A program made the position numbers and the translations under genes. A stretch of DNA of 64,000 bases from Tsukamurella asaccharolytica. Lineage in GTDB: Bacteria > Actinomycetota > Actinomycetes > Mycobacteriales > Mycobacteriaceae. The notes below the pieces were generated by a model. The model had not been told where the DNA came from. It did no database searches and was given only the letters and a program-made list of their open reading frames with translations. The stretch spans positions 62,001 through 126,000 of the forward strand of contig NZ_VIGW01000004.1 of NCBI RefSeq assembly GCF_007858435.1. Direction: 5' to 3'. Positions 1 to 64,000 of this stretch are shown here, in pieces; within the stretch, counting starts at the first letter, position 1; each line of letters starts with the position of its first letter.

Positions 1-1854
1 CGGTTCCCCACCTTCCTGGGCGCGTTCAAGTACTACACCAGCTACACGCTGAAGACCTTCGACGGCAAGCGCTACCTGGAGCGCTTCGAGGACCGCGTCT
101 GCATGGTCGCGCTGACCCTCGCCGACGGCGACGAGAAGCTCGCCGTCAACCTGGTGGACGAGATCATCGCCGGCCGGTTCCAGCCCGCGACCCCCACCTT
201 CCTCAACTCGGGCAAGAAGCAGCGCGGCGAGCCCGTCTCCTGCTTCCTGCTCCGCATCGAGGACAACATGGAGTCGATCGGCCGCTCGATCAACTCGGCA
301 CTGCAGCTGTCCAAGCGCGGTGGCGGCGTCGCGCTGCTGCTGTCGAACATCCGCGAGCACGGCGCGCCGATCAAGAAGATCGAGAATCAGAGCTCGGGCG
401 TCATCCCGATCATGAAGCTGCTCGAGGACTCGTTCAGCTACGCCAACCAGTTGGGCGCGCGGCAGGGGGCGGGCGCCGTGTACCTGCACGCGCACCACCC
501 GGACATCTACCGCTTCCTCGACACCAAGCGCGAGAACGCGGACGAGAAGATCCGCATCAAGACCCTCTCGCTGGGCGTCGTGATCCCGGACATCACGTTC
601 GAGCTCGCCAAGAACAACGACGACATGTACCTGTTCTCCCCGTACGACGTGGAGCGGGTGTACGGCGTGCCCTTCGCGGACGTCAACGTCTCGGAGAAGT
701 ACCACGAGATGGTCGACGACTCGCGGATCCGCAAGACCAAGATCAACGCCCGCGAGTTCTTCCAGACCCTCGCCGAGCTGCAGTTCGAGTCCGGCTACCC
801 GTACATCATGTACGAGGACACGGTGAACCGGGCGAACCCGATCGCGGGCAAGATCACGCACTCCAACCTGTGCAGCGAGATCCTGCAGGTCTCCACCCCG
901 TCGACCTACAACGACGACCTGTCGTACGCCGAGGTCGGCAAGGACATCTCCTGCAACCTGGGCTCGCTGAACATCGCGAAGACGATGGACAGCCCTGACT
1001 TCGGCGCCACCATCGAGACCGCGATCCGCGGCCTCACCGCCGTCTCGGACCAGACCGACATCAGCTCCGTGCCGTCGATCGAGTACGGGAACAAGCTCTC
1101 CCACGCCATCGGCCTGGGCCAGATGAACCTGCACGGCTACCTGGCCCGCGAGCGGGTGTTCTACGGCTCCGACGAGGGCGTCGACTTCACGAACATCTAC
1201 TTCTACACCGTGCTGTTCCATGCGATCCGCGCGTCGAACCGCATCGCGCGGGAGCGCGGCCAGTCCTTCGGCGGCTTCGAGAACAGCAAGTACGCCTCGG
1301 GCGAGTTCTTCGACAAGTACACCGAGCAGGAGTGGAAGCCGGCCACCGACAAGGTCGCGCAGCTCTTCGCCGACGCCGAGATCCACGTGCCCACCCAGCA
1401 CGATTGGCGCGAGCTCAAAGCCGACGTGCAGGCGCACGGCCTGTACAACCAGAACCTGCAGGCGGTGCCGCCCACCGGGTCGATCAGCTACATCAACCAC
1501 TCCACGAGCTCGATCCACCCCGTCGCGGCGAAGATCGAGATCCGCAAGGAGGGCAAGATCGGCCGCGTGTACTACCCGGCGCCGTACATGGACAACGACA
1601 ACCTGGAGTACTACCAGGACGCGTACGAGATCGGCTACGAGAAGATCATCGACACCTACGCCGCCGCCACGCAGCACGTGGATCAGGGCCTGTCGCTGAC
1701 GCTGTTCTTCAAGGACACCGCCACCACGCGCGACGTGAACCGCGCGCAGATCTACGCCTGGCGCAAGGGAATCAAGACCCTCTACTACATCCGCCTGCGC
1801 CAGATGGCGTTGCAGGGTACTGAGGTGGAGAATTGCGTTTCATGCATGCTGTAG
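1..1854 (+). CDS. nrdE: Ribonucleoside-diphosphate reductase class Ib, alpha subunit (5' end missing)
   Basis: The large catalytic subunit reduces ribonucleoside diphosphates to deoxyribonucleotides with NrdF. The frame is open from base 1, so the gene enters from outside; about 617 codons are visible, and roughly 100 N-terminal residues are missing compared with NrdE of about 720 residues. Visible signatures are the substrate-site region ATPTFLNSG followed by a VSCFLL cysteine, NLCSEI with the partner active-site cysteines, the [19 protein letters not shown] segment, and the C-terminal redox pair CVSCML that accepts electrons from the NrdH glutaredoxin-like donor. The frame ends in TAG at 1852-1854. 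nrdF lies 1.7 kb downstream on the same strand, separated by an opposing gene and a mycothiol-dependent enzyme gene, so the two subunits are probably not one transcript. Family assignment is certain. Confidence 0.97.
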
Positions 1855-1860
1855 CTCCAC

Positions 1861-1919
1861 CGCACCAACGGGGCGCCGTGCGGGACGTCCTGTAGGACGG
1901 TGTGGGTCGTCGTGGTGCG
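1861..1919. terminator. Possible bidirectional terminator structure
   Basis: Between the convergent nrdE and LON-domain genes, CGCACCA (1861-1867) pairs with TGGTGCG (1913-1919), and inside lies a small hairpin CGTCC-TGTA-GGACG (1886-1899). There is no T-tract, which is usual for GC-rich actinomycete terminators. Its function is inferred from position only. Confidence 0.35.
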
Positions 1920-1927
1920 CGGGAGTT

Positions 1928-2545
1928 CTACTGCAGGCGGAACCGCAGGGTCGCGACCACGTCGTCCAGCGCCTCGGTGAGCACCCGTACCCGATCCGCC
2001 GGGCCCGGCGCGGCGAGAGCACGCTGCCGGTCGGCGTCGGCCAGCGGCAGCGCGCGGGCGAGGTAGTAGCTGCGCTCCACCGGGTTCTCCGGGAGCGTCA
2101 GCTTCGGCCACGCGCGCGGCTTCCCGCCCTCACTGCGGGCGAGTCGCGCTGCCAGCCTCTCGATCTCGCCGCGCTTGCTCAGCAGGGGGACCAGGTCGAC
2201 GGCGGGCTGCACCTCGTCCGGCCACAGATCCGCCTCGGCGCGGGGGTAGGGATCGTCGGGCAGCCACCGCGTGACTCGGACTCGGTCCGTGCCCCCACAG
2301 ATCAGGGTGAACCCGCCGCCCGGGCGGCGCACGTACCGGTCGATGAGCGCCACGGTCCCGACGTCCGTGCGCACGTCTCCGCCGCCCACCTCGCTCCCGC
2401 GCTCGATGAGGACCACGCCGAACCGGCCGTCGGTCGCCAGGCACTGCTCCACCATCTGCCGGTACCGCGGCTCGAAGACGCGCAGCGGCAGCTCCTCACC
2501 GGGGAGGAGCACGGCCCCGAGCGGGAACATCGGCAGTTCGGTCAC
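1928..2545 (-). CDS. LON peptidase substrate-binding domain protein
   Basis: A 205-residue stand-alone version of the LON N-terminal (PF02190-type) domain without ATPase or protease domains. It opens with ELPMFPLGAVLLPGE and LRVFEPRYRQM, the typical first strands of the domain, followed by GRFGVVLIERGSEVGG, and has a helical C-terminal tail. Cellular role of these proteins is not established; substrate or peptide binding is presumed. The chosen GTG at 2545 places the domain at the N-terminus; the frame stays open to 2722, but that extension is unlike the family. The gene is convergent with nrdE. A remnant of an RNA methylase lies on the other strand immediately upstream, in what should be the promoter region. 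Confidence 0.85.
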   Translation of the reverse strand: MTELPMFPLGAVLLPGEELPLRVFEPRYRQMVEQCLATDGRFGVVLIERGSEVGGGDVRTDVGTVALIDRYVRRPGGGFTLICGGTDRVRVTRWLPDDPYPRAEADLWPDEVQPAVDLVPLLSKRGEIERLAARLARSEGGKPRAWPKLTLPENPVERSYYLARALPLADADRQRALAAPGPADRVRVLTEALDDVVATLRFRLQ

Positions 2546-2554
2546 CGCTACAGC

Positions 2555-2695
2555 ATGCACCGTGTGCGGGCCAGCGACACCCTGCACCTGCTCGACGAGG
2601 CCTTCGACGAGATCCCGATGATCGAACGGGGCGCGAGTCTCAACGTCGCGGTTGCCGGTTCGCTCGTGCTGTATCGTCTCGCGGGCCTGGCCTGA
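2555..2695 (+). pseudogene. 3' remnant of a SpoU/TrmH-type RNA methyltransferase gene
   Basis: A 46-codon frame encodes a segment ending in IPMIERGASLNVAVAGSLVL, followed by a short tail and TGA. This resembles motif III of SPOUT RNA 2'-O-methyltransferases (IPM...SLNV.VA...LY), which forms the end of the knot and part of the AdoMet site. Nothing resembling the rest of a methylase (about 150-250 residues) lies upstream, where the opposite strand carries the LON-domain gene. I read it as a decayed, 5'-truncated gene. The match is from memory of the motif, not from a search; a chance resemblance cannot be excluded. Confidence 0.5.
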
Positions 2696-2700
2696 GTTCG

Positions 2701-2706
2701 TAGGGT
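2701..2706 (+). promoter_or_regulatory. Putative -10 element (leaderless)
   Basis: TAGGGT ends 6 nt before the ATG at 2713, and no Shine-Dalgarno sequence is seen in between. The spacing predicts a transcript starting at or next to the start codon. Confidence 0.5.
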
Positions 2707-2712
2707 CGGGGT

Positions 2713-3453
2713 ATGACCGCACAGCTCTGGCTCGATTCCATCGCCGCCGATGGCGCCCGCATCGCTGCCATCGACCCCGCCCACCTCGCGCTCCCCGTCC
2801 CCAGCTGCCCGGGGTGGACGGTGCGCGACGGCATCGTCCACACCGGCGGCGCGCACCGCTGGGCCATCGCCTTCCTGCAGGCCGGGCCGGATTCGAAGGA
2901 GCGCTTCGTCCCCGACGTCTCCGACGCGCCCGACGGCGACGCGGTCGTCCGGTGGTACGCCGACGTCAACGCCGCTCTGCTCGAGGAGCTCCGCAAGCAC
3001 GATCCCGACGCGCCCGCGCGCGCCTTCATCGGCCGCACCACCGCCGCGTTCTGGATGCGCCGGATGGCGCAGGAGGTGTCCATCCATCGCTGGGATCTGC
3101 AGAACGCCCTGCCCGACGGGGCCGAGCCCCTCCCGGCGTGGACCGCCGCCGACGGCATCACCGAGCTGACCCGGATGCAGATCCCGCTCATCCTCGGCAA
3201 GAAGGGCCTGCCCGCCGAGCTCGCCGGGAAGGTCATCGCGATCGAGGCCACCGACACCGGCGACCGCTGGACGCTACGGCTGCGCGCCGACGGCATCGAC
3301 GTCCTCGACGAGCCGGTCCCCGCGGACGTGACGCTCCGTGGCACCGCGTCGGACCTGGACCTGGTGCTGTGGCGCCGAGCCGAGCCCGGCACCGTCGACC
3401 TGACCGGCGAGCGTGAAGTGCTCGACGGCCTGCTCGACGTCGTGGTCATCTGA
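2713..3453 (+). CDS. Maleylpyruvate isomerase family mycothiol-dependent enzyme
   Basis: A 246-residue protein of the MDMPI/DinB-like superfamily, which uses mycothiol as thiol cofactor in isomerase or transferase reactions. The N-terminal helix bundle carries the family signature PSCPGWTVRDGIVHTGG near residues 30-46 and a second signature EVSIHRWDLQNA near residue 120; the conserved histidines in these motifs form the metal site. A C-terminal beta-rich domain (about residues 160-246) ends in DLTGEREVLDGLLDVV, typical of the family. Substrate cannot be told from the sequence. The gene stands between the LON-domain gene and nrdF; its ATG is preceded by a -10-like hexamer, suggesting its own leaderless promoter. 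Confidence 0.85.
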   Translation: MTAQLWLDSIAADGARIAAIDPAHLALPVPSCPGWTVRDGIVHTGGAHRWAIAFLQAGPDSKERFVPDVSDAPDGDAVVRWYADVNAALLEELRKHDPDAPARAFIGRTTAAFWMRRMAQEVSIHRWDLQNALPDGAEPLPAWTAADGITELTRMQIPLILGKKGLPAELAGKVIAIEATDTGDRWTLRLRADGIDVLDEPVPADVTLRGTASDLDLVLWRRAEPGTVDLTGEREVLDGLLDVVVI

Positions 3454-3482
3454 CGACACGCCGAACTGGCGCGATGTACTAG

Positions 3483-5248
<1,766 letters not shown>

Positions 5249-5298
5249 CGGTTTCGGCGGCGACATCCTGGGGTTTCGTTCGCCGGAACTGCAGGGAA

Positions 5299-5793
5299 CT
5301 ACTCCGGCGCTACCTCGCGCAGCCGGCCGGTGGCCACGTCGAAGACGAAGCCACGCAACGACGTGGTCGCCGGGATGAACGGGCTCGACGCCACGCGCTT
5401 GAGCGACTGGCGCACGTCGGCGTCCAGATCGGCGAAGGCCTCGGCCGCCCAGGCCGGCTTGATGCCGGTCTCGGCGAGGATGTCGGCCTTGAAGCCGTCG
5501 TCGGTGAACGTGAGCATGCCGCAGTCGGTGTGGTGGATCAGGATGATCTCGGTCGTACCGAGCAGCCGCTGGCTGATCGCCAGCGAGCGGATCTGGTCCT
5601 CGGTGATCACGCCGCCGGCGTTACGGATGACGTGCGCCTCGCCCTCCTGGAGGCCGAGGACGCGATAGACGTCGAGGCGCGCGTCCATACAGGCGACGAC
5701 CGCGACGTGTTTCGAGGGCGGAAGGGGCAGGGGGCCGGAGAAGTCCGCCGCGTAGGCGGCGTTGTTCGCGAGCAGCTCATCGGTGACGGTCAT
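5299..5793 (-). CDS. Beta-class carbonic anhydrase
   Basis: Interconverts CO2 and bicarbonate in the cytoplasm with a zinc ion. The 164-residue length and sequence fit the small actinobacterial beta enzymes (Rv1284 type). Zinc ligands are Cys35 and Asp37 in ACMDARLD, and His88 and Cys91 in HHTDCGM; the Asp37-Arg39 dyad typical of the class is present. The ATG at 5793 (MTVTDELL) was chosen over the upstream in-frame start because family members begin here. It is followed on the same strand, upstream, by the PolD-type gene ending at 5848, so the two may be cotranscribed. Confidence 0.92.
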   Translation of the reverse strand: MTVTDELLANNAAYAADFSGPLPLPPSKHVAVVACMDARLDVYRVLGLQEGEAHVIRNAGGVITEDQIRSLAISQRLLGTTEIILIHHTDCGMLTFTDDGFKADILAETGIKPAWAAEAFADLDADVRQSLKRVASSPFIPATTSLRGFVFDVATGRLREVAPE

Positions 5794-5847
5794 GGGTCCA
5801 TGGTCGATCCCGCATGCGAGTGTGCCCAGCATTGCGCTCCCACTGCG

Positions 5848-6795
5848 TCAATCGGCGAGGGGGAGACCGTCGCGGTCGGCCCACGCGACCAGGGTGTCCA
5901 GGGTGAAGGCCTCGTCGTCGATCTCCGCGTGCAGGTCGCCGAGGTCGGCGAAGCGCGCGGGCAGGGTGCGGAGGGTGAAATCGTCGGGGTGGACGTCCGG
6001 CACCTCGTCCCACGTGATCGGCGCCGACGCGGTGGCTATCGGCGTGCCGCGCAGCGAGTACGCGCACGCGATGGTGTGGTCGCGGGCGTTCTGGTTGTAG
6101 TCCAGGAAGACCGCAGACGGGTCGCGGTCCTTGCGCCACCAGACGGTCGTCACGTCCGACGGTGCCCGGCGCTCCACCTCCCGGGCGAAGGCGAGGGCGC
6201 ACCGTCGGACCTCCGAGAACGTCCAGCGGGGCTCGATCCGCACGTAGACGTGCAGGCCCGAGCCGCCCGAGGTCTTGGGGAAGCCGCGGATGCCCAGCTC
6301 GTCCAACACCTCGTGCACCACGCCGGCCACCCGCTGCACGCGCTCCCACGAGCAGTCCGGCATCGGATCGAGGTCGATGCGCCACTCGTCGGGGTGTTCC
6401 AGGTCGCCGGCGCGGCAGTTCCAGGGGTGGAACTCGACCGTCGACATCTGCGCCGCCCAGATCACCGAGCCCAGCTCGGTCACCACGACCTCATCGGCGG
6501 TGCGCCCGAACCGCGGGAAGAAGATCTCCACCGTCTCGAGCCAGTCCGGCGCGCCCGCGGGGATCCGCTTCTGGTGCACCTTCGCCCCGTCGACCCCCTT
6601 CGGGTAGCGGTGCAGCATCGTCGGGCGGTCGCGCAGCGCCCGGACGATGCCCGGGCCCACCGCCTCGTAGTACCGGACGACGTCGAGCTTCGTCGCGCCG
6701 ATCTCCGGGAAGTAGACGCGCTCCGGACTGGAGACGCGCACGACCCGGTCGCCGACGGTCAGCTCAACCGGTTCGCCGTTCGCGGAGGAGGCCAC
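5848..6795 (-). CDS. LigD-type polymerase/primase domain protein (stand-alone PolDom)
   Basis: A 315-residue archaeo-eukaryotic primase-superfamily enzyme like the polymerase domain of LigD, which adds nucleotides (often ribonucleotides) at DNA breaks during end joining. Visible motifs are the catalytic RIDLDPMPD (DxD), SGGSGLHVYVRIEP, and FLDYNQNARDHTIACAYS near the C-terminus. There is no ligase or 3'-phosphoesterase domain, so it is the free-standing form known in mycobacteria as PolD1/PolD2; no ku gene is nearby. The GTG at 6795 is preferred because the annotated upstream gene ends at 6824 and homologous sequence begins just after it. Spacing of 28 nt suggests an operon with the ferredoxin reductase gene. 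Confidence 0.9.
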   Translation of the reverse strand: MASSANGEPVELTVGDRVVRVSSPERVYFPEIGATKLDVVRYYEAVGPGIVRALRDRPTMLHRYPKGVDGAKVHQKRIPAGAPDWLETVEIFFPRFGRTADEVVVTELGSVIWAAQMSTVEFHPWNCRAGDLEHPDEWRIDLDPMPDCSWERVQRVAGVVHEVLDELGIRGFPKTSGGSGLHVYVRIEPRWTFSEVRRCALAFAREVERRAPSDVTTVWWRKDRDPSAVFLDYNQNARDHTIACAYSLRGTPIATASAPITWDEVPDVHPDDFTLRTLPARFADLGDLHAEIDDEAFTLDTLVAWADRDGLPLAD

Positions 6796-6823
6796 GGCGC
6801 TGAGATTACGCGGCCGGGAGGGG

Positions 6824-8383
6824 CTACGCGCCGAAGATGCGGCCCAGCGAGCGCTTGCGCTTACCCGACGGGCGACCCTTGACGACGCCGGCGACGACGT
6901 CCTCGGCGAACTTCTCCACCGTCTCCTGCGAGTCGGTCTTGTTCGTGCCGATGAAGCCGCTGGGGCCGCGCTTGATCCAGCCCGTGACGTACACGCCGGG
7001 GAGCGGCGCACCGTCGTCCCCGAGGACCCGGCCGGCCTCGTTCGGCAGCACCGCGCGCCGGTCGTCGAAGGGCAGGCCCGGTACCGGGACGCCCCGGTAA
7101 CCGACGGAGGTGAACACCATGCCGACGGGCAGGTCGATCGCCTCGCCGGTCACCGTGTGCTTCGCGTGCAGGACGAGGCCGTCGTCGGTGGCCTCGATCG
7201 ATTCGGGCGTGGTGAGGAAGCGCAGGCGGATGCGTCGCGGCGCGTCCGAGTGGGTCTCCAGCGACTCGAGGAGCTGCAGCTTGTGGCTGACCAGCTCGGA
7301 ATCGCTGCCCGCGACGAGGGTCTCGGCGACGTCGGGGTCCGGGTGCACGATGACGGTGCGCTCGTCGGCGAGGCCGAGGGCCTCAGGCAGGGTGAAGGCG
7401 GCGTGCTCGGGGCCGCGGCGGGCCACGATCACGACCTCCTCGACCTTCGACTCGCGCAGCGCGGCGAGTGCGGCGGGGGAGATGGTGGTGCCCTCGAGCT
7501 CCTCCGGCTCGGCCGTGAGGATGCGGGCGGCGTCGAGTGCGACGTTGCCGTTGCCGATGACGACGATACGGTCGTGCGTGAGGTCGACCGCGTCGCCCTT
7601 GTGCTCGGGGTGGCCGTTGTACCAGGCCACGAAGTCGGTGGCGCTGCGGACGTTGGGCAGGTCCTCGCCGGTGATGCCCAGCTTCTTGTCGGTGCTCGCG
7701 CCGACGGCGACGACGATCGCGTCGTGGCGCTTGCGCAGTTCCTCGAAGCTGATGGTCTGTCGATTCGGCCCGCTTGCTGCGCTCCCGGCGCCGGACCCGA
7801 TCTCGGTGTTCAGGTGGATGCGGAAGTTCCGGTCCGCGGCCACCTTGTCGAACAGGCCCGAGACCTTGCGGGTGCTGGTGTGATCGGGGGCGACGCCGAA
7901 GCGGGCCAGGCCGTAGGGCGTGGACAGCTTCTCGTAGACGTCGACGGTGACGCCCGGGAAGCGGAGCAGCTCGTCGGCCGCGTACATCGCGGCGGGGCCG
8001 CTGCCGATCACGCCGACGCTGATGACCGTGTCGGCCGGGATCGGGAGGACCTTCGGCGGCACCGTGTGCGCCATCGGCGGACGGCTGCGCTCCTGCGGGT
8101 TCGGGCCGCCGAGGGAGGAGTTGGCCGGGTCGGCGGCCGCGAGGGCACGGTTGAGCTCGATGTAGACCTTGTGCTCGTCGGGCAGACGGTGCGCCGGGCC
8201 GATGGCGTCGACGGGGCAGGCCGTCACGCAGGCACCGCAGTCGACGCAGGTGGTGGGGTCCACGTACAGCATCTCGGCCGTCGCGAAGCCCGGCTCGTCA
8301 GGCGTCGGGTGGATGCAGTTCACCGGGCACGCGAAGGTGCACGAGGCATCGCTGCAGCAGGACTGGGTGATGACGTGGGGCAT
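6824..8383 (-). CDS. Ferredoxin - ferredoxin/NADP+ reductase fusion protein (FprB-like)
   Basis: A 519-residue cytoplasmic electron carrier fusing a two-cluster ferredoxin to an adrenodoxin-reductase-type flavoprotein. Residues 1-100 hold cysteines 9, 10, 15, 19 and 23, then the cluster CVDCGACVTACP with Cys46, 49, 52 and 56. From about residue 120, GVIGSGPAAMYAADEL binds FAD, and IVVIGNGNVALDAARIL binds NADPH; GYRGVPVPGLPFD and GWIKRGPSGFIGTNKTDS near the C-terminus are typical of FprA/FprB. It can pass electrons from NADPH to ferredoxin-dependent oxygenases; the AurF-like diiron gene directly upstream is a possible partner. Around residues 197-208 an odd Gly/Ala/Ser loop (GSGAGSAASGP) is encoded by a repeat also found in another gene of this window. 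Confidence 0.92.
   Translation of the reverse strand: MPHVITQSCCSDASCTFACPVNCIHPTPDEPGFATAEMLYVDPTTCVDCGACVTACPVDAIGPAHRLPDEHKVYIELNRALAAADPANSSLGGPNPQERSRPPMAHTVPPKVLPIPADTVISVGVIGSGPAAMYAADELLRFPGVTVDVYEKLSTPYGLARFGVAPDHTSTRKVSGLFDKVAADRNFRIHLNTEIGSGAGSAASGPNRQTISFEELRKRHDAIVVAVGASTDKKLGITGEDLPNVRSATDFVAWYNGHPEHKGDAVDLTHDRIVVIGNGNVALDAARILTAEPEELEGTTISPAALAALRESKVEEVVIVARRGPEHAAFTLPEALGLADERTVIVHPDPDVAETLVAGSDSELVSHKLQLLESLETHSDAPRRIRLRFLTTPESIEATDDGLVLHAKHTVTGEAIDLPVGMVFTSVGYRGVPVPGLPFDDRRAVLPNEAGRVLGDDGAPLPGVYVTGWIKRGPSGFIGTNKTDSQETVEKFAEDVVAGVVKGRPSGKRKRSLGRIFGA
7762..7793 (-). repeat. 32-bp interspersed repeat, copy 1 (inside the ferredoxin reductase gene)
   Basis: This 32-bp segment matches 25092-25123 at 29 of 32 positions. 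On the minus strand it encodes GAGSAASGP in frame, a loop that looks inserted between conserved parts of the reductase. See copy 2 for the matching loop in an unrelated protein. Confidence 0.7.
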
Positions 8384-8477
8384 TGAGGAAGCTCCTCCGG
8401 GGTGTTCGCATCCGGGCCGGGATACGGGTCCGGCTCGGCGGGTGACCGCCGAGCCGGATAATCGGGGTGGTTCGAGA

Positions 8478-9497
8478 CTACTGCGCGGTGTAGGACGGCT
8501 CGCTGCGGAACCGCGAGGTGCGGCCGTGGATGCCCAGCGCGCGCCACAGCAGGCGGGAGACCGGGTTCATCAGATTCGTGCGCTCCGCGAGCAGGCGGAC
8601 GTCGCCGAAGATCTCCTGGCGCATGGCCTTCGATTCGGGCGAGCGCCAGAAGATGTCCTTCTTGACCGAGCGCGGGATGTCAAAGGTGTCCCAGAACTGC
8701 TTCGGCGGGACCATGATCGCACCGAGCAGGATTCGCATCACCAGCGGCATCGCCAGCGACAGCAGGAAGCGCGGGATCGGGCCGCGGGTCGGCACCTTGT
8801 GCTCGAGCAGCTGATGCGCGAAGGAGATGTGGCGGGCCTCCTCGGCAACGTGGATCTGCATCACCGCGGTCATCGCGGGGTGCTGCGTATCGGCCGAGCG
8901 CAGGAACTGCTTCTGCAGGTGGTCGATCGGCTCCTCGCCGGCCAGCACGCCCATGTAGAAGATGTTCGGGAGGGTGGTGGCCGCCAGCGGGATGATCGGC
9001 GACAGGCGGCGGAACCACCACGCGCCGCCGGGCACGTCCATGCCCACGCGGTTGACGAACTCCTGGAACATCAGCGTGTGCTGGCACTCCTCCTTCGCCT
9101 CGTGGGTGGCGTAGCGGAACTCGGGGGAGTTGTTCGGCTGCACCGCGGTGTACTGCATGATGCCGCGGATCAGGATCGACTCGAACTGCAGGCCGACCTT
9201 GGCCACGTTGGCCTGGCGCCACATGCCGATCTCGATCTGCTTGGCCAGCGGCTGCTCCTGGTACCAGGGGTGGCGGCCGATCGGGTCGAACCGGGGGTTG
9301 CACACCCAGCGCGGGTCGTCGGGCACGATCGCCAGCTCGGGGGAGTCCCAGTCGATGTCGACGTAGGGATCGAAGTTCCGGCGCACCGAGGCCTCGGAGA
9401 GGTCGTTCAGCGTCTGCTCGTACTCGGCCTGGCCGGGGAACGCGCGGCCGCGCATGCGGGCCATGTGGGTCACTCGGGGCATGTTCAGCAGGGCCAT
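8478..9497 (-). CDS. AurF-like diiron oxygenase
   Basis: A 339-residue protein of the p-aminobenzoate N-oxygenase (AurF) family, diiron enzymes of ferritin-like fold; the substrate here is unknown. Metal-ligand motifs are ESILIRG, EAKEECQHTLMFQEF (ExxH) and HVAEEARHISFAHQ (ExxH). Hydrophobic stretch LLSLAMPLVMRILLGAIMVP may be buried or membrane-associated. The ATG at 9497 (MALLNMPRVTHM) follows a good ribosome site AGGAAAGG, whereas the frame extends upstream without family sequence. The gene is transcribed towards the ferredoxin reductase gene 94 bp away, a plausible electron donor. Two palindromes lie in the 250-bp region upstream and may be operators. Confidence 0.85.
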   Translation of the reverse strand: MALLNMPRVTHMARMRGRAFPGQAEYEQTLNDLSEASVRRNFDPYVDIDWDSPELAIVPDDPRWVCNPRFDPIGRHPWYQEQPLAKQIEIGMWRQANVAKVGLQFESILIRGIMQYTAVQPNNSPEFRYATHEAKEECQHTLMFQEFVNRVGMDVPGGAWWFRRLSPIIPLAATTLPNIFYMGVLAGEEPIDHLQKQFLRSADTQHPAMTAVMQIHVAEEARHISFAHQLLEHKVPTRGPIPRFLLSLAMPLVMRILLGAIMVPPKQFWDTFDIPRSVKKDIFWRSPESKAMRQEIFGDVRLLAERTNLMNPVSRLLWRALGIHGRTSRFRSEPSYTAQ

Positions 9498-9550
9498 GAT
9501 GGATCCTTTCCTGGCACCTCGACCGGCTAGCACCTGGTCTTTCCGTGGCG

Positions 9551-9566
9551 CTGTGGGAAATCCCAC
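9551..9566. promoter_or_regulatory. Palindrome upstream of the AurF-like gene
   Basis: TGTGGGAAATCCCACA is a perfect inverted repeat of 7-bp arms around AA, centred about 60 bp upstream of the start codon at 9497. It could be an operator or a 5'-leader hairpin. No regulator gene is adjacent. Confidence 0.4.
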
Positions 9567-9669
9567 AGGCGTCTGTGCAGGTAGAAGCCGTGTATGAGAT
9601 TGAATCCCCCTCAGGCTATCACTTGAAACAAGCATGAATGAAGGGTCTCCGGCCGGCAATCCGTGAACA

Positions 9670-9679
9670 GGTGTACACC
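9670..9679. promoter_or_regulatory. Short perfect palindrome in the AurF/FecB intergenic region
   Basis: GGTGTACACC is a perfect 10-bp palindrome between the AurF-like gene and the end of the FecB-like gene. A dimeric regulator could bind it, but palindromes this short arise by chance. The rest of 9498-9750 shows no coding signal. Confidence 0.25.
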
Positions 9680-9750
9680 AGAGCTTCGGGCCAGCGGTTT
9701 TACCCGGCCGATGTGAGGGGCGTCACGAGGGAACGTTCGCGTTCCCGAGG

Positions 9751-10695
9751 CTAGGAGGACGCCCTGAGCGTGTTGCCGACGTCGTGCAGCACGATGCCGG
9801 CCGCGACGGGCCCGCCCGTGGAGAACCAGGCCGAGTCCTCGACCAGCAACTGTCGCTTGGCGACCACCGCGCGGAGCTCCTTCCAGGGCTTCGAGGTCAT
9901 CACGGCCGTGCCGTGCTCGCGCCCCTTGTCGCCCTCGTAGCCCACGTAGATCAGGTCGGCCTCGGCGGCGGAGACGTCATCGCCCGGCATCTCGATGGCC
10001 TCGGCTGTGCGCTGCGGCTCGGGGCGTACCACCTTCAGGTCCGCCAGGACCTGCGCCGCGAGCGGCGCCGTGCCCAGGGCGAGGTTCTTGCCGTCCGCGG
10101 TGAACCGGACCAGGGAGACGGTGGTGTGCACCGCGTCGATCCGCACGGACTTCTCCGCCGCGTCGCGCTGGTACCGCTCGAGTACGGCGCGCGCCTCGGC
10201 GGGCATCCGGACCGCGTCGGCCAGAGCCAGGAAGCTGCGCCGCCAGTCCACCGACGGTGCCGGGACGGTCACCGTCCGCCCGGCGCGCCGGTTCGCCTCG
10301 GGAGAGCGGTCCGTGCCGACCGCGACGTCGGCCTGCACGCCGTCGGTGAGCTTCGGGACCTTTCCCAGGGTGGCCCCGAGGTAGGACGGGACGTCGCCGC
10401 CGACCGCCCGTACCCGGTTCTGCAGCCCGAGGGCGCAGAGGCCGTCGAGCAGGGCGGGGTCGGCGACCGCGATCGTGGCGGGAGCCGCGGTGCCGGCGAC
10501 AGGGGCTGCGCACGCCTCGTCGGGCTTGCGGTCGAGGCCGATGATGTTGGCCGACGCGAGGCGCGTCGTGGTGGTCGAGATCGAGGCGAAGGGCTGCTGG
10601 ATCGGCTCCGAACCGCCGCACGCGGTGAGCACCGAGCCGGCGACGACGGCGAGCGCGATCCCGGCGCCCGCCCTGGTTGTTCCGACCCTGTTCAC
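9751..10695 (-). CDS. fecB: FecB-like lipoprotein, iron-siderophore/periplasmic binding protein family
   Basis: A 314-residue exported lipoprotein of the type III periplasmic binding fold, in the position of fecB (Rv3044) next to ctaD. The GTG start at 10695 gives a signal sequence AGIALAVVAGSVLTACGG with lipobox LTAC; the mature protein starts with the cysteine. Downstream are the two lobes linked by a long helix, with segments IAVADPALLDGLCALGL and GDDVSAAEADLIYVGYEG typical of iron-chelate or heme binding proteins. Mycobacterial FecB binds siderophore or heme; the ligand here cannot be read from sequence. It is divergent from ctaD with about 250 bp between them. The start is supported by a GTGAGGA motif upstream. 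Confidence 0.8.
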   Translation of the reverse strand: MNRVGTTRAGAGIALAVVAGSVLTACGGSEPIQQPFASISTTTTRLASANIIGLDRKPDEACAAPVAGTAAPATIAVADPALLDGLCALGLQNRVRAVGGDVPSYLGATLGKVPKLTDGVQADVAVGTDRSPEANRRAGRTVTVPAPSVDWRRSFLALADAVRMPAEARAVLERYQRDAAEKSVRIDAVHTTVSLVRFTADGKNLALGTAPLAAQVLADLKVVRPEPQRTAEAIEMPGDDVSAAEADLIYVGYEGDKGREHGTAVMTSKPWKELRAVVAKRQLLVEDSAWFSTGGPVAAGIVLHDVGNTLRASS

Positions 10696-10941
10696 GGCAG
10701 CTGTCCTCACCTGTAGTTCCGACCGTGCGCCACGGTAGCAGCAGGGGCCCTGCCGACCGGGTCCGCGACGCGAGTACGACGCAGAGTAGGACCGCGAGGA
10801 CAAGCCCGGGGGCGAGGGGCTACGCTTACCCCACATGGGTGGCGTCCGCCGTGAGCGAACGCTGCCCGCATGACCTGATTGAAGTGGCCGTACGCCGGTA
10901 CCGACAGCCGAGGTATCGAGAGGCCCGGGGCAGGAGGATTT

Positions 10942-12678
10942 GTGACCGCGCAAGCGCATCGTCCGGCAGTCGAGGTGACCGCCGCACGTCCGTATCCGCA
11001 GCGGACCGGGCCCAAGGGCTCGTTCATCTACAAACTGGTCACGACGACCGATCACAAGACGCTGGGCATCATGTACATCGTCACGTGCTTCGCGTTCTTC
11101 CTCATAGGTGGCCTGATGGCGCTCCTGATGCGTGCCGAGCTGGCCAACCCGGGCCTGCAGTTCCTCTCCACCGAGCAGTTCAACCAGCTGTTCACCATGC
11201 ACGGCACGGTGATGCTGCTGCTGTACGCGACGCCGATCGTCATCGGCTTCGCCAACTTCGTGCTGCCGCTGCAGATCGGCGCGCCCGACGTCGCCTTCCC
11301 CCGCCTGAACGCCTTCGGCTACTGGCTGTTCGTCTTCGGCGCCCTCATGGTGATCGCCGGCTTCATCACGCCCGGCGGCGCGGCCGACTTCGGCTGGACC
11401 GCGTACACCCCGCTGACCGACGCCCTGCACTCGCCCGGCCCCGGCGCCGACCTCTGGATCATGGGTCTTGCGGTCGGTGGTCTCGGCACCATCCTCGGCG
11501 CTGTCAACATGGTCACCACCGTGGTCTGCATGCGCGCCCCCGGCATGACGATGTTCCGCATGCCGATCTTCACCTGGAACATCCTGGTGACCTCGCTGCT
11601 GATCCTGCTCGCCTTCCCGCTGCTCACCGCCGCGCTCATGGGCCTCGAGGTCGACCGCCAGTTCGGCGCCCACATCTACGACCCCGCCAACGGCGGCGTC
11701 ATCCTGTGGCAGCACCTGTTCTGGTTCTTCGGCCACCCCGAGGTCTACATCATCGCGCTGCCCTTCTTCGGCATCGTCTCGGAGATCTTCCCCGTGTTCA
11801 GCCGCAAGCCGATCTTCGGCTACAGCGGCCTGGTCCTGGCCACCCTGGCCATCGCGGCCCTGTCGGTCGCGGTGTGGGCGCACCACATGTACGCCACCGG
11901 CGCGGTGCTGCTCCCCTTCTTCAGCTTCATGACCTTCCTCATCGCGGTGCCAACGGGTGTGAAGTTCTTCAACTGGATCCTCACCATGTGGAGAGGGCAC
12001 ATAACGTTCGAGTCGCCGATGCTGTTCTCGATCGGCTTCATCGTGACCTTCCTCTTCGGTGGCCTCACCGGTGTGCTCCTCGCGTCGCCGCCGCTTGACT
12101 TCGCGGTGTCCGACACGTACTTCGTCGTCGCGCACTTCCACTACGTGCTCTTCGGCACCATCGTCTTCGCGACGTACGCCGGCATCTACTTCTGGTTCCC
12201 GAAGATGACGGGCCGCATGCTCGACGAGGGCCTGGGCCGCTGGCACTTCTGGCTCACCTTCATCGGCTTCCACATGACCTTCCTCGTGCAGCACTGGGTC
12301 GGCGCCGAGGGCATGCCGCGTCGCTACGCCGACTACCTCGACACCGACGGCTTCACGACGCTGAACCAGATCTCGACGGTCGGTGCGTTCATCCTGGGCG
12401 CCTCGACGCTGCCCTTCGTGTGGAACGTCTTCAAGAGCTACCGGTACGGCGAGGTCGTCACGGTCGACGACCCGTGGGGCTTCGGCAACAGCCTCGAGTG
12501 GGCCACCAGCTGCCCGCCCCCGCGCCACAACTTCACCGAGTTGCCGCGCATCCGCTCCGAGCGCCCCGCGTTCGAGCTGCACTACCCGCACATGATCGAG
12601 CGCATGCGCACCGAGGCCCACTCGGGCCCCAGCCTGGGCGATAAGCACTCGCAGGAGCGCGGCGACGCCAAGGTGTGA
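10942..12678 (+). CDS. ctaD: Cytochrome c oxidase subunit I
   Basis: The 578-residue core subunit of the aa3 oxidase, which reduces oxygen to water and pumps protons across the cytoplasmic membrane as part of the bcc-aa3 supercomplex. Twelve hydrophobic segments are visible. Heme a ligand lies in [15 protein letters not shown], the Cu(B) His-Tyr region in [15 protein letters not shown] followed by WAHHMYATG, and the heme a/a3 ligands in [13 protein letters not shown]. The GTG at 10942 is chosen because AGGAGGA lies 3-9 bases upstream and the length matches mycobacterial CtaD (about 573 residues); an upstream in-frame ATG at 10879 lacks this. A strong hairpin follows the stop codon. Confidence 0.97.
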
Positions 12679-12700
12679 TCTCGCCTCCCGACCCGATCTG

Positions 12701-13994
<1,294 letters not shown>

Positions 13995-14016
13995 GCCGAT
14001 CGCGGGCCGGGCGGCG

Positions 14017-16161
14017 TCAGGCCTCCTGGAAGGCCAGCACCGTCGGCCCTGAGACCGTGACCTCCGCGCGCGACGGGTAGACGGTGCGGCCCGCGGGTTC
14101 ACCCGTCGGCAGTGTGGTGTCGACGATGAGCTCCCAGTCGTGCGTGCACGACTCGGGCCCGCCCAGCACGATGGTCGCGTCGCCGCCGGCGTGCCAGACG
14201 ATGAGCGCGTCCTTCTCCGCGACGGCCACGTCGTGGCCGGGCGCGCGGACGTCCGAGCCGTCGACCCACGCCTGCAGCGTGCGCACCGCGGGCGACTGCC
14301 AGTCCTCGCCGGGCATCTCGGTGCCGTCGGCGCCGAACCAGGCGAGGTCGGGCTCACCGTTCGGGGTCGCCCGGCCTTCGAAGAACTCGTGCTGCCGCAG
14401 CACCGGTGCCGCGCGGCGCACCGACGCCACTCGGGCCACGAAGGCCGAGAGGTCGGTGTCGGCGGCGTCCCAGTCCACGGCGAAGGCGTCGGCGGCGGGC
14501 GTGCCCTCGGGCACGCAGTACGCGTTGTTGTTGCCGTACTGGGTGTGGCCGAGCTCGTCGCCGCCGAGGAGCATCGGCGTGCCGGTCGACAGGAGCAGCG
14601 TGGCCAGGAGCGCCCGCACGTGCGCCCCGCGGGTCGCGAGGATCGCAGGGTCGGTGGTGCCCCCCTCGAAGCCGTGGTTCACGGAGTGGTTGTTGTCGGT
14701 GCCGTCGCGGTTGTTCTCGCCGTTGGCCTCATTGTGTTTGCGCTCGTAGCTCACCAGATCGCGCGCGGTGAAACCGTCGTGGGCGGTGATGAAGTTGATC
14801 GACGAGAAGGGGGTGCGGCCCTGCGCGCCGAACAGGTCCTGGCTGCCGGACACGCGCGACGCGAGCTCCCCGACGGTCGCGCCGCCGGCGAAGAAGGCAC
14901 GGACGGTGTCGCGGTAACGGTCGTTCCACTCGGCCCACACCGGCGGGAACCCGCCCACCCGGTAGCCCTCGCCCGTGGCGTCCCACGGTTCGGCGATGAG
15001 CTTGCGCGTCGACAGGATCGGGTCGGCGGCGATGGCCGTGAGCAGAGGTGCGCGGTGGTCGAACGGGATCACCGGGCCCTGCGGCCCTGTCGCGGTGCGA
15101 CCGCGACCGAGGACGCTCGCGAGGTCGAACCGGAACCCGTCGACGCCGAGCTCGCCGGCGAAGTAGCGCAGGCTGTCGAGCACCATCCGCACGGCCGCTG
15201 GCGAGGCGCAGTCGACGGTGTTGCCGCACCCCGTGTAGTCGAGGTCGTCGCCGTTCTCGAGCAGGTAGTAGCCGGGAGCGTCGAGCCCGCGCCAGGACAG
15301 CGATGGCCCGGCGACGGATTCCTCCGCGGTGTGGTTGTAGACCACGTCCATGAGCACCTCGAGGCCGGCGGAGTGCATCGCCGAGACCAGGTGCGCGAAC
15401 TCCTCGACCTCCTGGCCGGGGCGCGCCGCGTACCGCGGGTCCGGCGCGAAGTAGGCGCCCGTCGAGTAGCCCCAGTGGTTGCGCATCCCACGGTCGCGGA
15501 CGCCGGGCTCCGTGAGGCAGGCCTGCACGGGCAGCAGCTCCACGGCGGTCACCCCGATCCGCCGCAGGTGCTCGATCACGGCGGGCTGCGCCAGCCCGAG
15601 GTACGTGCCGCGCAGGTCCTCGGGGACGTCCGGGTGCCGCGCGGTGTACGAGCCGACGTGGACTTCGCAGATCACCGTCCGGTCCCACGGGACGCCCGGG
15701 CCGGGTTCGGGCGCGGGGGGCGCCCCGGTGACGACGCACAGCGGGATGTCGGGCAGCGAGTCCGTCTCCGACGGTCCGCCGTCCTCCTCGTAGGGCAGGA
15801 GGGCGACGCCGTCGCCGAGCGCGCCGTCGAGCCTGCGCGCGTACGGGTCGATGAGCGCCTTGCGGTCGTTGAAACGCAGCCCGTTCCCGGGCTCCCAGGG
15901 GCCCGCGGCGCGCAGACAGTACCGGGTGCCGTCGCCGATCCCGGCGACGAAGCCGTGGTGCACGCCGGCCGTCTGCGCGGGCAGCCGCAGGCGCTGCTCG
16001 TGGCGTGCCCCGTCGTCGTCGGTCTCGATCAGGCACACCCAGACGTCGGTGGCGCGCGGGGCGTGCACGGCGAAGTTCACGCCGCCGGGGCGCGGGTCGG
16101 CGCCGAGGGGGTGCGCGGTGCCAGGGGTGGGGGAGCGGTGGTCTGTGGACACGGGGACCAT
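14017..16161 (-). CDS. glgX: Glycogen debranching enzyme
   Basis: A 714-residue GH13 enzyme that hydrolyses alpha-1,6 branches in glycogen or limit dextrin. The N-terminal CBM48-type domain begins GADPRPGGVNFAVHAP. Catalytic regions follow: VVYNHTAEES (region I), GVDGFRFDLASVL with the nucleophile Asp (II), LIAEPWDATGEGY with the acid/base Glu (III), and FITAHDGFTARDLVSYERK (IV). HNEANGENNRDGTDNNHS and GTPMLLGGDELG are typical of GlgX/TreX. ATG 16161 is used; GTG 16152 has better ribosome-site spacing and is an alternative. In M. tuberculosis the homologue lies with treY/treZ, so this placement beside serB differs. It is divergent from the ABC ATPase gene with only 40 bp between. Confidence 0.94.
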   Translation of the reverse strand: MVPVSTDHRSPTPGTAHPLGADPRPGGVNFAVHAPRATDVWVCLIETDDDGARHEQRLRLPAQTAGVHHGFVAGIGDGTRYCLRAAGPWEPGNGLRFNDRKALIDPYARRLDGALGDGVALLPYEEDGGPSETDSLPDIPLCVVTGAPPAPEPGPGVPWDRTVICEVHVGSYTARHPDVPEDLRGTYLGLAQPAVIEHLRRIGVTAVELLPVQACLTEPGVRDRGMRNHWGYSTGAYFAPDPRYAARPGQEVEEFAHLVSAMHSAGLEVLMDVVYNHTAEESVAGPSLSWRGLDAPGYYLLENGDDLDYTGCGNTVDCASPAAVRMVLDSLRYFAGELGVDGFRFDLASVLGRGRTATGPQGPVIPFDHRAPLLTAIAADPILSTRKLIAEPWDATGEGYRVGGFPPVWAEWNDRYRDTVRAFFAGGATVGELASRVSGSQDLFGAQGRTPFSSINFITAHDGFTARDLVSYERKHNEANGENNRDGTDNNHSVNHGFEGGTTDPAILATRGAHVRALLATLLLSTGTPMLLGGDELGHTQYGNNNAYCVPEGTPAADAFAVDWDAADTDLSAFVARVASVRRAAPVLRQHEFFEGRATPNGEPDLAWFGADGTEMPGEDWQSPAVRTLQAWVDGSDVRAPGHDVAVAEKDALIVWHAGGDATIVLGGPESCTHDWELIVDTTLPTGEPAGRTVYPSRAEVTVSGPTVLAFQEA

Positions 16162-16201
16162 CCTGCCAACCGCGGCCGCTCCCGTGCGGCAGGATGGGCA
16201 T

Positions 16202-17074
16202 GTGTCCGACCCCGTCGCCGCCCCCAGCGCCCCCGCCTCCGAATCCGCCGCCGAACCCGACCAGGACCTGGTGATCGATTTCCGCGGGGTCAGCCTGCGC
16301 CGCGACGGCCGAACCCTGGTGGGCCCCATCGATTGGCGGGTCGAGCTGGACGAGCGGTGGATCGTCATCGGCCCCAACGGCGCGGGCAAGACCTCGCTGA
16401 TGCGGCTCGCCTCCGCGCAGGACTTCCCCAGTAGTGGTTCTGCGCACATCCTGGGCGAGGTGTTGGGCAAGACCGTCGTGCAGGACCTCAGTGCGCGGAT
16501 CGGCGTGTGCTCCGCCGCGCTCGCGTCGCGGGTGCCGGACGACGAGTTGGTGACCGACCTCGTGGTCTCCGCCGGCTACGCGGTGCTGGGGCGCTGGCGC
16601 GAGCGCTACGACGAAGTGGACATCGGCCGCGCCGTCGACGTGCTCGAGTCGATGGGCGCCGAGCATCTGGCGAACCGTCGCTTCGGGACCCTCTCCGAGG
16701 GCGAGCGCAAGCGCGTGCTGATCGCCCGTGCCCTCATGACCGACCCCGAGTTGATGCTGCTCGACGAGCCCGCAGCGGGCCTCGATCTCGGCGGCCGCGA
16801 GGAGCTGGTCGCCAGGCTCGACACCCTCGCGCACGACCCCGATGCGCCCGCGACCGTACTGGTGACCCACCACGTCGAGGAGGTTCCGCCGGGCTTCACC
16901 CACGCACTGCTGCTCAAGGAGGGGGGCGTCGTGGCGCAGGGGCTCGTCGGCGACGTGCTCACCGCCGAGCTGCTCTCGGAGACCTTCAGCCAGCGCATCC
17001 TGCTCGACGAGGCGGACGGCCGGTACTTCGCCCGGCGGGCCTCGCGCCCGGGGCGCCGGAGGCTGCAGGCATGA
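16202..17074 (+). CDS. ABC transporter ATP-binding protein (Rv3041c-like)
   Basis: A 290-residue single nucleotide-binding subunit. Walker A is GPNGAGKTS, the signature LSEGERKRVLIARALM, Walker B LMLLDEPAAGLDLG, and the switch histidine is in VLVTHHVEEVP. The LSEGE signature and the short, divergent Q-loop segment resemble the ABC-F/ModF-like soluble group rather than a typical importer. No permease gene is adjacent, so its partner is unknown. The GTG at 16202 (VSDPVAAPS) is preceded by AGGATGGG. Its stop overlaps the ATG of the NUDIX gene (ATGA), indicating translational coupling; M. tuberculosis has the same pair. Confidence 0.88.
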   Translation: MSDPVAAPSAPASESAAEPDQDLVIDFRGVSLRRDGRTLVGPIDWRVELDERWIVIGPNGAGKTSLMRLASAQDFPSSGSAHILGEVLGKTVVQDLSARIGVCSAALASRVPDDELVTDLVVSAGYAVLGRWRERYDEVDIGRAVDVLESMGAEHLANRRFGTLSEGERKRVLIARALMTDPELMLLDEPAAGLDLGGREELVARLDTLAHDPDAPATVLVTHHVEEVPPGFTHALLLKEGGVVAQGLVGDVLTAELLSETFSQRILLDEADGRYFARRASRPGRRRLQA

Positions 17075-17709
17075 GCGGGGAGGAGGCACCCCGCGCGGCG
17101 GGCGCCGACCACCGGCGGGACCTGCCCGACGTCCCCATCCGGCCCGCGGCGACCGTCGTCCTGCTCCGGACGGCCCCGTCGGGCCTGGAGGTCTTCGTCC
17201 AGCTCCGCGCGAGCGGGATGGAGTTCGCGCCCGATGTGACGGTCTTCCCGGGCGGTGGCATCGAGCCGTCGGACGGCGATGACCTGCGCGTGACCGCGGC
17301 GCGGGAGACGCACGAGGAGTGCGGAGTGCGGTTGCATCCGGACGACCTGGTGCCGCTGTCGCGCTGGGTGACCCCGCCCGGGCGGCCGCGCCGCTACGAC
17401 ACGATGTTCTACCTGGCCGCGCTGCCCGCAGGCCAGCACGCGGCGTGCGTGACCACCGAGGCCGTGTCGGCGGGCTGGCACGCGCCGCAGGCGGTGATCG
17501 ACGCCTGGCTCGCGGGCTCCACCAAGCTCATGGCGCCCACCTACTCCCAGCTGCACCAGCTGCTGCCCTTCGACACCGTCGAGGACGTACTGGGGTGGGC
17601 CGCCGAGGCCGCGGACCTCACGCCCGTCGCCCTCGTCGACGGTATGACGCGGGACGACCGACGGTTCCCGGGGTGGTCCGAGTACGCCGCGGGGTCGACG
17701 ATCTACTGA
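17071..17709 (+). CDS. NUDIX hydrolase (Rv3040c-like)
   Basis: A 212-residue hydrolase of nucleoside-diphosphate-linked compounds or CoA derivatives. The NUDIX box is VFPGGGIEPSDGDDLRVTAA followed by RETHEECGV, holding the metal-binding REThEE core. Upstream, PAATVVLLRTAPSGLEVFVQLR is the family's first strand pair. The arrangement with an extended C-terminal half (STKLMAPTYSQLHQLLPF) resembles RNU7-like NUDIX/CoA-type proteins, but the substrate is not predictable. The ATG overlaps the end of the ABC gene by 4 nt. A related NUDIX protein lies at 39800-40618. Confidence 0.88.
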   Translation: MSGEEAPRAAGADHRRDLPDVPIRPAATVVLLRTAPSGLEVFVQLRASGMEFAPDVTVFPGGGIEPSDGDDLRVTAARETHEECGVRLHPDDLVPLSRWVTPPGRPRRYDTMFYLAALPAGQHAACVTTEAVSAGWHAPQAVIDAWLAGSTKLMAPTYSQLHQLLPFDTVEDVLGWAAEAADLTPVALVDGMTRDDRRFPGWSEYAAGSTIY

Positions 17710-17780
17710 CGGCCGGAGCCCTCCGACGTGGGCCGCGAGGCGGATTCACGTGGACGTCCAACTGAATCTTCCGTACCCGG

Positions 17781-17786
17781 TAACCT
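17781..17786 (+). promoter_or_regulatory. Putative -10 element (leaderless) of the enoyl-CoA hydratase gene
   Basis: TAACCT ends 7 nt before the ATG at 17794. A CTGGGG stretch between the two is a weak ribosome site, so a very short leader is also possible. Confidence 0.45.
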
Positions 17787-17793
17787 CTGGGGC

Positions 17794-18582
17794 ATGACTG
17801 AATTCGTGACCCTCGAGACCTCCGACGAGCACCCGGGCATCGGCACGATCCGCCTGAACCGGCCGCCGATGAACGCGATCAACTCGCAGGTCCAGGACGA
17901 GCTCATCGCCCTCGCCGCCGAGGTGAACAAGCGCGACGACATCAAGGCCGTGATCGTCTACGGCGGTCCGAAGGTCTTCGCGGCCGGCGCCGACATCAAG
18001 GAGATGCAGGCGATGGGCTACACGGACATGAGCGAGGCCATTCAGCTCCTGCAGGGCGGCCTCTCGGCCATCGCGTCGATCACCAAGCCCACCGTCGCGG
18101 CCGTCACCGGCTACGCGCTCGGCGGCGGCCTCGAGGTGGCCCTCGGCGCCGACCGCCGCATCGTCGGCGACAACGCCAAGGTGGGCGTTCCCGAGATCCT
18201 GCTCGGCGTGATCCCCGGTGGCGGCGGCACGCAGCGGCTCGCGCGCCTGGTGGGCCCGTCCAAGGCCAAGGACCTGGTCTTCACGGGCCGCTTCGTCGGC
18301 GCCGAGGAGGCCCTGCAGATCGGTCTCGTCGACGAGGTCGTCGCCCCCGACGAGGTCTACAACGCCGCGCTGGCCTGGGCGAAGCAGTTCTCGGGCGCCG
18401 CCTCGCAGGCGCTGCGCGCGGCCAAGCAGGCCATCGATCAGGGCCTCGACACCGACCTGTCCACCGGTCTCGCCATCGAGCGGCACCTGTTCGCCGGCCT
18501 CTTCGCCACCGAGGACCGCGCGATCGGCATGACCTCGTTCATCGAGAACGGTCCGGGCAAGGCGAAGTTCACCGGCAGGTAG
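17794..18582 (+). CDS. echA17: Enoyl-CoA hydratase/isomerase (EchA17-like)
   Basis: A 262-residue crotonase-fold enzyme that hydrates 2-enoyl-CoA in fatty acid beta-oxidation. The oxyanion-hole segments are FAAGADIKEMQ and GYALGGGLEVALGADRRI; the catalytic glutamates lie in GVPEILLGVIPGGGGTQRL, both positions being occupied (E in VPE and the conserved position before GG). The C-terminal helix ends FIENGPGKAKFTGR. The name follows position next to the Rv3040c and Rv3038c equivalents. It is separated by about 80 bp from the NUDIX gene and 114 bp from the methyltransferase, each with its own promoter-like sequence. Confidence 0.92.
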   Translation: MTEFVTLETSDEHPGIGTIRLNRPPMNAINSQVQDELIALAAEVNKRDDIKAVIVYGGPKVFAAGADIKEMQAMGYTDMSEAIQLLQGGLSAIASITKPTVAAVTGYALGGGLEVALGADRRIVGDNAKVGVPEILLGVIPGGGGTQRLARLVGPSKAKDLVFTGRFVGAEEALQIGLVDEVVAPDEVYNAALAWAKQFSGAASQALRAAKQAIDQGLDTDLSTGLAIERHLFAGLFATEDRAIGMTSFIENGPGKAKFTGR

Positions 18583-18696
18583 CCGCGGACCGCCCGGCGG
18601 ACCGTTTCGGGGCGCAAGAACGCGTTCCCATCACGCGGGTTGGCGGTGATCTGACCGGGCGGTAACCTGACGGAACAATCTTTCCGAAAGGCCTTC

Positions 18697-19659
18697 ATGA
18701 CCGACCAGCAGCCGGCCCCCAACCCGCACGCCACGGCGGACGAGGTTGAGGCCGCATTCTCCGATACGAAGCTCGCCCAGGTGCTCTACCACGACTGGGA
18801 GGCCGAGACGTACGACGAGAAGTGGCACATCAGCTTCGACGAGCGGTGCATCGACTACGCCCGCGAGCGCTTCGAGGCCGCCACTGGCGGAGAGAACGAG
18901 AAGCCCTACGGCCGCGCCCTGGAGCTGGGCTGCGGCACCGGCTTCTTCCTGCTCAACCTGATGTCGGCGGGGGTCGCGGAAACCGGCTCGGTCACCGACC
19001 TCTCGCCCGGCATGGTGAAGGTCGCGCTGCGCAACGGCGAGGCCCTCGGCCACACCGTCGACGGCCGGGTCGCGGACGCGGAGACCATCCCGTACGAGGA
19101 CGACACGTTCGACCTGGTCGTCGGTCACGCCGTGCTGCACCACATTCCCGACGTGGAGCAGTCGCTGCGCGAGGTGCTGCGCGTGCTCAAGCCGGGCGGC
19201 CGGTTCGTCTTCGCGGGCGAGCCCACCACGATCGGCGACTTCTACGCCCGATGGTTGGGCCGGATCACGTGGGGCATCACCACCAATGCCACGAAGCTGC
19301 CCTTCCTCGCGGACTGGCGTCGACCGCAGGCCGAACTCGACGAGTCCTCGCGCGCCGCGGCGCTCGAGGCCGTCGTCGACATCCACACCTTCGACCCGGA
19401 CGCGATGGAGGCCATGGCGGCCCGCGCCGGCGCCGTCGAGGTGAAGGCCACCACCGACGAGTTCACCGCAGCCTTCCTCGGCTGGCCGGTGCGCACGTTC
19501 GAGGCGGCCGTGCCGCCCGAGAAGCTCGGCTTCGGCTGGGCCGGGTTCGCCTTCGGCGGGTGGAAGAAGCTCTCTGCGCTCGACGAGGCCGTGATGCGCC
19601 GTGTCGTGCCGCGCAAGTTCTTCTACAACCTGGCCATCACGGGCACCAAGCCCGAATAG
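18697..19659 (+). CDS. Class I SAM-dependent methyltransferase (Rv3038c-like)
   Basis: A 320-residue methyltransferase of unknown substrate. Motif I is ALELGCGTGFFLLNLM (AdoMet glycine loop, about residue 70-85), motif II region DTFDLVVGHAVLHHIPDVE, and post-I LKPGGRFVFAGEPT. The C-terminal third, with YARWLGRITWGITTN and WKKLSALDEAVMRRVVP, is specific to the actinobacterial group. The start follows the leader sequence TTTCCGAAAGG, a good ribosome site. A TAACCT hexamer about 30 bp upstream could be the -10. The next gene begins 15 bp after the stop, so they are likely cotranscribed. Confidence 0.88.
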   Translation: MTDQQPAPNPHATADEVEAAFSDTKLAQVLYHDWEAETYDEKWHISFDERCIDYARERFEAATGGENEKPYGRALELGCGTGFFLLNLMSAGVAETGSVTDLSPGMVKVALRNGEALGHTVDGRVADAETIPYEDDTFDLVVGHAVLHHIPDVEQSLREVLRVLKPGGRFVFAGEPTTIGDFYARWLGRITWGITTNATKLPFLADWRRPQAELDESSRAAALEAVVDIHTFDPDAMEAMAARAGAVEVKATTDEFTAAFLGWPVRTFEAAVPPEKLGFGWAGFAFGGWKKLSALDEAVMRRVVPRKFFYNLAITGTKPE

Positions 19660-19673
19660 TCCGGGTACGCGGG

Positions 19674-20828
19674 TTGGACGGGGCTGATCTCGCCTACCTC
19701 CGCACCGCCGACGGCGCTGCCGCCGTCGCCGTGGCGGACCGGCTCGCGCTGGCCGACGACACCCTGCTCGCGGACGTCGGGGTCGTGCGCGGCATCGCCG
19801 GGCGGCACGCGGGGGCCGTCATCGAGCAGGTGCGGGCCCGCCGCCGGGCGCACGTGAAGCTCGGTGACGTCGACGGCTGGCTGCTCACCGACGAGGCCGT
19901 GCAGCAGGCGACGCCGACGGCGGTCGCGGAGCACCGCGCGCGCCGGCTCGCGTGGCTGTCCGTGCACGATGTGACGTGTTCCATCGGCGCGGAACTCCGT
20001 GCGCTGGTGCAGGTCTGCCCGCGGGTCGTCGGCAGCGACCTGGACCCGGTGCGCGCCCGGATGGCGGCGCACAACGTGCCGCGCGCGCTCGTGTACGTGG
20101 CCGACGCGCTGACCCCCACCTCCTCCGCCGACGTCGTCATCGCCGACCCGGCGCGCCGGGCGGACGGGCGGCGCATCGTCGATCCCGAGCAGTGCTCGCC
20201 CGCGCTCTCGGCCCTGCACGCGGCGTACGCGGGGCGCTCCCTCGCGGTGAAGACCGCGCCCGGCATCGACCACGCCGGCCTGCGCCGTACGGGCTTCGGC
20301 GGCGAGGTCGAGATCGTCTCGCTCGACGGCGGCGTCCGCGAGGCGTGCCTGTGGTCCGGTCCCGTCGCCGTCCCGGGCCTCACCCGGGCGACGGTGCTGC
20401 GCGGCTCCGGCCGGGGCGGCTACGAGGTCTTCTCCACGGATCCGCACGAGGTGGAGCCGGAACCCGCGGGGAAGTACCTCGTCGAGCCCGACGGTGCCGT
20501 CATCCGCGCCGGGCTCGTGCGGCACTACGCCGCGCGACACGGGCTGTGGCAGCTCGATCCGCACATCGCATATCTCAGCGGCGACGCGGTTCCCGCGGGC
20601 GAGCGGGGCTTCGAGATCCTCGAGGAGATGCGGTACTCGGAGAAGGGACTGCGGGCGGAACTGCGGGCGCGCGACGTCGGCGCCGTCGAGATCCTCACCC
20701 GCGGCGCCGGCGTGGACCCCGACGCGCTGCGCAAGCGCCTCAGGCTCCAGGGGTCACAGTCGATGACGGTGGTGATCACGAGGATCGGCCGCCAGGTGAT
20801 GGCCTATCTGACTTGCCCGACGCGGTGA
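19674..20828 (+). CDS. THUMP-like/SAM methyltransferase-fold protein (Rv3037c-like)
   Basis: A protein of about 384 residues with a class I methyltransferase core: VTCSIGAELRALVQVCPRVV then GSDLDPVRARMAAHNV (motif I and acidic loop), followed by DVVIADPARRADGRR, a variant of the (D/N)PP(Y/F) motif of nucleic-acid N-methyltransferases. The C-terminal part (YLVEPDGAVIRAGLVRHYA onward) matches the THUMP-like extension. In mycobacteria the Rv3037c equivalent has been proposed to take part in methylglucose lipopolysaccharide synthesis; the DPARR motif would equally fit RNA modification. No ATG or GTG is available near the start, so TTG 19674 is used with moderate confidence. It lies 15 bp downstream of the Rv3038c-like gene. 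Confidence 0.75.
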   Translation: MDGADLAYLRTADGAAAVAVADRLALADDTLLADVGVVRGIAGRHAGAVIEQVRARRRAHVKLGDVDGWLLTDEAVQQATPTAVAEHRARRLAWLSVHDVTCSIGAELRALVQVCPRVVGSDLDPVRARMAAHNVPRALVYVADALTPTSSADVVIADPARRADGRRIVDPEQCSPALSALHAAYAGRSLAVKTAPGIDHAGLRRTGFGGEVEIVSLDGGVREACLWSGPVAVPGLTRATVLRGSGRGGYEVFSTDPHEVEPEPAGKYLVEPDGAVIRAGLVRHYAARHGLWQLDPHIAYLSGDAVPAGERGFEILEEMRYSEKGLRAELRARDVGAVEILTRGAGVDPDALRKRLRLQGSQSMTVVITRIGRQVMAYLTCPTR

Positions 20829-20863
20829 TCAGGCGGACTCGCGTTCTCGCCCCGGGTGACACG

Positions 20864-22024
20864 ATGGACGGCATGCAGGAGTCGCGCCGGTCCGATGTCG
20901 AGATGTTCCACGTCATGGACGTGCTGGCCGCGGCGGCGCGGCGCAGGGAGACTCACGGTGATGTGATCTCGCTGGCGGCGGGCCAGCCGCGTGCGGGAGC
21001 GCCGAAGCCCGTTCTCGCCGCCGCGCACGCGGCGCTGGAGGCCGGGCCGCTCGGCTACACCGAGTCGATGGGCATCGCGCCGCTGCGTGCGGCGATCGCG
21101 GCGCACTACGGGCGCGCCTACGGCCTGGACGTCTCGCCGGAGGCGGTGGCCGTCACCACCGGCTCGTCGGGCGCGTTCACCCTCGTGTTCCTCGCCGCCT
21201 TCGACGCGGGCGACACCGTCGTCCTGGCCAGGCCCGGCTACCCCGCCTATCGAAACACCCTGACGGCGCTGGGCTGCGAGGTCGTCGAGCTCGACTGCGG
21301 CGCGGAGACCCGGTTCCAGCCGACCGTCGCGATGCTGGACTCGCTCGACGCGCCGCCCCGGGGGCTCATCGTCGCGAGCCCGGCCAACCCGACCGGGACG
21401 ATCCTGGCACCGTCGGAGCTCGCGGCCCTGGCGCGCTGGTGCGAGGCGCACGGCACGTTGCTCATCTCCGACGAGATCTACCACGGTGTGAGCTACGGCC
21501 GGCCCACGTCCTGCGCGTGGGAGAGCTCCCGCGAGCAGGTCGTGATGGGTTCGGTGTCGAAGTACTTCGCCATGACCGGCTGGCGGCTCGGCTGGATGCT
21601 GCTGCCCGAGTACCTGAGGCGGCCCGTCGAGCGGCTCACCGCGAACATGACCATCTGCCCGCCGGCCATCAGTCAGTACGCGGCGGTCGCGGCCTTTTCC
21701 GACGAGGCGCGGGCCGAGCTGGACGCGCACGTCGCGGGATACGCGCGCAACCGCGAGATCGTGCTCGCCGGGCTGCGGGGGCTCGGCGTCACGGAGGTCG
21801 CGCCGCCCGACGGCGCCTTCTACGCCTACGCCGACGTCGGCCACCTCACCGACGACTCCCTGGCCTGGTGCGCACGGGTCCTCGACGAGACCGGGGTGGC
21901 GATCACCCCGGGCCTGGATTTCGACACGGCCCGGGGTGGTCGGTTCATCCGCCTCAGCTTCGCGGGCGCGACCGCGGAGATCGAGGAGGCGCTGCTGCGG
22001 CTGGAGCCGGTGTTCCGGCGCTGA
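20864..22024 (+). CDS. PLP-dependent aminotransferase, class I/II
   Basis: A 386-residue fold-type I aminotransferase transferring amino groups between an amino acid and a 2-oxo acid. Motifs: GPLGYTESMGIAPLRAAIA near the N-terminus, ASPANPTGTIL with the substrate/PLP-contacting Asn, LISDEIYHGVSYG with the Asp and Tyr that contact the PLP ring, and SVSKYFAMTGWRLGW with the lysine that forms the Schiff base. The closing RFIRLSFAG carries the substrate carboxylate arginine. ATG 20864 is used because GGGTGA precedes it; ATG 20873 is an alternative. No homologue is known to me at this place in M. tuberculosis, so it belongs to the extra genes in this section. Its stop is 1 bp from the end of the convergent hydrolase gene. 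Confidence 0.9.
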   Translation: MDGMQESRRSDVEMFHVMDVLAAAARRRETHGDVISLAAGQPRAGAPKPVLAAAHAALEAGPLGYTESMGIAPLRAAIAAHYGRAYGLDVSPEAVAVTTGSSGAFTLVFLAAFDAGDTVVLARPGYPAYRNTLTALGCEVVELDCGAETRFQPTVAMLDSLDAPPRGLIVASPANPTGTILAPSELAALARWCEAHGTLLISDEIYHGVSYGRPTSCAWESSREQVVMGSVSKYFAMTGWRLGWMLLPEYLRRPVERLTANMTICPPAISQYAAVAAFSDEARAELDAHVAGYARNREIVLAGLRGLGVTEVAPPDGAFYAYADVGHLTDDSLAWCARVLDETGVAITPGLDFDTARGGRFIRLSFAGATAEIEEALLRLEPVFRR

Positions 22025-22025
22025 C

Positions 22026-22976
22026 TCAGGCGAGGGCGCGGCGCAGGGCGCTGATCGCGATCTCGAAACCGGCCTGGGCGCCGTGGGTCTCGCGCAGGGC
22101 GTTGAGCATCATGAAGTCGTGGATGACCCCGCCGATGCGCACGGCCGTCACGTCGTTGCCGGCCTCGCGGAGTTTGGCGGCGTAGGCCTCGCCGCCGTCG
22201 CGCAGGACGTCCGCTTCGGCGGTGATGACGGTGGCGGGCGGCAGGTCCCGCAGCTGCTCGACGGTCGCGTTCAGCGGCGAGGCGAAGATCTCGGCACGCT
22301 GCGCCTCGTCGGTCGTGTACTGGTCCCAGAACCACTGCATGGCGTCGCGGCGCAGGAAGTAGCCCTCGGCGAACTCGTGGTACGAGGCGGTCTCGAAGTT
22401 CGCGTCCACCACCGGGTACAGCAGGACCTGGCCGGCCAGTTGCACGTCGCCGCGGGCCTTGGCCTGCAGCGCGAGCACGGCGGCCATGTCGCCGCCGACC
22501 GAGTCGCCGGAGACGGCGATCCGGGTACCGTCGAGGTTCTTCTCGGCACCGGAGTTCACGATCCACTGGGCCACGGCGTAGTTCTGCTCGATGGCGGTCG
22601 GGTACCGCGCCTCGGGGGAGAGGTCGTACTCGGGGAAGACGACGGCCGCGCCGGTGCCGACGGCGAACTCGCGGACCAGGCGATCGTGCGTGTGGGCGTT
22701 GCCGAAGACCCAGCCCGCGCCGTGGACGTAGAGGATGACGGGCAGCACGCCGGTCGCGCCCCGGGGGCGGACGATGCGAGTGCGGACCTCGCCGGTGGGA
22801 CCGCCGGACACGGTGATCCACTCCTCGTCGACCTCGGGGAAGGCGACGCCCTCGCCGGACTGCACCTCGTCGACCGTCTTGCGGCCCTCGACCGGGCCGA
22901 GGTCGAACAGGTACGGCGGGTTGGCGGTGGCGTCGGAGAAGGCCTGGGCGGCGGGCTCGAGGACGGTCTTGCTCAT
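22026..22976 (-). CDS. Alpha/beta hydrolase, hormone-sensitive lipase family
   Basis: A 316-residue esterase of the HSL family. The oxyanion motif is VHGAGWVFG (a variant of HGGG with Ala), the nucleophile elbow SGDSVGG, the acid Asp near TAEADVLRDGG, and the histidine in GGVIHDFMML. The variant HGAGW with a normal GDSxGG box is common in actinobacterial carboxylesterases. Substrate is unknown. The ATG at 22976 follows GGGAGCAGATC. The gene is divergent from a TetR regulator and shares a 97-bp intergenic region with two palindromic operators, so it is most likely controlled by that repressor. Confidence 0.88.
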   Translation of the reverse strand: MSKTVLEPAAQAFSDATANPPYLFDLGPVEGRKTVDEVQSGEGVAFPEVDEEWITVSGGPTGEVRTRIVRPRGATGVLPVILYVHGAGWVFGNAHTHDRLVREFAVGTGAAVVFPEYDLSPEARYPTAIEQNYAVAQWIVNSGAEKNLDGTRIAVSGDSVGGDMAAVLALQAKARGDVQLAGQVLLYPVVDANFETASYHEFAEGYFLRRDAMQWFWDQYTTDEAQRAEIFASPLNATVEQLRDLPPATVITAEADVLRDGGEAYAAKLREAGNDVTAVRIGGVIHDFMMLNALRETHGAQAGFEIAISALRRALA

Positions 22977-23001
22977 GATCTGCTCCCTAGGTCGGCAATG
23001 C

Positions 23002-23019
23002 GGAGAACGTTCGTTCTCC
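23002..23019. promoter_or_regulatory. TetR-type operator 1
   Basis: GGAGAACGTTCGTTCTCC has perfect 8-bp arms around TT. It lies between the divergent hydrolase and TetR genes, 26 bp upstream of the hydrolase start, placed to block hydrolase transcription. The core GAACGNNCGTTC is repeated in operator 2. Confidence 0.75.
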
Positions 23020-23037
23020 TGCTGGGTGCTATCGTAT

Positions 23038-23053
23038 GGGAACGATCGTTCTC
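23038..23053. promoter_or_regulatory. TetR-type operator 2
   Basis: GGGAACGATCGTTCTC contains the perfect 12-bp palindrome GAACGATCGTTC at 23040-23051, with the same arms as operator 1 and a centre 35 bp away. It lies 21 bp upstream of the tetR start, consistent with autoregulation. Confidence 0.75.
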
Positions 23054-23073
23054 GCGTCAAGAGGTAGTCGAAG

Positions 23074-23628
23074 ATGGATGCAGATCAACAGCGCACCGCC
23101 GTACTGGAAGCCGCGGAGAATCTCTTCTACGGCAAAGGGATCCAGGCCGTGGGTATGGACGAGATCCGCGCCGCCGCCGGCGTCTCGCTCAAGGCGATCT
23201 ACAAGCTCTTCCCGTCGAAGGACGCCCTCGTCGCCGAGGTCTTGGCGATCCGCGACCGTCGGTGGACCGAGGGGCTGCACAAGTACGTCGACCGGGCGGA
23301 GGCGCCGGAGGCGAAGGTGCTCGCGGTCTTCGACTGGCTCGACGAGATGTTCACCGAGAACGACTTCCGCGGCTGCTCCTTCATCAACAGCTACGGCGAA
23401 CTGGGGGCCACGTCCTCGACCGTGGCCGATGCGGCGGTGCACAACAAGGCCTGCTACCAGGACGAGCTCTCCGCGCTGGTCGCCGATGCCGGCCTGCCCG
23501 AGCGGGTCGCGATCCAGATCGGCCTGCTGACCGAGGGGGCGCTCACCACCGCCGCCATCCTCGGGCCCGACGGCGTGGTCGACGGCGCGCGCGAGGCCGC
23601 TCGGGTGCTCATCGGCGCGCAGCGCTGA
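23074..23628 (+). CDS. TetR family transcriptional regulator
   Basis: A 184-residue repressor. The N-terminal helix-turn-helix domain covers about residues 5-50: AVLEAAENLFYGKGIQAVGM then IRAAAGVSLKAIYKLFPSKD, the recognition helix lying around SLKAIYKLFP. The C-terminal ligand and dimerisation domain is helical and unassigned; FRGCSFINSYGELG is typical of one subgroup. Its ATG follows an AGAGG ribosome site. It sits next to a divergent esterase gene with two shared operators, implying that it represses both itself and the hydrolase until an unknown, probably hydrophobic, ligand binds. Confidence 0.92.
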   Translation: MDADQQRTAVLEAAENLFYGKGIQAVGMDEIRAAAGVSLKAIYKLFPSKDALVAEVLAIRDRRWTEGLHKYVDRAEAPEAKVLAVFDWLDEMFTENDFRGCSFINSYGELGATSSTVADAAVHNKACYQDELSALVADAGLPERVAIQIGLLTEGALTTAAILGPDGVVDGAREAARVLIGAQR

Positions 23629-23673
23629 CGTTGCACGCGCGCCGCGACCGGGATCGCGCCGCCGCCGGAGGCG

Positions 23674-24441
23674 CTACGCCGGCGCGGTGAGGACGAACGG
23701 GCCGTCCTCCGTGATGGCGACGGTGTGCTCGCTGTGCGCGGCGCGGGAGCCGTCGGCCGAGCGCAGCGTCCAGCCGTCGGCGTCGAAGACGATCTTGTCC
23801 GTGGTCGCGCAGAACCACGGTTCCAGGGCGAGGGTCGTGCCGGTCTGCAGGAGCATCCCCTTGCGGGCCTTGCCGGCGTTCGGCACGTGCGGGTCCTCGT
23901 GCATCGTCCGGCCCAGGCCGTGCCCGCCGAACTGCGTGTTGACCGGGTAGCCGTACTTCTTCGCGACCTCGCCGATCGCGGCCGAGACCGTGCCGAGCCT
24001 GGTGCCCGGGCGCATGTGGTCGATCGCGGCGTCGAGTGCGTCGCGCGTGGCCTGAATGAGGCGCGTGTCCTCGTCGCGCGCGGTGCCCACGCTCACGCTG
24101 CGGGCGGCGTCCGCGACCCAGCCGTCGATCGACACCGCGATGTCCACGGTGAGCAGGTCCCCGTCCTCGAAGACGTATTCGCGCGGCTTTCCGTGCAGGC
24201 AGGCGTCGTTGACGGCGAGGCAGGTCACGTTGCGGAACGGGCCGCTCCCGAAGGACGGCGCATAGTCCCAGTAGCAGGAGACGGCGCCGCGGTCCTCGAT
24301 CATCGTCCGTGCGCGGTACTCGAGCTCCATCAGATTCATCCCGGGCTCGGCCATGCCGGTGAGCTCCTCGAGCAACTCGGCGATGAAGATGCCGGTGGTC
24401 CGCATCTTCGCGATCTCGGAGGGGGTCTTGAGCTCCATCAT
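23674..24441 (-). CDS. map: Methionine aminopeptidase, type I
   Basis: A 255-residue metallopeptidase that removes the initiator methionine from new proteins. Metal ligands are present: Asp in LLTVDIAVSIDGWVAD (two aspartates), His in GGHGLGRTMHED, Glu in LALEPWF, and Glu in AHSEHTVAI. The substrate-site histidine sits in NDACLHGKPREY, where the usual CHGIP is replaced by LHGKP. The first ATG of an ATGATG pair is used (24441), preceded by GGGAGC. It is encoded 21 bp downstream of the propeller lipoprotein gene on the same strand, so they probably share a transcript. It is one of the genes absent from the corresponding M. tuberculosis interval as I remember it. Confidence 0.92.
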   Translation of the reverse strand: MMELKTPSEIAKMRTTGIFIAELLEELTGMAEPGMNLMELEYRARTMIEDRGAVSCYWDYAPSFGSGPFRNVTCLAVNDACLHGKPREYVFEDGDLLTVDIAVSIDGWVADAARSVSVGTARDEDTRLIQATRDALDAAIDHMRPGTRLGTVSAAIGEVAKKYGYPVNTQFGGHGLGRTMHEDPHVPNAGKARKGMLLQTGTTLALEPWFCATTDKIVFDADGWTLRSADGSRAAHSEHTVAITEDGPFVLTAPA

Positions 24442-24462
24442 CGTCGGCGTGCTCCCGTTCTA

Positions 24463-25824
24463 CTACTTGGCGACGCTGTCGCCGGTGCGGCGGCCGGAGG
24501 TGAACGCGAAAACCGTCCCGTCGTTCCCGACGGTGACCAGCTCGCCGTCGGGGCCGATCGAGACGCCCGAGGTGGAGGTGACCGAGTCCGGCAGGTCGAA
24601 CGTGCGCAAGGTGGTGCCGGTGTCCGTACGGAATTCGATGAGCTGCGTCTGCACCGCAGCCCAGGACCGCCCCACGGCGTAGCCGACGCCGCCGCGGATC
24701 TGCGTAGCGGGGGAGACGAACGCGACGTCGGTGCGCCTGAAGGCCTCGCGCACGCTCGAGCCCTCGTCCTTGAGCGCGACGAAGGGGGCGCGGTGCAGCC
24801 CCGGCGCGGCGGGGATGACGGTCCCGTCGGGCGAGACCGACGGGGGCAGCGTGCTCTGGTATCCCAGATCGTGCGTCCACTTGGTGGCGCCGGTCTTCGC
24901 GTCCAGCGCGGCGAGCTTCTGGCCCCGCAGGTTCACGTACAGCGTCGAGCGGTCCGACGACAGCGCGGGCGAGCCGATCGCCCCGTCGGGCAGGTCGGCG
25001 CGCTCCCAGGCGTAGCGCAGGTCGTGCCGGTCGCCGCCGTTCTTGTCGTAGTCGATGGCCATCACCTTCGACGGTCCGCGTCCGCCCCGCTGATCCGGCC
25101 CGCTCGCTCCGCTCCCGGCGCCGACCACGACGAAGGCGCGCTCGGCCTGCGTGTCGACGGCCGGCGGCCCGGAGACAGGGCAGCCCGGGCCGTTCGTCGC
25201 GCAGTCCTGAAGACCGGCGCCGTTCGCGTTCGCGGAGACCTGCGGGAACAGCCCGATCGCGGCGCCCGCCGCATCGCCGGCGTGGGTGTCGACGAGGACC
25301 ACCTGACCGAGGTGAGTCACGGCGAGCACAGTGTTGTCGCCGGCGAGCTTGATCCAGAGCGGCGTGCCGGCGGTGGGATACCGCCAGCGCACCTGATTGT
25401 CGGCGTTGAAGCTGTACAGCCAGCCCGGGACGCCGAGGTAGGTGTACTCGAACTGGTCGACGAGGGGGGCCTGCAGGTCCGCCCCGGCGGCGTCGCGGCG
25501 GCAGTAGGTCTTGCGGCCCACTGTCAGTTCGAGGTTGAACGTGCTGCAGCCGGTCCCGGTGCGCGCCGTCACCGAGACGATGCCGCGGTTGGAGATCGCC
25601 GGCTGTACCGTGTTCGGTCCGACGAGGCCGCGGGTCCAGGCGGGTACCAGCGAGGCCGCGGCGTCCTTCTCGGCGTAGGAACTGTTGCGGGAGTCGCCGT
25701 ACATTCCGGGCCAGGCCGCCGAGTCGTCCGCGTACCCCCAGGTGGTGTCGGGCGTGCACGAGACGAGCACTGCGGCGGCGACCACCGTCGCGCCCAGCGT
25801 GAGCGCGCGCCTACCCAACCGCAT
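24463..25824 (-). CDS. PQQ-like beta-propeller lipoprotein (Rv3035-like)
   Basis: A 453-residue exported lipoprotein. The N-terminus RRALTLGATVVAAAVLVSC is a signal peptide with lipobox VLVSC. The mature part is made of repeated WD/PQQ-like blades: YSFNADNQVRWRYPT, AIDYDKNGGDRHDLRYAWER, LAALDAKTGATKWTHDLG and FRTDTGTTLRTFDLP, so it should fold as a beta-propeller outside the membrane. No quinoprotein catalytic residues are evident; binding or scaffold roles are likely. It occupies the place of Rv3035 near the methylglucan genes. Between blades, around residues 234-245, a loop GAGSGASGP is encoded by the same 32-bp repeat as in the ferredoxin reductase gene. Confidence 0.82.
   Translation of the reverse strand: MRLGRRALTLGATVVAAAVLVSCTPDTTWGYADDSAAWPGMYGDSRNSSYAEKDAAASLVPAWTRGLVGPNTVQPAISNRGIVSVTARTGTGCSTFNLELTVGRKTYCRRDAAGADLQAPLVDQFEYTYLGVPGWLYSFNADNQVRWRYPTAGTPLWIKLAGDNTVLAVTHLGQVVLVDTHAGDAAGAAIGLFPQVSANANGAGLQDCATNGPGCPVSGPPAVDTQAERAFVVVGAGSGASGPDQRGGRGPSKVMAIDYDKNGGDRHDLRYAWERADLPDGAIGSPALSSDRSTLYVNLRGQKLAALDAKTGATKWTHDLGYQSTLPPSVSPDGTVIPAAPGLHRAPFVALKDEGSSVREAFRRTDVAFVSPATQIRGGVGYAVGRSWAAVQTQLIEFRTDTGTTLRTFDLPDSVTSTSGVSIGPDGELVTVGNDGTVFAFTSGRRTGDSVAK
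25092..25123 (-). repeat. 32-bp interspersed repeat, copy 2 (inside the propeller lipoprotein gene)
   Basis: It agrees with 7762-7793 at 29 of 32 positions and is read in the same frame, giving GAGSGASGP instead of GAGSAASGP. The two host proteins are unrelated, so the shared loop comes from the DNA element. A weaker resemblance (GCTGCGCTCACCGGCG) occurs in the noncoding stretch near 26689. Confidence 0.7.
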
Positions 25825-25909
25825 GTGTCTCCCTCGACTCTCGACTGCGATGATCGCCCCACAGACTAGCGCGGCCCCGGTACCGGACCGGCGCGGCGCA
25901 CCCGCCGGA

Positions 25910-25915
25910 TAGGCT
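25910..25915 (+). promoter_or_regulatory. Putative -10 element (leaderless) of the acyltransferase gene
   Basis: TAGGCT ends 7 nt before the ATG at 25923 and there is no purine-rich ribosome site between. Confidence 0.5.
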
Positions 25916-25922
25916 CCCCTGC

Positions 25923-26675
25923 ATGACGAGCATGTGGAACGCTCCGTACCGATCGCGGTGGCGGCACGCGCGGCAGGCCGATCAGCAGGCGCGATTCCTG
26001 ACGCCCGCGTCGCTGCGCTGGGTCCTCAAGAACAAGGCGTACACGCCCTGGTACCTGGTGCGGTACGCCCGCCTTCTGAAGTTCCGCCTGGCGAACCCGC
26101 ACATCGTGCTCAAGGGGATGGTCTTCCTCGGCAAGAACGTCGAGATCCACGCGACGCCCGGCCTCGGCCGCATGGAGATCGGCCGCTGGGTGCACATCGG
26201 CGATTCGAACAAGATCCGCTGCCACGAGGGCTCGCTGCGGATCGGCGACAAGTCCGTCTTCGGCCGCGACAACGTCGTGAACTGCTACCTCGACATCGAG
26301 TTCGGCCCCGCGTCGCTCGTCGCGGACTGGTGCTACATCTGCGACTTCGACCACAAGATGGACGACATCCACATCCCCATCAAGGATCAGGGCATCGTGA
26401 AGGGCCCGGTCCGCATCGGCGGCGACACCTGGGTCGGCACCAAGGTCACCGTCACTCGCAACACCCTCATCGGGCACGGCACCGTCCTCGGCGCGCACGC
26501 CGTCGTGCGCGGGGAGATCCCGCCGTACTCGATCGCGGTCGGCTCGCCCGCGAAGGTGGTCAAGAACCGCAAGGACATGTGGGAGGCGAACATCGCCGAG
26601 CGCGCCGAGCTCGAGCGCGCGCTCGCCGACATCGAGCGGAAGAAGGCCGACGCCCGCGGGCTCCCCGCCGAGTGA
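25923..26675 (+). CDS. Left-handed beta-helix acyltransferase (Rv3034c-like)
   Basis: A 250-residue hexapeptide-repeat O-acetyltransferase or acyltransferase. After a basic N-terminus, repeats of the [LIV]GxxxxI type run from about residue 65 to 205: VFLGKNVEIHATPGLG, MEIGRWVHIGDSNKI, RIGDKSVFGRDNVVN, RIGGDTWVGTKVTV and IGHGTVLGAHAVV. The histidine in FDHKMDD interrupts the coil where the catalytic His loop sits in LbH acetyltransferases. VGSPAKVVKNRKD is the standard end of such coils. In mycobacteria the equivalent (Rv3034c) is a candidate for acylating methylglucose lipopolysaccharide; the gene here lies 0.7 kb from that operon, convergent with the GNAT gene. Confidence 0.85.
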   Translation: MTSMWNAPYRSRWRHARQADQQARFLTPASLRWVLKNKAYTPWYLVRYARLLKFRLANPHIVLKGMVFLGKNVEIHATPGLGRMEIGRWVHIGDSNKIRCHEGSLRIGDKSVFGRDNVVNCYLDIEFGPASLVADWCYICDFDHKMDDIHIPIKDQGIVKGPVRIGGDTWVGTKVTVTRNTLIGHGTVLGAHAVVRGEIPPYSIAVGSPAKVVKNRKDMWEANIAERAELERALADIERKKADARGLPAE

Positions 26676-26723
26676 TCGACGCGCTGCGCTCACCGGCGAT
26701 TCGACTCGGTCAGTCGGTCGCAT

Positions 26724-27251
26724 CTACAGCACGTAGAACGGGCGGGCGTAGTGGAACTCGCCCCGCACCTCCGGGGTGTACGCGCCGAGCGTGCGCACCA
26801 TGAAGGAGTCGCCCGACCACTCCGCGACGTCGGGCACGATGCCGACCTCGGAGCCGGGGGCGAAGCCGAAGCGCGGGTAGTAGTCCTTGTGCCCGAGTAG
26901 TGCGACCAGACGTTCGCCGAGGGCGTCGGCGGCGCCGAGCGCCGCGAGGATCAGGGCCGAGCCGGTGCCCCGCCCCTGCGCCTCGGAGCGCACGCCGAGC
27001 GGCCCCGCCGCGAGGACCGGCGTCGTGCCGACAGCGGCGCGGGTGAGGCACACATGGCCGATCACGCCGCCGTCGTCGTCCTCCGCGACGAAGGACAGCT
27101 CGTCGATCCACGCCCCGCTGAGCCGCAGCGCCTCGACGAGCACGACCTCGATCGGCTCGGCCCGGCCGGGCGGCGTGATGGGGGCGAACGCGCTGCGGTG
27201 CACCCCGGCGACCGCGGCGCGATCCTCCGGCATCTCGTTCCGGATCAGCAC
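26724..27251 (-). CDS. GNAT family N-acetyltransferase
   Basis: A 175-residue acetyl-CoA-dependent transferase of unknown substrate. The acetyl-CoA-binding motif A is GPLGVRSEAQGRGTGSALI (R/QxxGxG/A). VLIRNEMPEDRAAVAGVH is the N-terminal strand-helix, and LVALLGHKDYYPRFGFAPGS is the usual motif B end of the YhbS-like subgroup. The GTG at 27251 was chosen because GAGGAGAG lies just upstream and the family begins there; the frame runs open to 27530 without recognisable sequence. It is followed, upstream on the same strand, by the end of the region carrying the GT4 operon at 27362, but the 110-bp gap and divergent location of its promoter suggest a separate unit. Confidence 0.88.
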   Translation of the reverse strand: MLIRNEMPEDRAAVAGVHRSAFAPITPPGRAEPIEVVLVEALRLSGAWIDELSFVAEDDDGGVIGHVCLTRAAVGTTPVLAAGPLGVRSEAQGRGTGSALILAALGAADALGERLVALLGHKDYYPRFGFAPGSEVGIVPDVAEWSGDSFMVRTLGAYTPEVRGEFHYARPFYVL

Positions 27252-27361
27252 GTCCGGCTCTCCTCGCGCTCGTGGAGAGGAGTGTCGATCGGGCGTACGG
27301 TCATGAACCGAAGGTGCCACAGAATTCGCGATAATGCATAATTCCCAGGTCAGTCGACCCG

Positions 27362-28669
27362 CTACACCGGGTTGGTCGGGTCCCTCTCGGGCAACGGCCG
27401 CTCGTCGATCACCCGGCGGCCGAGAGGGGTGCGCGGGCGGCGCTTCGCTGCGAGGTAGACCTGCGTGGTCTCGCGGGCGACGGCCTCCCAGGTCAGGTCC
27501 TCGACCTCGGTGCGCGCGGCGCGGGCCCACCGGTTCGACGCGGCCGGATCATCGAGCACGGCGCGGATCGCGGCGGTGAGACCGGGGACGTCGGCGGGCT
27601 CGACCGACAGCCCCGTCTCCCCGGTGCGGATGAAGTCCGCCAGGCCCCCGGCGGTGGTCGCGATGACCGGGATGCCGGTCGCGGCGCCCTCGAGCGCGAC
27701 GATGCCGAAGGGCTCGTACCGCGACGGGATCACCAGCGCGTCGGCCGAGTGCAACTGCGCGACCAGCTCTTCGTGGTCGAGCGCGCCCGTGAACTCGACG
27801 GCCCGCAGCACCCGGTGCTCCCGCGCGACCTCGCGCAGCCACCCGGCCTGCGTGCCGTCGCCGGCCACCGTCAACGTCGTCCCGGGGTGCGTGCGCCGGA
27901 CCCGTGCGAGCGCGGCGACGAGGTCCTGCACGCCCTTCTCGTACTCCAGCCGGCCGACGTACAGCAGGCGGGGTGCGCCCCGTCGGGCGGCCGTGCGGGA
28001 CCGATCCCGGTACGGCCAGGCGGTGGCATCGATGCCGTTCGCGATGGTGTGCAGCTGCGCGAGTCCGGGCCCGAACAGGCGGTTCACCTCGTCGGACATC
28101 GACCGGGAGCAGGTGATCACCGCGTCGGCCTCGTTGGCGAGCCACCACTCGGTCGAGTGCACCTGCCGGTTCACCGGCCCGGAGACCCACCCGCTGTGCC
28201 GGCCCGCCTCGGTGGCGTGGATGGTCGCGACGAGGGGCGCGTCGAAGGCCTCCGCGAGCCCGACGGCGGCGTGCGCGGCCAGCCAGTCGTGGGCGTGCAC
28301 CACGTCGGGCACCCAGGGCCGGCCGACGGTGCCGGCGCCGTGCAGCGCGTCCTCGCCGGCGGTGGGGTTGTACCCCGCGAGCCTCAGGCCCGCGCGGAGC
28401 ATGGAGTGCCCCATGGACAGCACCCACGGCATCATGTCGGCGCCGAAGTCGAGCGCGAGGGGGTCCTCGGCGGCCATGATGACCCGGATCCCGTCGGCAA
28501 CGAGATCCGATGTGGGGTGGCTGCGCGGGTCCGTGCCGGTGGGCTGGCGCGAGACGACGACGACCTCGTGGCCCTGGTCCCGCAGTTGCAGCGCGAGGTG
28601 GTGGACGTGCCGGCCGAGACCGCCGACCACGACGGGCGGGTACTCCCAGGAGACGAGCAGAACGCGCAT
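27362..28669 (-). CDS. Alpha-1,4-glucosyltransferase, GT4 family (Rv3032-like)
   Basis: A 435-residue glycosyltransferase that in mycobacteria elongates the 6-O-methylglucose lipopolysaccharide and contributes to glycogen. It is GT-B fold: the N-terminal lobe begins MRVLLVSWEYPPVVVGGLG with the glycine-rich sugar-acceptor loop; the C-terminal lobe has LLYVGRLEYEKGVQDLVAAL, the nucleotide-sugar motif PSRYEPFGIVALEGAATG (EPFG...E, the EX7E pair) and GGLADFI. The donor is expected to be ADP- or UDP-glucose. It starts 1 nt after the TGA of the GH57 gene (TGACATG), so translation is coupled within the three-gene operon methyltransferase-GH57-GT4. Confidence 0.92.
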   Translation of the reverse strand: MRVLLVSWEYPPVVVGGLGRHVHHLALQLRDQGHEVVVVSRQPTGTDPRSHPTSDLVADGIRVIMAAEDPLALDFGADMMPWVLSMGHSMLRAGLRLAGYNPTAGEDALHGAGTVGRPWVPDVVHAHDWLAAHAAVGLAEAFDAPLVATIHATEAGRHSGWVSGPVNRQVHSTEWWLANEADAVITCSRSMSDEVNRLFGPGLAQLHTIANGIDATAWPYRDRSRTAARRGAPRLLYVGRLEYEKGVQDLVAALARVRRTHPGTTLTVAGDGTQAGWLREVAREHRVLRAVEFTGALDHEELVAQLHSADALVIPSRYEPFGIVALEGAATGIPVIATTAGGLADFIRTGETGLSVEPADVPGLTAAIRAVLDDPAASNRWARAARTEVEDLTWEAVARETTQVYLAAKRRPRTPLGRRVIDERPLPERDPTNPV

Positions 28670-28670
28670 G

Positions 28671-30197
28671 TCAGGACCCTCCCAGCGGCGCCGGGAGGCG
28701 CCGGGCGTCGAGGCCGGGGAACGGATCGTCCGCGCGTCGCCAGGTGCGGGCCAGGGCGACGGCGCGGGCCTCGTCGCCGCGCTCGGCGGCCTCGGCGATC
28801 TCCCGCAGGGCGTGCGCGTGCTTGTACGCGCGGTCGCGGGCGTACGCGGCGGCGGTGTCCTTGGAGACCATGAACGGCCAGTCGGACTGCAGGCACAGCA
28901 GCGCCTCCTGCAGCACCTGGTCGCTGACCACGTCGCGCGTGAGGCCGGCCCGCTTGTCCAGGACCCGCAGCACCGTCGTCGTGATCTCCTCGTTGAGCTC
29001 GACGAACTCCCGCACCAGCGGGCCGTCCCAGACGTGCCAGTCCTTACCCGAGCCCCACGAACTGGCGGGGATCTCGCGGGCCTCGCCGACATACCCCGCC
29101 TCGGCGGCGGAGCGCAGCGTGCCCACGCGCACCCCGGCCTCGGGGAGGGCGCGCAGGACGCGCTCGAGCCAGATCGGGCCCTCGTACCACCAGTGGCCGA
29201 AGAGCTCCGTGTCGAAGGCCGCGACCACGAGGGCGTCGCGGCCGATCCGCGCGCTCTCCGACCGCACCCGCGCGACCACGGTGTCCACGAAGTCGGCGAC
29301 GTGCTTGTCGATCGCGGCCTCGGCCCGCGCGGGGTCGTACGGGGCCTTCTCGGCCTCGGCGACCTTCTTGCCCGTCACCCGGCTGGGCTTGAGGCCCGTG
29401 GCGTGGTCGTGGGCGTAGAAGTCGCGGTAGGCCGCGTGCCCGGGGTAGCCGGATTTGGGCGACCACACGCGGTAGCTCACGGGCAGGTCGCGGCCGAAGG
29501 CGAGCACCGTCGAGTCCCCGACGGGGCGGGCGAGGGCCGTGTCGCCCCCGAGCGTGGGCCCGTCGACCATGAAGTGCGTGACCCCGGCGGCCTCGTACCC
29601 CGCCTCCATGCCCGGCTTGTACGCGCACTCCGGCGCCCAGATCCCGGTCCGGGCGGGGGAACCGAGCCGGGCCGTGCCGTACGCCAGGCCCTCGCGCAGC
29701 GCGAGCTCGCGCAGCCGCGGGTGGAGCAGGGGCTGGAAGGGGTGCGCGAGCGGGCCGCCGAGCAGTTCGACGGTGCCGGCGTCCGCGAGCCGGCGCAGCA
29801 CGGGGCTGCCGCCGTGGCGCCAGCGCGTCTCGAACGAGGCGAGCGCGTGCGCCGCGTTGCGGTGCTCGCGCGCGCCGAGCTCGGCCGCGGCGGGGCGGCC
29901 CGAGAGCGCGGCCTCGTGGGCGCGGAGTTGCCAGTTGCCGAGGTAGTGGTGCATGGCCTCGAGGCAGTACGGATCGTCGAGCTGCGAGGCCAGCACAGGC
30001 GTCACGCCGAGCGTCAGCTGATCGGTGCGGCCCTCGGCGGCGAGCCGGTCGAGCATTTCCGTGACGGGCAGGTACGAGGCCGCCCACGACTGGTACAGCC
30101 ACTCCTCGCCGACGGGCCACGCGCCGTGGTGGGCGAGCCACGGCAGGTGGGAGTGCAGGACGAAGGCGATCATCCCGGGCTCGCGCCTGGCGGTCAC
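28671..30197 (-). CDS. GH57 alpha-1,4-glucan branching enzyme (Rv3031-like)
   Basis: A 508-residue GH57 enzyme introducing alpha-1,6 branches into methylated or plain glucans. GH57 motifs in order: LHSHLPWLAHHG, LLGGPLAHPFQPLL, GIWAPECAYKPGME with the nucleophile Glu, AAFDTELFGHWWYEG with the acid/base Asp, and SSWGSGKDWHVWDG. It closely resembles the M. tuberculosis protein from the methylglucose lipopolysaccharide cluster. The GTG at 30197 is chosen because it overlaps the stop of the methyltransferase gene as GTGA, a common coupling signal; an internal ATG ten codons later is possible. Downstream the GT4 gene starts one base after its stop. Confidence 0.93.
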   Translation of the reverse strand: MTARREPGMIAFVLHSHLPWLAHHGAWPVGEEWLYQSWAASYLPVTEMLDRLAAEGRTDQLTLGVTPVLASQLDDPYCLEAMHHYLGNWQLRAHEAALSGRPAAAELGAREHRNAAHALASFETRWRHGGSPVLRRLADAGTVELLGGPLAHPFQPLLHPRLRELALREGLAYGTARLGSPARTGIWAPECAYKPGMEAGYEAAGVTHFMVDGPTLGGDTALARPVGDSTVLAFGRDLPVSYRVWSPKSGYPGHAAYRDFYAHDHATGLKPSRVTGKKVAEAEKAPYDPARAEAAIDKHVADFVDTVVARVRSESARIGRDALVVAAFDTELFGHWWYEGPIWLERVLRALPEAGVRVGTLRSAAEAGYVGEAREIPASSWGSGKDWHVWDGPLVREFVELNEEITTTVLRVLDKRAGLTRDVVSDQVLQEALLCLQSDWPFMVSKDTAAAYARDRAYKHAHALREIAEAAERGDEARAVALARTWRRADDPFPGLDARRLPAPLGGS

Positions 30198-30934
30198 GGC
30201 TTCCTCGCGTAGAAGAACAGGTCGAGGCTGTCCGGGGCGTCGGCGCGCAGGTCGAAGTCCTGCGCGGCGACGGCGGCCACGTCGTTCGACAGTTCTTCGG
30301 GCCACGGCTCACCGGCCAGCGAGCGCTCGATCTGCGCATCGATGAAGCTGCCGCCGTGGCGGCGATCCAGCTCCGCCAGGCGCGCGCCGTGGTAGACGCC
30401 GAGCTTCTCGGTGACCTCCAGTCCGGCGCCCTCGAGTAGCTCGACGAGCTCGGCCGAGTTCAGCTCGCGGGTGTGGAAGGGGTTGAGCGGGGTGTCGCGG
30501 CCGGGGGAGAAGGTGACGCGGTTCGGCGTCGAGATCGCGAGCTCGCCGCCGGGCCGCAGGATGCGGGCCACCTCGCGCAGGAACTGCGGCTGGTCCCACA
30601 GGTGCTCGATCACCTGGAAGTTCACGACCGCGTCCACGGAGCCGTCCTCGAGGGGCAACTCGGCCAGGTTGCCGTGCAGCATGGTCACCGCCGGGTACGC
30701 GGAGCGGACGTGCGCGACGGCCGACTCGTCGTAGTCGAGTGCCGTCACCCGCGCGCCGCCGTCGGCCAACATGGCGGCGCCGTAGCCCTCGCCGCTGCCG
30801 GCCTCGAAGACCGACTTCCCGGCGTATCGCGGGGCGATCGCGACGTAGGCGATCTCGTGCCGGCGGAACCAATAGTTCTCCTCGGGGATACCGGGGACGG
30901 TTCGCTCGCCGGTCAGGGGCAGCGGGTCACACAT
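30194..30934 (-). CDS. SAM-dependent methyltransferase of the methylglucan cluster (Rv3030-like)
   Basis: A 246-residue class I methyltransferase. Motif I is SVFEAGSGEGYGAAMLA, the acidic loop VTALDYDESAV, and motif II/III VNFQVIEHLWDQPQFL with LRPGGELAISTPNRVTFS. In mycobacteria Rv3030 lies in the same operon and was proposed to add 6-O-methyl groups to the glucose polymer; the gene order here is identical. ATG 30934 (MCDPLPLTGERTVP) follows GAGAAG; the frame can be extended to 30967 with little support. As first gene of the operon its promoter must lie in 30935-31139, which it shares with the divergent etfBA operon. Confidence 0.9.
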   Translation of the reverse strand: MCDPLPLTGERTVPGIPEENYWFRRHEIAYVAIAPRYAGKSVFEAGSGEGYGAAMLADGGARVTALDYDESAVAHVRSAYPAVTMLHGNLAELPLEDGSVDAVVNFQVIEHLWDQPQFLREVARILRPGGELAISTPNRVTFSPGRDTPLNPFHTRELNSAELVELLEGAGLEVTEKLGVYHGARLAELDRRHGGSFIDAQIERSLAGEPWPEELSNDVAAVAAQDFDLRADAPDSLDLFFYARKP

Positions 30935-30978
30935 TCTTCTCAGCCTAGTCGGTGCGGGGTGGGCCATCCCACATGGAC

Positions 30979-30996
30979 AGTTACCGTCCGGTAACT
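30979..30996. promoter_or_regulatory. Palindromic operator upstream of etfBA
   Basis: AGTTACCGTCCGGTAACT has perfect 8-bp arms around TC. It lies 144 bp upstream of etfB and 45 bp upstream of the divergent methyltransferase gene. Length and symmetry fit a TetR-family site; TetR regulators of fatty acid oxidation often control etf genes, but the regulator is not encoded nearby. The overlapping TAACTT could be a -10 element for etfB with a leader of about 140 nt. Confidence 0.6.
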
Positions 30997-31139
30997 TACT
31001 CTGGCGTTAAACAGTGTGGTGAGGCGGTGCTACGTTCTACTCGCAGAACCTGCGGCGGGGACGTTCATCCGTACCTCGCGGCAGTGTGAGAATGTGGCTT
31101 ACGAGTATCCCGATCATCGATGGAGGTCGACGAAGACCA

Positions 31140-31919
31140 ATGACGAACGTAGTCGTACTGATCAAGCAGGCTCCCGATCCCGGGTCCGAGCGCAAGCTCT
31201 CCGATGACTTCACGGTCGACAGGTCGATCGACCCGTGGCTCGAGGAGATCAACGAGCGCGCCGTCGAGGCCGCGCTCCAGATCAAGGAGGCCCACGGCGG
31301 CGAGGTCACCGTTCTGACCGTCGGCCCCGCGAGCGCCACCGATGCGATCCGCAAGGCGCTGTCCATGGGCGCTGACAAGGCCGTCCACGTCCAGGACGAC
31401 GCGATGCACGGCTCCGACGCGATTCAGACCTCCTGGGTCCTCGCCCGCGCGCTGGGCACCATCGAGGGCGTTGAGCTCGTCATCGCAGGTAACGAGGCCA
31501 CCGATGGTCGCGTCGGTGCCGTCCCGGCCATCCTCGCCGAGTACCTGGGCCTGCCGCAGCTGACCCACATGCGCACGCTCGTCATCGACGGAGACTCGCT
31601 CAAGGGCGAGCGCGAGACCGACGAGGGCGTCTTCGAGCTCGAGGCCTCGCTTCCCGCCATCGTGTCGGTGAACGAGAAGATCAACGAGCCGCGCTTCCCC
31701 TCCTTCAAGGGCATCATGGCTGCGAAGAAGAAGGAGATCACCGTGCTCTCCCTCGCGGAGATCGGCGTGGAGCTCGACGAGGTCGGCGGCGCCAACGCTG
31801 CCACTTCCGTCACGGCTGTCACGCCGAAGCCGCCGAAGGAGGCGGGCGAGAAGGTCGTGGACGAGGGCGACGGCGGCACCAAGGTGGCGCAGTTCCTCAT
31901 CGGCCAGAAGATCATCTAA
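31140..31919 (+). CDS. etfB: Electron transfer flavoprotein, beta subunit
   Basis: The 259-residue small subunit (FixA) of the ETF heterodimer, which takes electrons from acyl-CoA dehydrogenases and hands them to the membrane ETF dehydrogenase. It starts MTNVVVLIKQAPDPGSERKL and includes the AMP-binding region VIAGNEATDGRVGAVPAILA and the recognition-loop region GLPQLTHMRTL, ending with the KPPKEAGEKVVDEG linker found in actinobacteria. ATG 31140 corresponds to the conserved N-terminus; a GGAGG at 31122-31126 is rather far upstream. The long upstream region contains a palindromic operator. etfA follows after 36 bp. Confidence 0.95.
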   Translation: MTNVVVLIKQAPDPGSERKLSDDFTVDRSIDPWLEEINERAVEAALQIKEAHGGEVTVLTVGPASATDAIRKALSMGADKAVHVQDDAMHGSDAIQTSWVLARALGTIEGVELVIAGNEATDGRVGAVPAILAEYLGLPQLTHMRTLVIDGDSLKGERETDEGVFELEASLPAIVSVNEKINEPRFPSFKGIMAAKKKEITVLSLAEIGVELDEVGGANAATSVTAVTPKPPKEAGEKVVDEGDGGTKVAQFLIGQKII

Positions 31920-31955
31920 GTCCCCTCGAATCCACTCCTAAGGAGAGAAGCCGTT

Positions 31956-32912
31956 ATGGCAGACGTACTCGTCCTCGTCGAGCAGGTCGACGGGAATCTG
32001 AAGAAGGTCACGGCTGAGCTGCTGACCGCCGCCAAGGCGCTGGGTGAGCCCGCCGCCGTCGTCGTGGGCGCCCCCGGCACCACCGACGCCATCGCCGAGC
32101 AGCTCAAGGCCGCAGGCGCCGCCAAGATCTACCGCGCGGAGTCGGCCGACGCCGACACCCACCTGGTGACCCCGAAGGTCGGCGTTCTCGCCGAGCTCGC
32201 CGAGAGCCAGGGTGCCGCCGCGATCCTCACCGCCGCCACGTTCGAGGGCAAGGAGGTGGCCGGCCGCGTCGCCGCGCGCCTCGGCTCCGGGCTGATCGCC
32301 GACGCGATCGCCTTCGGCCCCGGTGGGACCGCGACCCACTCGATCTTCGGTGGCGCGTTCACCGTCGAGGCCACCGCCGGTGGCGACACCCCTGTCGCGT
32401 CGCTGCGTCCCGGTGCCATCGAGGCCGACGGCGTCGCCGGCGCGGGTGAGATCGTCGACGTCGCGGTCCCGGCCGAGGCCGAGAACGCGGTGAAGGTCAT
32501 CTCGAAGCAGCCGATCCAGGGCGGCAACCGCCCGGAGCTCACCGAGGCGTCCATCGTCGTCTCCGGTGGCCGCGGCGTGGGCTCGGCGGAGAAGTTCTCG
32601 GTCGTCGAGGAACTCGCCGACTCGCTGGGTGCCGCCGTCGGCGCCTCGCGCGCCGCCGTCGACTCGGGCTACTACCCGGGCCAGTTCCAGGTCGGCCAGA
32701 CCGGCAAGACGGTCTCGCCGCAGCTGTACATCGCCCTGGGCATCTCGGGCGCGATCCAGCACCGCGCCGGCATGCAGACCTCGAAGACCATCGTGGCCGT
32801 CAACAAGGACGAAGAGGCCCCGATCTTCGAGATCGCCGACTACGGGATCGTCGGCGACCTCTTCGACGTCGCCCCGCAGCTCACTGAGGCCGTCAAGTCG
32901 CACAAGGGCTGA
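31956..32912 (+). CDS. etfA: Electron transfer flavoprotein, alpha subunit
   Basis: The 318-residue large subunit (FixB) carrying most of the FAD site. The N-terminal half ([20 protein letters not shown]) is the Rossmann-like domain I. The FAD domain has [32 protein letters not shown] and the C-terminal signature [20 protein letters not shown] then [19 protein letters not shown]. Translation starts at ATG 31956 with AAGGAGAG 10-17 bases upstream. It forms an operon with etfB and ends in a strong hairpin. Confidence 0.96.
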
Positions 32913-32930
32913 GCGCAACTCCTCTCTGAA

Positions 32931-32963
32931 CGAGCCCCGTCCGGTTTCTCCGGGCGGGGCTCG
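32931..32963 (+). terminator. Hairpin terminator after etfA
   Basis: A 14-bp stem with one wobble pair (32931-32944 with 32950-32963) and a 5-nt loop TTTCT lies 18 nt after the etfA stop codon. It separates the etf operon from the catalase gene. Confidence 0.75.
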
Positions 32964-33067
32964 CTCGCGTTCGCTACGGTGGGAAGTGGACCGCGATTCC
33001 CTCCGTCGTCAGCCCGGCGGAGGTGAACAGCCCTGGATGCCAATCAGATACGCGGAGGAGAACAATC

Positions 33068-34522
33068 ATGTCCGAGAACGCGAACTTCACCACGACCGAC
33101 TCCGGCGCCCCGGCGGGCAGCGACGAGCACTCGTTGACCGTGGGCGCCGGGGGTCCCGTAGTCCTGCATGATCACCACCTGATCGAACAGATGGCGCAGT
33201 TCAACCGGGAGCGGATCGCCGAGCGACAGCCGCACGCGAAGGGCAGCGGCGCCTTCGGCACGTTCGAGACGACGGCGGATGTCTCGGCGTTCACGTGCGC
33301 GGAAGTGTTCGCGCCCGGAGCGAAAACGGAGATGATGGCGCGGTTCTCGACGGTCGCGGGCGAGCGGGGCAGCCCCGACACGTGGCGCGATCCGCGCGGC
33401 TTCGCGCTGAAGTTCTACACCCCGGCCGGCGTGTACGACATGGTCGGTAACAACACGCCCGTGTTCTTCATCAAGGACCCGATGAAGTTCCAGCACTTCA
33501 TCCGCTCGCAGAAGCGCCGCGCCGACAACAATCTGCGGGACCACGACATGCAGTGGGACTTCTGGACGCTCTCGCCCGAGTCCGCGCACCAGGTCACGTG
33601 GTTGATGGGCGACCGGGGTATCCCGAGGTCGTGGCGCCACATGAACGGCTACAGCTCGCACACGTACCTGTGGGTCAACGCCGAAGGGGTGAAGCACTGG
33701 GTCAAGTACCACTTCATCTCCGACCAGGGCGTCGAGACGCTCACCCAGGACGAGGCGGACCGGCTGGCGGGCGCGGACGGCGATTTCCACGTGCGGGACC
33801 TGTTCGACGCCATCGCCGGCGGAGAGCACCCGAGCTGGACACTCAAGGTCCAGCTGATGCCGTTCGACGAGGCGGCCGACTACCGGTTCAACCCGTTCGA
33901 CCTGACGAAGGTGTGGCCGCACGCCGACTACCCGCTGCGCGAGGTCGGCCGGATGACGTTGCACACCAACCCGACCGACAACCACGCGCAGATCGAGCAG
34001 GCGGCGTTCGAGCCCAACAACCTGGTCCCCGGTATCGGGCTGAGCCCGGACCGGATGCTGCTCGGCCGCGTCTTCGCCTACGCCGATGCGCACCGCGCCC
34101 GGCTCGGCGCCAACTACAAGCAGATCCCGGTGAACCGGCCCCGCAACGAGGTGCGCAGCTACTCCAAGGACGGCGCCATGCGCATCGATCCCGTGCGGGA
34201 CCCGGTGTACGCACCGAACTCGAAGGGCGGCCCGGCGGCGGACTACCCCGGACAGCCGGAGCCGCAATGGGCGGCCGACGGCGAGATCGTGCGGGCGGCG
34301 TACGTCGCGCACCGCGAGGACGACGACTTCTCGCAGGCGGGCACCCTGGTCCGTGAGGTGATGGACGACGCCCAGCGCGACCGGCTGGTCTCCAACGTCT
34401 CCGGGCATCTGCTCGACGGGGTGAGCGAGCCCGTCCTGGCGCGGGCCTTCGACTACTGGCGCGCCGTCGATCCGCAGATCGGGGAGCGGATCGAGCGGGC
34501 GGTCCGCGAAGGGCAGGGCTGA
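33068..34522 (+). CDS. katA: Monofunctional heme catalase (small subunit, KatA-like)
   Basis: Dismutates hydrogen peroxide to water and oxygen in the cytoplasm. At 484 residues it fits the small-subunit clade 3 catalases. The distal heme histidine is in [13 protein letters not shown], the distal Asn in [16 protein letters not shown], and the proximal heme tyrosine in [20 protein letters not shown]-site region [17 protein letters not shown] is present. ATG 33068 follows the ribosome site GGAGGAG. The 100-bp upstream region shows no clear OxyR or FurA site. It is transcribed in the same direction as the following response regulator, but 35 bp with an apparent own promoter separate them. I know of no equivalent at this place in M. 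tuberculosis. Confidence 0.95.
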
Positions 34523-34544
34523 CACCGTCGGGCCGCTCCGCGTC

Positions 34545-34550
34545 TAGGAT
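34545..34550 (+). promoter_or_regulatory. Putative -10 element (leaderless) of the response regulator gene
   Basis: TAGGAT ends 7 nt before the GTG at 34558, within the short gap after katA. No ribosome site is seen, predicting a leaderless mRNA. Confidence 0.55.
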
Positions 34551-34557
34551 CGGCTGG

Positions 34558-35199
34558 GTGAGCAGTGTCTTGATCGTCGACGACCAGCGGTTGATCCGTG
34601 ACGGCCTGAAGATGCTGCTCAGTGCGGCCCCCGACTTCACCGTGGCCGGCGAGGCCACGAACGGCGACGAGGCGGCGCGTGCGTACCGCGAGCTCGCGCC
34701 CGACGTCGTGCTCATGGACCTGCGGATGCCCGGAGTCGACGGGGTTCGCGGCATCGAGCAGATCATCGCCGCGGATCCGGCCGCCCGCATCGTCGTGCTC
34801 ACCACGTTCGACGACGACGAACACATGTATCCCGCCCTCGCGGCCGGCGCCGTCGGCTTCCTGGTCAAAGACATCGCTCCCGACGCGCTGCTGGACAATT
34901 TGCGCCGCGCACTCGACGGGGAGGTACCGATGTCACCAGGGCCGGCGCGCCGGGTCCTGGGCGACGCCGTCCGCGCCCGGACGGCGTCGCCCGCCCCGTC
35001 GGTGCGGGAACCCGCGGTGCCGCTCACCGAACGGGAGAACGACGTCCTCACCCTCGTCGCCGAGGGGCTGAGCAATGCGGCGATCGCGGGCCGGTTGCAC
35101 GTCGCGGAGTCCACCGTGAAGGCGCACGTCGCGAACCTTCGGCAGAAGACCGGCGCCGGTTCCCGGGTCGAGTTGGCGCGGTTCGCTTTCCGCGACTGA
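34558..35199 (+). CDS. NarL/LuxR family response regulator
   Basis: A 213-residue two-component regulator. The receiver domain (residues 1-120) has the acidic pocket Asp8-Asp9, the phosphorylation site Asp54 in VVLMDLRMPG, Thr in VLTTFDDD and Lys in GFLVKDIAP. The C-terminal LuxR-type helix-turn-helix (about 155-213) reads LTERENDVLTLVAEGLSNA, IAGRLHVAESTVKAHVANL. The partner is almost certainly the histidine kinase encoded convergently right next to it, the stop codons being separated by one base. Targets may include the membrane acyltransferase gene beyond the kinase. Confidence 0.93.
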   Translation: MSSVLIVDDQRLIRDGLKMLLSAAPDFTVAGEATNGDEAARAYRELAPDVVLMDLRMPGVDGVRGIEQIIAADPAARIVVLTTFDDDEHMYPALAAGAVGFLVKDIAPDALLDNLRRALDGEVPMSPGPARRVLGDAVRARTASPAPSVREPAVPLTERENDVLTLVAEGLSNAAIAGRLHVAESTVKAHVANLRQKTGAGSRVELARFAFRD

Positions 35200-35200
35200 G

Positions 35201-36316
35201 CTACGTGTGCCGAGTCGGTACCGACAGCGCAACGACCCACCGGTCGCCCTGCGGTCCGGCTGCGATGCGTCCACCCGCGAGCTCGGCGCGCTCAGCCATT
35301 CCAGTGAGGCCGTAGCCGTGTCCTCGCGAGGCGTGTGCGGGGAGCGGGCTGGACACCCGTGCCTCCCAGGCCCCGTCGCCGCGCACCACGTCCACGCTGA
35401 CCGCGGCGCCCCGGGGCGCGTGCTTCATCACGTTGGTGAGTGCCTCCTGGATCACCCGTACGAGAGTCAGCGCGTCGATCGCCGCCGGCGGTGCGTCGCC
35501 CAGGTCGATCCGCGCGTCCACCGCGAAGCCGGCGTCGGTGGTCCGTGCCACCGCGCGCCGGATCTCGCTCTCGGCGTCGTCGATCGTCCGGTTCTGCACC
35601 GGTTCCCGCTCACGCAAGGCGGCAAGGAGGCGTCGGATGTCAGCGAGGGAGTCCGTCGCCGTCTCATGGATGTCCGACAGGACCTCGTCGAGACCGGGAT
35701 CGATGCCCGCGTAGACGGTGCGGGCCACCCCCACGCGGAGCGAGATGGCCGACATGTGGTGCGCCATCAGGTCGTGCAATTCCCGCGCCAGGGCGGCGCG
35801 TTCGTCCCGCCGCGCGTGCAATGCCTCGCGTTCCAGCTCGCGCCGTTCGCGCTCGGCCAGAGCGAACCGCTCGCGCATGTACAGCCCACCGACGACCGGT
35901 AACCCGACGAAGCTGATCGTCTCGGCGAGCACACGGATCAGGGTGTGCTGTTCGCTGTCGAGCACCGATCCTGTGATGTAGCACGCCGCCCACACGACGG
36001 TCGCCGCGACGACCTGCCACCGCGGACGCTGTGAGGCAGCCAGTTCGGCGAGGGCGAGCGCCGCGAGGTAGGGGACGAGCCCGGCCGGCCCCCACGCCTC
36101 CACCGTGAGCAACCATCCGCACAGCACCGACAGCGCGAGCGACACCGTGAACGGGGCGCGACTGCCGAGGGCGAAGAGCAGCGCGGCGAGCATCGATCCG
36201 GCGATGTAGCCGGGGGAGGCGTGAAAGCGCCCGGGATACACGCTGACGGCGAGCAGAACGGGCACCACCACGAGGGGAGCGACGCGCACTCCGACGGTCC
36301 AGCTGGTGCGAGACAT
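35201..36316 (-). CDS. Sensor histidine kinase, NarL-partner (HisKA_3) type
   Basis: A 371-residue membrane kinase. The N-terminal half contains about five hydrophobic segments (VAPLVVVPVLLAVSVYP, YIAGSMLAALLFALG, FTVSLALSVLCGWLLTV, VVAATVVWAACYITG and ISFVGLPVVGGLYM) and no large extracytoplasmic domain, so it probably senses within the membrane. The dimerisation domain has the phospho-acceptor in ARELHDLMAHHMSAISL. The ATPase domain has the N-box VIQEALTNVMKHA and the G-box GYGLTGMAERAELAGG. ATG 36316 (MSRTSW) is used; an in-frame start at 36352 is possible. It is convergent with its presumed regulator gene and divergent from the acyltransferase gene. Confidence 0.92.
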   Translation of the reverse strand: MSRTSWTVGVRVAPLVVVPVLLAVSVYPGRFHASPGYIAGSMLAALLFALGSRAPFTVSLALSVLCGWLLTVEAWGPAGLVPYLAALALAELAASQRPRWQVVAATVVWAACYITGSVLDSEQHTLIRVLAETISFVGLPVVGGLYMRERFALAERERRELEREALHARRDERAALARELHDLMAHHMSAISLRVGVARTVYAGIDPGLDEVLSDIHETATDSLADIRRLLAALREREPVQNRTIDDAESEIRRAVARTTDAGFAVDARIDLGDAPPAAIDALTLVRVIQEALTNVMKHAPRGAAVSVDVVRGDGAWEARVSSPLPAHASRGHGYGLTGMAERAELAGGRIAAGPQGDRWVVALSVPTRHT

Positions 36317-36476
36317 GGCAGCACCGTACGGCACCGGCGGGCTCGACGACACCCGTGAGCCGGACGCATAGCTGCCCGATGACTTGGTGTCAACCCCCTC
36401 CCGGCTAATCCCGATCGCCGTTTCCCGATCCCAAGGGCGGAGTTCTCACGCCCCCCAGCGGACGAAGGTTGAGGAC

Positions 36477-36587
36477 ATGATCACCCGACATCGCCGCGCG
36501 CCGGCGGCCACTGACGCAAACCCGTACCTCGACCGTTCCCCGAGCGGGCGCCGGAGCCCGCAGGAAGTGACCCATCATGACCACTAG
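36477..36587 (+). CDS. Possible 36-residue upstream ORF
   Basis: An ATG at 36477 preceded by AAGGTTGAG opens a 36-codon frame (MITRHRRAPAATDANPYLDR...) ending 11 bases inside the acyltransferase gene, which starts at 36577 in another frame. Overlap of stop and start would allow translational coupling. The peptide is basic and resembles nothing I recognise; it may be noncoding leader. Confidence 0.25.
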   Translation: MITRHRRAPAATDANPYLDRSPSGRRSPQEVTHHDH

Positions 36588-37776
36588 TACGACCACTGCC
36601 GCCGGCGCGCCGGACACCGACGTCGCCGAGCGACCGACGGTCCGGCGCACGCCCGCGGCGCGGGTGATCGGCCTCGATGTCGCCCGCGCGCTCGCCGTCA
36701 TCGGCATGTTCTACGCACACGTCGGCCGCAAGCAGGAGTTCGTCCTTCTTGATCCGTCCACCTGGGACGGCATCGTCGTCGGACGATCCTCCGCCCTGTT
36801 CGTCCTGCTCTCCGGCCTGGGGCTCGGGCTGATGACCCGTGGCCGCACGGGTGAGGGGCTGGCCGCGCGACGCCGGGAGATCGTCTACCGCGGCGTCTTC
36901 CTGTTCTTCGTCGGCGGCGTGCTCGTCACTCTCGGCGTGCACATTTCGATCATTCTCGCGACCTACGCCGTGCTCTTCTGGCTCGCACTCCCGCTGGTCG
37001 GCCTGAGCGACCGTGCGCTGTTGTGGACCGCGGTCACCGGTGTGCTGTTCGGGCCGGTGGTGAACGCCGCCGCAGTAGCGCTGATCACCCGGTTCGGAGA
37101 TCCCGAGGCCGAGTTCGCGAAGCTGATCGCTACCGGCAACTATCCGGTCCTGGTCTGGATCTTCTACCTCGCCGCCGGTATCGCGGTGGGACGGCTCGCG
37201 CTCGACCGTCGCGCAACCGCCGTGCGATTGCTCGGTCTCGGCGCGACGATGCTGCTGGCGTATCCGACGGCGTGGGTCCTCTCGTCCGCGACCGGAACCG
37301 TGTTCGACGGTTTCGGCGGTGTGATCACCGCAGGTGGGATGCCCGCCCCGGAGGAGTCCGAAAGCAATGCCTGGGGCTGGGTATGGAGTGATGCCTACCG
37401 ATTCGTCGGCGCGCAGCCGCACTCCGGTACGCAACTCGAGATCATCGGCAACATCGGCTTCGCGCTCGTCCTCATCGGTGCCTGCCTCCTCGTCGGGCGG
37501 GCCGCCCCGCGGCTGCTGGCCCCGATGGCGCGAGTCGGCCGGATGTCGCTGACGCTGTACTGCCTGCATATCGTGGCGGTGTTCGTGCTGCTGCAGACGG
37601 TGCAGGACTCGCAGCAAGAGGCGTGGCTGGTGACGGACTGGCGCGGCACGGCGATGTGGCTCGCCTTCACAGTCGGCGCGTTCGTCTTCGCAACGCTGTG
37701 GTTCCGTCGTCGCACGACGGGGCCGCTGGAGGAGGTCATGCGGCGCCTTCCGGGTCTGCTCGAGCCCCGGTCCTGA
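36577..37776 (+). CDS. Membrane acyltransferase-like protein (DUF418/heparan N-acetyltransferase type)
   Basis: A 399-residue polytopic membrane protein with about ten hydrophobic segments. The N-terminal motif RVIGLDVARALAVIGMFYAH is characteristic of the DUF1624/HGSNAT-like acyltransferases, and the C-terminal LTLYCLHIVAVFVLLQT corresponds to the DUF418-type end. Such proteins are thought to transfer acyl groups across the membrane to cell-envelope molecules; the substrate is unknown. ATG 36577 follows AGGAAGTGA. It is divergent from the histidine kinase gene across a 260-bp region and ends 55 bp before a perfect 18-bp stem-loop, the likely terminator. Confidence 0.8.
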   Translation: MTTSTTTAAGAPDTDVAERPTVRRTPAARVIGLDVARALAVIGMFYAHVGRKQEFVLLDPSTWDGIVVGRSSALFVLLSGLGLGLMTRGRTGEGLAARRREIVYRGVFLFFVGGVLVTLGVHISIILATYAVLFWLALPLVGLSDRALLWTAVTGVLFGPVVNAAAVALITRFGDPEAEFAKLIATGNYPVLVWIFYLAAGIAVGRLALDRRATAVRLLGLGATMLLAYPTAWVLSSATGTVFDGFGGVITAGGMPAPEESESNAWGWVWSDAYRFVGAQPHSGTQLEIIGNIGFALVLIGACLLVGRAAPRLLAPMARVGRMSLTLYCLHIVAVFVLLQTVQDSQQEAWLVTDWRGTAMWLAFTVGAFVFATLWFRRRTTGPLEEVMRRLPGLLEPRS

Positions 37777-37830
37777 CGGAGCCGACGGGTCGGGGCCCAG
37801 GATCCGAACCGTTCCAGCTCCTACTCCGGC

Positions 37831-37871
37831 GCACCGGCCGTCAGCGACGATCAGTCGCTGACGGCCGGTGC
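37831..37871 (+). terminator. Perfect 18-bp stem-loop after the membrane acyltransferase gene
   Basis: Arms 37831-37848 and 37854-37871 are perfectly complementary around the 5-nt loop GATCA. It lies 54 nt past the stop codon at 37776. No T-tract follows. It is the longest perfect hairpin I found in the window. Confidence 0.75.
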
Positions 37872-37890
37872 CGTCGGTGCGTCACGACAG

Positions 37891-38163
37891 GTTCACGCGA
37901 CACTGCTCGCCTACGGCCTGCACGGCTTCTCGCACCTCGCGCTGGCGGCGGGTTCAGGCGGCTACGCGCCCGGCGTCGTGACGACGCCGATCACTGTGCT
38001 GCCCTTCTGGTGGTGGGCGTCGGGGCGTCTTGCGCGGGCCGGCGTGCGTCGGCCCGTTGCGGGCCTGCTGCCGGGCGCGGCCGCGATGTTCGTCGGAGGG
38101 GTCGCCGGGTCCTACGGTGTCGCCGCGCTGGTGCGGCATCGCGTGCGTGACAGCGCGTCCTGA
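37891..38163 (+). pseudogene. 3' remnant resembling an HXXEE-domain membrane protein gene
   Basis: An open frame without a usable start encodes VHATLLAYGLHGFSHLALAA, then SGGYAPGVVTTPITVLPFWW and a second hydrophobic segment GLLPGAAAMFVGGVAGSYGV, ending in TGA at 38163. The H..H...YxPG.VT.P pattern matches, from memory, the C-terminal half of HXXEE-domain proteins; the N-terminal half with the HxxEE motif is missing, and the frame upstream runs into the terminator hairpin. A GTG at 37978 could start a 61-residue peptide. This is the only recognisable content of the gap 37777-38190 besides the hairpin. Confidence 0.4.
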
Positions 38164-38190
38164 GCGTCGCGCGGAATCCGCCGGTACCGG

Positions 38191-39504
38191 TCAGGTCCTC
38201 GCGTAGTCGGCACCGTCGGTTACGAATTCGGGGTGCCCGTAGGTGGCGAGGCGGCGGCGGATGAGCCTCGTCAGGTACAGGTCGACGCCGTCGCGCACGA
38301 TCGGGGTCCTCACCCCGATCTCGGCGGCGATCGTGCGACCGCCGATGAACGGCGCGGTGATGGCGACGAGCGCGACGTCGACGGGGGTGAAGTCCACGCC
38401 CATCCGTGCGGCCTTCGACGGTCGGCCGTCGCAGAAGGCCACTGCGAACGAGGTTTTGCTCCAGGCCTTCTCGACCCGGCTCGCCACCTCGTCGAAGGGG
38501 CTGCGGTCCGGTCGCAGGTAGGCCTCCATGGACGATCGGACGAGGGCGCCGCAGGTCTCGTCGTCGAAATCGTCGCGGAGCAGCGCCGCCCGGCCGTTGA
38601 AGACCTGGATGATGCCCTTCGGGGTGGTCGGCAGTAGTTCCTCGGGAAGGCCGAGCAGGAAGCAGCGGTAGCGGTTGAACTCGACGATCGCGCGCTCATG
38701 GGCGTCGAAGTCCCGCTTCTCCTTCCGCGCGCGGATCGCGAGGAGGTAGCTGCCGACGGTGCCGGCCGGCATCTGGTCGACCTGGGGGATGGGGATGCCG
38801 TAGACGTCCCGGTCCCAGGCGTCGGACCGGGCCAGGGCGTGGAACCGCACCGTCGAGTGCATCAGGCGCACCATCGCCGCGGCCTCGAAGCCCTCGCGGC
38901 GGCGCTCCAACGCCCCCGGCAGAGTCGTCACGGCGAAGAAGTGCGCGGTCTCGTTGATCCGTCGCGCGGCGCGTTTACCGGAGAGCGCTCCGGTCAGCGC
39001 CATCGGCAGGGCGGCGTAGGTGTTGAGGAAGGTCGCGAGGAACACCCCGCGGGTGATGAACGGCGAGGTCAGTGCCGACCCGACCCGTGCGAGCCGGGCG
39101 CCTTCCTCGACGAGCTCCATATTGATCCACGCGGGGATCTCCTCCATCGCGGCGAGGAAGGCGCGCAGCTCGTCCGGGGCGTCCGGCACGGCGTCGATAC
39201 CGTCGCGGCAGGCCCGGCGCAGCATCGCCACCAGAGTCTTCGTGCCGAAGCGCGGCTCAAGGGCGGCGTAGGGATCGGCCACGACATCGCCGAGGAGCGT
39301 CGTGGTCGCGATCAATTCGACGATGCGCTCGTCCTCGAGGGTCACCGCCCGGCGACCTTCCCGCGGGCGCAGGGTGGATTCGACGCCGGGGTCCGCGGTG
39401 TGTCGGTACGGTGTGCGATCGAAATCGACGTCGCCGTACAGCTCGGGCAGCAGATCGGCCTGCGATCGCACGCGCTCGGCGAGGAGTGGGTAGTGCTGAG
39501 CCAT
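38191..39504 (-). CDS. Oxygenase MpaB family protein (DUF2236)
   Basis: A 437-residue protein of the DUF2236 family, which includes the mycophenolate pathway oxygenase MpaB and the latex clearing protein; characterised members bind b-type heme. Expected features are seen: TTTLLGDVVADPYAA, RRINETAHFFAVTTLPGAL, and the core MVRLMHSTVRFHALARSDAW with histidines in the positions of heme/active-site ligands, then GIPIPQVDQMPAGTVGSYLL. Substrate is unknown. ATG 39504 is preferred since CAGGAGT lies 5-11 bases upstream; a GTG two codons earlier is weaker. It is divergent from the second NUDIX gene, with 295 bp between. Confidence 0.85.
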   Translation of the reverse strand: MAQHYPLLAERVRSQADLLPELYGDVDFDRTPYRHTADPGVESTLRPREGRRAVTLEDERIVELIATTTLLGDVVADPYAALEPRFGTKTLVAMLRRACRDGIDAVPDAPDELRAFLAAMEEIPAWINMELVEEGARLARVGSALTSPFITRGVFLATFLNTYAALPMALTGALSGKRAARRINETAHFFAVTTLPGALERRREGFEAAAMVRLMHSTVRFHALARSDAWDRDVYGIPIPQVDQMPAGTVGSYLLAIRARKEKRDFDAHERAIVEFNRYRCFLLGLPEELLPTTPKGIIQVFNGRAALLRDDFDDETCGALVRSSMEAYLRPDRSPFDEVASRVEKAWSKTSFAVAFCDGRPSKAARMGVDFTPVDVALVAITAPFIGGRTIAAEIGVRTPIVRDGVDLYLTRLIRRRLATYGHPEFVTDGADYART

Positions 39505-39799
39505 GGACACTCCTGACCTTCATCCCGCGTCTACGAACGATGGCAGGGTGCACGTCGAACTGTCAAGGGAGCTGCGCGAACTGCTAAGAGCACCAGCGCA
39601 GTTCGACGACTTCGCGGTCGTCGTTGCTGCGCCCATCGACCCCGACGGTGCACCCCCGGTGAACGCCCCGGCGGTCCGGCGTCTTCGCACCTTCGCGCCG
39701 CCGCCGTCACCCGGGCGCTCGAGCTCGACTGAATCGTCCGGCGAGCGGGAGGGTCCCGAACCCGACATCGGCGCGGGCCGGTCGCGATACGGTGAGCCG
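39505..39799. other. 295-bp noncoding interval
   Basis: Between the divergent MpaB-like and NUDIX genes. The NUDIX frame stays open through it, but the encoded Arg/Ser/Pro-rich sequence does not look like protein, so I treat it as leader and promoter DNA. No palindrome or RNA structure of note was seen apart from the -10-like element at 39788. Confidence 0.5.
39788..39793 (+). promoter_or_regulatory. Putative -10 element (leaderless) of the second NUDIX gene
   Basis: TACGGT ends 6 nt before the ATG at 39800, which supports that start over the longer open frame. Confidence 0.45.
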
Positions 39800-40618
39800 A
39801 TGCCTTCGAACATCGAATCTCCCGCGGACCCGGTCCCGCCGCGGGATGCGGCCACCGTCGTGCTGGTCCGCGACGGCGCGGACGGGATCGAGGTCTTCCT
39901 GCAGCGCCGGGTGCAGCAGATGGCCTTCGCCGGCGGCATGACCGTCTTCCCGGGCGGCGGGGTGGACCCCCGCGACGGTGAGGTCGACCTCGCGTGGCAT
40001 GGGCCCGGCGCGCTCTGGTGGGCGGAGCGGTTCGGAGCCGGCGAGCGCGGCGCGCGCCAGCTCGTCTGCGCCGCGGTGCGCGAGACCTTCGAGGAGTGCG
40101 GCGTCCTACTCGTCTCCGAGGCCGACGGCGGCGCACCCGATGTCGCCTCCCTTGCGCCCGCGCGCGCCAGGCTCGAGGCCAAGGAACTCTCCCTCGCCCA
40201 ATTCCTCCGGGACGAGCGACTGGTGCTGCGCGCCGACCTGCTGCGCCCGCTCGCGCACTGGATCACCCCGAAGAACGAGAAGCGGCGTTACGACACCCGC
40301 TTCTTCCTCGCGGCGCTGCCGGAGGGGCAGCACGCCGACGACCGCACCAGCGAGGTCGAGGAGGCCGGCTGGCGGACCGCGACGCAGGCGCTCGCGGACT
40401 GGTCGGCGGGACGCTGCTTCCTCCTCCCGCCCACCTGGTCCCAGCTGCGCGCCGTGGCCCGCCACGGCACCGTCGCCGAGCTGCTCGCGGCCGAGCGGGT
40501 GATCGAATCCGTCGAGCCCGAGCTGCCGCTCGGTGGCGCCATCGACTCCCTGCGGTTCGCGGAAGCGGACGAGTACGTCGCGTCGATTCCGCCGGACATC
40601 CCGCGCCCGGCGCTGTGA
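39800..40618 (+). CDS. NUDIX hydrolase
   Basis: A 272-residue NUDIX protein similar in layout to the one at 17071: PRDAATVVLVRDGADGIEVF, the box segment MTVFPGGGVDPRDGE and, after an insertion of about 25 residues, VCAAVRETFEECGVLL with the REtFEE metal site. The separated box and the C-terminal PPTWSQLRAVARHG resemble the RNU7/NUDT19-like coenzyme A diphosphatase group; this is inference. ATG 39800 (MPSNIESPADPVPP) is preferred because the longer open frame is compositionally odd. It lies 114 bp upstream of the GNAT gene. Confidence 0.87.
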   Translation: MPSNIESPADPVPPRDAATVVLVRDGADGIEVFLQRRVQQMAFAGGMTVFPGGGVDPRDGEVDLAWHGPGALWWAERFGAGERGARQLVCAAVRETFEECGVLLVSEADGGAPDVASLAPARARLEAKELSLAQFLRDERLVLRADLLRPLAHWITPKNEKRRYDTRFFLAALPEGQHADDRTSEVEEAGWRTATQALADWSAGRCFLLPPTWSQLRAVARHGTVAELLAAERVIESVEPELPLGGAIDSLRFAEADEYVASIPPDIPRPAL

Positions 40619-40731
40619 CAGGGGCGCGGCACCGGGGTGTATCCCGCTATTCACCCGCGTTCTCACAGGATTCACCGACGCGCTCGGTCGCGGTTCACCG
40701 GCAGGTCGCCTGACCGGCCCACTGTGAGGGC

Positions 40732-41532
40732 ATGAGTACACCGGGAACACTGCTCACCGGCCGGACCCCCGCGCGCGAAACCCTGATCCACGGGTCCGAG
40801 TACGAGGTGGTGCTCACGACCCGTGCCGACGACGTCGATACGGTGCAGCGGCTGCGCTACGAGGTCTTCGGCTCGGAGCCGGGGTTCGAGGCCTCGATGG
40901 CGGGGGTCGTCGACGGCCGCGACGCCGACCGCTTCGACGAGTTCTGCGACCACCTCGTGATCCGGCACAAGCCCAGCGACGCGGTCGTCGGCTGCTACCG
41001 GATCCTCCCGCCGCCCGGAGCGATCGCCGCCGGGGGCCTCTACCTGGCCACGGAGTTCGAGCTCGGCGCGCTGGACCACATCCGCCCGGAGACGCTGGAG
41101 ATGGGGCGGGCCTGCGTGCGCGCCGACCACCGCACCGGCGGCGTCCTGTGCCTCATGTGGGCGGGCCTGCTCGCCTACAGCGACCTGCGCGGGATCCGGT
41201 ACGCGATGGGCGCCGTCAGCGTCCCGATGCAGTACGAGGGCTACGACCGCGGCGCGACGGTCCGCGCCGTCCGCGAGCTGGTCGACGCCAAGCACCGCTC
41301 CCAGTGGGTGGTGACCCCGCGGACCGAGGTCGAGGAGATCACCGCCGAGCCCGCGTCCCGCCGCACCTTCCCGCCGCTGGTCACCGGGTATCTCCGGATG
41401 AACGCGGAGATCCTCGGCGCGCCCAGCTTCGACCCGGTCTTCGACGTCGCCGACTTCCCGATGATCATCGACCGCACACGGTTCAATGTGCGCTACCTCG
41501 AACGGCTGCAGCAGGCGGCGGGAAGCCTCTGA
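40732..41532 (+). CDS. OlsB-like GNAT acyltransferase (Rv3027c-like)
   Basis: A 266-residue GNAT protein of the ornithine-acyl-ACP N-acyltransferase (OlsB/hemolysin-like) group. Conserved segments are VQRLRYEVFGSEPGF, DEFCDHLVIRHKP, VVGCYRILPPPGA, TLEMGRACVRADHR and LMWAGLLAYSDLRG. OlsB adds a 3-hydroxyacyl chain to ornithine; here the next gene encodes a PlsC-type acyltransferase, the partner activity (OlsA) that completes ornithine lipids. An ornithine-lipid or related aminolipid role is therefore plausible but not proven. The gene order GNAT-PlsC-IscS-MnmA is that of M. tuberculosis Rv3027c-Rv3024c. Confidence 0.85.
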   Translation: MSTPGTLLTGRTPARETLIHGSEYEVVLTTRADDVDTVQRLRYEVFGSEPGFEASMAGVVDGRDADRFDEFCDHLVIRHKPSDAVVGCYRILPPPGAIAAGGLYLATEFELGALDHIRPETLEMGRACVRADHRTGGVLCLMWAGLLAYSDLRGIRYAMGAVSVPMQYEGYDRGATVRAVRELVDAKHRSQWVVTPRTEVEEITAEPASRRTFPPLVTGYLRMNAEILGAPSFDPVFDVADFPMIIDRTRFNVRYLERLQQAAGSL

Positions 41533-41534
41533 TC

Positions 41535-42419
41535 ATGATCCCCGTCACGGAACTGGCCCGGCACCCCTGGCAACAGGTCTCCCCGTGCGACGGGGCCTGC
41601 TCCGACGGCGAGCCGCAGGAGACCGCGGCCTGGCTGCGGGCGGTGCGCTGGGCGGCGCTCGTGACGGTGCTGGTGTGCGGCCTGCTCGCCCTGGCGCTCG
41701 CCTACCCGTGCGGCGCGACGGCCCGGCGGGTCGTCATCCGCGGCGGCGCGCGGGCGATGCTGTTCTCGCTCGGGATGCGCGTCGAGCCGGTGGGCAACGT
41801 GCCGCTGCGCTCCCTGGTCGTGGCCAATCACCAGTCGCTACTGGACATCGTCGCGATCGCCTCGATCGCGCCCGCCGCGTTCGTCGCCAAGGCCGACATC
41901 TTCGATGTCCGCCCGGTCGCGACGCTCATGCGCGCGTTCGGCGCGATCCCGCTGCGCCGCGAGCGCCTGCGCGAGCTGCCGGGCACCGTCGATCACGTCG
42001 CGGACCTGCTCCGCCGGGGCGGTACCGTCGCGCTCTTCCCCGAGGGCACCACGTACTGCGGGGTCCACCGCGGCGACTTCCGGCCCGCCTTCTTCCAGGC
42101 CGCGATCGACGCCCGCGCCGACGTGGTGCCCGTCTCGTTGCGCTACTCGATGCGGCTGCCCGGACCTGCACGCGGCGCGCGGCAGAGCACCGTCGCGGCC
42201 TACGTCGGCGACGACACCGAGATCAGCACCCTCTCCCGCGTCATCGCCGCGCGCGGCGTCGCCGTCCGCGTGCACGCCACCGAGGTGATCGACGCCGGCC
42301 AGTGGGTCACCGCAGGCCGCGGGGCGCTCGCCGCGCGGGCCGAGGCTGCCGTCTTCGCCGACGCAGAGTTCGACGGTGCGGTCGCGGCGGCCCCTGTCGA
42401 GGCGGCCCGGGCCGCCTGA
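41535..42419 (+). CDS. 1-acyl-sn-glycerol-3-phosphate acyltransferase (PlsC family, Rv3026c-like)
   Basis: A 294-residue membrane-associated acyltransferase. A TM segment (WAALVTVLVCGLLALALAYP, about residues 35-55) precedes the catalytic block NHQSLLDIVA (the HX4D motif), AFGAIPLRRERLRE and LFPEGTTYCG (the substrate-binding FPEGT). It should acylate lysophosphatidate or, with the OlsB-like gene 2 bp upstream, a lyso-ornithine lipid. The ATG at 41535 follows the GNAT stop closely, so the pair is an operon. A C-terminal Ala-rich tail (EFDGAVAAAPVEAARAA) is likely disordered. Confidence 0.88.
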   Translation: MIPVTELARHPWQQVSPCDGACSDGEPQETAAWLRAVRWAALVTVLVCGLLALALAYPCGATARRVVIRGGARAMLFSLGMRVEPVGNVPLRSLVVANHQSLLDIVAIASIAPAAFVAKADIFDVRPVATLMRAFGAIPLRRERLRELPGTVDHVADLLRRGGTVALFPEGTTYCGVHRGDFRPAFFQAAIDARADVVPVSLRYSMRLPGPARGARQSTVAAYVGDDTEISTLSRVIAARGVAVRVHATEVIDAGQWVTAGRGALAARAEAAVFADAEFDGAVAAAPVEAARAA

Positions 42420-42454
42420 CCGCCGGACGGTATCGGCGCGGAGGGAGCCCGGCG

Positions 42455-42460
42455 TATCCT
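42455..42460 (+). promoter_or_regulatory. Putative -10 element of iscS
   Basis: TATCCT ends 9 nt before the ATG at 42470. This is slightly longer than for other leaderless candidates here, and GGGGA between them could serve as a weak ribosome site. Confidence 0.4.
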
Positions 42461-42469
42461 GGGGACGCG

Positions 42470-43675
42470 ATGACTCCTGACCGCGAGAAGACCGTCTACC
42501 TCGACCACGCCGCGGACACCCCGATGGTGCCCGAGGCGCTGGCGGCGATGGCGCAGGCGTCCGCGCAACCGGGCAATGCCTCCTCGCAGCACGGCTCCGG
42601 CCGCCGAGCGCGCCGCATCCTCGAGGAATCGCGCGAGTCGATCGCCCGTGAGTTGGGTGCCCGTCCCTCCGAGGTGGTCTTCACGGGCGGAGGGACCGAG
42701 GCCGTGAACCTCGCCGTCAAGGGCCTGTACTGGGCGCGCCGCGCCGCGAACCCCGACGCCGTGACGGTGATCGCCTCCGCGGTCGAGCACCACGCCGTGC
42801 TCGATGCGATCGCGTGGCTCGGCGAGCACGAGGGCGCCGTCGTGCGGCTGTTGCCCGTGGATCACCGTGGGCTCGTCGACCCCGCCGACCTGCGATCCGC
42901 GCTCGAGGAGGCGGCCGGCACCGTCGCGCTGGTCAGCGTCATGTGGGCCAACAACGAGGTCGGCACGATGCAGCCGATCGCCGAGCTCGCCACCGAGTGC
43001 GCCCGCCACGACGTGCCGATGCACTCCGACGCCACGCAGGCCACCGGCCACGTGCCCATCGATTTCGACGCCAGCGGCCTCGCCGTGCTCACCAACGCCG
43101 CGCACAAGTTCGGCGGACCGCAGGGCGTGGGCACCATGCTCATCGGCCGGAACGTCGCCCTGGTGCCGCTGGTCCACGGCGGCGGCCACGAGCGCGATCT
43201 GCGCTCCGGCACGCCCAACGTCGCCGGCGCCGCCGGCATGGCCGCCGCGCTGACCGCGGCGGTCGGGCGGATGGACGAGGAGTCCCCCCGCCGTGCCGCG
43301 CTGCGTGACCGCTTGATCGCGGGCGTCCGCGGCCTCGAGGGCGTCGTCATCAACGGCGGCGCCGCGCACGGCATCCCGGCGCTGCCGGGCATCGCGCACG
43401 TCTCCTTCGCCGGCTGCGAGGGCGACTCGTTGCTCATGCTGCTCGACGCCCGCGGCATCGAATGCGCCACCGGCTCCGCCTGCAGCGCCGGCGTCGCCCG
43501 GGTCAGTCACGTCCTCGAGGCCATGGGCGCCGACGCCGGTGTTGCGCGCGGCTCGCTGCGCTTCTCCTTCGGCCCGGAGACGACCGAGGCCGATATCGAC
43601 GCGGTGCTCGACGCGCTCGCGCAGGTCGTCGACCGGGCCCGCGCCGCCGGGCTCAGCTTCACCGGGGCCCGCTGA
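42470..43675 (+). CDS. iscS: Cysteine desulfurase
   Basis: A 401-residue PLP enzyme that removes sulfur from cysteine as a protein persulfide for Fe-S clusters and thiolated t[18 protein letters not shown] is the N-terminal motif, VEHHAVLDA the cofactor-stacking histidine region, the PLP lysine is Lys213 in [13 protein letters not shown], and the persulfide cysteine is Cys338 in [15 protein letters not shown]. It lies in an actinobacterial iscS-mnmA arrangement: the stop TGA and the mnmA start overlap in TGATG, so sulfur donor and acceptor are made together. Corresponds to Rv3025c. Confidence 0.94.
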
Positions 43676-44772
43676 TGCGCGTGCTGGCCGCGATGAGCGG
43701 TGGCGTGGACTCCGCCGTCGCGGCGGCGCGGGCGGTCGAGGCCGGCCACGACGTGGTGGGCGTGCACCTGGCACTGTCCGAGGCGCCGGGAACCCTGCGG
43801 ACCGGCGCGCGGGGCTGCTGCTCCAAGGAGGACGCCGGCGATGCCCGCCGCGCCGCCGACGTCCTGGGTATCCCCTTCTACGTCTGGGATTTCGCCGACC
43901 GCTTCCGTGAGGACGTGATCGACGACTTCGTCGCCGCCTACGCCGCGGGAGAGACGCCGAATCCGTGCCTGCGTTGCAACGAGAAGATCAAGTTCTCCGC
44001 GCTCGCCGAGCGGGCGTACGCGCTGGGCTTCGACGCCGTCGCGACCGGCCACTACGCGCGCCTCGAGGGCGGCCGACTGCGCCGCGCTGTCGACGCCGAC
44101 AAGGACCAGTCGTACGTGCTCGCCGTACTCACCGCCGAGCAACTCTCGCGCGCGCTGTTCCCCGTCGGCGACACGCCGAAGCCGCTGATCCGCGAGGAGG
44201 CCGCCCGCCGCGGCCTCGCGCTGGCGGACAAGCCCGACAGCCATGACATCTGCTTCATCCCGTCCGGTGACACGCAGGCCTTCCTCGGCGCCCGCATCGG
44301 CGTCCGGCCCGGCGCCGTCATCGACGGCGAGACCGGCGAACGGCTCGGCGAGCACGCCGGCGTCCACGAGTTCACGATCGGCCAGCGCAAGGGTCTCGGC
44401 CTGCCCGGCCCCGCCCGCGACGGCGAGCCCCGCTACGTCACCGCCATCGACGCCGCCACCGGGGAGGTGACAGTCGGGCGCGGCGAGCGTCTCGATGTCA
44501 CCCGCATCGTCGCCGACGGTGCCGTCTGGACCTCCGGGAGCGCGCCGTCCGGCCCCGTCGAGGCGGTGGTGCAGGTGCGCGCGCACGGCGGCCTCGCCCC
44601 GGTGACCGTCCGCGCCGACGGCGATCGCCTCGTGATGGACCTCGCGACGCCGCTGCGGGGCGTGGCCCCCGGGCAGGCCGCGGTGCTATACGCCCCGGAC
44701 CCCGAGCGCGGCGACCTGGTACTGGGCTCGGGCACGATCCGCTCGACCGCGCACGACGGCGCGCATGTCTGA
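43675..44772 (+). CDS. mnmA: tRNA-specific 2-thiouridylase
   Basis: A 365-residue enzyme that thiolates uridine 34 of tRNA for Lys, Glu and Gln. The PP-loop is [13 protein letters not shown] at residues 6-18; the catalytic cysteines are Cys98 in [12 protein letters not shown] and Cys193 in [11 protein letters not shown], matching Cys102 and Cys199 of the E. coli enzyme by motif. [15 protein letters not shown] marks the central domain, and the C-terminal beta-barrel ends [12 protein letters not shown]. It overlaps iscS by one base upstream and the MetE-like gene by 8 bases downstream, indicating a coupled operon. Confidence 0.95.
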
Positions 44773-45778
44773 TTCCCTCGCGCCGCTGGTCGGAGGGGTG
44801 ACGGGGATCGGCTCGGTGCCCGGAACGGATCCCCGGGAGGCGGCCGCCACCGTCGTGGGCGAGCTCGAGGTTCCCTTCCTGCCCGAACTCCCGCACCGGG
44901 GGATCGGCGCCGACATGATCGGCCGCGCCGCCGGCCTATTCGTCGACATCGGGCTGGACGTCTCCACCACTGGTTACCGGATCGGGGTGCGCGACGGCCG
45001 CGTTGCGCGGCGCACCGGCGACTACCTGGAGCGGGACCTCGACGCCTTCGAGGAGGCGTACGAGCTCGCCGGTCGCCGGGGCGGTGGACTGGTCAAGACC
45101 CAGTTCGCGGGCCCGTTGACGCTCGCCGCGGGCCTGGAGTTGCCGAACGGCCACCGCGTGGCCCGCGACCGCGGAGCGATGCGCGACATCGCGGCCTCGC
45201 TCGCGGAGGGCCTGGTCCGGCACATCGCCGACCTGCGGCGACGGCTGGGCGCCGCGGTCGTGCTGCAGCTCGACGAGCCCTCGCTGTGGTCGGTCGTGCA
45301 CGGTACCGTCCCCGCGCTCACCAAGCTGGACCCGGTGCGCGCCGTCCCCGCGCCCGAGGCCGCCGAGCTGCTCGGTGCCGTGGTCGAGGCCCTCCAGGAC
45401 GACGGGGCCCCGGTCCTGCTGCACCTGTGCGGACCCATCGACTGGGGCGTCGTCCGCCGGGTCCCCGTCGATGGCGCGCTGCTCGACGCGACGCGGCTCT
45501 CCGCGGCCGACTACGAGGGCTTCGGGGAACTCGCCGAGTCGCGGACCGTCGTGGGATTGGGCCTCGCGCCCGCGGTGCCGGGCCCGCGCCGCCGGACTCC
45601 GCAGGAACTGGCCGCCCCGGCCTTGCAGCTCTACGACGAGGTCGGCCTGCCGCGGCGCGAGCTCGCCCGCGCGACGGTGACGCCCGTATGTGGTTCGCCC
45701 GATTCGCCCGGGATCCGACCGATTCTCGACACGTGCAAGGAGATCCGTTCGGTCGTGGCCGAGGCGTCGGTGGCCTAG
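44765..45778 (+). CDS. Cobalamin-independent methionine synthase-like protein, C-terminal domain only (Rv3015c-like)
   Basis: A 337-residue protein equivalent to the C-terminal barrel of MetE or archaeal stand-alone methionine synthases. [54 protein letters not shown] and [13 protein letters not shown] are the barrel strands; His and Cys in HLCG and the late Cys in CGSPD are candidates for zinc ligands. The full MetE N-terminal half is absent, as in Rv3015c. It may transfer a methyl group to a thiol, but acceptor and donor are unknown. Translation is coupled to mnmA by an 8-base overlap. Confidence 0.8.
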
Positions 45779-45802
45779 CCGGCGAGGGGCCGGGACGCTC
45801 CG

Positions 45803-46204
45803 CTACGCCCCCTCGAGCGCGGCGATCGCGCGCTTCGGGGCGATCTGCCGGTAGCTCGCGTCGACGAGTTCGCGCACCTCGTCCCAGTCGACGGTGCCGA
45901 TCGTCAGGTCGAGTCCGATCCAGCCGGCGGACGCCAGGTACGCGGGCAGGTAGAACCGCGCGTCCTGCTCGAGCGCCGCGCGTTCGGCGGGGTCCGCGAT
46001 GAACAACACGCTCGTGTTGCGCTGCTCGTGCGGCCGCGTGGCGGTCTTCTTCGTGCCGCCGCCGTACATCGCGAACATCTTGCCGCAGCGGAACGTCGGG
46101 CGGCCGTGGGCGATCTTCTCCGTGGCTTCGGGGAACGCGAGCGCGATCGTCCGCACCTGCGCGAGCACCGGATCGTCGTCGGAGAACATGATCGGATGGG
46201 GCAT
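45803..46204 (-). CDS. MmcQ/YjbR family DNA-binding-fold protein
   Basis: A 133-residue protein with the CyaY-like MmcQ/YjbR fold. It begins with VLAQVRTIALAFPEATEKIA, then GRPTFRCGKMFAMYGGG, with a middle strand pair SVLFIADPAERAAL and the family end GWIGLDLTIGTVDWDEVREL. Function is not established; such proteins bind DNA or nucleotides in the few studied cases. ATG 46204 is chosen because the domain starts about ten residues later; the open frame continues to 47155 but is antisense to the next gene. It is divergent from the LLM-class gene across 60 bp. Confidence 0.85.
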   Translation of the reverse strand: MPHPIMFSDDDPVLAQVRTIALAFPEATEKIAHGRPTFRCGKMFAMYGGGTKKTATRPHEQRNTSVLFIADPAERAALEQDARFYLPAYLASAGWIGLDLTIGTVDWDEVRELVDASYRQIAPKRAIAALEGA

Positions 46205-46264
46205 GTCCAGAGACCTTAGGGCGGATCGCACCCGCTCGCCGGTGGAACATGTTCTACTGCGAGG

Positions 46265-47127
46265 GTGAGTGATCAGCGGCCCCGCGTCGGCATCGTCCAG
46301 TTCACCTCCGATCGGGGCCTGCCACCCCAGCGACTTGCGCCGCTGATCGAGGCGGCCGGCTTCGCGTCCTACTTCGTGCCCGAGCACGGGCACATTCCCA
46401 CCCGGCGCGACGCCGCCCACCCAGGGACCGGCACGGCCGAGCTCCCCGACGACCGCTACCTGCGCACCCTCGACCCGTGGACCTCGCTCGCGGCGGCCGC
46501 GGCGGTGACCGAGCGGATCGAGCTCGCGACCGCCGTCGCGCTGCCGGTGCAGGCCGACCCGATCACCCTCGCGAAGACGATCGCCACCGTCGATCACCTC
46601 TCCAGCGGACGCGTCGCCCTCGGCGTCGGTTTCGGCTGGAACCTCGACGAGCTCGCCGACCACGGCGTGCCCGCGGGGCGCCGCCGGACGATGCTGCGTG
46701 AGTATCTCGAGGCAATGCGGGCGCTCTGGCGCGACGAGGAGGCGCAGTACGAGGGTGAATTCGTCCGCTTCGGCCCGAGCTGGGCCTGGCCCAAGCCGTC
46801 GCGCGCGGTGCCCGTCCTCGTCGGGGCGGGCGGCACCGACAAGAACTTCTCCTGGATCGCGAAGAACGCCGACGGCTGGATCACGACCCCGCAGGACCGG
46901 GGGATCGCCGCCGCCGCGCGCCGGTTCGCCGCGATTTGGCGGGAGCACGGGCGTGACGGTGCCCCGCGCATCGTCGCGCTCGACGGCAGCCCCGAACGGG
47001 ACCGGCTGGCCCGCTGGGCCGAGGCCGGCGTGACGGACGTCCTGTACCCCGCTGTCGACACCGACGAGGGCGCCGCTGCGGAGCACCTGCGCCGCGTCGC
47101 CGGCGCGGTCGCTGGAGCGAGCGTGTC

Positions 47128-47131
<4 letters not shown>
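46265..47131 (+). CDS. LLM class F420-dependent oxidoreductase
   Basis: A 288-residue luciferase-like monooxygenase-fold enzyme, in actinomycetes usually using coenzyme F420. Segments: SYFVPEHGHIPT near the N-terminus, ELATAVALPVQADPITLAKT, the family motif SSGRVALGVGFGWNLDELADHG, and LREYLEAMRALWRDEEAQYEGEFV. VLVGAGGTDKNFSWIAKNADGW is the phosphate-binding stretch. F420 binding is inferred from group membership (TIGR03619-like); FMN use cannot be excluded. The GTG 46265 start is supported by the family N-terminus. Its 3' end overlaps the convergent secreted-protein gene by 4 bp. Confidence 0.88.
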
Positions 47132-49766
<2,635 letters not shown>

Positions 49767-49779
49767 TGAACGCCGGGGA

Positions 49780-51315
49780 TCAGGCCAGGTCGCCCGCGAC
49801 GCGCTCCGCGGCCCCGACGAGCGCGCCGGAGGCGGCGAGTTCGACGACCGCCTCGATCTCGGGGGCGAGGTACCGGTCGGTGCCGGGGCCCTCGACGCGG
49901 CTGCGGATGAGGTCGCGGACGGCGCCGGTCGCCGCAGCAGGGTGCAGCGGGGCGCGCAGGTCGATCGCGCGGGCCGCGGTCAGGGCCTCGATCGCCAGGA
50001 CGCGGGTCAGGCCGTCGATCGCGCGGCGCAGCTTGCGCGCGGCGGACCAGCCCATCGACACGTGGTCCTCCTGCATCGCGGAGGAGGGGATCGAGTCCAC
50101 CGACGACGGTGCCGCGAGCCGCTTGAGCTCGGAGACGATCGCGGCCTGGGTGTACTGCGCGATCATGTGGCCCGAGTCGACGCCCGGGTCGTCCGCGAGG
50201 AACGGGTTCAGCCCGTGGTTGCGCGCCTTGTCGAGGAACCGGTCCGTGCGCCGCTCGCTCATCGACGCCACGTCGGCGGCGACGATGGCGAGGAAGTCCA
50301 GGACGTAGGCGACCGGGGCGCCGTGGAAGTTGCCGTTCGACTCGACGCGACCGTCGAGCGTGATGACGGGGTTGTCCACGGCGCTGGCGAGCTCGTACCC
50401 GGCGACGGCCTCCGCGTGCGCGACGGTGTCGCGGGCGGCGCCGGCGACGATCGGGGCGCAGCGCAGCGAGTAGGCGTCCTGCACCACTGCGGTGTCGTTG
50501 CGATGGCTCGCGACGATAGGCGAACCGTCGAGCAGGCGCGCCATGTTCGCGGCCGCGACGGCCTGCCCGGGCTGAGGCCGCAGGGCCTGCAGGTCGGCGG
50601 CGAAGACGCGGTCGGTGCCCAGGAGGCCCTCGACGGTCATCGCCGCGGTGATATCCGCGAGTGTGAGGAGGCCTCGCAGGTCGTGGCAGGCCATGACGAG
50701 CATGCCGAGCATGCCGTCGGTGCCGTTGATGAGGGCGAGTCCCTCCTTCTCCTCCAGCACCACGGGGGTGATCCCGGCGGCCGCTAGGGCCTGCGCGGCG
50801 GGGACGAGCGCATCGTCGGCCGTGCGAACCGTGCCCTCGCCGATGACCGCGAGCGCGCAGTGCGCCAGGGGCGCGAGATCGCCCGAGCAGCCCAGACTGC
50901 CGTACTCGTGCACGACGGGGGTGATACCCGCGGTGAGCAACGCGGCGTAGGTCTGCGCGACCTCCGGGCGCACGCCGGTGCGCCCGGTCGCGAGGGTGGA
51001 CAGGCGCAGCAGCATGAGGCCCCGGATCACCTCGCGCTCGACCTCCGGCCCGGAGCCGGCGGCGTGCGACCGGATCAGGCTGCGCTGCAACTGCTTGCGC
51101 AGTTCGGTGGGGATGTGCCGGGTGGCCAGCGCGCCGAAGCCGGTGGACACGCCGTACACGGGATCGGGACTGTCGGCGAGCGCACGGATGTGCGCGCGGG
51201 TGGCGGCCATCGCGTCCAGCGACTCCTGTGACAGCTCCACGGCGGCGCCCTCGCGGGCGACCCGCAGGACGTCCTCGGGGCTGACGGGGCCGATGCCGAC
51301 GGTGACGGTGGTCAT
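49780..51315 (-). CDS. hutH: Histidine ammonia-lyase
   Basis: A 511-residue MIO enzyme that deaminates L-histidine to urocanate. YGVSTGFGALATRHIP and the MIO loop GSLGCSGDLAPLAHCAL are diagnostic; the cofactor would form from Cys143-Ser144-Gly145 rather than the textbook Ala-Ser-Gly, a variant also possible in the family. LINGTDGMLGMLVMA, SLRCAPIVAGAARDTV, NGNFHGAPVAYVLD and SMQEDHVSMGWSAARKLRRA complete the active site. No other hut gene is in the window, so histidine use as a pathway cannot be inferred. It starts at ATG 51315, 111 bp from the end of the ACT-domain gene; a TATAGA at 51378-51383 on the minus strand may be its -10. Confidence 0.94.
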   Translation of the reverse strand: MTTVTVGIGPVSPEDVLRVAREGAAVELSQESLDAMAATRAHIRALADSPDPVYGVSTGFGALATRHIPTELRKQLQRSLIRSHAAGSGPEVEREVIRGLMLLRLSTLATGRTGVRPEVAQTYAALLTAGITPVVHEYGSLGCSGDLAPLAHCALAVIGEGTVRTADDALVPAAQALAAAGITPVVLEEKEGLALINGTDGMLGMLVMACHDLRGLLTLADITAAMTVEGLLGTDRVFAADLQALRPQPGQAVAAANMARLLDGSPIVASHRNDTAVVQDAYSLRCAPIVAGAARDTVAHAEAVAGYELASAVDNPVITLDGRVESNGNFHGAPVAYVLDFLAIVAADVASMSERRTDRFLDKARNHGLNPFLADDPGVDSGHMIAQYTQAAIVSELKRLAAPSSVDSIPSSAMQEDHVSMGWSAARKLRRAIDGLTRVLAIEALTAARAIDLRAPLHPAAATGAVRDLIRSRVEGPGTDRYLAPEIEAVVELAASGALVGAAERVAGDLA

Positions 51316-51426
51316 CAGATCTTCTCCAGTTCGACTGTCGGAGTGCGGCGGGTCACACCCCGGTGGATACGGCGCTGTCTATACCAACGCGAAAGACTGT
51401 CTCGGCCGATGCCGGCCTCGCTGCAC

Positions 51427-52080
51427 CTAGCGGACCAGCACCGTCGCCACGATGCCTGCGAGGTAGCCCAGCCGTGCCACCTCGGACGGGCGGAAGTCCG
51501 GGCCGCCGGGCCGGCCGACGAGCACGACCTTGCCGATCGCGCCCAACGGTGCCGCGGCCAGCTTCGTGTCGACCTGCTGCCAGGCCTCCGGTACCCAATC
51601 GGCCTCGGCATCGAGGACGACGGGTCCGTGGAGCGGCAGGAAGTCGAGGTGCGCCGGCGGCGTCTCCGGCAGGCCGGAGGAGCCGAAGACCGGCCAGGGC
51701 GTGTCGGAGGTATTGCCCAGCACGGCGCACCAGCCCACCCGCAGCACACGCGGCACTTGGTCTGCGAGCAGTTGCAGCTGGTCGCGGCCCGCCGCGGCGA
51801 CGTGATCGATGAGTTCCAGCTCGCGATGGGTGTCCAGCACGTCGGCGTACGGGCGGATCGAATCGACGGTGATGCCGTCCAGGGACTCCGCGGCGGTGAT
51901 CAGGGTGTCGGGCAGCGACTGCGGCCCCAGGTCCACCACGATGTCGTCCACCGCGTAGCCGTCGCCGCGCTCCACGACGTCGAGCGAGAGGATGTCGGCG
52001 CCCACCGAGCCGAGGGCCACGGCCAGAGAACCCAGGCTGCCGGGGCGGTCGGTGAGGCGAACGCGCAGGAGATAGGACAC
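51427..52080 (-). CDS. ACT-domain protein (Rv3013-like)
   Basis: A 217-residue cytoplasmic protein with an N-terminal ACT domain: SYLLRVRLTDRPGSLGSLAV then ALGSVGADILSLDVVERGDG, and a C-terminal domain GKVVLVGRPGGPDFRPSEVARLGYL. M. tuberculosis Rv3013 has the same length and lies beside ligA. ACT domains bind amino acids and regulate enzymes; no catalytic domain is visible, and its role is unknown. The GTG at 52080 places the ACT strand at the N-terminus and follows AATCGGGGA. The hutH gene has been placed between it and ligA compared with M. tuberculosis. Confidence 0.85.
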   Translation of the reverse strand: MSYLLRVRLTDRPGSLGSLAVALGSVGADILSLDVVERGDGYAVDDIVVDLGPQSLPDTLITAAESLDGITVDSIRPYADVLDTHRELELIDHVAAAGRDQLQLLADQVPRVLRVGWCAVLGNTSDTPWPVFGSSGLPETPPAHLDFLPLHGPVVLDAEADWVPEAWQQVDTKLAAAPLGAIGKVVLVGRPGGPDFRPSEVARLGYLAGIVATVLVR

Positions 52081-52221
52081 TCCCCGATTGTGGCACCCGG
52101 GCCATCGCCGCGCTGATCCTGCCCGGTCTCGGTGCGGCAATCCCGGCGCCCCGGCAGGGCGTCGGCAAGATCACACCGCCACGGTTGGTGTCACGGGCCG
52201 TCGGCCCCGACACTGGTGCAC

Positions 52222-52839
52222 ATGCCCCACACCGAGACCCGGTCGGAGGCAGAAGAGGCTCACAAGGCCTCGCTGACCTCCGTCGCCCGACGTATCGCTC
52301 CCGGCCGCGAGCACGAATTCCTGGCCTGGACCGAAGCGGGGATCGCGCTGGCCCGAACCTATCGCGGCTTCCTGGGCGGCGGGTGGGTCCGATCCGCGGA
52401 CGACCCCGAGCTCTACTTCGTGATCTACCGCTTCGCCTCCGACGAGGAGTTGAACGACTGGCAGCGCTCCCGTGTGCGCAAGCACTGGCTCGAGCGGTGC
52501 GAGGGCCTCGCCGTCGAGACCGCCACGCACCGGCTGTCCGGGATCGAGGGCTGGTTCGAGCCGCAGGCCGACGGTGCCGGCCCCGTGGCTTCCCCGGTCA
52601 CCGCGGTGCCGCCGCGGTGGAAGCAGGCCGTCGCTATCTGGCTCGGCTTCCTCCCGCTGTCGCTGCTGATCAACTTCCTGGTGCTGCCGCACCTGACGTT
52701 CCTGCCCGCGCACGGCTGGGGCCTCGTCGGCCGCACCGTGATCGCGACACTGATCAACACCCCGCTCATGGTCTTCCTGGTCCTGCCGTGGGTCACGGCA
52801 CGACTCAAGCCGTGGCTGGAGCGGCGCTCGCTGACCTGA
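52222..52839 (+). CDS. ABM-domain protein with C-terminal membrane anchor
   Basis: A 205-residue protein. Residues 10-115 form an antibiotic-biosynthesis-monooxygenase-like dimeric alpha-beta barrel: SVARRIAPGREHEFLAW, ELYFVIYRFASDEELNDWQ. Two TM segments follow, AVAIWLGFLPLSLLINFLVLP and TVIATLINTPLMVFLVLPWVT. This two-part design is known in actinobacterial proteins of unknown function. No ribosome site precedes the ATG; an imperfect hairpin (52188-52213) ends 8 nt before it and may affect initiation. It lies between the divergent ACT gene and the AraC-type regulator. Confidence 0.8.
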   Translation: MPHTETRSEAEEAHKASLTSVARRIAPGREHEFLAWTEAGIALARTYRGFLGGGWVRSADDPELYFVIYRFASDEELNDWQRSRVRKHWLERCEGLAVETATHRLSGIEGWFEPQADGAGPVASPVTAVPPRWKQAVAIWLGFLPLSLLINFLVLPHLTFLPAHGWGLVGRTVIATLINTPLMVFLVLPWVTARLKPWLERRSLT

Positions 52840-52895
52840 CGAAGTAGCAAGAACGGTCAAGCGGCGGGGCGGCTCCACGGTCGATACTGGTTCCC

Positions 52896-53825
52896 ATGCC
52901 CGAACCCGTCGACCCGCTGCGCCGACTCCTCGAGTCCGTCCTCGCCGATGCGCACGACAGCCTCGACGCGATGGCCACCGGCGCGCACAGCTCGCTGCAT
53001 CACTTCGCCCGGCAGGTACGTGCCCGCGCGGGCGAATCGCCGGTCGCGCTGCGTCGCCGGGTCCTGCTCGAGCGCGCCGCCTGGGAGCTGCAGCGCGGGT
53101 CGACGGTGACCGACGCCGCCTTCGCCGCGGGATACGAATCCGTCGAGGGCTTCATCCGTGCTTTCGCCCGCGCCTACGGGCATTCGCCCTCGCAGCTCCC
53201 CGCCACCGTCGGGCACTGGCTGCCGTCGCCGAACGGCCTGCACTTCCACTCGCCGACGGTGCTGTACGTCGAGGGCGGGAAGGAGGAATCGACGGGCGAC
53301 GTGCTCGCGCTGCAGATCCAGCACGACGCCGCCGACATCGGTGCGCTGCTCGATGCGGTGGCGGAGCTGCCGGACGAGGAGTACCGGAGGGTGCGGCTCC
53401 CCGGATCGACCCCGCGGCACTGGGACGGGCCGGACGAGTCGCTCGCCCAGGTGATGTGGCACCTCGTGCACAGCACCGGGCCGTGGCTCGCGACGATCGC
53501 GGGCGACCCCGAGCCCCGGCGCGATCCCGACGCCGCTCCCGATGTTCTTCGCGCCCACCACGAACGGATCTCGCCGCGGTGGCTGGGACTGATCCGCGAC
53601 ATCGAACGCCGTGGGGCGTGGGGCGATCGGGTGATCGACGCGCTCTGCGATCCGCCCGAGTCCTTCCTGCTCTCGCAGATCGTGGTGCACGAGCTGACCT
53701 TCTCCGCGCACCGTCGGCTGCTGGCGCGCTGGATGCTGGCCGATGCCGGCGTCGCTCTCGACACCCCCGAACTGGACCCCGATCCCATCATCTGGCACCG
53801 ACGCATCACCGGAGGAGCACCATGA
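52896..53825 (+). CDS. AraC-type HTH domain fused to a DinB-like domain
   Basis: A 309-residue regulator with unusual order. Residues 10-115 are an AraC/XylS DNA-binding domain (HSSLHHFARQVRARAGESPV, AAWELQRGSTVTDAAFAAGY, GFIRAFARAYGHSPSQL) placed at the N-terminus; the last 190 residues resemble a DinB/YfiT-like helix bundle, with histidines in QVMWHLVHSTGPWL and IVVHELTFSAHRRLL as possible metal ligands. The bundle probably senses a small molecule. The stop overlaps the start of the reductase-like gene by ATGA, so the two proteins are made together and may act in one stress response. Confidence 0.82.
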   Translation: MPEPVDPLRRLLESVLADAHDSLDAMATGAHSSLHHFARQVRARAGESPVALRRRVLLERAAWELQRGSTVTDAAFAAGYESVEGFIRAFARAYGHSPSQLPATVGHWLPSPNGLHFHSPTVLYVEGGKEESTGDVLALQIQHDAADIGALLDAVAELPDEEYRRVRLPGSTPRHWDGPDESLAQVMWHLVHSTGPWLATIAGDPEPRRDPDAAPDVLRAHHERISPRWLGLIRDIERRGAWGDRVIDALCDPPESFLLSQIVVHELTFSAHRRLLARWMLADAGVALDTPELDPDPIIWHRRITGGAP

Positions 53826-54385
53826 CCGCCTACTCGTACTACACCGCGTCCACGCTCGACGGCTTCCTCGCCGACGAGAACGACAGCCTGGACTGGCTGC
53901 TGAGCCAGCCGATCGACGACGGCGGGCCGATGAACATCGAGGAGTACATGGCCGGAGTCGGCGCGATCGTGATGGGCTACACCACCTACCAGTGGGTGGT
54001 CGATCGGGTCGAGGCCGGCGACGAGCCGTGGTACTACGGCGACTACGCGGTGTTCGTCTTCACCCACCGGGAGCTGGAACCGATCCACCCCGGGGTGCGC
54101 TTCGTGGCGGGCGCCCCGGCCGAGCTCCGCGGGACGATCGAGGAGGCCGCGGGGGAGAAGGGCGTGTGGGTGGTCGGTGGCGGTGATCTCGCGGCCCAGT
54201 TCGCCGAGGCGGGCATGCTCGACGAGGTGGTGATCAGCTACGCACCCGCCACCGTCGGGTCCGGGCGGCCCTTGTTCCCGCGCGCCTTCGACTTCGAGCT
54301 CGTCGAGTGGGCGCGCAACAAGTCCTTCCTCTGCGGTCGCTACCGGGTGGTGGGCGCGAGGACGGCCGCGCCGCCTAGGATCTAG
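53822..54385 (+). CDS. Dihydrofolate reductase family protein (RibD C-terminal-like)
   Basis: A 187-residue NADPH-binding protein of the RibD_C/DHFR superfamily. [18 protein letters not shown] opens the Rossmann-like fold, [15 protein letters not shown] follows, and the nucleotide loop is [35 protein letters not shown] is the family end. YyaP/YwjB-type proteins like this are common, but their substrates are unknown. It overlaps the AraC-DinB gene by 4 bases and ends 3 bp before gatC, which has its own -10-like element inside this gene's end. Confidence 0.87.
54376..54381 (+). promoter_or_regulatory. Putative -10 element (leaderless) of gatC
   Basis: TAGGAT overlaps the stop region of the reductase gene and ends 7 nt before the gatC ATG at 54389. 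Confidence 0.5.
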
Positions 54386-54388
54386 GGC

Positions 54389-54685
54389 ATGTCTGCCATC
54401 TCCCGGGACGAGGTCGCCCACCTGGCGCGCCTGTCGCGCCTCGCCGTCACCGACGAAGAGCTCGACGTCTTCGCCACGCAGCTCGATTCGATCCTCGAGC
54501 ACGTCAAGGTGGTGACCGAGGTCGGCGACGCGGACGTCGCGCCGCTCAGCCTCCCGGAGGGCAACGTGAACGTGAACCGCGCGGACAGCCCCGTCCGGAG
54601 CCTGACGCCGGAGGAGGCGCTCTCGGGCGCCCCGAACCGCGAGGGCGACCGCTTCGCCGTGCCGCGCATCCTGGGGGAGGAGTGA
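54389..54685 (+). CDS. gatC: Asp-tRNA(Asn)/Glu-tRNA(Gln) amidotransferase subunit C
   Basis: The 98-residue small subunit that wraps around GatA in the GatCAB complex forming Gln-tRNA and Asn-tRNA from mischarged precursors. It reads [19 protein letters not shown] and [20 protein letters not shown], the family's helix and linker, ending [16 protein letters not shown] overlap joins it to gatA (GAGTGACC), and so the two are translated together. Confidence 0.94.
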
Positions 54686-56178
54686 CCGTGACCGATCTGC
54701 GTGCATCGAACGAGATCACCGGCGCGAACGCCGCCGACCTGGCCGCGAAGATCGCTTCGGGTGACCTGAGCTCCGTTGAGGTCACCCAGGCGCACCTGGA
54801 CCGGATCGCCGAGGTCGACGGCGAGCTGGGCGCGTTCCTTCACGTCTCGGGCGAGGAGGCCCTCGCGGCCGCCCGCGCCGTCGACGAGGCCCGCGCCCGC
54901 GGCGAGCAGACCGCGTCCGCGCTCGCCGGCGTGCCGCTGGCGCTCAAGGACGTCTTCACCACGACCGACGCGCCCACCACCTGCGGCTCGAAGATCCTCG
55001 AGGGCTGGACGGCGCCGTACGACGCGACCGTCACCGCGAAGCTGCGCGCCGCGGGCATCCCGATCCTCGGCAAGACCAATATGGACGAGTTCGCCATGGG
55101 GTCGTCGACGGAGAACTCCGCCTACGGCGTCACCCGCAACCCGTGGGCGGCCGACCGCACCCCGGGCGGCTCGGGTGGCGGCAGCGCTGCCGCGCTCGCC
55201 TCCTACGAGGCGCCGCTCGCCATCGGTACCGACACCGGTGGCTCCATCCGGCAGCCCGCGTCGCTGACGGCCACCGTCGGCGTGCGGCCGACGTACGGCG
55301 CCGTCTCGCGCTACGGCTTGGTCGCCTGCGCCTCGTCGCTGGACCAGGGCGGGCCGTGCGCGCGCACCGTCCTCGACACCGCGCTCCTGCACGAAGTGAT
55401 CGCTGGGCACGACCCGCGCGATGCCACCTCGCTCGACGCCGCCGTGCCCGGCGTGGTGGCCGCCGCGCGCGCGGGTGCCTCCGGCGACCTGAAGGGTGTC
55501 CGCGTGGGCCTGGTCAAGGAGTTCGGCGCCGACGGCACCGAGGCCGGCGTCCAGGCGTCCTTCGAGAAGGCCGTGCAGCAGCTGCGCGACTTGGGCGCCG
55601 AGACGGTCGAGGTCTCGCTGCCCACGCTGCAGTACTCGCTCGCCGCCTACTACCTGATCCTCCCGTCGGAGGTCTCCTCGAACCTCGCCCGGTTCGACGC
55701 CATGCGCTACGGGCTCCGGACGGGCGACGACGGCACGCACTCGGCGGAGGAGGTCATGGCTCTCACCCGCGAGGCCGGCTTCGGCCCGGAGGTCAAGCGG
55801 CGCATCATGATCGGCACCTACGCGCTGAGCTCCGGCTACTACGACGCCTACTACGGCAGTGCGCAGAAGGTGCGCACCCTGCTCGCGGAGGACTTCGCGC
55901 GCGCCTACGAGCAGGTCGATGTGATCGTCTCGCCCACCACCCCCACCACGGCGTTCACGCTGGGGGAGAAGGTCGGCGATCCGCTGGCGATGTACCTGTT
56001 CGACCTGTTCACGCTGCCGACGAACCTCGCCGGCCACTGCGGCATGTCGGTGCCCTCGGGGCTGTCGGCGGACGACGGGCTCCCCGTCGGCCTGCAGATC
56101 CTGGCGCCCGCGCAGGCGGACGACCGGCTCTACAAGGTCGGCGCCGCGTACGAGGCCGCCCGCGGCCCCGTCGCCTGA
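54682..56178 (+). CDS. gatA: Asp-tRNA(Asn)/Glu-tRNA(Gln) amidotransferase subunit A
   Basis: The 498-residue amidase subunit that generates ammonia from glutamine. The Ser-cisSer-Lys triad is present: Lys89 in [10 protein letters not shown], the cis-Ser in [14 protein letters not shown], and the nucleophile Ser in [25 protein letters not shown] and [19 protein letters not shown] complete the signature. A second in-frame GTG two codons after the annotated start (54688) is an alternative. gatB follows only 5 kb later, behind an accessory insert, while in M. tuberculosis the interval holds only pfkA. Confidence 0.96.
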
Positions 56179-56229
56179 CAGCGCCCTGACCCCGCCCTCC
56201 GCGGCACCACTGGGTTCTTCCCACTTCCC

Positions 56230-56305
56230 GACTTAACAGCGTTAGTCCAGAGGGCTTCCTGCGGAAACGTCTGCACCCGGTGCTAGCTACCTGTCGGTAG
56301 CTGGA
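56230..56305 (+). repeat. Left copy of an imperfect 76-nt inverted repeat flanking the DUF559 gene
   Basis: This segment aligns without gaps to the reverse complement of 57231-57306 with 52 of 76 bases identical. The first 16 bases, GACTTAACAGCGTTAG, are identical in both, and GCTAGCTACC is identical 52 bases further in. A 7-bp stem with TGTC loop (56285-56302) lies at the inner end and includes the gene's stop codon. It occupies most of the gap between gatA and the gene. Confidence 0.7.
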
Positions 56306-57197
56306 AGTCGTGGTCGGCGAGAGCTCGGCGGACGCGGCGAAGGAGGACGTCCGGGCGGTTCGTCAGCGGCCCCGAGGTGACGATGATGAGGTTCCAGCCG
56401 AGGTCCTTCTCGAGCACGTTCCAACGCTCGACGTCGGCGGCGTGTTGCCTCGCGTCGCGATGGTAGGCGCCGTCGTATTCCACGGCGACCTTGTGCTGCT
56501 CGTCGGCGAGGTCGAGGAAGTACTCGCCGTCGAGCACGGGGACCTGCGGGATCATGGTCGTCAGTCCGGCGCGATGGAGCGTCAAGCGGGAGAAGGTCTC
56601 CCACGGCGATTGGGCGCGACCGTCGGCCTCGTCGAGAACGGCCCGGATGCGGGTGCCCCGCCACCACTCGCGTCGCGCGAGCTCGGCCTCGATCTGCGCC
56701 GCGGTCGCCATCGCCGGGCGCGACACCCAGGCCGGACGGTGCGCCGTCGCCGGCCTGCCGAAAACGCGGAGGCACTGGTCCGCGGCGGCGATGCCCTCGT
56801 CGCCGGCGGTGTAGCGAAGGAGGTCCATCGTCGTGCGGAGCGGTGAGGTGCACGGCAGCCCGTAGCGGACGACGATGTCGCCCGCGTCGAATTCGGCGGT
56901 GCGACTGATCACGCCGCGTCGGCGGATCTGCTTCGGCCCGAGAATTTCGACGGACTCCCGGGACTTCGCCATCGTGTGCAGGTGCAGTCGGGCCGCCGTC
57001 CAGCCGCACAGCACGGATCCGGGGTACTGGCGGATCATCGCCGTCGCGAGGTCTCCGACCGCGCCGCCGGTGCTTCCGCGCGGAACCCGGAAGCCGGGTG
57101 TGACGCAGAGGTAGTCCTTCTCCGCCGCATACCGTCCCACGGCGGCGATCAGGTCCGCCGACCGATGCACCTCGCGCTCGAAAGCCCCCATGTTCAT
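56283..57197 (-). CDS. DUF559/endonuclease-fold protein with AbiEi-like N-terminal region
   Basis: A 304-residue protein of unknown function. Residues 1-190 resemble AbiEi-type antitoxin-like proteins (VTPGFRVPRG, SVLCGWTAARLHLH, YGLPCTSPLRTTMDLLRYT); the C-terminal 100 residues look like a DUF559/very-short-patch-repair-like nuclease fold: SPWETFSRLTLHRAGL, DGEYFLDLADEQHKVAVEYD, GAYHRDARQHAADVERWNVL and WNLIIVTSG. The D...VEYDG and following H would fit a PD-(D/E)xK-type site. Base composition appears a little less GC-rich than the neighbours. It is bracketed by an inverted repeat and abuts no partner toxin gene. ATG 57197 is used (MNMGAF; the second ATG is two codons later). Confidence 0.7.
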   Translation of the reverse strand: MNMGAFEREVHRSADLIAAVGRYAAEKDYLCVTPGFRVPRGSTGGAVGDLATAMIRQYPGSVLCGWTAARLHLHTMAKSRESVEILGPKQIRRRGVISRTAEFDAGDIVVRYGLPCTSPLRTTMDLLRYTAGDEGIAAADQCLRVFGRPATAHRPAWVSRPAMATAAQIEAELARREWWRGTRIRAVLDEADGRAQSPWETFSRLTLHRAGLTTMIPQVPVLDGEYFLDLADEQHKVAVEYDGAYHRDARQHAADVERWNVLEKDLGWNLIIVTSGPLTNRPDVLLRRVRRALADHDFQLPTGS

Positions 57198-57230
57198 TGG
57201 ACGCGTGAGCCCGTGTCGTGGTTCCTCTTG

Positions 57231-57306
57231 ATCGGTTACCTGCGGGTAGCTAGCGACCGATGCAGGAGAAGTCCCAGGAGGAGACCTGGGCTAACGCTGT
57301 TAAGTC
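57231..57306 (-). repeat. Right copy of the imperfect 76-nt inverted repeat
   Basis: The reverse complement of this segment matches 56230-56305 at 52 of 76 positions with no gap. A weak 6-bp stem with TGCG loop sits at the inner end at the position of the left hairpin, and the outer end overlaps the TGA of the next gene (57305-57307). An extra hairpin CCCAGG-AGGAGA-CCTGGG (57273-57290) is found only in this copy. Confidence 0.7.
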
Positions 57307-58522
57307 AGATATTTGGGAGTGGTGCCGCTGCTCGCGCGACGAGGTCCGCGACCAGCTCAGATCCCTGCCGCTCGTCGTAGCGGTGCCCCAGGCCGGGCGG
57401 CGGCGCGGTGGCACCCAGCAGGTCGACGGTCGCCTGGACGAACGAGAGCACGGGCAGCCACGGCGGCCGCGGGGTGGCGCGCCCCGAGCCCGACGCGGCC
57501 CGCTCCGGCGGTGCGACCAGCAGCCGCGCCGACCAGATCCCGACCGGATCGGAGGCGTTGAGCTGGGCGGGCCCCGCAAGCGCCACGCCAGCGGGCGTGC
57601 CCACCTGCAGCGTCGCGGCGACGGGGGTGCCGAGCTCGGCCGCGCGCCGCTGCGCCGCGAGCACCCCCACCGTTCCCAGGCTCTGCCCGTACACCCGGAC
57701 CCGGGTCGACGGTGCCCGCCGGTGCAGCTCGTCGATCAGCGCGGCCGTGCTCGCGGCGGCGGCGTCGCGATACAGGACGAACGACTGCCAGCTCGGCATC
57801 TCGGTGTACTGCACCGCCACGATCGCGCTGTCGCCGTGCAGCGACTCCTCCACGCCGCGGACGAAATGCGGATCCACCCAGCCGGATCCGGTGGGCACCG
57901 CGATCACCACCGCCCGCCGCGCGAGGCCGCCCGCGGCGATGAGCCGGTCCACCGCCACCGCGGCGCGCGCGGAAGGGGTGGCGCCGTCGGTCAGGGAGGC
58001 GTACGCCCGCACGCCCGGTGCCGAGGACTCGATACCCGCGAAGCGCTCCGCGTACGACGCGGCCTCCGCCGAGGTCGCCGTTGCGGGCCAGGCGATCCCG
58101 GCCGTCACCGCGACACCGGCCAGCACCGCGACACCGGCCAGCACCGCGACGGCGGCCCGGGCGCGCACGGGCCACAGCGCGCCGCCCGCCAACGGCGCCG
58201 CCATGACGGCACCGGCGAGCGTGGCGAAGGCAACCGGCCCCACCGGTTCCGCACCGGCCGCGACCCGAAGGTGGTTCTGCCACAACACCCACCCCACCAG
58301 CGCCGCCGCCAGCAGGTACATCGCGAGGCGGCCGCCACCGTCGGACGGCTCCCGCCGGCGCACGACCACCCAACCGGCCAGCGCCCCGATGGCGCCGAAC
58401 AGTAGGCTCACCGCGAATTGGACCGCGACGGCGCGCGGCAATTGGTTCGGGGACAGCGCGCACGCCACTCCCACGGCGTAGCCGGTGAGCACCCCGCCGC
58501 GGAGGTGCGGCCGGGCGATCAC
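57305..58522 (-). CDS. Membrane alpha/beta-hydrolase family protein (Abhydrolase_9 type)
   Basis: A 405-residue protein. The N-terminal 140 residues hold about five TM segments (AVQFAVSLLFGAIGALAGWVV, LAMYLLAAALVGWVLW, FATLAGAVMAAPLAGGALW, AVAVLAGVAVLAGVAVTAG), the rest is an alpha/beta hydrolase domain: AVVIAVPTGSGWVDPHFVRG, ESLHGDSAIVAVQYTEMPSW, and the nucleophile elbow VYGQSLGTVGVLA (GxSxG). The actinobacterial family is thought to act on lipids outside or at the membrane. GTG 58522 overlaps the stop of the phospholipase gene as GTGA. Its own stop codon lies within the right inverted repeat. Confidence 0.82.
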   Translation of the reverse strand: MIARPHLRGGVLTGYAVGVACALSPNQLPRAVAVQFAVSLLFGAIGALAGWVVVRRREPSDGGGRLAMYLLAAALVGWVLWQNHLRVAAGAEPVGPVAFATLAGAVMAAPLAGGALWPVRARAAVAVLAGVAVLAGVAVTAGIAWPATATSAEAASYAERFAGIESSAPGVRAYASLTDGATPSARAAVAVDRLIAAGGLARRAVVIAVPTGSGWVDPHFVRGVEESLHGDSAIVAVQYTEMPSWQSFVLYRDAAAASTAALIDELHRRAPSTRVRVYGQSLGTVGVLAAQRRAAELGTPVAATLQVGTPAGVALAGPAQLNASDPVGIWSARLLVAPPERAASGSGRATPRPPWLPVLSFVQATVDLLGATAPPPGLGHRYDERQGSELVADLVARAAAPLPNI

Positions 58523-59082
58523 AGCCGGTCTCCGCCCGTGAGCCAGCTCGTGACGAGCTCGCGTGCGGACTCGGCGCGCGGCGGACCGTCGTGTTGGCGC
58601 CAGGTGTTGGCGCGCACCGCCAGCACCGCCAACCCGGCCACCTCGGTGCACTGGCGGCGCTGCGCCACCGGACGCGCCGCACAGGCTGCGGCCAGTCGGT
58701 CGGCGAAGGCATCGTCGATCCGGAGGCGGGCCCACCCGCCCAGGGGTCGCCCGGCGGCGTCGGCGTGGCGGAGCAGGTCGTAGCCCAGGTCGTGCGCCTT
58801 GCACGGCGCGTCGAAATCCGCGGGCAGCCGCACGACGGACGAGCAATCGCCGTGCGGGTTCACGGCGTAGCCCGGGCCGGCCGCCGCGGCGTACCCCAGG
58901 CCGCGCGGCACCGCGCGGACCTGGGCGGCGGCGTCGAGCGCGGGGTCGGTGACGGCGCGGACCGCGGCCGCGGTGGCGGGGTCGTCGCGCTCGGGGGTGT
59001 CGCCCGCGGCGGCGGGGAGGGAGATCCCGAACGACAGGGGGACGGCGAGTACGGCTGCGGCGGCGAGCATGCGACGGTTCAT
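58519..59082 (-). CDS. Secreted prokaryotic phospholipase A2-like protein
   Basis: A 187-residue exported enzyme of the bacterial PLA2 group (PF09056-type). The signal peptide is MLAAAAVLAVPLSFGISLPA with cleavage near AAAG. The catalytic HD pair lies in APCKAHDLGYDLLRHADA, the same C..HD.GY pattern as in the Streptomyces violaceoruber enzyme, preceded by the calcium-binding-type segment GDCSSVVRLP. Four or more cysteines (GDCSS, APCKAH, AACAAR, RQCTEV) can form two disulfides. It should hydrolyse sn-2 ester bonds of phospholipids. It is coupled to the membrane hydrolase gene by a GTGA overlap and is divergent from a two-component operon. Confidence 0.85.
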   Translation of the reverse strand: MNRRMLAAAAVLAVPLSFGISLPAAAGDTPERDDPATAAAVRAVTDPALDAAAQVRAVPRGLGYAAAAGPGYAVNPHGDCSSVVRLPADFDAPCKAHDLGYDLLRHADAAGRPLGGWARLRIDDAFADRLAAACAARPVAQRRQCTEVAGLAVLAVRANTWRQHDGPPRAESARELVTSWLTGGDRL

Positions 59083-59090
59083 GGACAGCG

Positions 59091-59096
59091 ACGCTA
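59091..59096 (-). promoter_or_regulatory. Putative -10 element of the phospholipase gene
   Basis: On the minus strand TAGCGT ends 8 nt before the ATG at 59082. The mirror-image element for the histidine kinase has the same sequence, so CCTAGCGT(C/T)GC forms an inverted repeat across the intergenic region. Confidence 0.45.
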
Positions 59097-59181
59097 GGAA
59101 CGCCGGACCGGCCTCCGGATCGGCTGCGCGAGGGGTTCGATATCACCCGGAAGTATGAGGACTCCGAGCGTCCTCTGGCCC

Positions 59182-59187
59182 TAGCGT
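59182..59187 (+). promoter_or_regulatory. Putative -10 element (leaderless) of the histidine kinase gene
   Basis: TAGCGT ends 8 nt before the ATG at 59196. A 6-bp inverted repeat GAGGAC/GTCCTC (59157-59175) lies just upstream and could bind the phosphorylated regulator. Confidence 0.45.
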
Positions 59188-59195
59188 TGCCTGCC

Positions 59196-60470
59196 ATGAG
59201 GACGACCACGAAGAGGATCGAGCGGTTCGGACGGGCCACGGTGCGCGCAGGCCGCTACCTGGACCGGCAGAGCGAGCTGCACATCAAGGCCCCGGACGGG
59301 GCGCTGCACGCGACGCCGCTCGGGACTTTCCTGTCCCGGAAGATCAACTGGCTGTTCCTGCTGCTCGCGCTCATCATGTGGGCTGTCGCCTGGCCCACTC
59401 TCAACGAGCAGTTCGCGGTGCCGGCGGCGCTGCTCCCGATCATCAGCGGCCTCTCCGTCCTCCCCATCGCCATCGCCTGGTCCCACCCGCGCGCCGCGTG
59501 GGGGATCGTCGCCGCGACGGCCGCCGTCTTCCCGTTGCTCTGGTTCGACGCGAAACAGGACTGGCAGTGGAACTGGCAGGTCTCGCTGATCCTGGCGATG
59601 CTCATCACCAGCTGGATCGCCTTCCTCAAATGTTCGCCGCTCGACGCGATCGTCATCGCCGCGGCCTCGTCCGTGCTGTTCTGGATCAACGCGCAGGACG
59701 GCACCGGCGGCGGCTGGGTCGCGGGAATCATGGTCTCGCTCGTGATCATCCTGCTGCTGCGCCTGGCGCTGCAGTCCCGCAACCGGCTCGAGGCGCAGAC
59801 CGAGGTCAGTGAGCTCGAGCGGGGCCGCCGCGCCATCCTGGAGGAGCGCACCCGCATCGCCCGCGACCTGCACGACATCGTCGCGCACCGGATGTCGCTC
59901 GTCGTGGTCCAGGCCCAGACCGCCCAGTACCGCGTGCCCGACGTGTCCGAGCGGGCCCGCGCCGAGTTCGACGGGATCGCCGTCTCCGCCCGCGAGGCCC
60001 TCAACGAGGTCCGCGCCCTGCTCGGCGTACTGCGGCTCGACGACGCCTCGGCCGATCTCGCCCCGGCGCCCGGCCTCGGCGGCGTCGACGAGCTGATCGA
60101 CGGCGCCCGCGCGGCGGGGGTCGTCGTCGACTATCTGCCGCTGCCCGACCCGACCGCGATCGGGGAGAGCACCGCGCTCGTCGCGTACCGCATCGTGCAG
60201 GAGTCCATCGCGAACGCGACCCGGCACGCGCAGGGCGCCGCGATCACCGTCGCCCTCACGCTCGACACGGGAACGCTCCACCTGAGCATCGAGAACGGCC
60301 CGCGGACCTCCGACGCCGACCTCGGCGGCCCCGGTCTGGGGCAGGGCATCCCCGGCATGGCTAAGCGGGCGCGCACCGTCGGCGGCTCCCTGTCGGCGAC
60401 GCCGACCGCGGGCGGGGGCTTCGCGGTCCGCGCCGCGCTCCCGGCCCGCCCCGACGGCGCCACCGCCTAG
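59196..60470 (+). CDS. Sensor histidine kinase, NarL-partner (HisKA_3) type
   Basis: A 424-residue membrane kinase. After a cytoplasmic N-terminus there are about six TM segments between residues 45 and 190 (WLFLLLALIMWAVAWP, ALLPIISGLSVLPIAIAW, WGIVAATAAVFPLLWF, SLILAMLITSWIAFL, AIVIAAASSVLFWI, VAGIMVSLVIILLLRLAL). A short coiled segment leads to the phospho-acceptor histidine in RIARDLHDIVAHRMSLVVVQ. The ATPase domain has the N-box IVQESIANATRHAQG and G-boxes GLGQGIPGMAKRARTVGG. ATG 59196 is used; a TTG three codons earlier is in frame. The response regulator follows after 10 bp. Confidence 0.93.
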   Translation: MRTTTKRIERFGRATVRAGRYLDRQSELHIKAPDGALHATPLGTFLSRKINWLFLLLALIMWAVAWPTLNEQFAVPAALLPIISGLSVLPIAIAWSHPRAAWGIVAATAAVFPLLWFDAKQDWQWNWQVSLILAMLITSWIAFLKCSPLDAIVIAAASSVLFWINAQDGTGGGWVAGIMVSLVIILLLRLALQSRNRLEAQTEVSELERGRRAILEERTRIARDLHDIVAHRMSLVVVQAQTAQYRVPDVSERARAEFDGIAVSAREALNEVRALLGVLRLDDASADLAPAPGLGGVDELIDGARAAGVVVDYLPLPDPTAIGESTALVAYRIVQESIANATRHAQGAAITVALTLDTGTLHLSIENGPRTSDADLGGPGLGQGIPGMAKRARTVGGSLSATPTAGGGFAVRAALPARPDGATA

Positions 60471-60473
60471 GGT
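60468..60473 (+). promoter_or_regulatory. Possible internal -10 element before the response regulator gene
   Basis: TAGGGT overlaps the kinase stop codon and ends 7 nt before the GTG at 60481. It could allow extra, leaderless expression of the regulator. Confidence 0.35.
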
Positions 60474-60480
60474 TGGTGCC

Positions 60481-61137
60481 GTGCCCATCACCGTGTTCAT
60501 CGCCGACGATCAGGCCATGGTCCGGCAGGGCTTCGGCGCCCTGCTGGGAGCGCAGCCGGACATCTCCGTGATCGGGGACGCGCCCGACGGGAAGGCCGCG
60601 GTCGCGGAGGTCGCGCGGCTGCAGCCCGACGTGGTGCTCATGGACGTGCGCATGCCCGAGATGAACGGGCTGCAGGCCGCCGCCGAGATCCTGCGCCGGC
60701 ACGACGGCGTGCGGGTGCTGATGCTCACCACCTTCGACATCGACGACTACGTCTACGAGGCGCTGCGCGTCGGGGCGTCCGGCTTCATGCTCAAGGACGC
60801 GCCCGCCGAGGAGCTGGTCCGCGCCGTCCGGGTGGTGCACGAGGGCCAGTCGCTGCTCGCCCCGTCGGTCACCCGACGGATGATCGCCGAGGTCACCGCC
60901 GCCCGGGCGCACCGTCGGACCGCGCCCCCCGAGCTCGCGACGCTCACGCCGCGTGAGCGCGAGGTGCTCGAGGCCGTCGCCGCCGGACGGTCCAACGCCG
61001 AGATCGCCGCGGCCCTGTTCGTCTCCGACCAGACCGTGAAGACGCACGTCAGCAAGGTCCTGCAGAAGCTCGGCCTGCGGGACCGGGCGCAGGCGGTGGT
61101 CTACGCCTACGAGACGGGGGTCGTGACGCCGGGGTGA
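60481..61137 (+). CDS. NarL/LuxR family response regulator
   Basis: A 218-residue regulator working with the kinase encoded just upstream. Receiver-domain residues: Asp9-Asp10, the phosphorylation site Asp55 in DVVLMDVRMPEMNG, Thr in LMLTTFDIDDY and Lys in GFMLKDAPA. The C-terminal LuxR domain has LTPREREVLEAVAAGRSNAE, then IAAALFVSDQTVKTHVSKVL. The adjacent divergent phospholipase/hydrolase operon is a natural candidate target, given the inverted repeats in the shared promoter region. Confidence 0.95.
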   Translation: MPITVFIADDQAMVRQGFGALLGAQPDISVIGDAPDGKAAVAEVARLQPDVVLMDVRMPEMNGLQAAAEILRRHDGVRVLMLTTFDIDDYVYEALRVGASGFMLKDAPAEELVRAVRVVHEGQSLLAPSVTRRMIAEVTAARAHRRTAPPELATLTPREREVLEAVAAGRSNAEIAAALFVSDQTVKTHVSKVLQKLGLRDRAQAVVYAYETGVVTPG

Positions 61138-61195
61138 CCCCCGACGCGCTGACCCTCGACGCGGTGGCCGTCTCGGTGCGCTGACCGGCGCCCAT

Positions 61196-61201
61196 TAGGC
61201 T
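61196..61201 (+). promoter_or_regulatory. Putative -10 element of gatB
   Basis: TAGGCT ends 6 nt before the ATG at 61208. GGAGG lies between them but is too close to the start to be an ideal ribosome site, so a leaderless transcript is plausible. Confidence 0.45.
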
Positions 61202-61207
61202 GGAGGC

Positions 61208-62719
61208 ATGAGTGCCGAGCCCCACGACATCGACCTTCCCGAGTACGCGGACGTCGTCGCCCGCTACGAGCCCGTCATGGGCATGGAGGTCCACGTCGAG
61301 CTCGGCACGGCCACCAAGATGTTCTGCGGTTGCCGCACCGAGTTCGGCGCCGAACCGAATACCCAGGTGTGCCCCACGTGCCTCGGCATGCCCGGCGCGC
61401 TGCCTGTGGCCAACCGCGAGGCGGTGCGCTCGGCCATCCGCATCGGCCTCGCCCTGAACTGCTCGATCCGGCCGAGCTCGGTGTTCGCGCGGAAGAACTA
61501 CTTCTACCCGGATCAGCCGAAGAACTACCAGATCAGTCAGTACGAGGATCCGATCGCCTACGACGGCTACCTCGACGTCCCGCTCGAGGACGGCACGACG
61601 TGGCGCGTGGAGATCGAGCGCGCGCACATGGAGGAGGACACCGGCAAGTCCACGCACGTGGGTTCTGCGACGGGGCGGATCCACGGCGCCTCGCACTCGC
61701 TGCTCGATTTCAACCGCGCGGGCGTGCCGCTGGTGGAGATCGTCTCCCGGCCCATCGAGGGCGCGGGGGAGCGTGCACCCGAGATCGCGCGTGCCTACGT
61801 GACCGCGCTGCGCGACCTGCTCGCCTCGCTCGACGTCTCCGACGTCCGCATGGATCAGGGCTCGATGCGCTGCGACTCGAACGTCTCGCTCAAGCCGATC
61901 GGTGCCACGGAGTTCGGCACCCGCACCGAGACCAAGAACGTCAACTCGTTGCGCTCGGTCGAGGTGGCCGTGCGGTACGAGATGCGGCGCCAGGCCGCGG
62001 TGCTCGACGGCGGCGGCGAGGTGGTCCTCGAGACCCGGCACTTCCAGGAGGGCGACGGCACGACCACTGCCGGTCGGCCCAAGGAGACCGCCGACGACTA
62101 CCGGTACTTCCCGGACCCCGACCTCGGCCCCGTCGCGCCGCCGGCGGAGCTCGTCGAGGAACTGCGGGCGACGATTCCCGAGCTGCCGTGGCTGCGCCGG
62201 GCCCGGATCCAGTCCGACTGGGCGCTGTCCGACGAGGTGATGCGCGATCTGGTGAACCTCGGCGCGATCGACCGGATCATCGCCACCGTCGACGCCGGGG
62301 CCACCCCGGATGCGGCGCGGTCGTGGTGGGGCAGCTTCCTGCCGCAGCAGGCGAACACGCGCTCCGTCGAGCTGGACGCCCTGGCCATCACACCGGCCCA
62401 GGTCGCCCGCGTGATCGCCCTGGTCGACGAGGGCAAACTCACCAGCAAGCTGGCCCAGCAGGTCATCGTCGGCGTGCTCGACGGCGAGGGCGAGCCCGAC
62501 GAGGTCGTCGCCGCACGCGGCCTGGAGGTGGTGCGCGACGACGGTGCGCTGCAGAAGGCCGTCGACGACGCGCTCGCCGCCAACCCCGACATCGTGGACA
62601 AGATCAAGGCCGGCAAGGTCCAGGCCGCGGGCAAGATCGTCGGCGACGTCATGAAGGCCACCCGCGGCCAGGCCGACGCAGCGCGCGTCCGGGAACTGGT
62701 CCTCGCCGCCTGCGAGTGA
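61208..62719 (+). CDS. gatB: Asp-tRNA(Asn)/Glu-tRNA(Gln) amidotransferase subunit B
   Basis: The 503-residue tRNA-binding kinase-like subunit of GatCAB. Signatures: [20 protein letters not shown] then [19 protein letters not shown] with zinc-binding cysteines, [19 protein letters not shown], the ATP-site region [27 protein letters not shown], and [20 protein letters not shown]. The C-terminal YqeY-like tail covers about residues 350-503. It is separated from gatCA by the accessory insert and has its own promoter-like hexamer. It is convergent with the lppZ-like gene. Confidence 0.96.
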
Positions 62720-62780
62720 CGGCGCGGTCGACGCCGCTCCGCCGGTCGGACTGACCCGGTCAGCTGCGGGGCCCGGCGGC

Positions 62781-63908
62781 TCAGTCGTCGGTGGCGGTGG
62801 ATTCGCCGCTCGGCAGGGGGATCAGGACGACTCGGTCGTCGGTGGGGGCCTGCGGGTTCGGCTTGTTCGTCGTGACGCCCTGCGGCGTGTCCCGCGGACC
62901 GGTCGTGAGGCGGCCGAAGATGCCGTACCGCGCGCGGTCGAGCACTTGGATCGGCTCGCCGTTCGCCGTGGTCGGTCCGTCGGGGAGCCTGAGCATCTCG
63001 ACCTTTCCTGCGCGCGACTCGCTGACGAAGACGCCGCCGGGCACGACCGCGCAGCCCGAGAGGCCCGGCCGGTCGGGCCAGCTCCACACCACGGACGCGG
63101 GCGCGTTCGGCGTCAGCACGCGCAGCCGGTCCTGCGTCAGTCCCTGGTCGGCGACGAACAGCGGTCCGCCGCCGGGGGCGCCGCACAGGGACTGCCGGAC
63201 ACCGCCGTCGGTGGCGAGCACTCTGGGGCGGACAGGGGAGATCGTGTCGGGCGCGGGTAGGAGGAGCACCTTTCCGGCCAGCGAGCCCGGGTCGCGGGCC
63301 GCGGTCGCATCGCCCGCGTTTCCGGTGGCGACGATCAGGTCGCGGCCCGAGAACAGCAGCGAGCCGGCATTGCCCGTCGCTCCCTTGGGGATCCCGGCGA
63401 GGATCACCTTCGGGTCGTCGCCCGGCGTCACCCGCACCACGCGATTGTCCGTGGGCGTACTCACGTAGGCGTAGAACAGGCGGTCCTGGTTGTACGACGG
63501 TGACAGCGCGATCGCCGTGAGTCCGCCGTCACCCGCGGTGTCCACGCCGATCCGCAGGACCTCCAGGTTCGGCATGTCGGTAGTGGTGTACATGATCGCC
63601 CCGCCCCGCTCGGCGACGTAGGCGTGTTCGAACTCATCGGTCGGGATCAGATCGGTGGGCTCGGTGAGGCACGTGGCGAGCACGTTCGCGTCCTGATCGA
63701 TGCACGGTCCCGGCGTCTTCGGCGCCGCGCTCGGCCGGGCGGGGCCGGGCGGCTTGGTGGTGGTGGTGGCCTGGCCCGTCGGCGGGCCGGTGAAGGGCGC
63801 GGCCTCGCTGCCGGAGAAGTCCGCGCAGCCCGCCAGCAGCGCCGCGGCCGTCGCGACCACGACGGCGCGCCGCACGCCGGAACGCGCACGCCGGGTCCCC
63901 ACACTCAT
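62781..63908 (-). CDS. lppZ: LppZ-like lipoprotein, PQQ/glucose dehydrogenase-type propeller
   Basis: A 375-residue exported lipoprotein with signal peptide and lipobox AAALLAGC, then a Pro/Thr-rich linker (about residues 35-65) leading to a six-bladed propeller similar to sugar/sorbosone dehydrogenases. Blade motifs include AYVAERGGAIMYTTT, GLTAIALSPSYNQDRLFYAY, LLFSGRDLIVATGNAGDA and GGVFVSESRAGKVEMLRL. Position next to gatB matches Rv3006 (lppZ). Catalytic His/Arg of true PQQ enzymes are not obvious, so enzymatic activity is doubtful. Confidence 0.85.
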   Translation of the reverse strand: MSVGTRRARSGVRRAVVVATAAALLAGCADFSGSEAAPFTGPPTGQATTTTKPPGPARPSAAPKTPGPCIDQDANVLATCLTEPTDLIPTDEFEHAYVAERGGAIMYTTTDMPNLEVLRIGVDTAGDGGLTAIALSPSYNQDRLFYAYVSTPTDNRVVRVTPGDDPKVILAGIPKGATGNAGSLLFSGRDLIVATGNAGDATAARDPGSLAGKVLLLPAPDTISPVRPRVLATDGGVRQSLCGAPGGGPLFVADQGLTQDRLRVLTPNAPASVVWSWPDRPGLSGCAVVPGGVFVSESRAGKVEMLRLPDGPTTANGEPIQVLDRARYGIFGRLTTGPRDTPQGVTTNKPNPQAPTDDRVVLIPLPSGESTATDD

Positions 63909-63972
63909 GCCGCCACCCTACCGATCGGGGCCCGAAGGCGGTTCGCTCCCGGCCCGCGGCGCGTTCGCACTC

Positions 63973-63978
63973 TAGTGT
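63973..63978 (+). promoter_or_regulatory. Putative -10 element (leaderless) near the right edge
   Basis: TAGTGT ends 7 nt before GTG 63986, the same geometry as at other genes in this window. Confidence 0.4.
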
Positions 63979-63985
63979 GGATTGC

Positions 63986-64000
63986 GTGAGCGAAAAGGAC
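63986..64000 (+). CDS. Start of a gene running off the right edge
   Basis: GTGAGCGAAAAGGAC would encode Val/Met-Ser-Glu-Lys-Asp. Only five codons are visible. The start is proposed because a -10-like element sits 7 nt upstream and the lppZ-like gene is divergent; in M. tuberculosis the next rightward gene in this order is cfp6 (Rv3004), but the sequence here is too short to identify. Confidence 0.35.

Follow-up and report, generated by a model that had tools for sequence, protein, structure and literature searches.

Single genes that lie between their own inverted repeats are described for the REPtrons and TIRtrons, in which a RAYT or TIRYT gene is flanked by inverted REP or long TIR repeats. 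Several unrelated repeat types occur, each with its own gene. The REP and TIR copies are dispersed, mostly downstream of coding regions, and some TIRs are self-complementary. Some REP/TIR families are repeated in the genome and others are not (all according to PMC3733652).

A locus of similar layout is present in Tsukamurella asaccharolytica, on a stretch of 64,000 nucleotides of contig NZ_VIGW01000004.1 that is called the window here. We consider it probable that this locus belongs to a group of related repeat-plus-nuclease elements with a REPtron- or REPIN-like layout, in which a DUF559 protein replaces the Y1 transposase. Each element of this family would consist of one AbiEi-like/PD-(D/E)XK-type (DUF559) gene between inverted, often palindromic repeats of about 45-75 bp.

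The DUF559 gene of the window and its bracketing repeats

An earlier note on this DNA had described an imperfect 76-nt inverted repeat around one gene. When 56230-56305 was aligned with the reverse complement of 57231-57306, 52 of 76 positions matched without a gap. None of 200 Markov shuffles reached 52 (mean 42.4, maximum 47), so the significance against shuffled sequence, which the note had left to be checked, holds. The best 76-base window across 1.5 kb x 1.5 kb was 53. The outer 16 bases are the same in both repeats, which also agree exactly in GCTAGCTACC at offset 52, as had been noted. Within the window, the 14-mer CTTAACAGCGTTAG (up to 2 mismatches) is confined to the two cassette ends. 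A general repeat finder run on the window did not return the flanking pair.

The flanks were also scored by comparing the upstream flank of a gene with the reverse complement of its downstream flank. As controls we took non-overlapping window ORFs of at least 200 aa with a third-position GC of at least 85%, which are reading frames and not annotated genes. Of the 42 ORFs kept, 40 were far enough from the window ends for scoring and one of these was the DUF559 gene. Its score was 41, against at most 27 for the 39 control ORFs. With 0 of 200 shuffles and no comparable control ORF, a chance origin of the repeat was rejected.

A small hairpin is possible at the inner end of both window repeats. 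This part of the earlier note stands, yet folding of the whole 76-nt ends as single strands exceeds that of shuffles by little (z -1.56 and -1.92). Folding is very strong in two of the solo 63-bp copies described below (z -8.09 and -11.78); as palindromes, the cassette flanks of the window family are weaker than such solo copies. When the window was scanned for palindromes that contain the core, there was no hit; since the scan missed even the window's own divergent ends, it says little. A known RNA family was rejected, with no Rfam match at E <= 0.1 in window 56000-57600 and none at the gathering score in six element-holding loci.

Between the cassette ends the DUF559 gene stands alone, with its stop codon in the left repeat, in agreement with the single enclosed gene of the note. 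The placement in the gatCA-gatB interval was likewise correct: the gatA-named frame ends at 56178 and the gatB-named frame starts at 61208, with the cassette inside. At the right, the stop codon of the neighbouring reading frame (57305-57307) overlaps the repeat end, which the note had also read. The coordinates are collected in Table 1.

Table 1. Positions of the cassette, its neighbours and related features (window coordinates unless a contig or locus is given)
Feature	Position	Strand	Basis or remark
gatA, left neighbour, convergent with the cassette gene	54682..56178	+	name per T. tyrosinosolvens annotation
Left flanking repeat, ~75 nt	56230..56305	+	holds DUF559 gene stop codon; 52/76 identity to right repeat
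16-nt outer terminal sequence GACTTAACAGCGTTAG	56230..56245	+	
Inner core of left repeat, TTCCTGCGGAA	56256..56266	+	solo 63-bp consensus TCCTGGGGAAACG
DUF559 / REase_MTES_1575 gene, 304 aa	56283..57197	-	Pfam
Predicted nuclease-like domain, residues 214-293	56319..56558	-	Pfam and conserved residues
AbiEi-like region, residues 60-129	56811..57020	-	PADLOC AbiEi 2e-7
Right flanking repeat, inverted copy	57231..57306	-	upstream of DUF559 gene; outer end overlaps hydrolase stop codon
Inner core of right repeat, CTCCTGGGACT	57270..57280	-	offset as in left core
16-nt outer terminal sequence, inverted copy	57291..57306	-	
Alpha/beta-hydrolase family gene, right neighbour	57305..58523	-	5' end approximate; product named by T. 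tyrosinosolvens analogy
Element outer end over the last bases of a neighbouring gene	window 57291-57307; L272:2271-2286; L273:2109-2124; L274:2279-2294		
Interrupted DUF559-family genes of the own genome (G000)	C21:44817-45626; C21:248872-249695; C2:8549-9375		

The window protein matched Pfam DUF559 at residues 224-288 (1.6e-5, 25.1 bits, above the cut-off of 20.6) and Pfam MTES_1575 at residues 214-293 (3.4e-7, 30.7 bits, below the cut-off of 38.2). Among 28 family members, MTES_1575 was found in all 28, DUF559 in 26 and AbiEi_1 in 6, each at E <= 0.1. D229, Y241, G243, H246, D255, N260 and W268 are invariant in the 28 members and E240 is nearly invariant. We take DUF559 to be part of the PD-(D/E)XK nuclease superfamily and assign the window protein to it, as a predicted member, by the family match and the conserved acidic site. 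AlphaFold, run from three sequences, gave a pLDDT of 36 and was useless, so the assignment of a nuclease fold is based on Pfam and the conserved residues. A profile search of the PDB returned weak matches alone (3hrl, E 0.023; 6xrw, E 0.046).

Besides the window gene, the own genome contains four DUF559 relatives. Of these five family genes, three are interrupted by an internal stop or a split into two frames, and the family therefore appears to turn over. Many paralogues have a common start region VRP(I/M)(H/G/D)(M/V) despite divergent N-termini, for example at L136, L145 and L148.

Window-type cassettes and solo palindromes in Tsukamurella

The genus comparison covered 16 genomes, one per species (G000 to G015). 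The protein is 95% identical to the window product in T. tyrosinosolvens NCTC13231, 87% in T. pseudospumae and 85% in T. spumae. The cassette lies beside gatA in six of the 16 genomes, nearby in a seventh, and is absent at the locus in six. In these last six (G001, G002, G004, G008, G010 and G013) gatA is followed by a CMD-type gene with neither cassette nor repeat, and the empty site that the earlier note had proposed to seek was thus found in six related species. G003, G007, G015 and T. tyrosinosolvens have the cassette between gatA and CMD; in G009 it lies between CMD and the hydrolase gene, and in G000, G005 and G012, where CMD was not found, between gatA and the hydrolase gene. The missing CMD in these three (window 56178-57305; L084; L103) is possibly due to a deletion between two element copies.

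The cassette gene of G005 is inverted relative to gatA. At the gatA site of G014 there is a bare 63-bp element only; a clade member with 68% identity is found in this genome at C1:2349449-2350339, at a distance of 1.78 Mb from gatA, and has the lineage-specific variant ACTTAACGTCGTTAGC at both ends. G006 (L073:3330-4785) has kept the cassette ends with the DUF559 gene replaced by other reading frames, which by eye we take to be DoxX-like and an apparent remnant of an IS110-type transposase. In G011, gatA was not found. No target-site duplication was evident by eye at the gatA-site cassettes. As the cassette occupies the same neighbourhood in seven species, its inheritance is mostly vertical. 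The candidate one-gene cassette of the earlier note is partly supported, by its discreteness, its dedicated ends, the empty loci, the second location of a relative in G014 and the inversion in G005, and is qualified by the mostly vertical inheritance.

Several NCTC13231 records that are labelled plasmids carry rpsD, the RNA polymerase alpha gene, rplQ, gatA, serA, purE and selAB (L264, L272-L278; NZ_LR134446, 451, 459, 461, 464, 468). These T. tyrosinosolvens records look like mislabelled pieces of the chromosome.

The outer sequence of the cassette is also found elsewhere. In the own genome, GACTTAACAGCGTTAG has 12 exact copies and one with a single mismatch, and 7 of the 12 belong to separate 63-bp palindromes. 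The copies are laid out as four inward-facing 63-bp pairs, the 1077-bp window pair and three single ends, each followed by the rest of a 75-nt cassette-like element, one of them diverged. The 76-nt right end was matched in 12 of the 16 genus genomes at E <= 0.01. The 16-mer ACTTAACAGCGTTAGC (up to 2 mismatches) was found in 15 of 16; G001, G002, G004, G010 and G013 had 1-2 hits only, where the backwards control gave 0-2 per genome. When the two cassette ends were subtracted, the GACTTAAC hits numbered 5-18 per genome where the window-type gene is present (eight genomes) and 0-7 where it is missing (also eight genomes; Mann-Whitney p = 0.0016, with no correction for kinship). Repeats conserved in the absence of the gene, which the earlier note had held against a cassette, do occur: solo copies persist without the gene in G006, G008 and G013, and are diverged or decayed in G001, G002 and G004.

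The four 63-bp sites that could be placed on the T. tyrosinosolvens annotation lie at gene ends, two convergent, two tandem and none divergent. Three of these elements overlap the final 2-7 bases of an annotated gene, as though stop codons were preferred for insertion or came with the element. The single 75-nt element that could be placed on this annotation falls within an SRPBCC gene, downstream of rplQ. It seems to be at the same place in five genomes (L014:2012, L076, L089, L091, L095; flanks compared by eye), and many 75-nt elements read DLTALAQ..SW(G/D)..C..C in one frame, for example at L072:3269 and L015:2026.

Seven solo sites of the own genome were looked up in T. tyrosinosolvens. At five of them both genomes carry an element, at L015 it is missing in T. 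tyrosinosolvens, and the L009 site gave no alignment, with an end of up to 3 mismatches nearby in L278. At one orthologous site, which adjoins the 3-isopropylmalate dehydrogenase and MFS genes, the 63-bp element is kept in ten aligned genomes (G010 and G012 had no alignable segment and were left out). The elements of G007 and G009 have a changed inner part there; the site is diverged in G004 and G001, decayed in G002 and without an element in G011. In G004, both arms changed in concert. Each of arm columns 1-16 was paired in 32-36 of 36 unique 63-bp elements, a set that had been chosen for arm complementarity of at least 12 of 16.

These solo copies could be read as unoccupied targets of a homing-type selfish gene, in which the nuclease cuts the 63-bp palindrome and repair from the copy that bears the cassette inserts the gene. 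The bare element of G014 fits this explanation, as it lies just downstream of gatA at the place of the cassette in G003, G007 and G015, and so does the core that is common to cassette ends and solo elements. However, each cassette end is nearly complete, with outer arm, core and its own inner part, and is not half of a split 63-bp element. Six species have loci without a trace of the element, and the own genome has four 63-bp elements and three single ends but only a single window-type cassette. We therefore regard homing as unlikely.

Flanking repeats and palindromes of other DUF559-family genes

The genus search for DUF559 genes gave 42 rows; 33 genes with flanking DNA were tested and nine rows were left out. 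In 30 of the 33, the inverted-repeat flanks scored above all 200 shuffles, L151 passing narrowly with 29 against 28. No flanking repeats were detectable at the other three, L178, L143 and L039. A profile search detected relatives in 78 of 121 genomes and 23 of 31 genera of the family. Of the 24 loci returned from outside the genus, 14 have flanks that beat all 200 shuffles; 12 score at least 33, and L208 and L213 pass narrowly. The remaining 10 genes had no detectable flanking repeats. A first run outside the genus, with 100 shuffles and slightly different flanks, had given 12 of 24.

The arm sequences differ between groups (GACTTAAC, ATTGAAC, GTTCTGCGA, TTCGGTGC, GGTTTCGGCGG, TCTCCACC and others), and many of the repeat ends are near-palindromes. 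When the arm types were placed on a tree of 28 proteins, 6 changes were counted for 7 groups, which is the minimum and was matched by 0 of 200 shuffles; the labels were set by hand and near-copies contribute to this result. The ATTGAAC group alone requires 2 changes on the protein tree. The repeat sequence is thus specific to the protein clade and diversifies together with the protein. The earlier note had counted an absence of the repeats around paralogues against its cassette. The exact window repeat is indeed missing at distant paralogues, and analogous family-specific repeats are present there.

A core CC[GC]CAGG or its complement CCTG(G/C)GG was found in at least one flank of 16 of the 30 bracketed genus genes (shuffled mean 1.9, maximum 6). 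Outside the genus it occurred in 5 of 14 (shuffled mean 1.8, maximum 5), which is not clearly above chance since the shuffled maximum is also 5. A universal core was rejected, as CC[GC]CAGG is present in some families only.

Three arm families, GACTTAAC, ATTGAAC and TGGTGGGTT, occur as dispersed copies. The ATTGAAC pattern ATTGAACRNYGTT-N24-46-AACRNYGTTCAAT had 18 occurrences in the own genome; 11 of the 16 genus genomes carried it, and the backwards control was 0 everywhere. The other counts were 20 (G005), 16 (G002), 15 each (G008 and G015), 11 each (G004 and G009), 6 (G003), 4 each (G001 and G012) and 2 (G014). ATTGAAC copies lie on both sides of the own-genome DUF559 genes on C2 and C11. 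G004, with its 11 palindromes, gave no hit for DUF559 at E 1e-20, whether searched by protein or by profile. The pattern TGGTGGGTT-N28-50-AACCCACCA gave 33, 10, 12, 10, 13, 34 and 34 copies in seven genomes of another genus (control 0) and none in one genome of a different genus. In genus g11 (G072, G088, G103) there are 33-34 copies of the 51-bp TGGTGGGTT palindrome, one of them in L266, and these genomes would be a good place for seeking recent movement.

Pairing of the arms was analysed in 16 unique 59-bp ATTGAAC elements from the retrieved loci. Part of the arms is fixed by the search pattern, which leaves columns 8 and 10 half-constrained, so the free evidence lies in columns 9 and 14-19. 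At column 9 all 16 elements pair and 6 double changes were counted; columns 14-19 pair in 13-16 of 16, compared with 21-25% for a slid partner.

Such arms that covary, as in the stem of a terminator, would also be expected if the palindromes were cis-acting hairpins of the host (bidirectional terminators or stabilisers of mRNA ends) or operators of the protein, with genes that accumulate beside them or are autoregulated. The four annotated 63-bp sites at gene ends, none between divergent genes, agree with this explanation. AbiEi proteins are autorepressors that bind inverted repeats, which also favours operators. What it leaves unexplained is the bracketing of DUF559 genes but of 0 of 39 control ORFs, the arms that follow the clade and the copy downstream of the gene, and we think it improbable. 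The TetR operator that the earlier note had offered as an alternative does not, by itself, explain the downstream copy and the copies at the ends of unrelated genes. An ordinary DNA transposon, in which the 63-bp elements would be MITEs mobilised by an unseen DDE transposase with the DUF559 gene as a passenger, would account for terminal inverted repeats, small non-coding copies and the occupation of different loci, but is most improbable, given that no second gene lies between the window ends, no target duplication is evident and the unrelated repeats of the same layout at other DUF559 genes would need many unseen transposases.

Some further candidates were considered. A Y1/RAYT mobiliser in the same genus was rejected: Y1_Tnp PF01797 was found in 0 of the 16 genus genomes, with the control positive in 5 of 14. 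The ends of integron attC sites follow the consensus RYYYAAC ... GTTRRRY; GACTTAAC fits it, ATTGAAC and TGGTGGGTT do not, and an integron cassette, judged by these ends, is unlikely. A phage origin found no support, as the profile scan of viral contigs gave no relative. There were 31 viral-contig stretches with one copy of the 16-mer each and none with two, which were taken as chance matches.

Proposed mechanism and relation to known systems

The homing, hairpin or operator and transposon explanations rank below the repeat-plus-nuclease element, because none of them explains both the family-wide bracketing and the match of arm type to protein clade. The bracketing, the dispersed copies, the kept complementarity of the arms, the presence and absence of the cassette, its second location and its inversion are all directly observed. 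We suggest the following mechanism for this element. The protein would bind its cognate palindrome, possibly via the AbiEi-like part, and nick or cut it or the cruciform or hairpin that it forms. Repair of the break, or replication, may then copy the palindromes, and rarely the whole cassette, to new sites. The same copying could keep the palindrome copies alike. In its present state the element appears to behave as an old, slowly moving resident, much like RAYTs and REPINs.

A wider proposal, which we make tentatively and hold a little short of evenly balanced, is that these elements are a new class of mobile repeats in the Mycobacteriales, with the DUF559 protein and its AbiEi-like, putatively DNA-binding region as the sole dedicated enzyme of many independent palindrome families. 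The proteins of each clade would copy the palindrome that belongs to them and, on rare occasions, their cassette. If true, this would be a counterpart of the REPIN-RAYT system that arose by convergence and is independent of HUH enzymes, and a large family of nuclease genes so far unexplained would gain a function. A further nuclease family linked to palindromes in the same way, unrelated to the first, would show that the arrangement evolved repeatedly. It would also suggest a role for many actinobacterial DUF559/MTES_1575 genes, one that can be tested with small proteins and 60-bp DNAs. In the literature covered, mainly open-access and with bioRxiv outside its scope, no published account of an association between DUF559 and palindromes was found among the accessible texts, and the matches to the literal repeat strings concern other subjects by their titles. 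The system seems to be a counterpart, so far undescribed, of the known bacterial repeat systems that pair a palindrome with a transposase.

The window protein shares the family of its C-terminal domain with the Vsr-like/DUF559 endonucleases. Similarity to PRK09767, an E. coli example of these endonucleases, is weak; it was matched by two of four proteins scanned (E 0.0022 and 0.057) and not by the window protein and one other. Compared with these endonucleases, the window protein is larger, has an added N-terminal region and is encoded between bracketing repeats. Its AbiEi-like region is common to the AbiE type IV toxin-antitoxin systems. There the adjacent partner is the nucleotidyltransferase toxin AbiEii, whereas here the neighbours are gatA and the hydrolase gene, and the nuclease-like domain is fused instead.

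With the exact patterns used, the largest counts in a genome were 20 for the ATTGAAC and 34 for the TGGTGGGTT palindromes, and the REPIN numbers of Pseudomonas are much higher. REPINs are also short dispersed palindromes that are kept in a lineage with a cognate nuclease-type gene, according to PMC3116915, but their enzyme is a different one. The REPtrons and TIRtrons, as described in PMC3733652, resemble the DUF559 elements in layout and in their gene-specific repeat types. They differ in the enzyme, a Y1/HUH tyrosine transposase there and a DUF559/MTES_1575 protein with an AbiEi-like region here. The GTAG or CGTC foot, which tags the REPtrons, is absent by inspection at the outer ends of GACTTAAC, ATTGAAC and TGGTGGGTT. 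Since the defining Y1 enzyme is absent, the DUF559 elements are not members of the REPtrons. Provided that the proposed mechanism holds, however, the DUF559 element would work like a REPtron.

What the first reader, a model, noticed from the sequence alone, without database searches (positions are those of the whole stretch)
56230..57306. Nuclease-fold (DUF559) gene bracketed by an ungapped 76-nt imperfect inverted repeat: candidate minimal mobile or selfish cassette
Seen directly: 56230-56305 and the reverse complement of 57231-57306 match at 52 of 76 bases with no gap. Outermost 16 bases are identical, a second identical 10-base block sits at the same distance (52 nt) in both, and both inner ends form a small hairpin. 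The enclosed DNA is one gene, whose C-terminal domain looks like a PD-(D/E)xK/VSR-type nuclease fold, the fold also used by the TnsA end-cleaving transposition protein. The left hairpin contains the stop codon of the gene; the right outer end coincides with the stop codon of the neighbour, as if inserted precisely downstream of it. The cassette lies in the gatCA-gatB interval. Inference: a one-gene element whose ends are recognised by its own nuclease-like product. Alternative: the block CTAACGCTGTTAAG is a near-palindrome typical of TetR operators, and the repeats may be regulatory.
Basis: partly seen in the sequence, partly recalled or inferred. Interest (0 to 1): 0.75.

Follow-up and report, generated by a model that had tools for sequence, protein, structure and literature searches.

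The report
Nuclease gene bracketed by its palindromes
A bacterial nuclease gene is framed by two copies of a short palindromic repeat that is also scattered through the genome, and the arms of such palindromes change in step with the nuclease from species to species, which points to an undescribed partnership between a repair-type nuclease and repeated DNA.

The parts
56230..56305 (+). left bracketing unit: outer 16-mer GACTTAACAGCGTTAG, central part with CCAG..CTG, inner GCTAGCTACC hairpin
57231..57306 (-). right bracketing unit, inverted copy of the left one (52 of 76 ungapped)
56230..56245 (+). outer 16-mer, left arm; 13 copies at up to 2 mismatches in the own genome
57291..57306 (-). outer 16-mer, right arm
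56283..57197 (-). AbiEi-like plus DUF559/EDxHD nuclease gene, 304 aa
56304..56612 (-). part encoding the nuclease domain, residues about 196-298; E200, D229 and D255 invariant in 52 sequences, E240, D242 and H246 at least 90%
56622..57176 (-). part encoding the AbiEi-antitoxin-like domain, residues about 8-192
54682..56178 (+). gatA, left neighbour (target-site context)
57305..59239 (-). ORF of the alpha/beta-hydrolase, right neighbour; its stop codon overlaps the right end of the unit (start codon uncertain; product name from the annotated relative)

Best explanation
The segment is one member of a large family of nuclease-palindrome units of Actinobacteria, chiefly Mycobacteriales. A single protein, an AbiEi-antitoxin-like DNA-binding domain fused to a Vsr/EDxHD nuclease, is bracketed by two copies of a family-specific palindromic repeat (bracketing unit here 76 nt, solo palindromes 59-63 bp in Tsukamurella) that is also scattered as solo copies between genes. 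Most likely working: the protein binds the two arms as a dimer and nicks or cuts at the centre, so that the palindrome is its cognate target. The pair is an ancient, mostly vertically inherited, partly domesticated selfish element that works like RAYT with its REPINs: the nuclease gene stays nearly single-copy, the palindromes multiply or persist with it, and their arms follow the specificity of the resident nuclease. Shown here: bracketing, dispersal, presence/absence at orthologous sites, correlation of copy number with the gene, arm co-evolution in one family, predicted fold and conserved active-site residues. Inferred: binding, cleavage, and that the nuclease causes spread or upkeep of the palindromes.
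For: Bracketing in 57 of 79 loci (19 of 23 Tsukamurella, 38 of 56 others; 45 of 79 above 45 bits) against 1 of 148 shifted windows and 6 of 300 cross-locus pairs. About 20 arm families; 15 of 20 tested are palindromic against shuffles. 16-mer in 12 of 16 genus genomes and 0 of 45 others. Half-sites, gene present v absent: family 1 13,13,4,6,16,12,15,17 v 0,0,0,0,1,6,2,3; family 2 21,15,13,8,5,5 v 8,10,6,6 and six zeros; family 3 39,33,32,30,30,27,13 v 23,16,10,4 and five zeros (gene presence); p 0.0007, 0.013, 0.0009, and 0.001, 0.033, 0.001 after taking off the copies beside the gene. gatA site: no element in six species, solo in G013, cassette in others. Family 3 arms: distance 0.153 same species/different site, 0.291 different species/same site, 0.317 different/different; label shuffles within sites mean 0.268, lowest 0.224 in 300. 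The leading arm of G001, G006 and G010 is the arm beside its own gene, or one base off. Fold and active site. I-Bth0305I dimerises on a target of nearly 60 bp (PMC3943268, passages).
Against: No target-site duplication was seen and no recent copy: all four solos of the own genome are shared with G005. Centre orientation stays with the site in 61 pairs, flipped in 9, undetermined in 11, so whole palindromes are not being re-inserted; in-place selection explains this as well as drive. Solos persist in gene-less genomes: family 3 in G004, G012, G002 and G013, family 1 intact in gene-less G003, G011 and G014. 22 of 79 loci show no repeat above threshold, and a few matches are C-rich stretches that may not be elements (L172, L179). 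Most similar gene pairs are syntenic. Copy-number tests treat related species as independent, and family 2 is weak once bracketing copies are taken off. In G000 most family 3 solos match the arms beside a frameshifted gene copy. A centre shared across families is not significant (8 of 23 v shuffle mean 3.2, maximum 9; best 9-mer reached in 19 of 300 shuffles).
Confidence: 0.6

Rival explanations
1. A DNA-binding regulator or chromosome-structure protein with a regulon of operator-like palindromes. The nuclease domain is secondary, the sites are held by selection and co-evolve with the protein, and nothing moves.
For: Arms co-evolve in place while the centre keeps its site orientation; arms of several families hold their own dyads (by eye); AbiEi-like N-terminal domain; repeats lie at both ends of the gene.
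Against: Family 1 solos sit mainly between convergent genes (23 of 38) and rarely between divergent ones (4 of 38); empty, solo and cassette states at the same site; nuclease residues conserved.
Confidence: 0.25
2. A free-standing homing endonuclease whose target is the palindrome. It cuts palindrome alleles without the gene and the cassette is copied in by repair, so solo and cassette are unoccupied and occupied states.
For: Nuclease fold nearest I-Bth0305I, a homing endonuclease, with a target of nearly 60 bp; solo in G013 and cassette in G005, G009 and G010 at the same gatA/CMD site.
Against: Bracketing palindromes of several families look intact and would themselves be cut (by eye); copies outside the cassette are commoner, not rarer, where the gene is present. 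Whether family 2 or 3 cassette sites hold solos in other species was not examined.
Confidence: 0.25
3. A miniature inverted-repeat element with passenger gene, moved by an unrelated transposase.
For: Inverted ends, short solo copies, insertion polymorphism.
Against: About 20 unrelated arm families bracket the same protein family. In the 46 paired family 1 elements the inside is 62-63 bp or the nuclease gene. Single units and other genomes were not searched for a transposase with these ends.
Confidence: 0.06
4. Ordinary bidirectional transcription terminators that happen to lie around the gene.
For: Intergenic, hairpin-forming, mostly between convergent genes.
Against: Sequence families specific to the gene subfamily and to the species; control windows lack them; 0 of 45 genomes outside the genus hold the family 1 arm.
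Confidence: 0.04

Closest known systems
RAYT (TnpA-REP) and REPINs
   Same: Nearly single-copy, mostly vertically inherited gene of a DNA-cutting enzyme, flanked by a palindromic repeat that is dispersed as inverted pairs forming hairpins; more repeats where the gene is present (PMC3116915 and PMC8049555, passages).
   Different: The protein is an AbiEi-Vsr/EDxHD nuclease, not a Y1 transposase; tens, not hundreds, of copies; in the family tested the arms co-evolve in place at fixed sites.
EDxHD homing endonucleases (I-Bth0305I) and Vsr
   Different: Fused to an AbiEi-like domain; free-standing and intergenic, not in an intron or intein; dispersed palindromic partners.
AbiE type IV toxin-antitoxin (AbiEi)
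   Different: No partner gene inside the unit; a nuclease domain instead.
Mobile insertion cassettes / MITEs
   Same: Short inverted ends, passenger gene, solo copies.
   Different: No cognate transposase or target duplication seen; ends diversify together with the enclosed gene.
TnsA of Tn7
   Same: Restriction-endonuclease-like fold.

Membership tests
RAYT/REPIN | Y1 HUH tyrosine transposase | tested here: not met
   AbiEi-like domain plus Vsr/EDxHD fold
RAYT/REPIN | gene flanked by a palindromic repeat that is dispersed in the same genome as inverted pairs | tested here: met
RAYT/REPIN | repeat number higher with the gene | tested here: met
   three families, p 0.001, 0.033, 0.001 without the bracketing copies, not corrected for phylogeny
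RAYT/REPIN | repeat mobilised by the protein | not testable with these tools
   needs experiment
EDxHD homing endonuclease | EDxHD catalytic fold and residues | tested here: met
EDxHD homing endonuclease | encoded in an intron, intein or split gene | tested here: not met
   free-standing between gatA and the hydrolase gene
EDxHD homing endonuclease | homing into a cognate allele | not testable with these tools
   needs experiment; solo and cassette at the same site in different species is compatible
AbiE toxin-antitoxin | adjacent AbiEii nucleotidyltransferase gene | tested here: not met
   one gene between the repeats; neighbours gatA and hydrolase here, gatA and CMD in the annotated relative
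MITE / insertion cassette | target-site duplication and cognate transposase | tested here: inconclusive
   none seen, but congeners are too diverged for exact junctions and no transposase search was made
Tn7 TnsA | TnsA relationship | tested here: inconclusive

The most novel reading that the evidence does not exclude
A second, independently evolved counterpart of RAYT-REPIN: AbiEi-EDxHD nucleases of Mycobacteriales maintain and spread their own families of about 60-bp extragenic palindromes, and the palindrome arms are rewritten genome-wide whenever the nuclease changes specificity (a Vsr-like palindrome-correcting drive), while palindrome centres stay in place.
Probability: 0.4. Interest if true: 0.93.

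Novelty: categorically new. Interest (0 to 1): 0.82.

Why it matters
To my knowledge (recalled) dispersed palindromes with their own dedicated enzyme are known only for Y1 transposases. A second protein fold with about 20 palindrome families would show that enzyme-palindrome partnership is a recurrent way for DNA to persist in bacterial genomes. It would also give a natural catalogue of protein-target pairs (arm sequence against protein sequence) from which the recognition rules of a long-target nuclease could be read, and it makes testable whether a nuclease can drive co-evolution of its sites.

Tried and rejected
Insertion into hairpin loops of terminators: left and right flanks pair better than shifted windows (median -39.95 v -34.6; 14 of 46 beyond their 5% tail) but no better than cross-locus pairs (-39.9). 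What remains is a pyrimidine-rich left and purine-rich right flank.

A centre motif shared by all families: not significant (8 of 23, shuffle mean 3.24, maximum 9; 7- and 8-mers not, 9-mer reached in 19 of 300). Within family 3 the centre is strongly conserved.

Whole-element re-insertion as cause of the species-specific arms: centre orientation keeps the site (61 same, 9 flipped, 11 undetermined). Centre distance is about equal within sites and within species (0.279 and 0.285; different/different 0.333), so the centre sequence alone does not decide.

Horizontal transfer to Kitasatospora (L163): its outer flanks match Williamsia over about 2.7 kb upstream, so a mislabelled genome is likelier.

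A second cassette type with other cargo at L104 and L082: in L104 the enclosed gene reads like an ordinary hydratase-type gene between a unit and a solo (my reading).

Rfam: no match in 1701 bases up to E 1. NCBIfam: none. Phage records: 1 weak match in 50,697; plasmid records: 7 of 72,556, three of them from one Tsukamurella strain. Literature: 10 searches of the held open-access library gave no description among the papers listed; one search listed 10 of 108, 10 of 618, 12 of 18. Of four papers passages were seen, of the others listings only; subscription papers are mostly not held.

Rows dropped: L137 (contig edge); L055 and L074; 9 of 72 elements lacking one exact arm; two 62-bp solos from the pair table; repeats shorter than 45 or longer than 100 bases. 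The 21 families count family 1 twice (L131, L135). The list was cut short, so arm types are fully known for G000, G001, G002, G004, G006 and G010 and by one element each for G003 and G015. Copy counts included the copies beside the gene; one search takes them off (for G003 and G015 four were assumed).

Full report
Observation. The two 76-base stretches match at 52 of 76. No other inverted pair in the 64-kb window within 1.2 kb reaches 50 of 76. The outer 16-mer is found 13 times in the own genome at up to 2 mismatches (reversed control 0) and, at one mismatch, in 12 of 16 genomes of the genus but 0 of 45 other genomes searched.

What the repeats are. The copies take three forms: pairs of 16-mers facing each other 63 bp apart, that is a solo palindrome; single 76-base units like the ends of the cassette; and the cassette, two units around the gene. 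Sixty-four family 1 elements outside the cassettes, from 12 genomes, fall in 20 genomic sites. Of 38 solos, 23 lie between convergent genes, 9 between tandem, 4 between divergent genes, 1 inside a called gene, 1 undetermined (gene calls by GC frame).

Generality. In the genus, 31 of 33 homologous loci examined (of 35 in hand) show an upstream-downstream repeat of at least 32 bits; the two others, L018 and L020, are halves of broken copies. With 79 named loci (of 80) from Tsukamurella, Williamsia, Dietzia, Gordonia, Skermania, Nocardia, Mycobacterium and others, 57 exceed 35 bits in the better of inverted and direct comparison (inverted 40, direct 36), against 1 of 148 shifted windows and 6 of 300 cross-locus pairs treated alike. 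The repeats form about 20 families with no shared arm 8-mer (21 by the rule, of which two are family 1); 15 of 20 tested are palindromic at shuffle fraction below 0.01. Gene pairs at 70% identity or more always share the repeat (39 of 39 pairs), those at 20-50% in about 1% or fewer; below 70% the correlation is weak (Spearman 0.11, reached in 1 of 500 permutations). Most of the similar pairs are syntenic, so only non-syntenic pairs speak for movement: L135 against L131-L134, and L165 against L198 and L207, share repeats at unrelated places; three further non-syntenic sets share shorter arm matches by eye only. In M. angelicum the centre of the gene's repeat occurs at 7 places, two of them beside the gene; over nine genomes 19 centre matches were found in 7, of which by eye 17 have the same arms.

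Presence and absence. The order gatA, CMD (carboxymuconolactone decarboxylase), rrf2, hydrolase without element at gatA is seen in G002, G003, G004, G006, G008 and G011, and for five of these also without element between rrf2 and hydrolase. The cassette lies between gatA and CMD in G005, G009, G010 and T. tyrosinosolvens NCTC13231, and between rrf2 and hydrolase in G015; G013 has only a 63-bp solo between gatA and CMD, and its cassette lies elsewhere. In the window's species, G001 and G012 the cassette stands directly between gatA and hydrolase and CMD plus rrf2 are gone; in G001 the cassette is inverted. Recombination between elements at the two neighbouring sites would explain this loss (inference). 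At the place of the G013 cassette, five species carry a solo of another family (family 3) and seven nothing, of 13 genomes matched. At a third site 14 of 16 species hold a palindrome. It is altered in gene-less G004, G002 and G006, in G004 with matching changes in both arms; but it is intact in gene-less G003, G011 and G014, and partly altered in G015 and G009, which have the gene.

Copy number and gene. In three families genomes with the cognate gene hold more half-sites (one-sided p 0.0007, 0.013, 0.0009). Part of that is trivial, because the gene brings its bracketing copies; without them p is 0.001, 0.033 and 0.001. Species are treated as independent. Gene presence was assigned from the repeats beside each gene.

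Co-evolution. Family 3 was read at 25 sites in six genomes, with one element each from two more. In G001 26 of 34 arms read ACCGTTATGG, in G010 8 of 10 read AC(C/T)GTTA(C/T)CG, in G000 and G006 GACGTTCTGG leads (6 of 24 and 7 of 26) with near variants; the arms beside the gene are the same or one base off in G001, G010 and G006. G000 has two genes with two arm types, one beside a frameshifted copy, and solos of both types. Arm distance is 0.153 within species between sites, but 0.291 between species at the same site (0.317 for neither), though the DNA around those sites is 82-91% identical. The two arms of one element differ by 0.081 on average. The centre keeps the orientation of the site in 61 of 70 scored pairs (pairs are not independent). 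So arms are changed in place, in both halves, towards a species type that is the type beside the nuclease gene. This is the strongest evidence for functional coupling, and it does not tell selection from drive.

Mechanism. I-Bth0305I dimerises on a target of nearly 60 bp (PMC3943268, passages), the size of these palindromes. I therefore take the palindrome as the cognate dimer target, arms read by the AbiEi-like half and the centre by the nuclease (inferred). How new copies arise is open; the low turnover and nearly single-copy gene resemble RAYT and REPINs (PMC3116915 and PMC8049555, passages), but the protein is unrelated and the sites stay put. Rivals are a co-evolving regulon and a homing endonuclease; both share the binding step and differ in what follows.

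Novelty. DUF559 with inverted repeat, REPIN with Actinobacteria, and a six-term combination gave no paper; the other searches listed none about this, some lists being capped. [quoted passage not shown] The library lacks most subscription journals, so the novelty claim holds only for what was searched. The rating rests on failing the Y1 transposase test while working like that system.

Noticed in passing
56179-57306: CMD and rrf2 genes that lie between gatA and the hydrolase gene in most congeners examined are missing in the window's species, G001 and G012, as if lost by recombination between two elements.
   Followed up: partly
L226 and L212: In G014 the gatA/CMD site holds element ends around what reads like a decayed IS110-type transposase (my reading of the translation); no nuclease gene was found there.
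   Followed up: partly
L279:1201-1263, L280:1201-1263, L281:1201-1263: Annotated neighbouring genes end inside or at the edge of solo palindromes, which supply all or part of their stop codons; same at 57305-57307 of the window.
   Followed up: no
L012, L081, L109, L129: Single 76-base units can be read in one frame as a similar peptide, in most with a Cys-X2-Cys pair (by eye); L081 was placed inside a called gene.
   Followed up: no
57195-57215 and the upstream flanks of L050, L052, L062, L063: GTGCGTCCAATG-like DNA directly before the ATG recurs even in distant paralogues, so the true start or a promoter element may lie there.
   Followed up: no
L163, L137, L138, L278: Probably mislabelled records: a Kitasatospora arboriphila contig syntenic with Williamsia, an Acidobacteriaceae record that groups with Tsukamurella, and an NCTC13231 plasmid record that holds gatA and gatC.
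   Followed up: partly
L364: In the own genome a frameshifted nuclease copy keeps two flanking palindromes identical over 59 of 59 bases.
   Followed up: no
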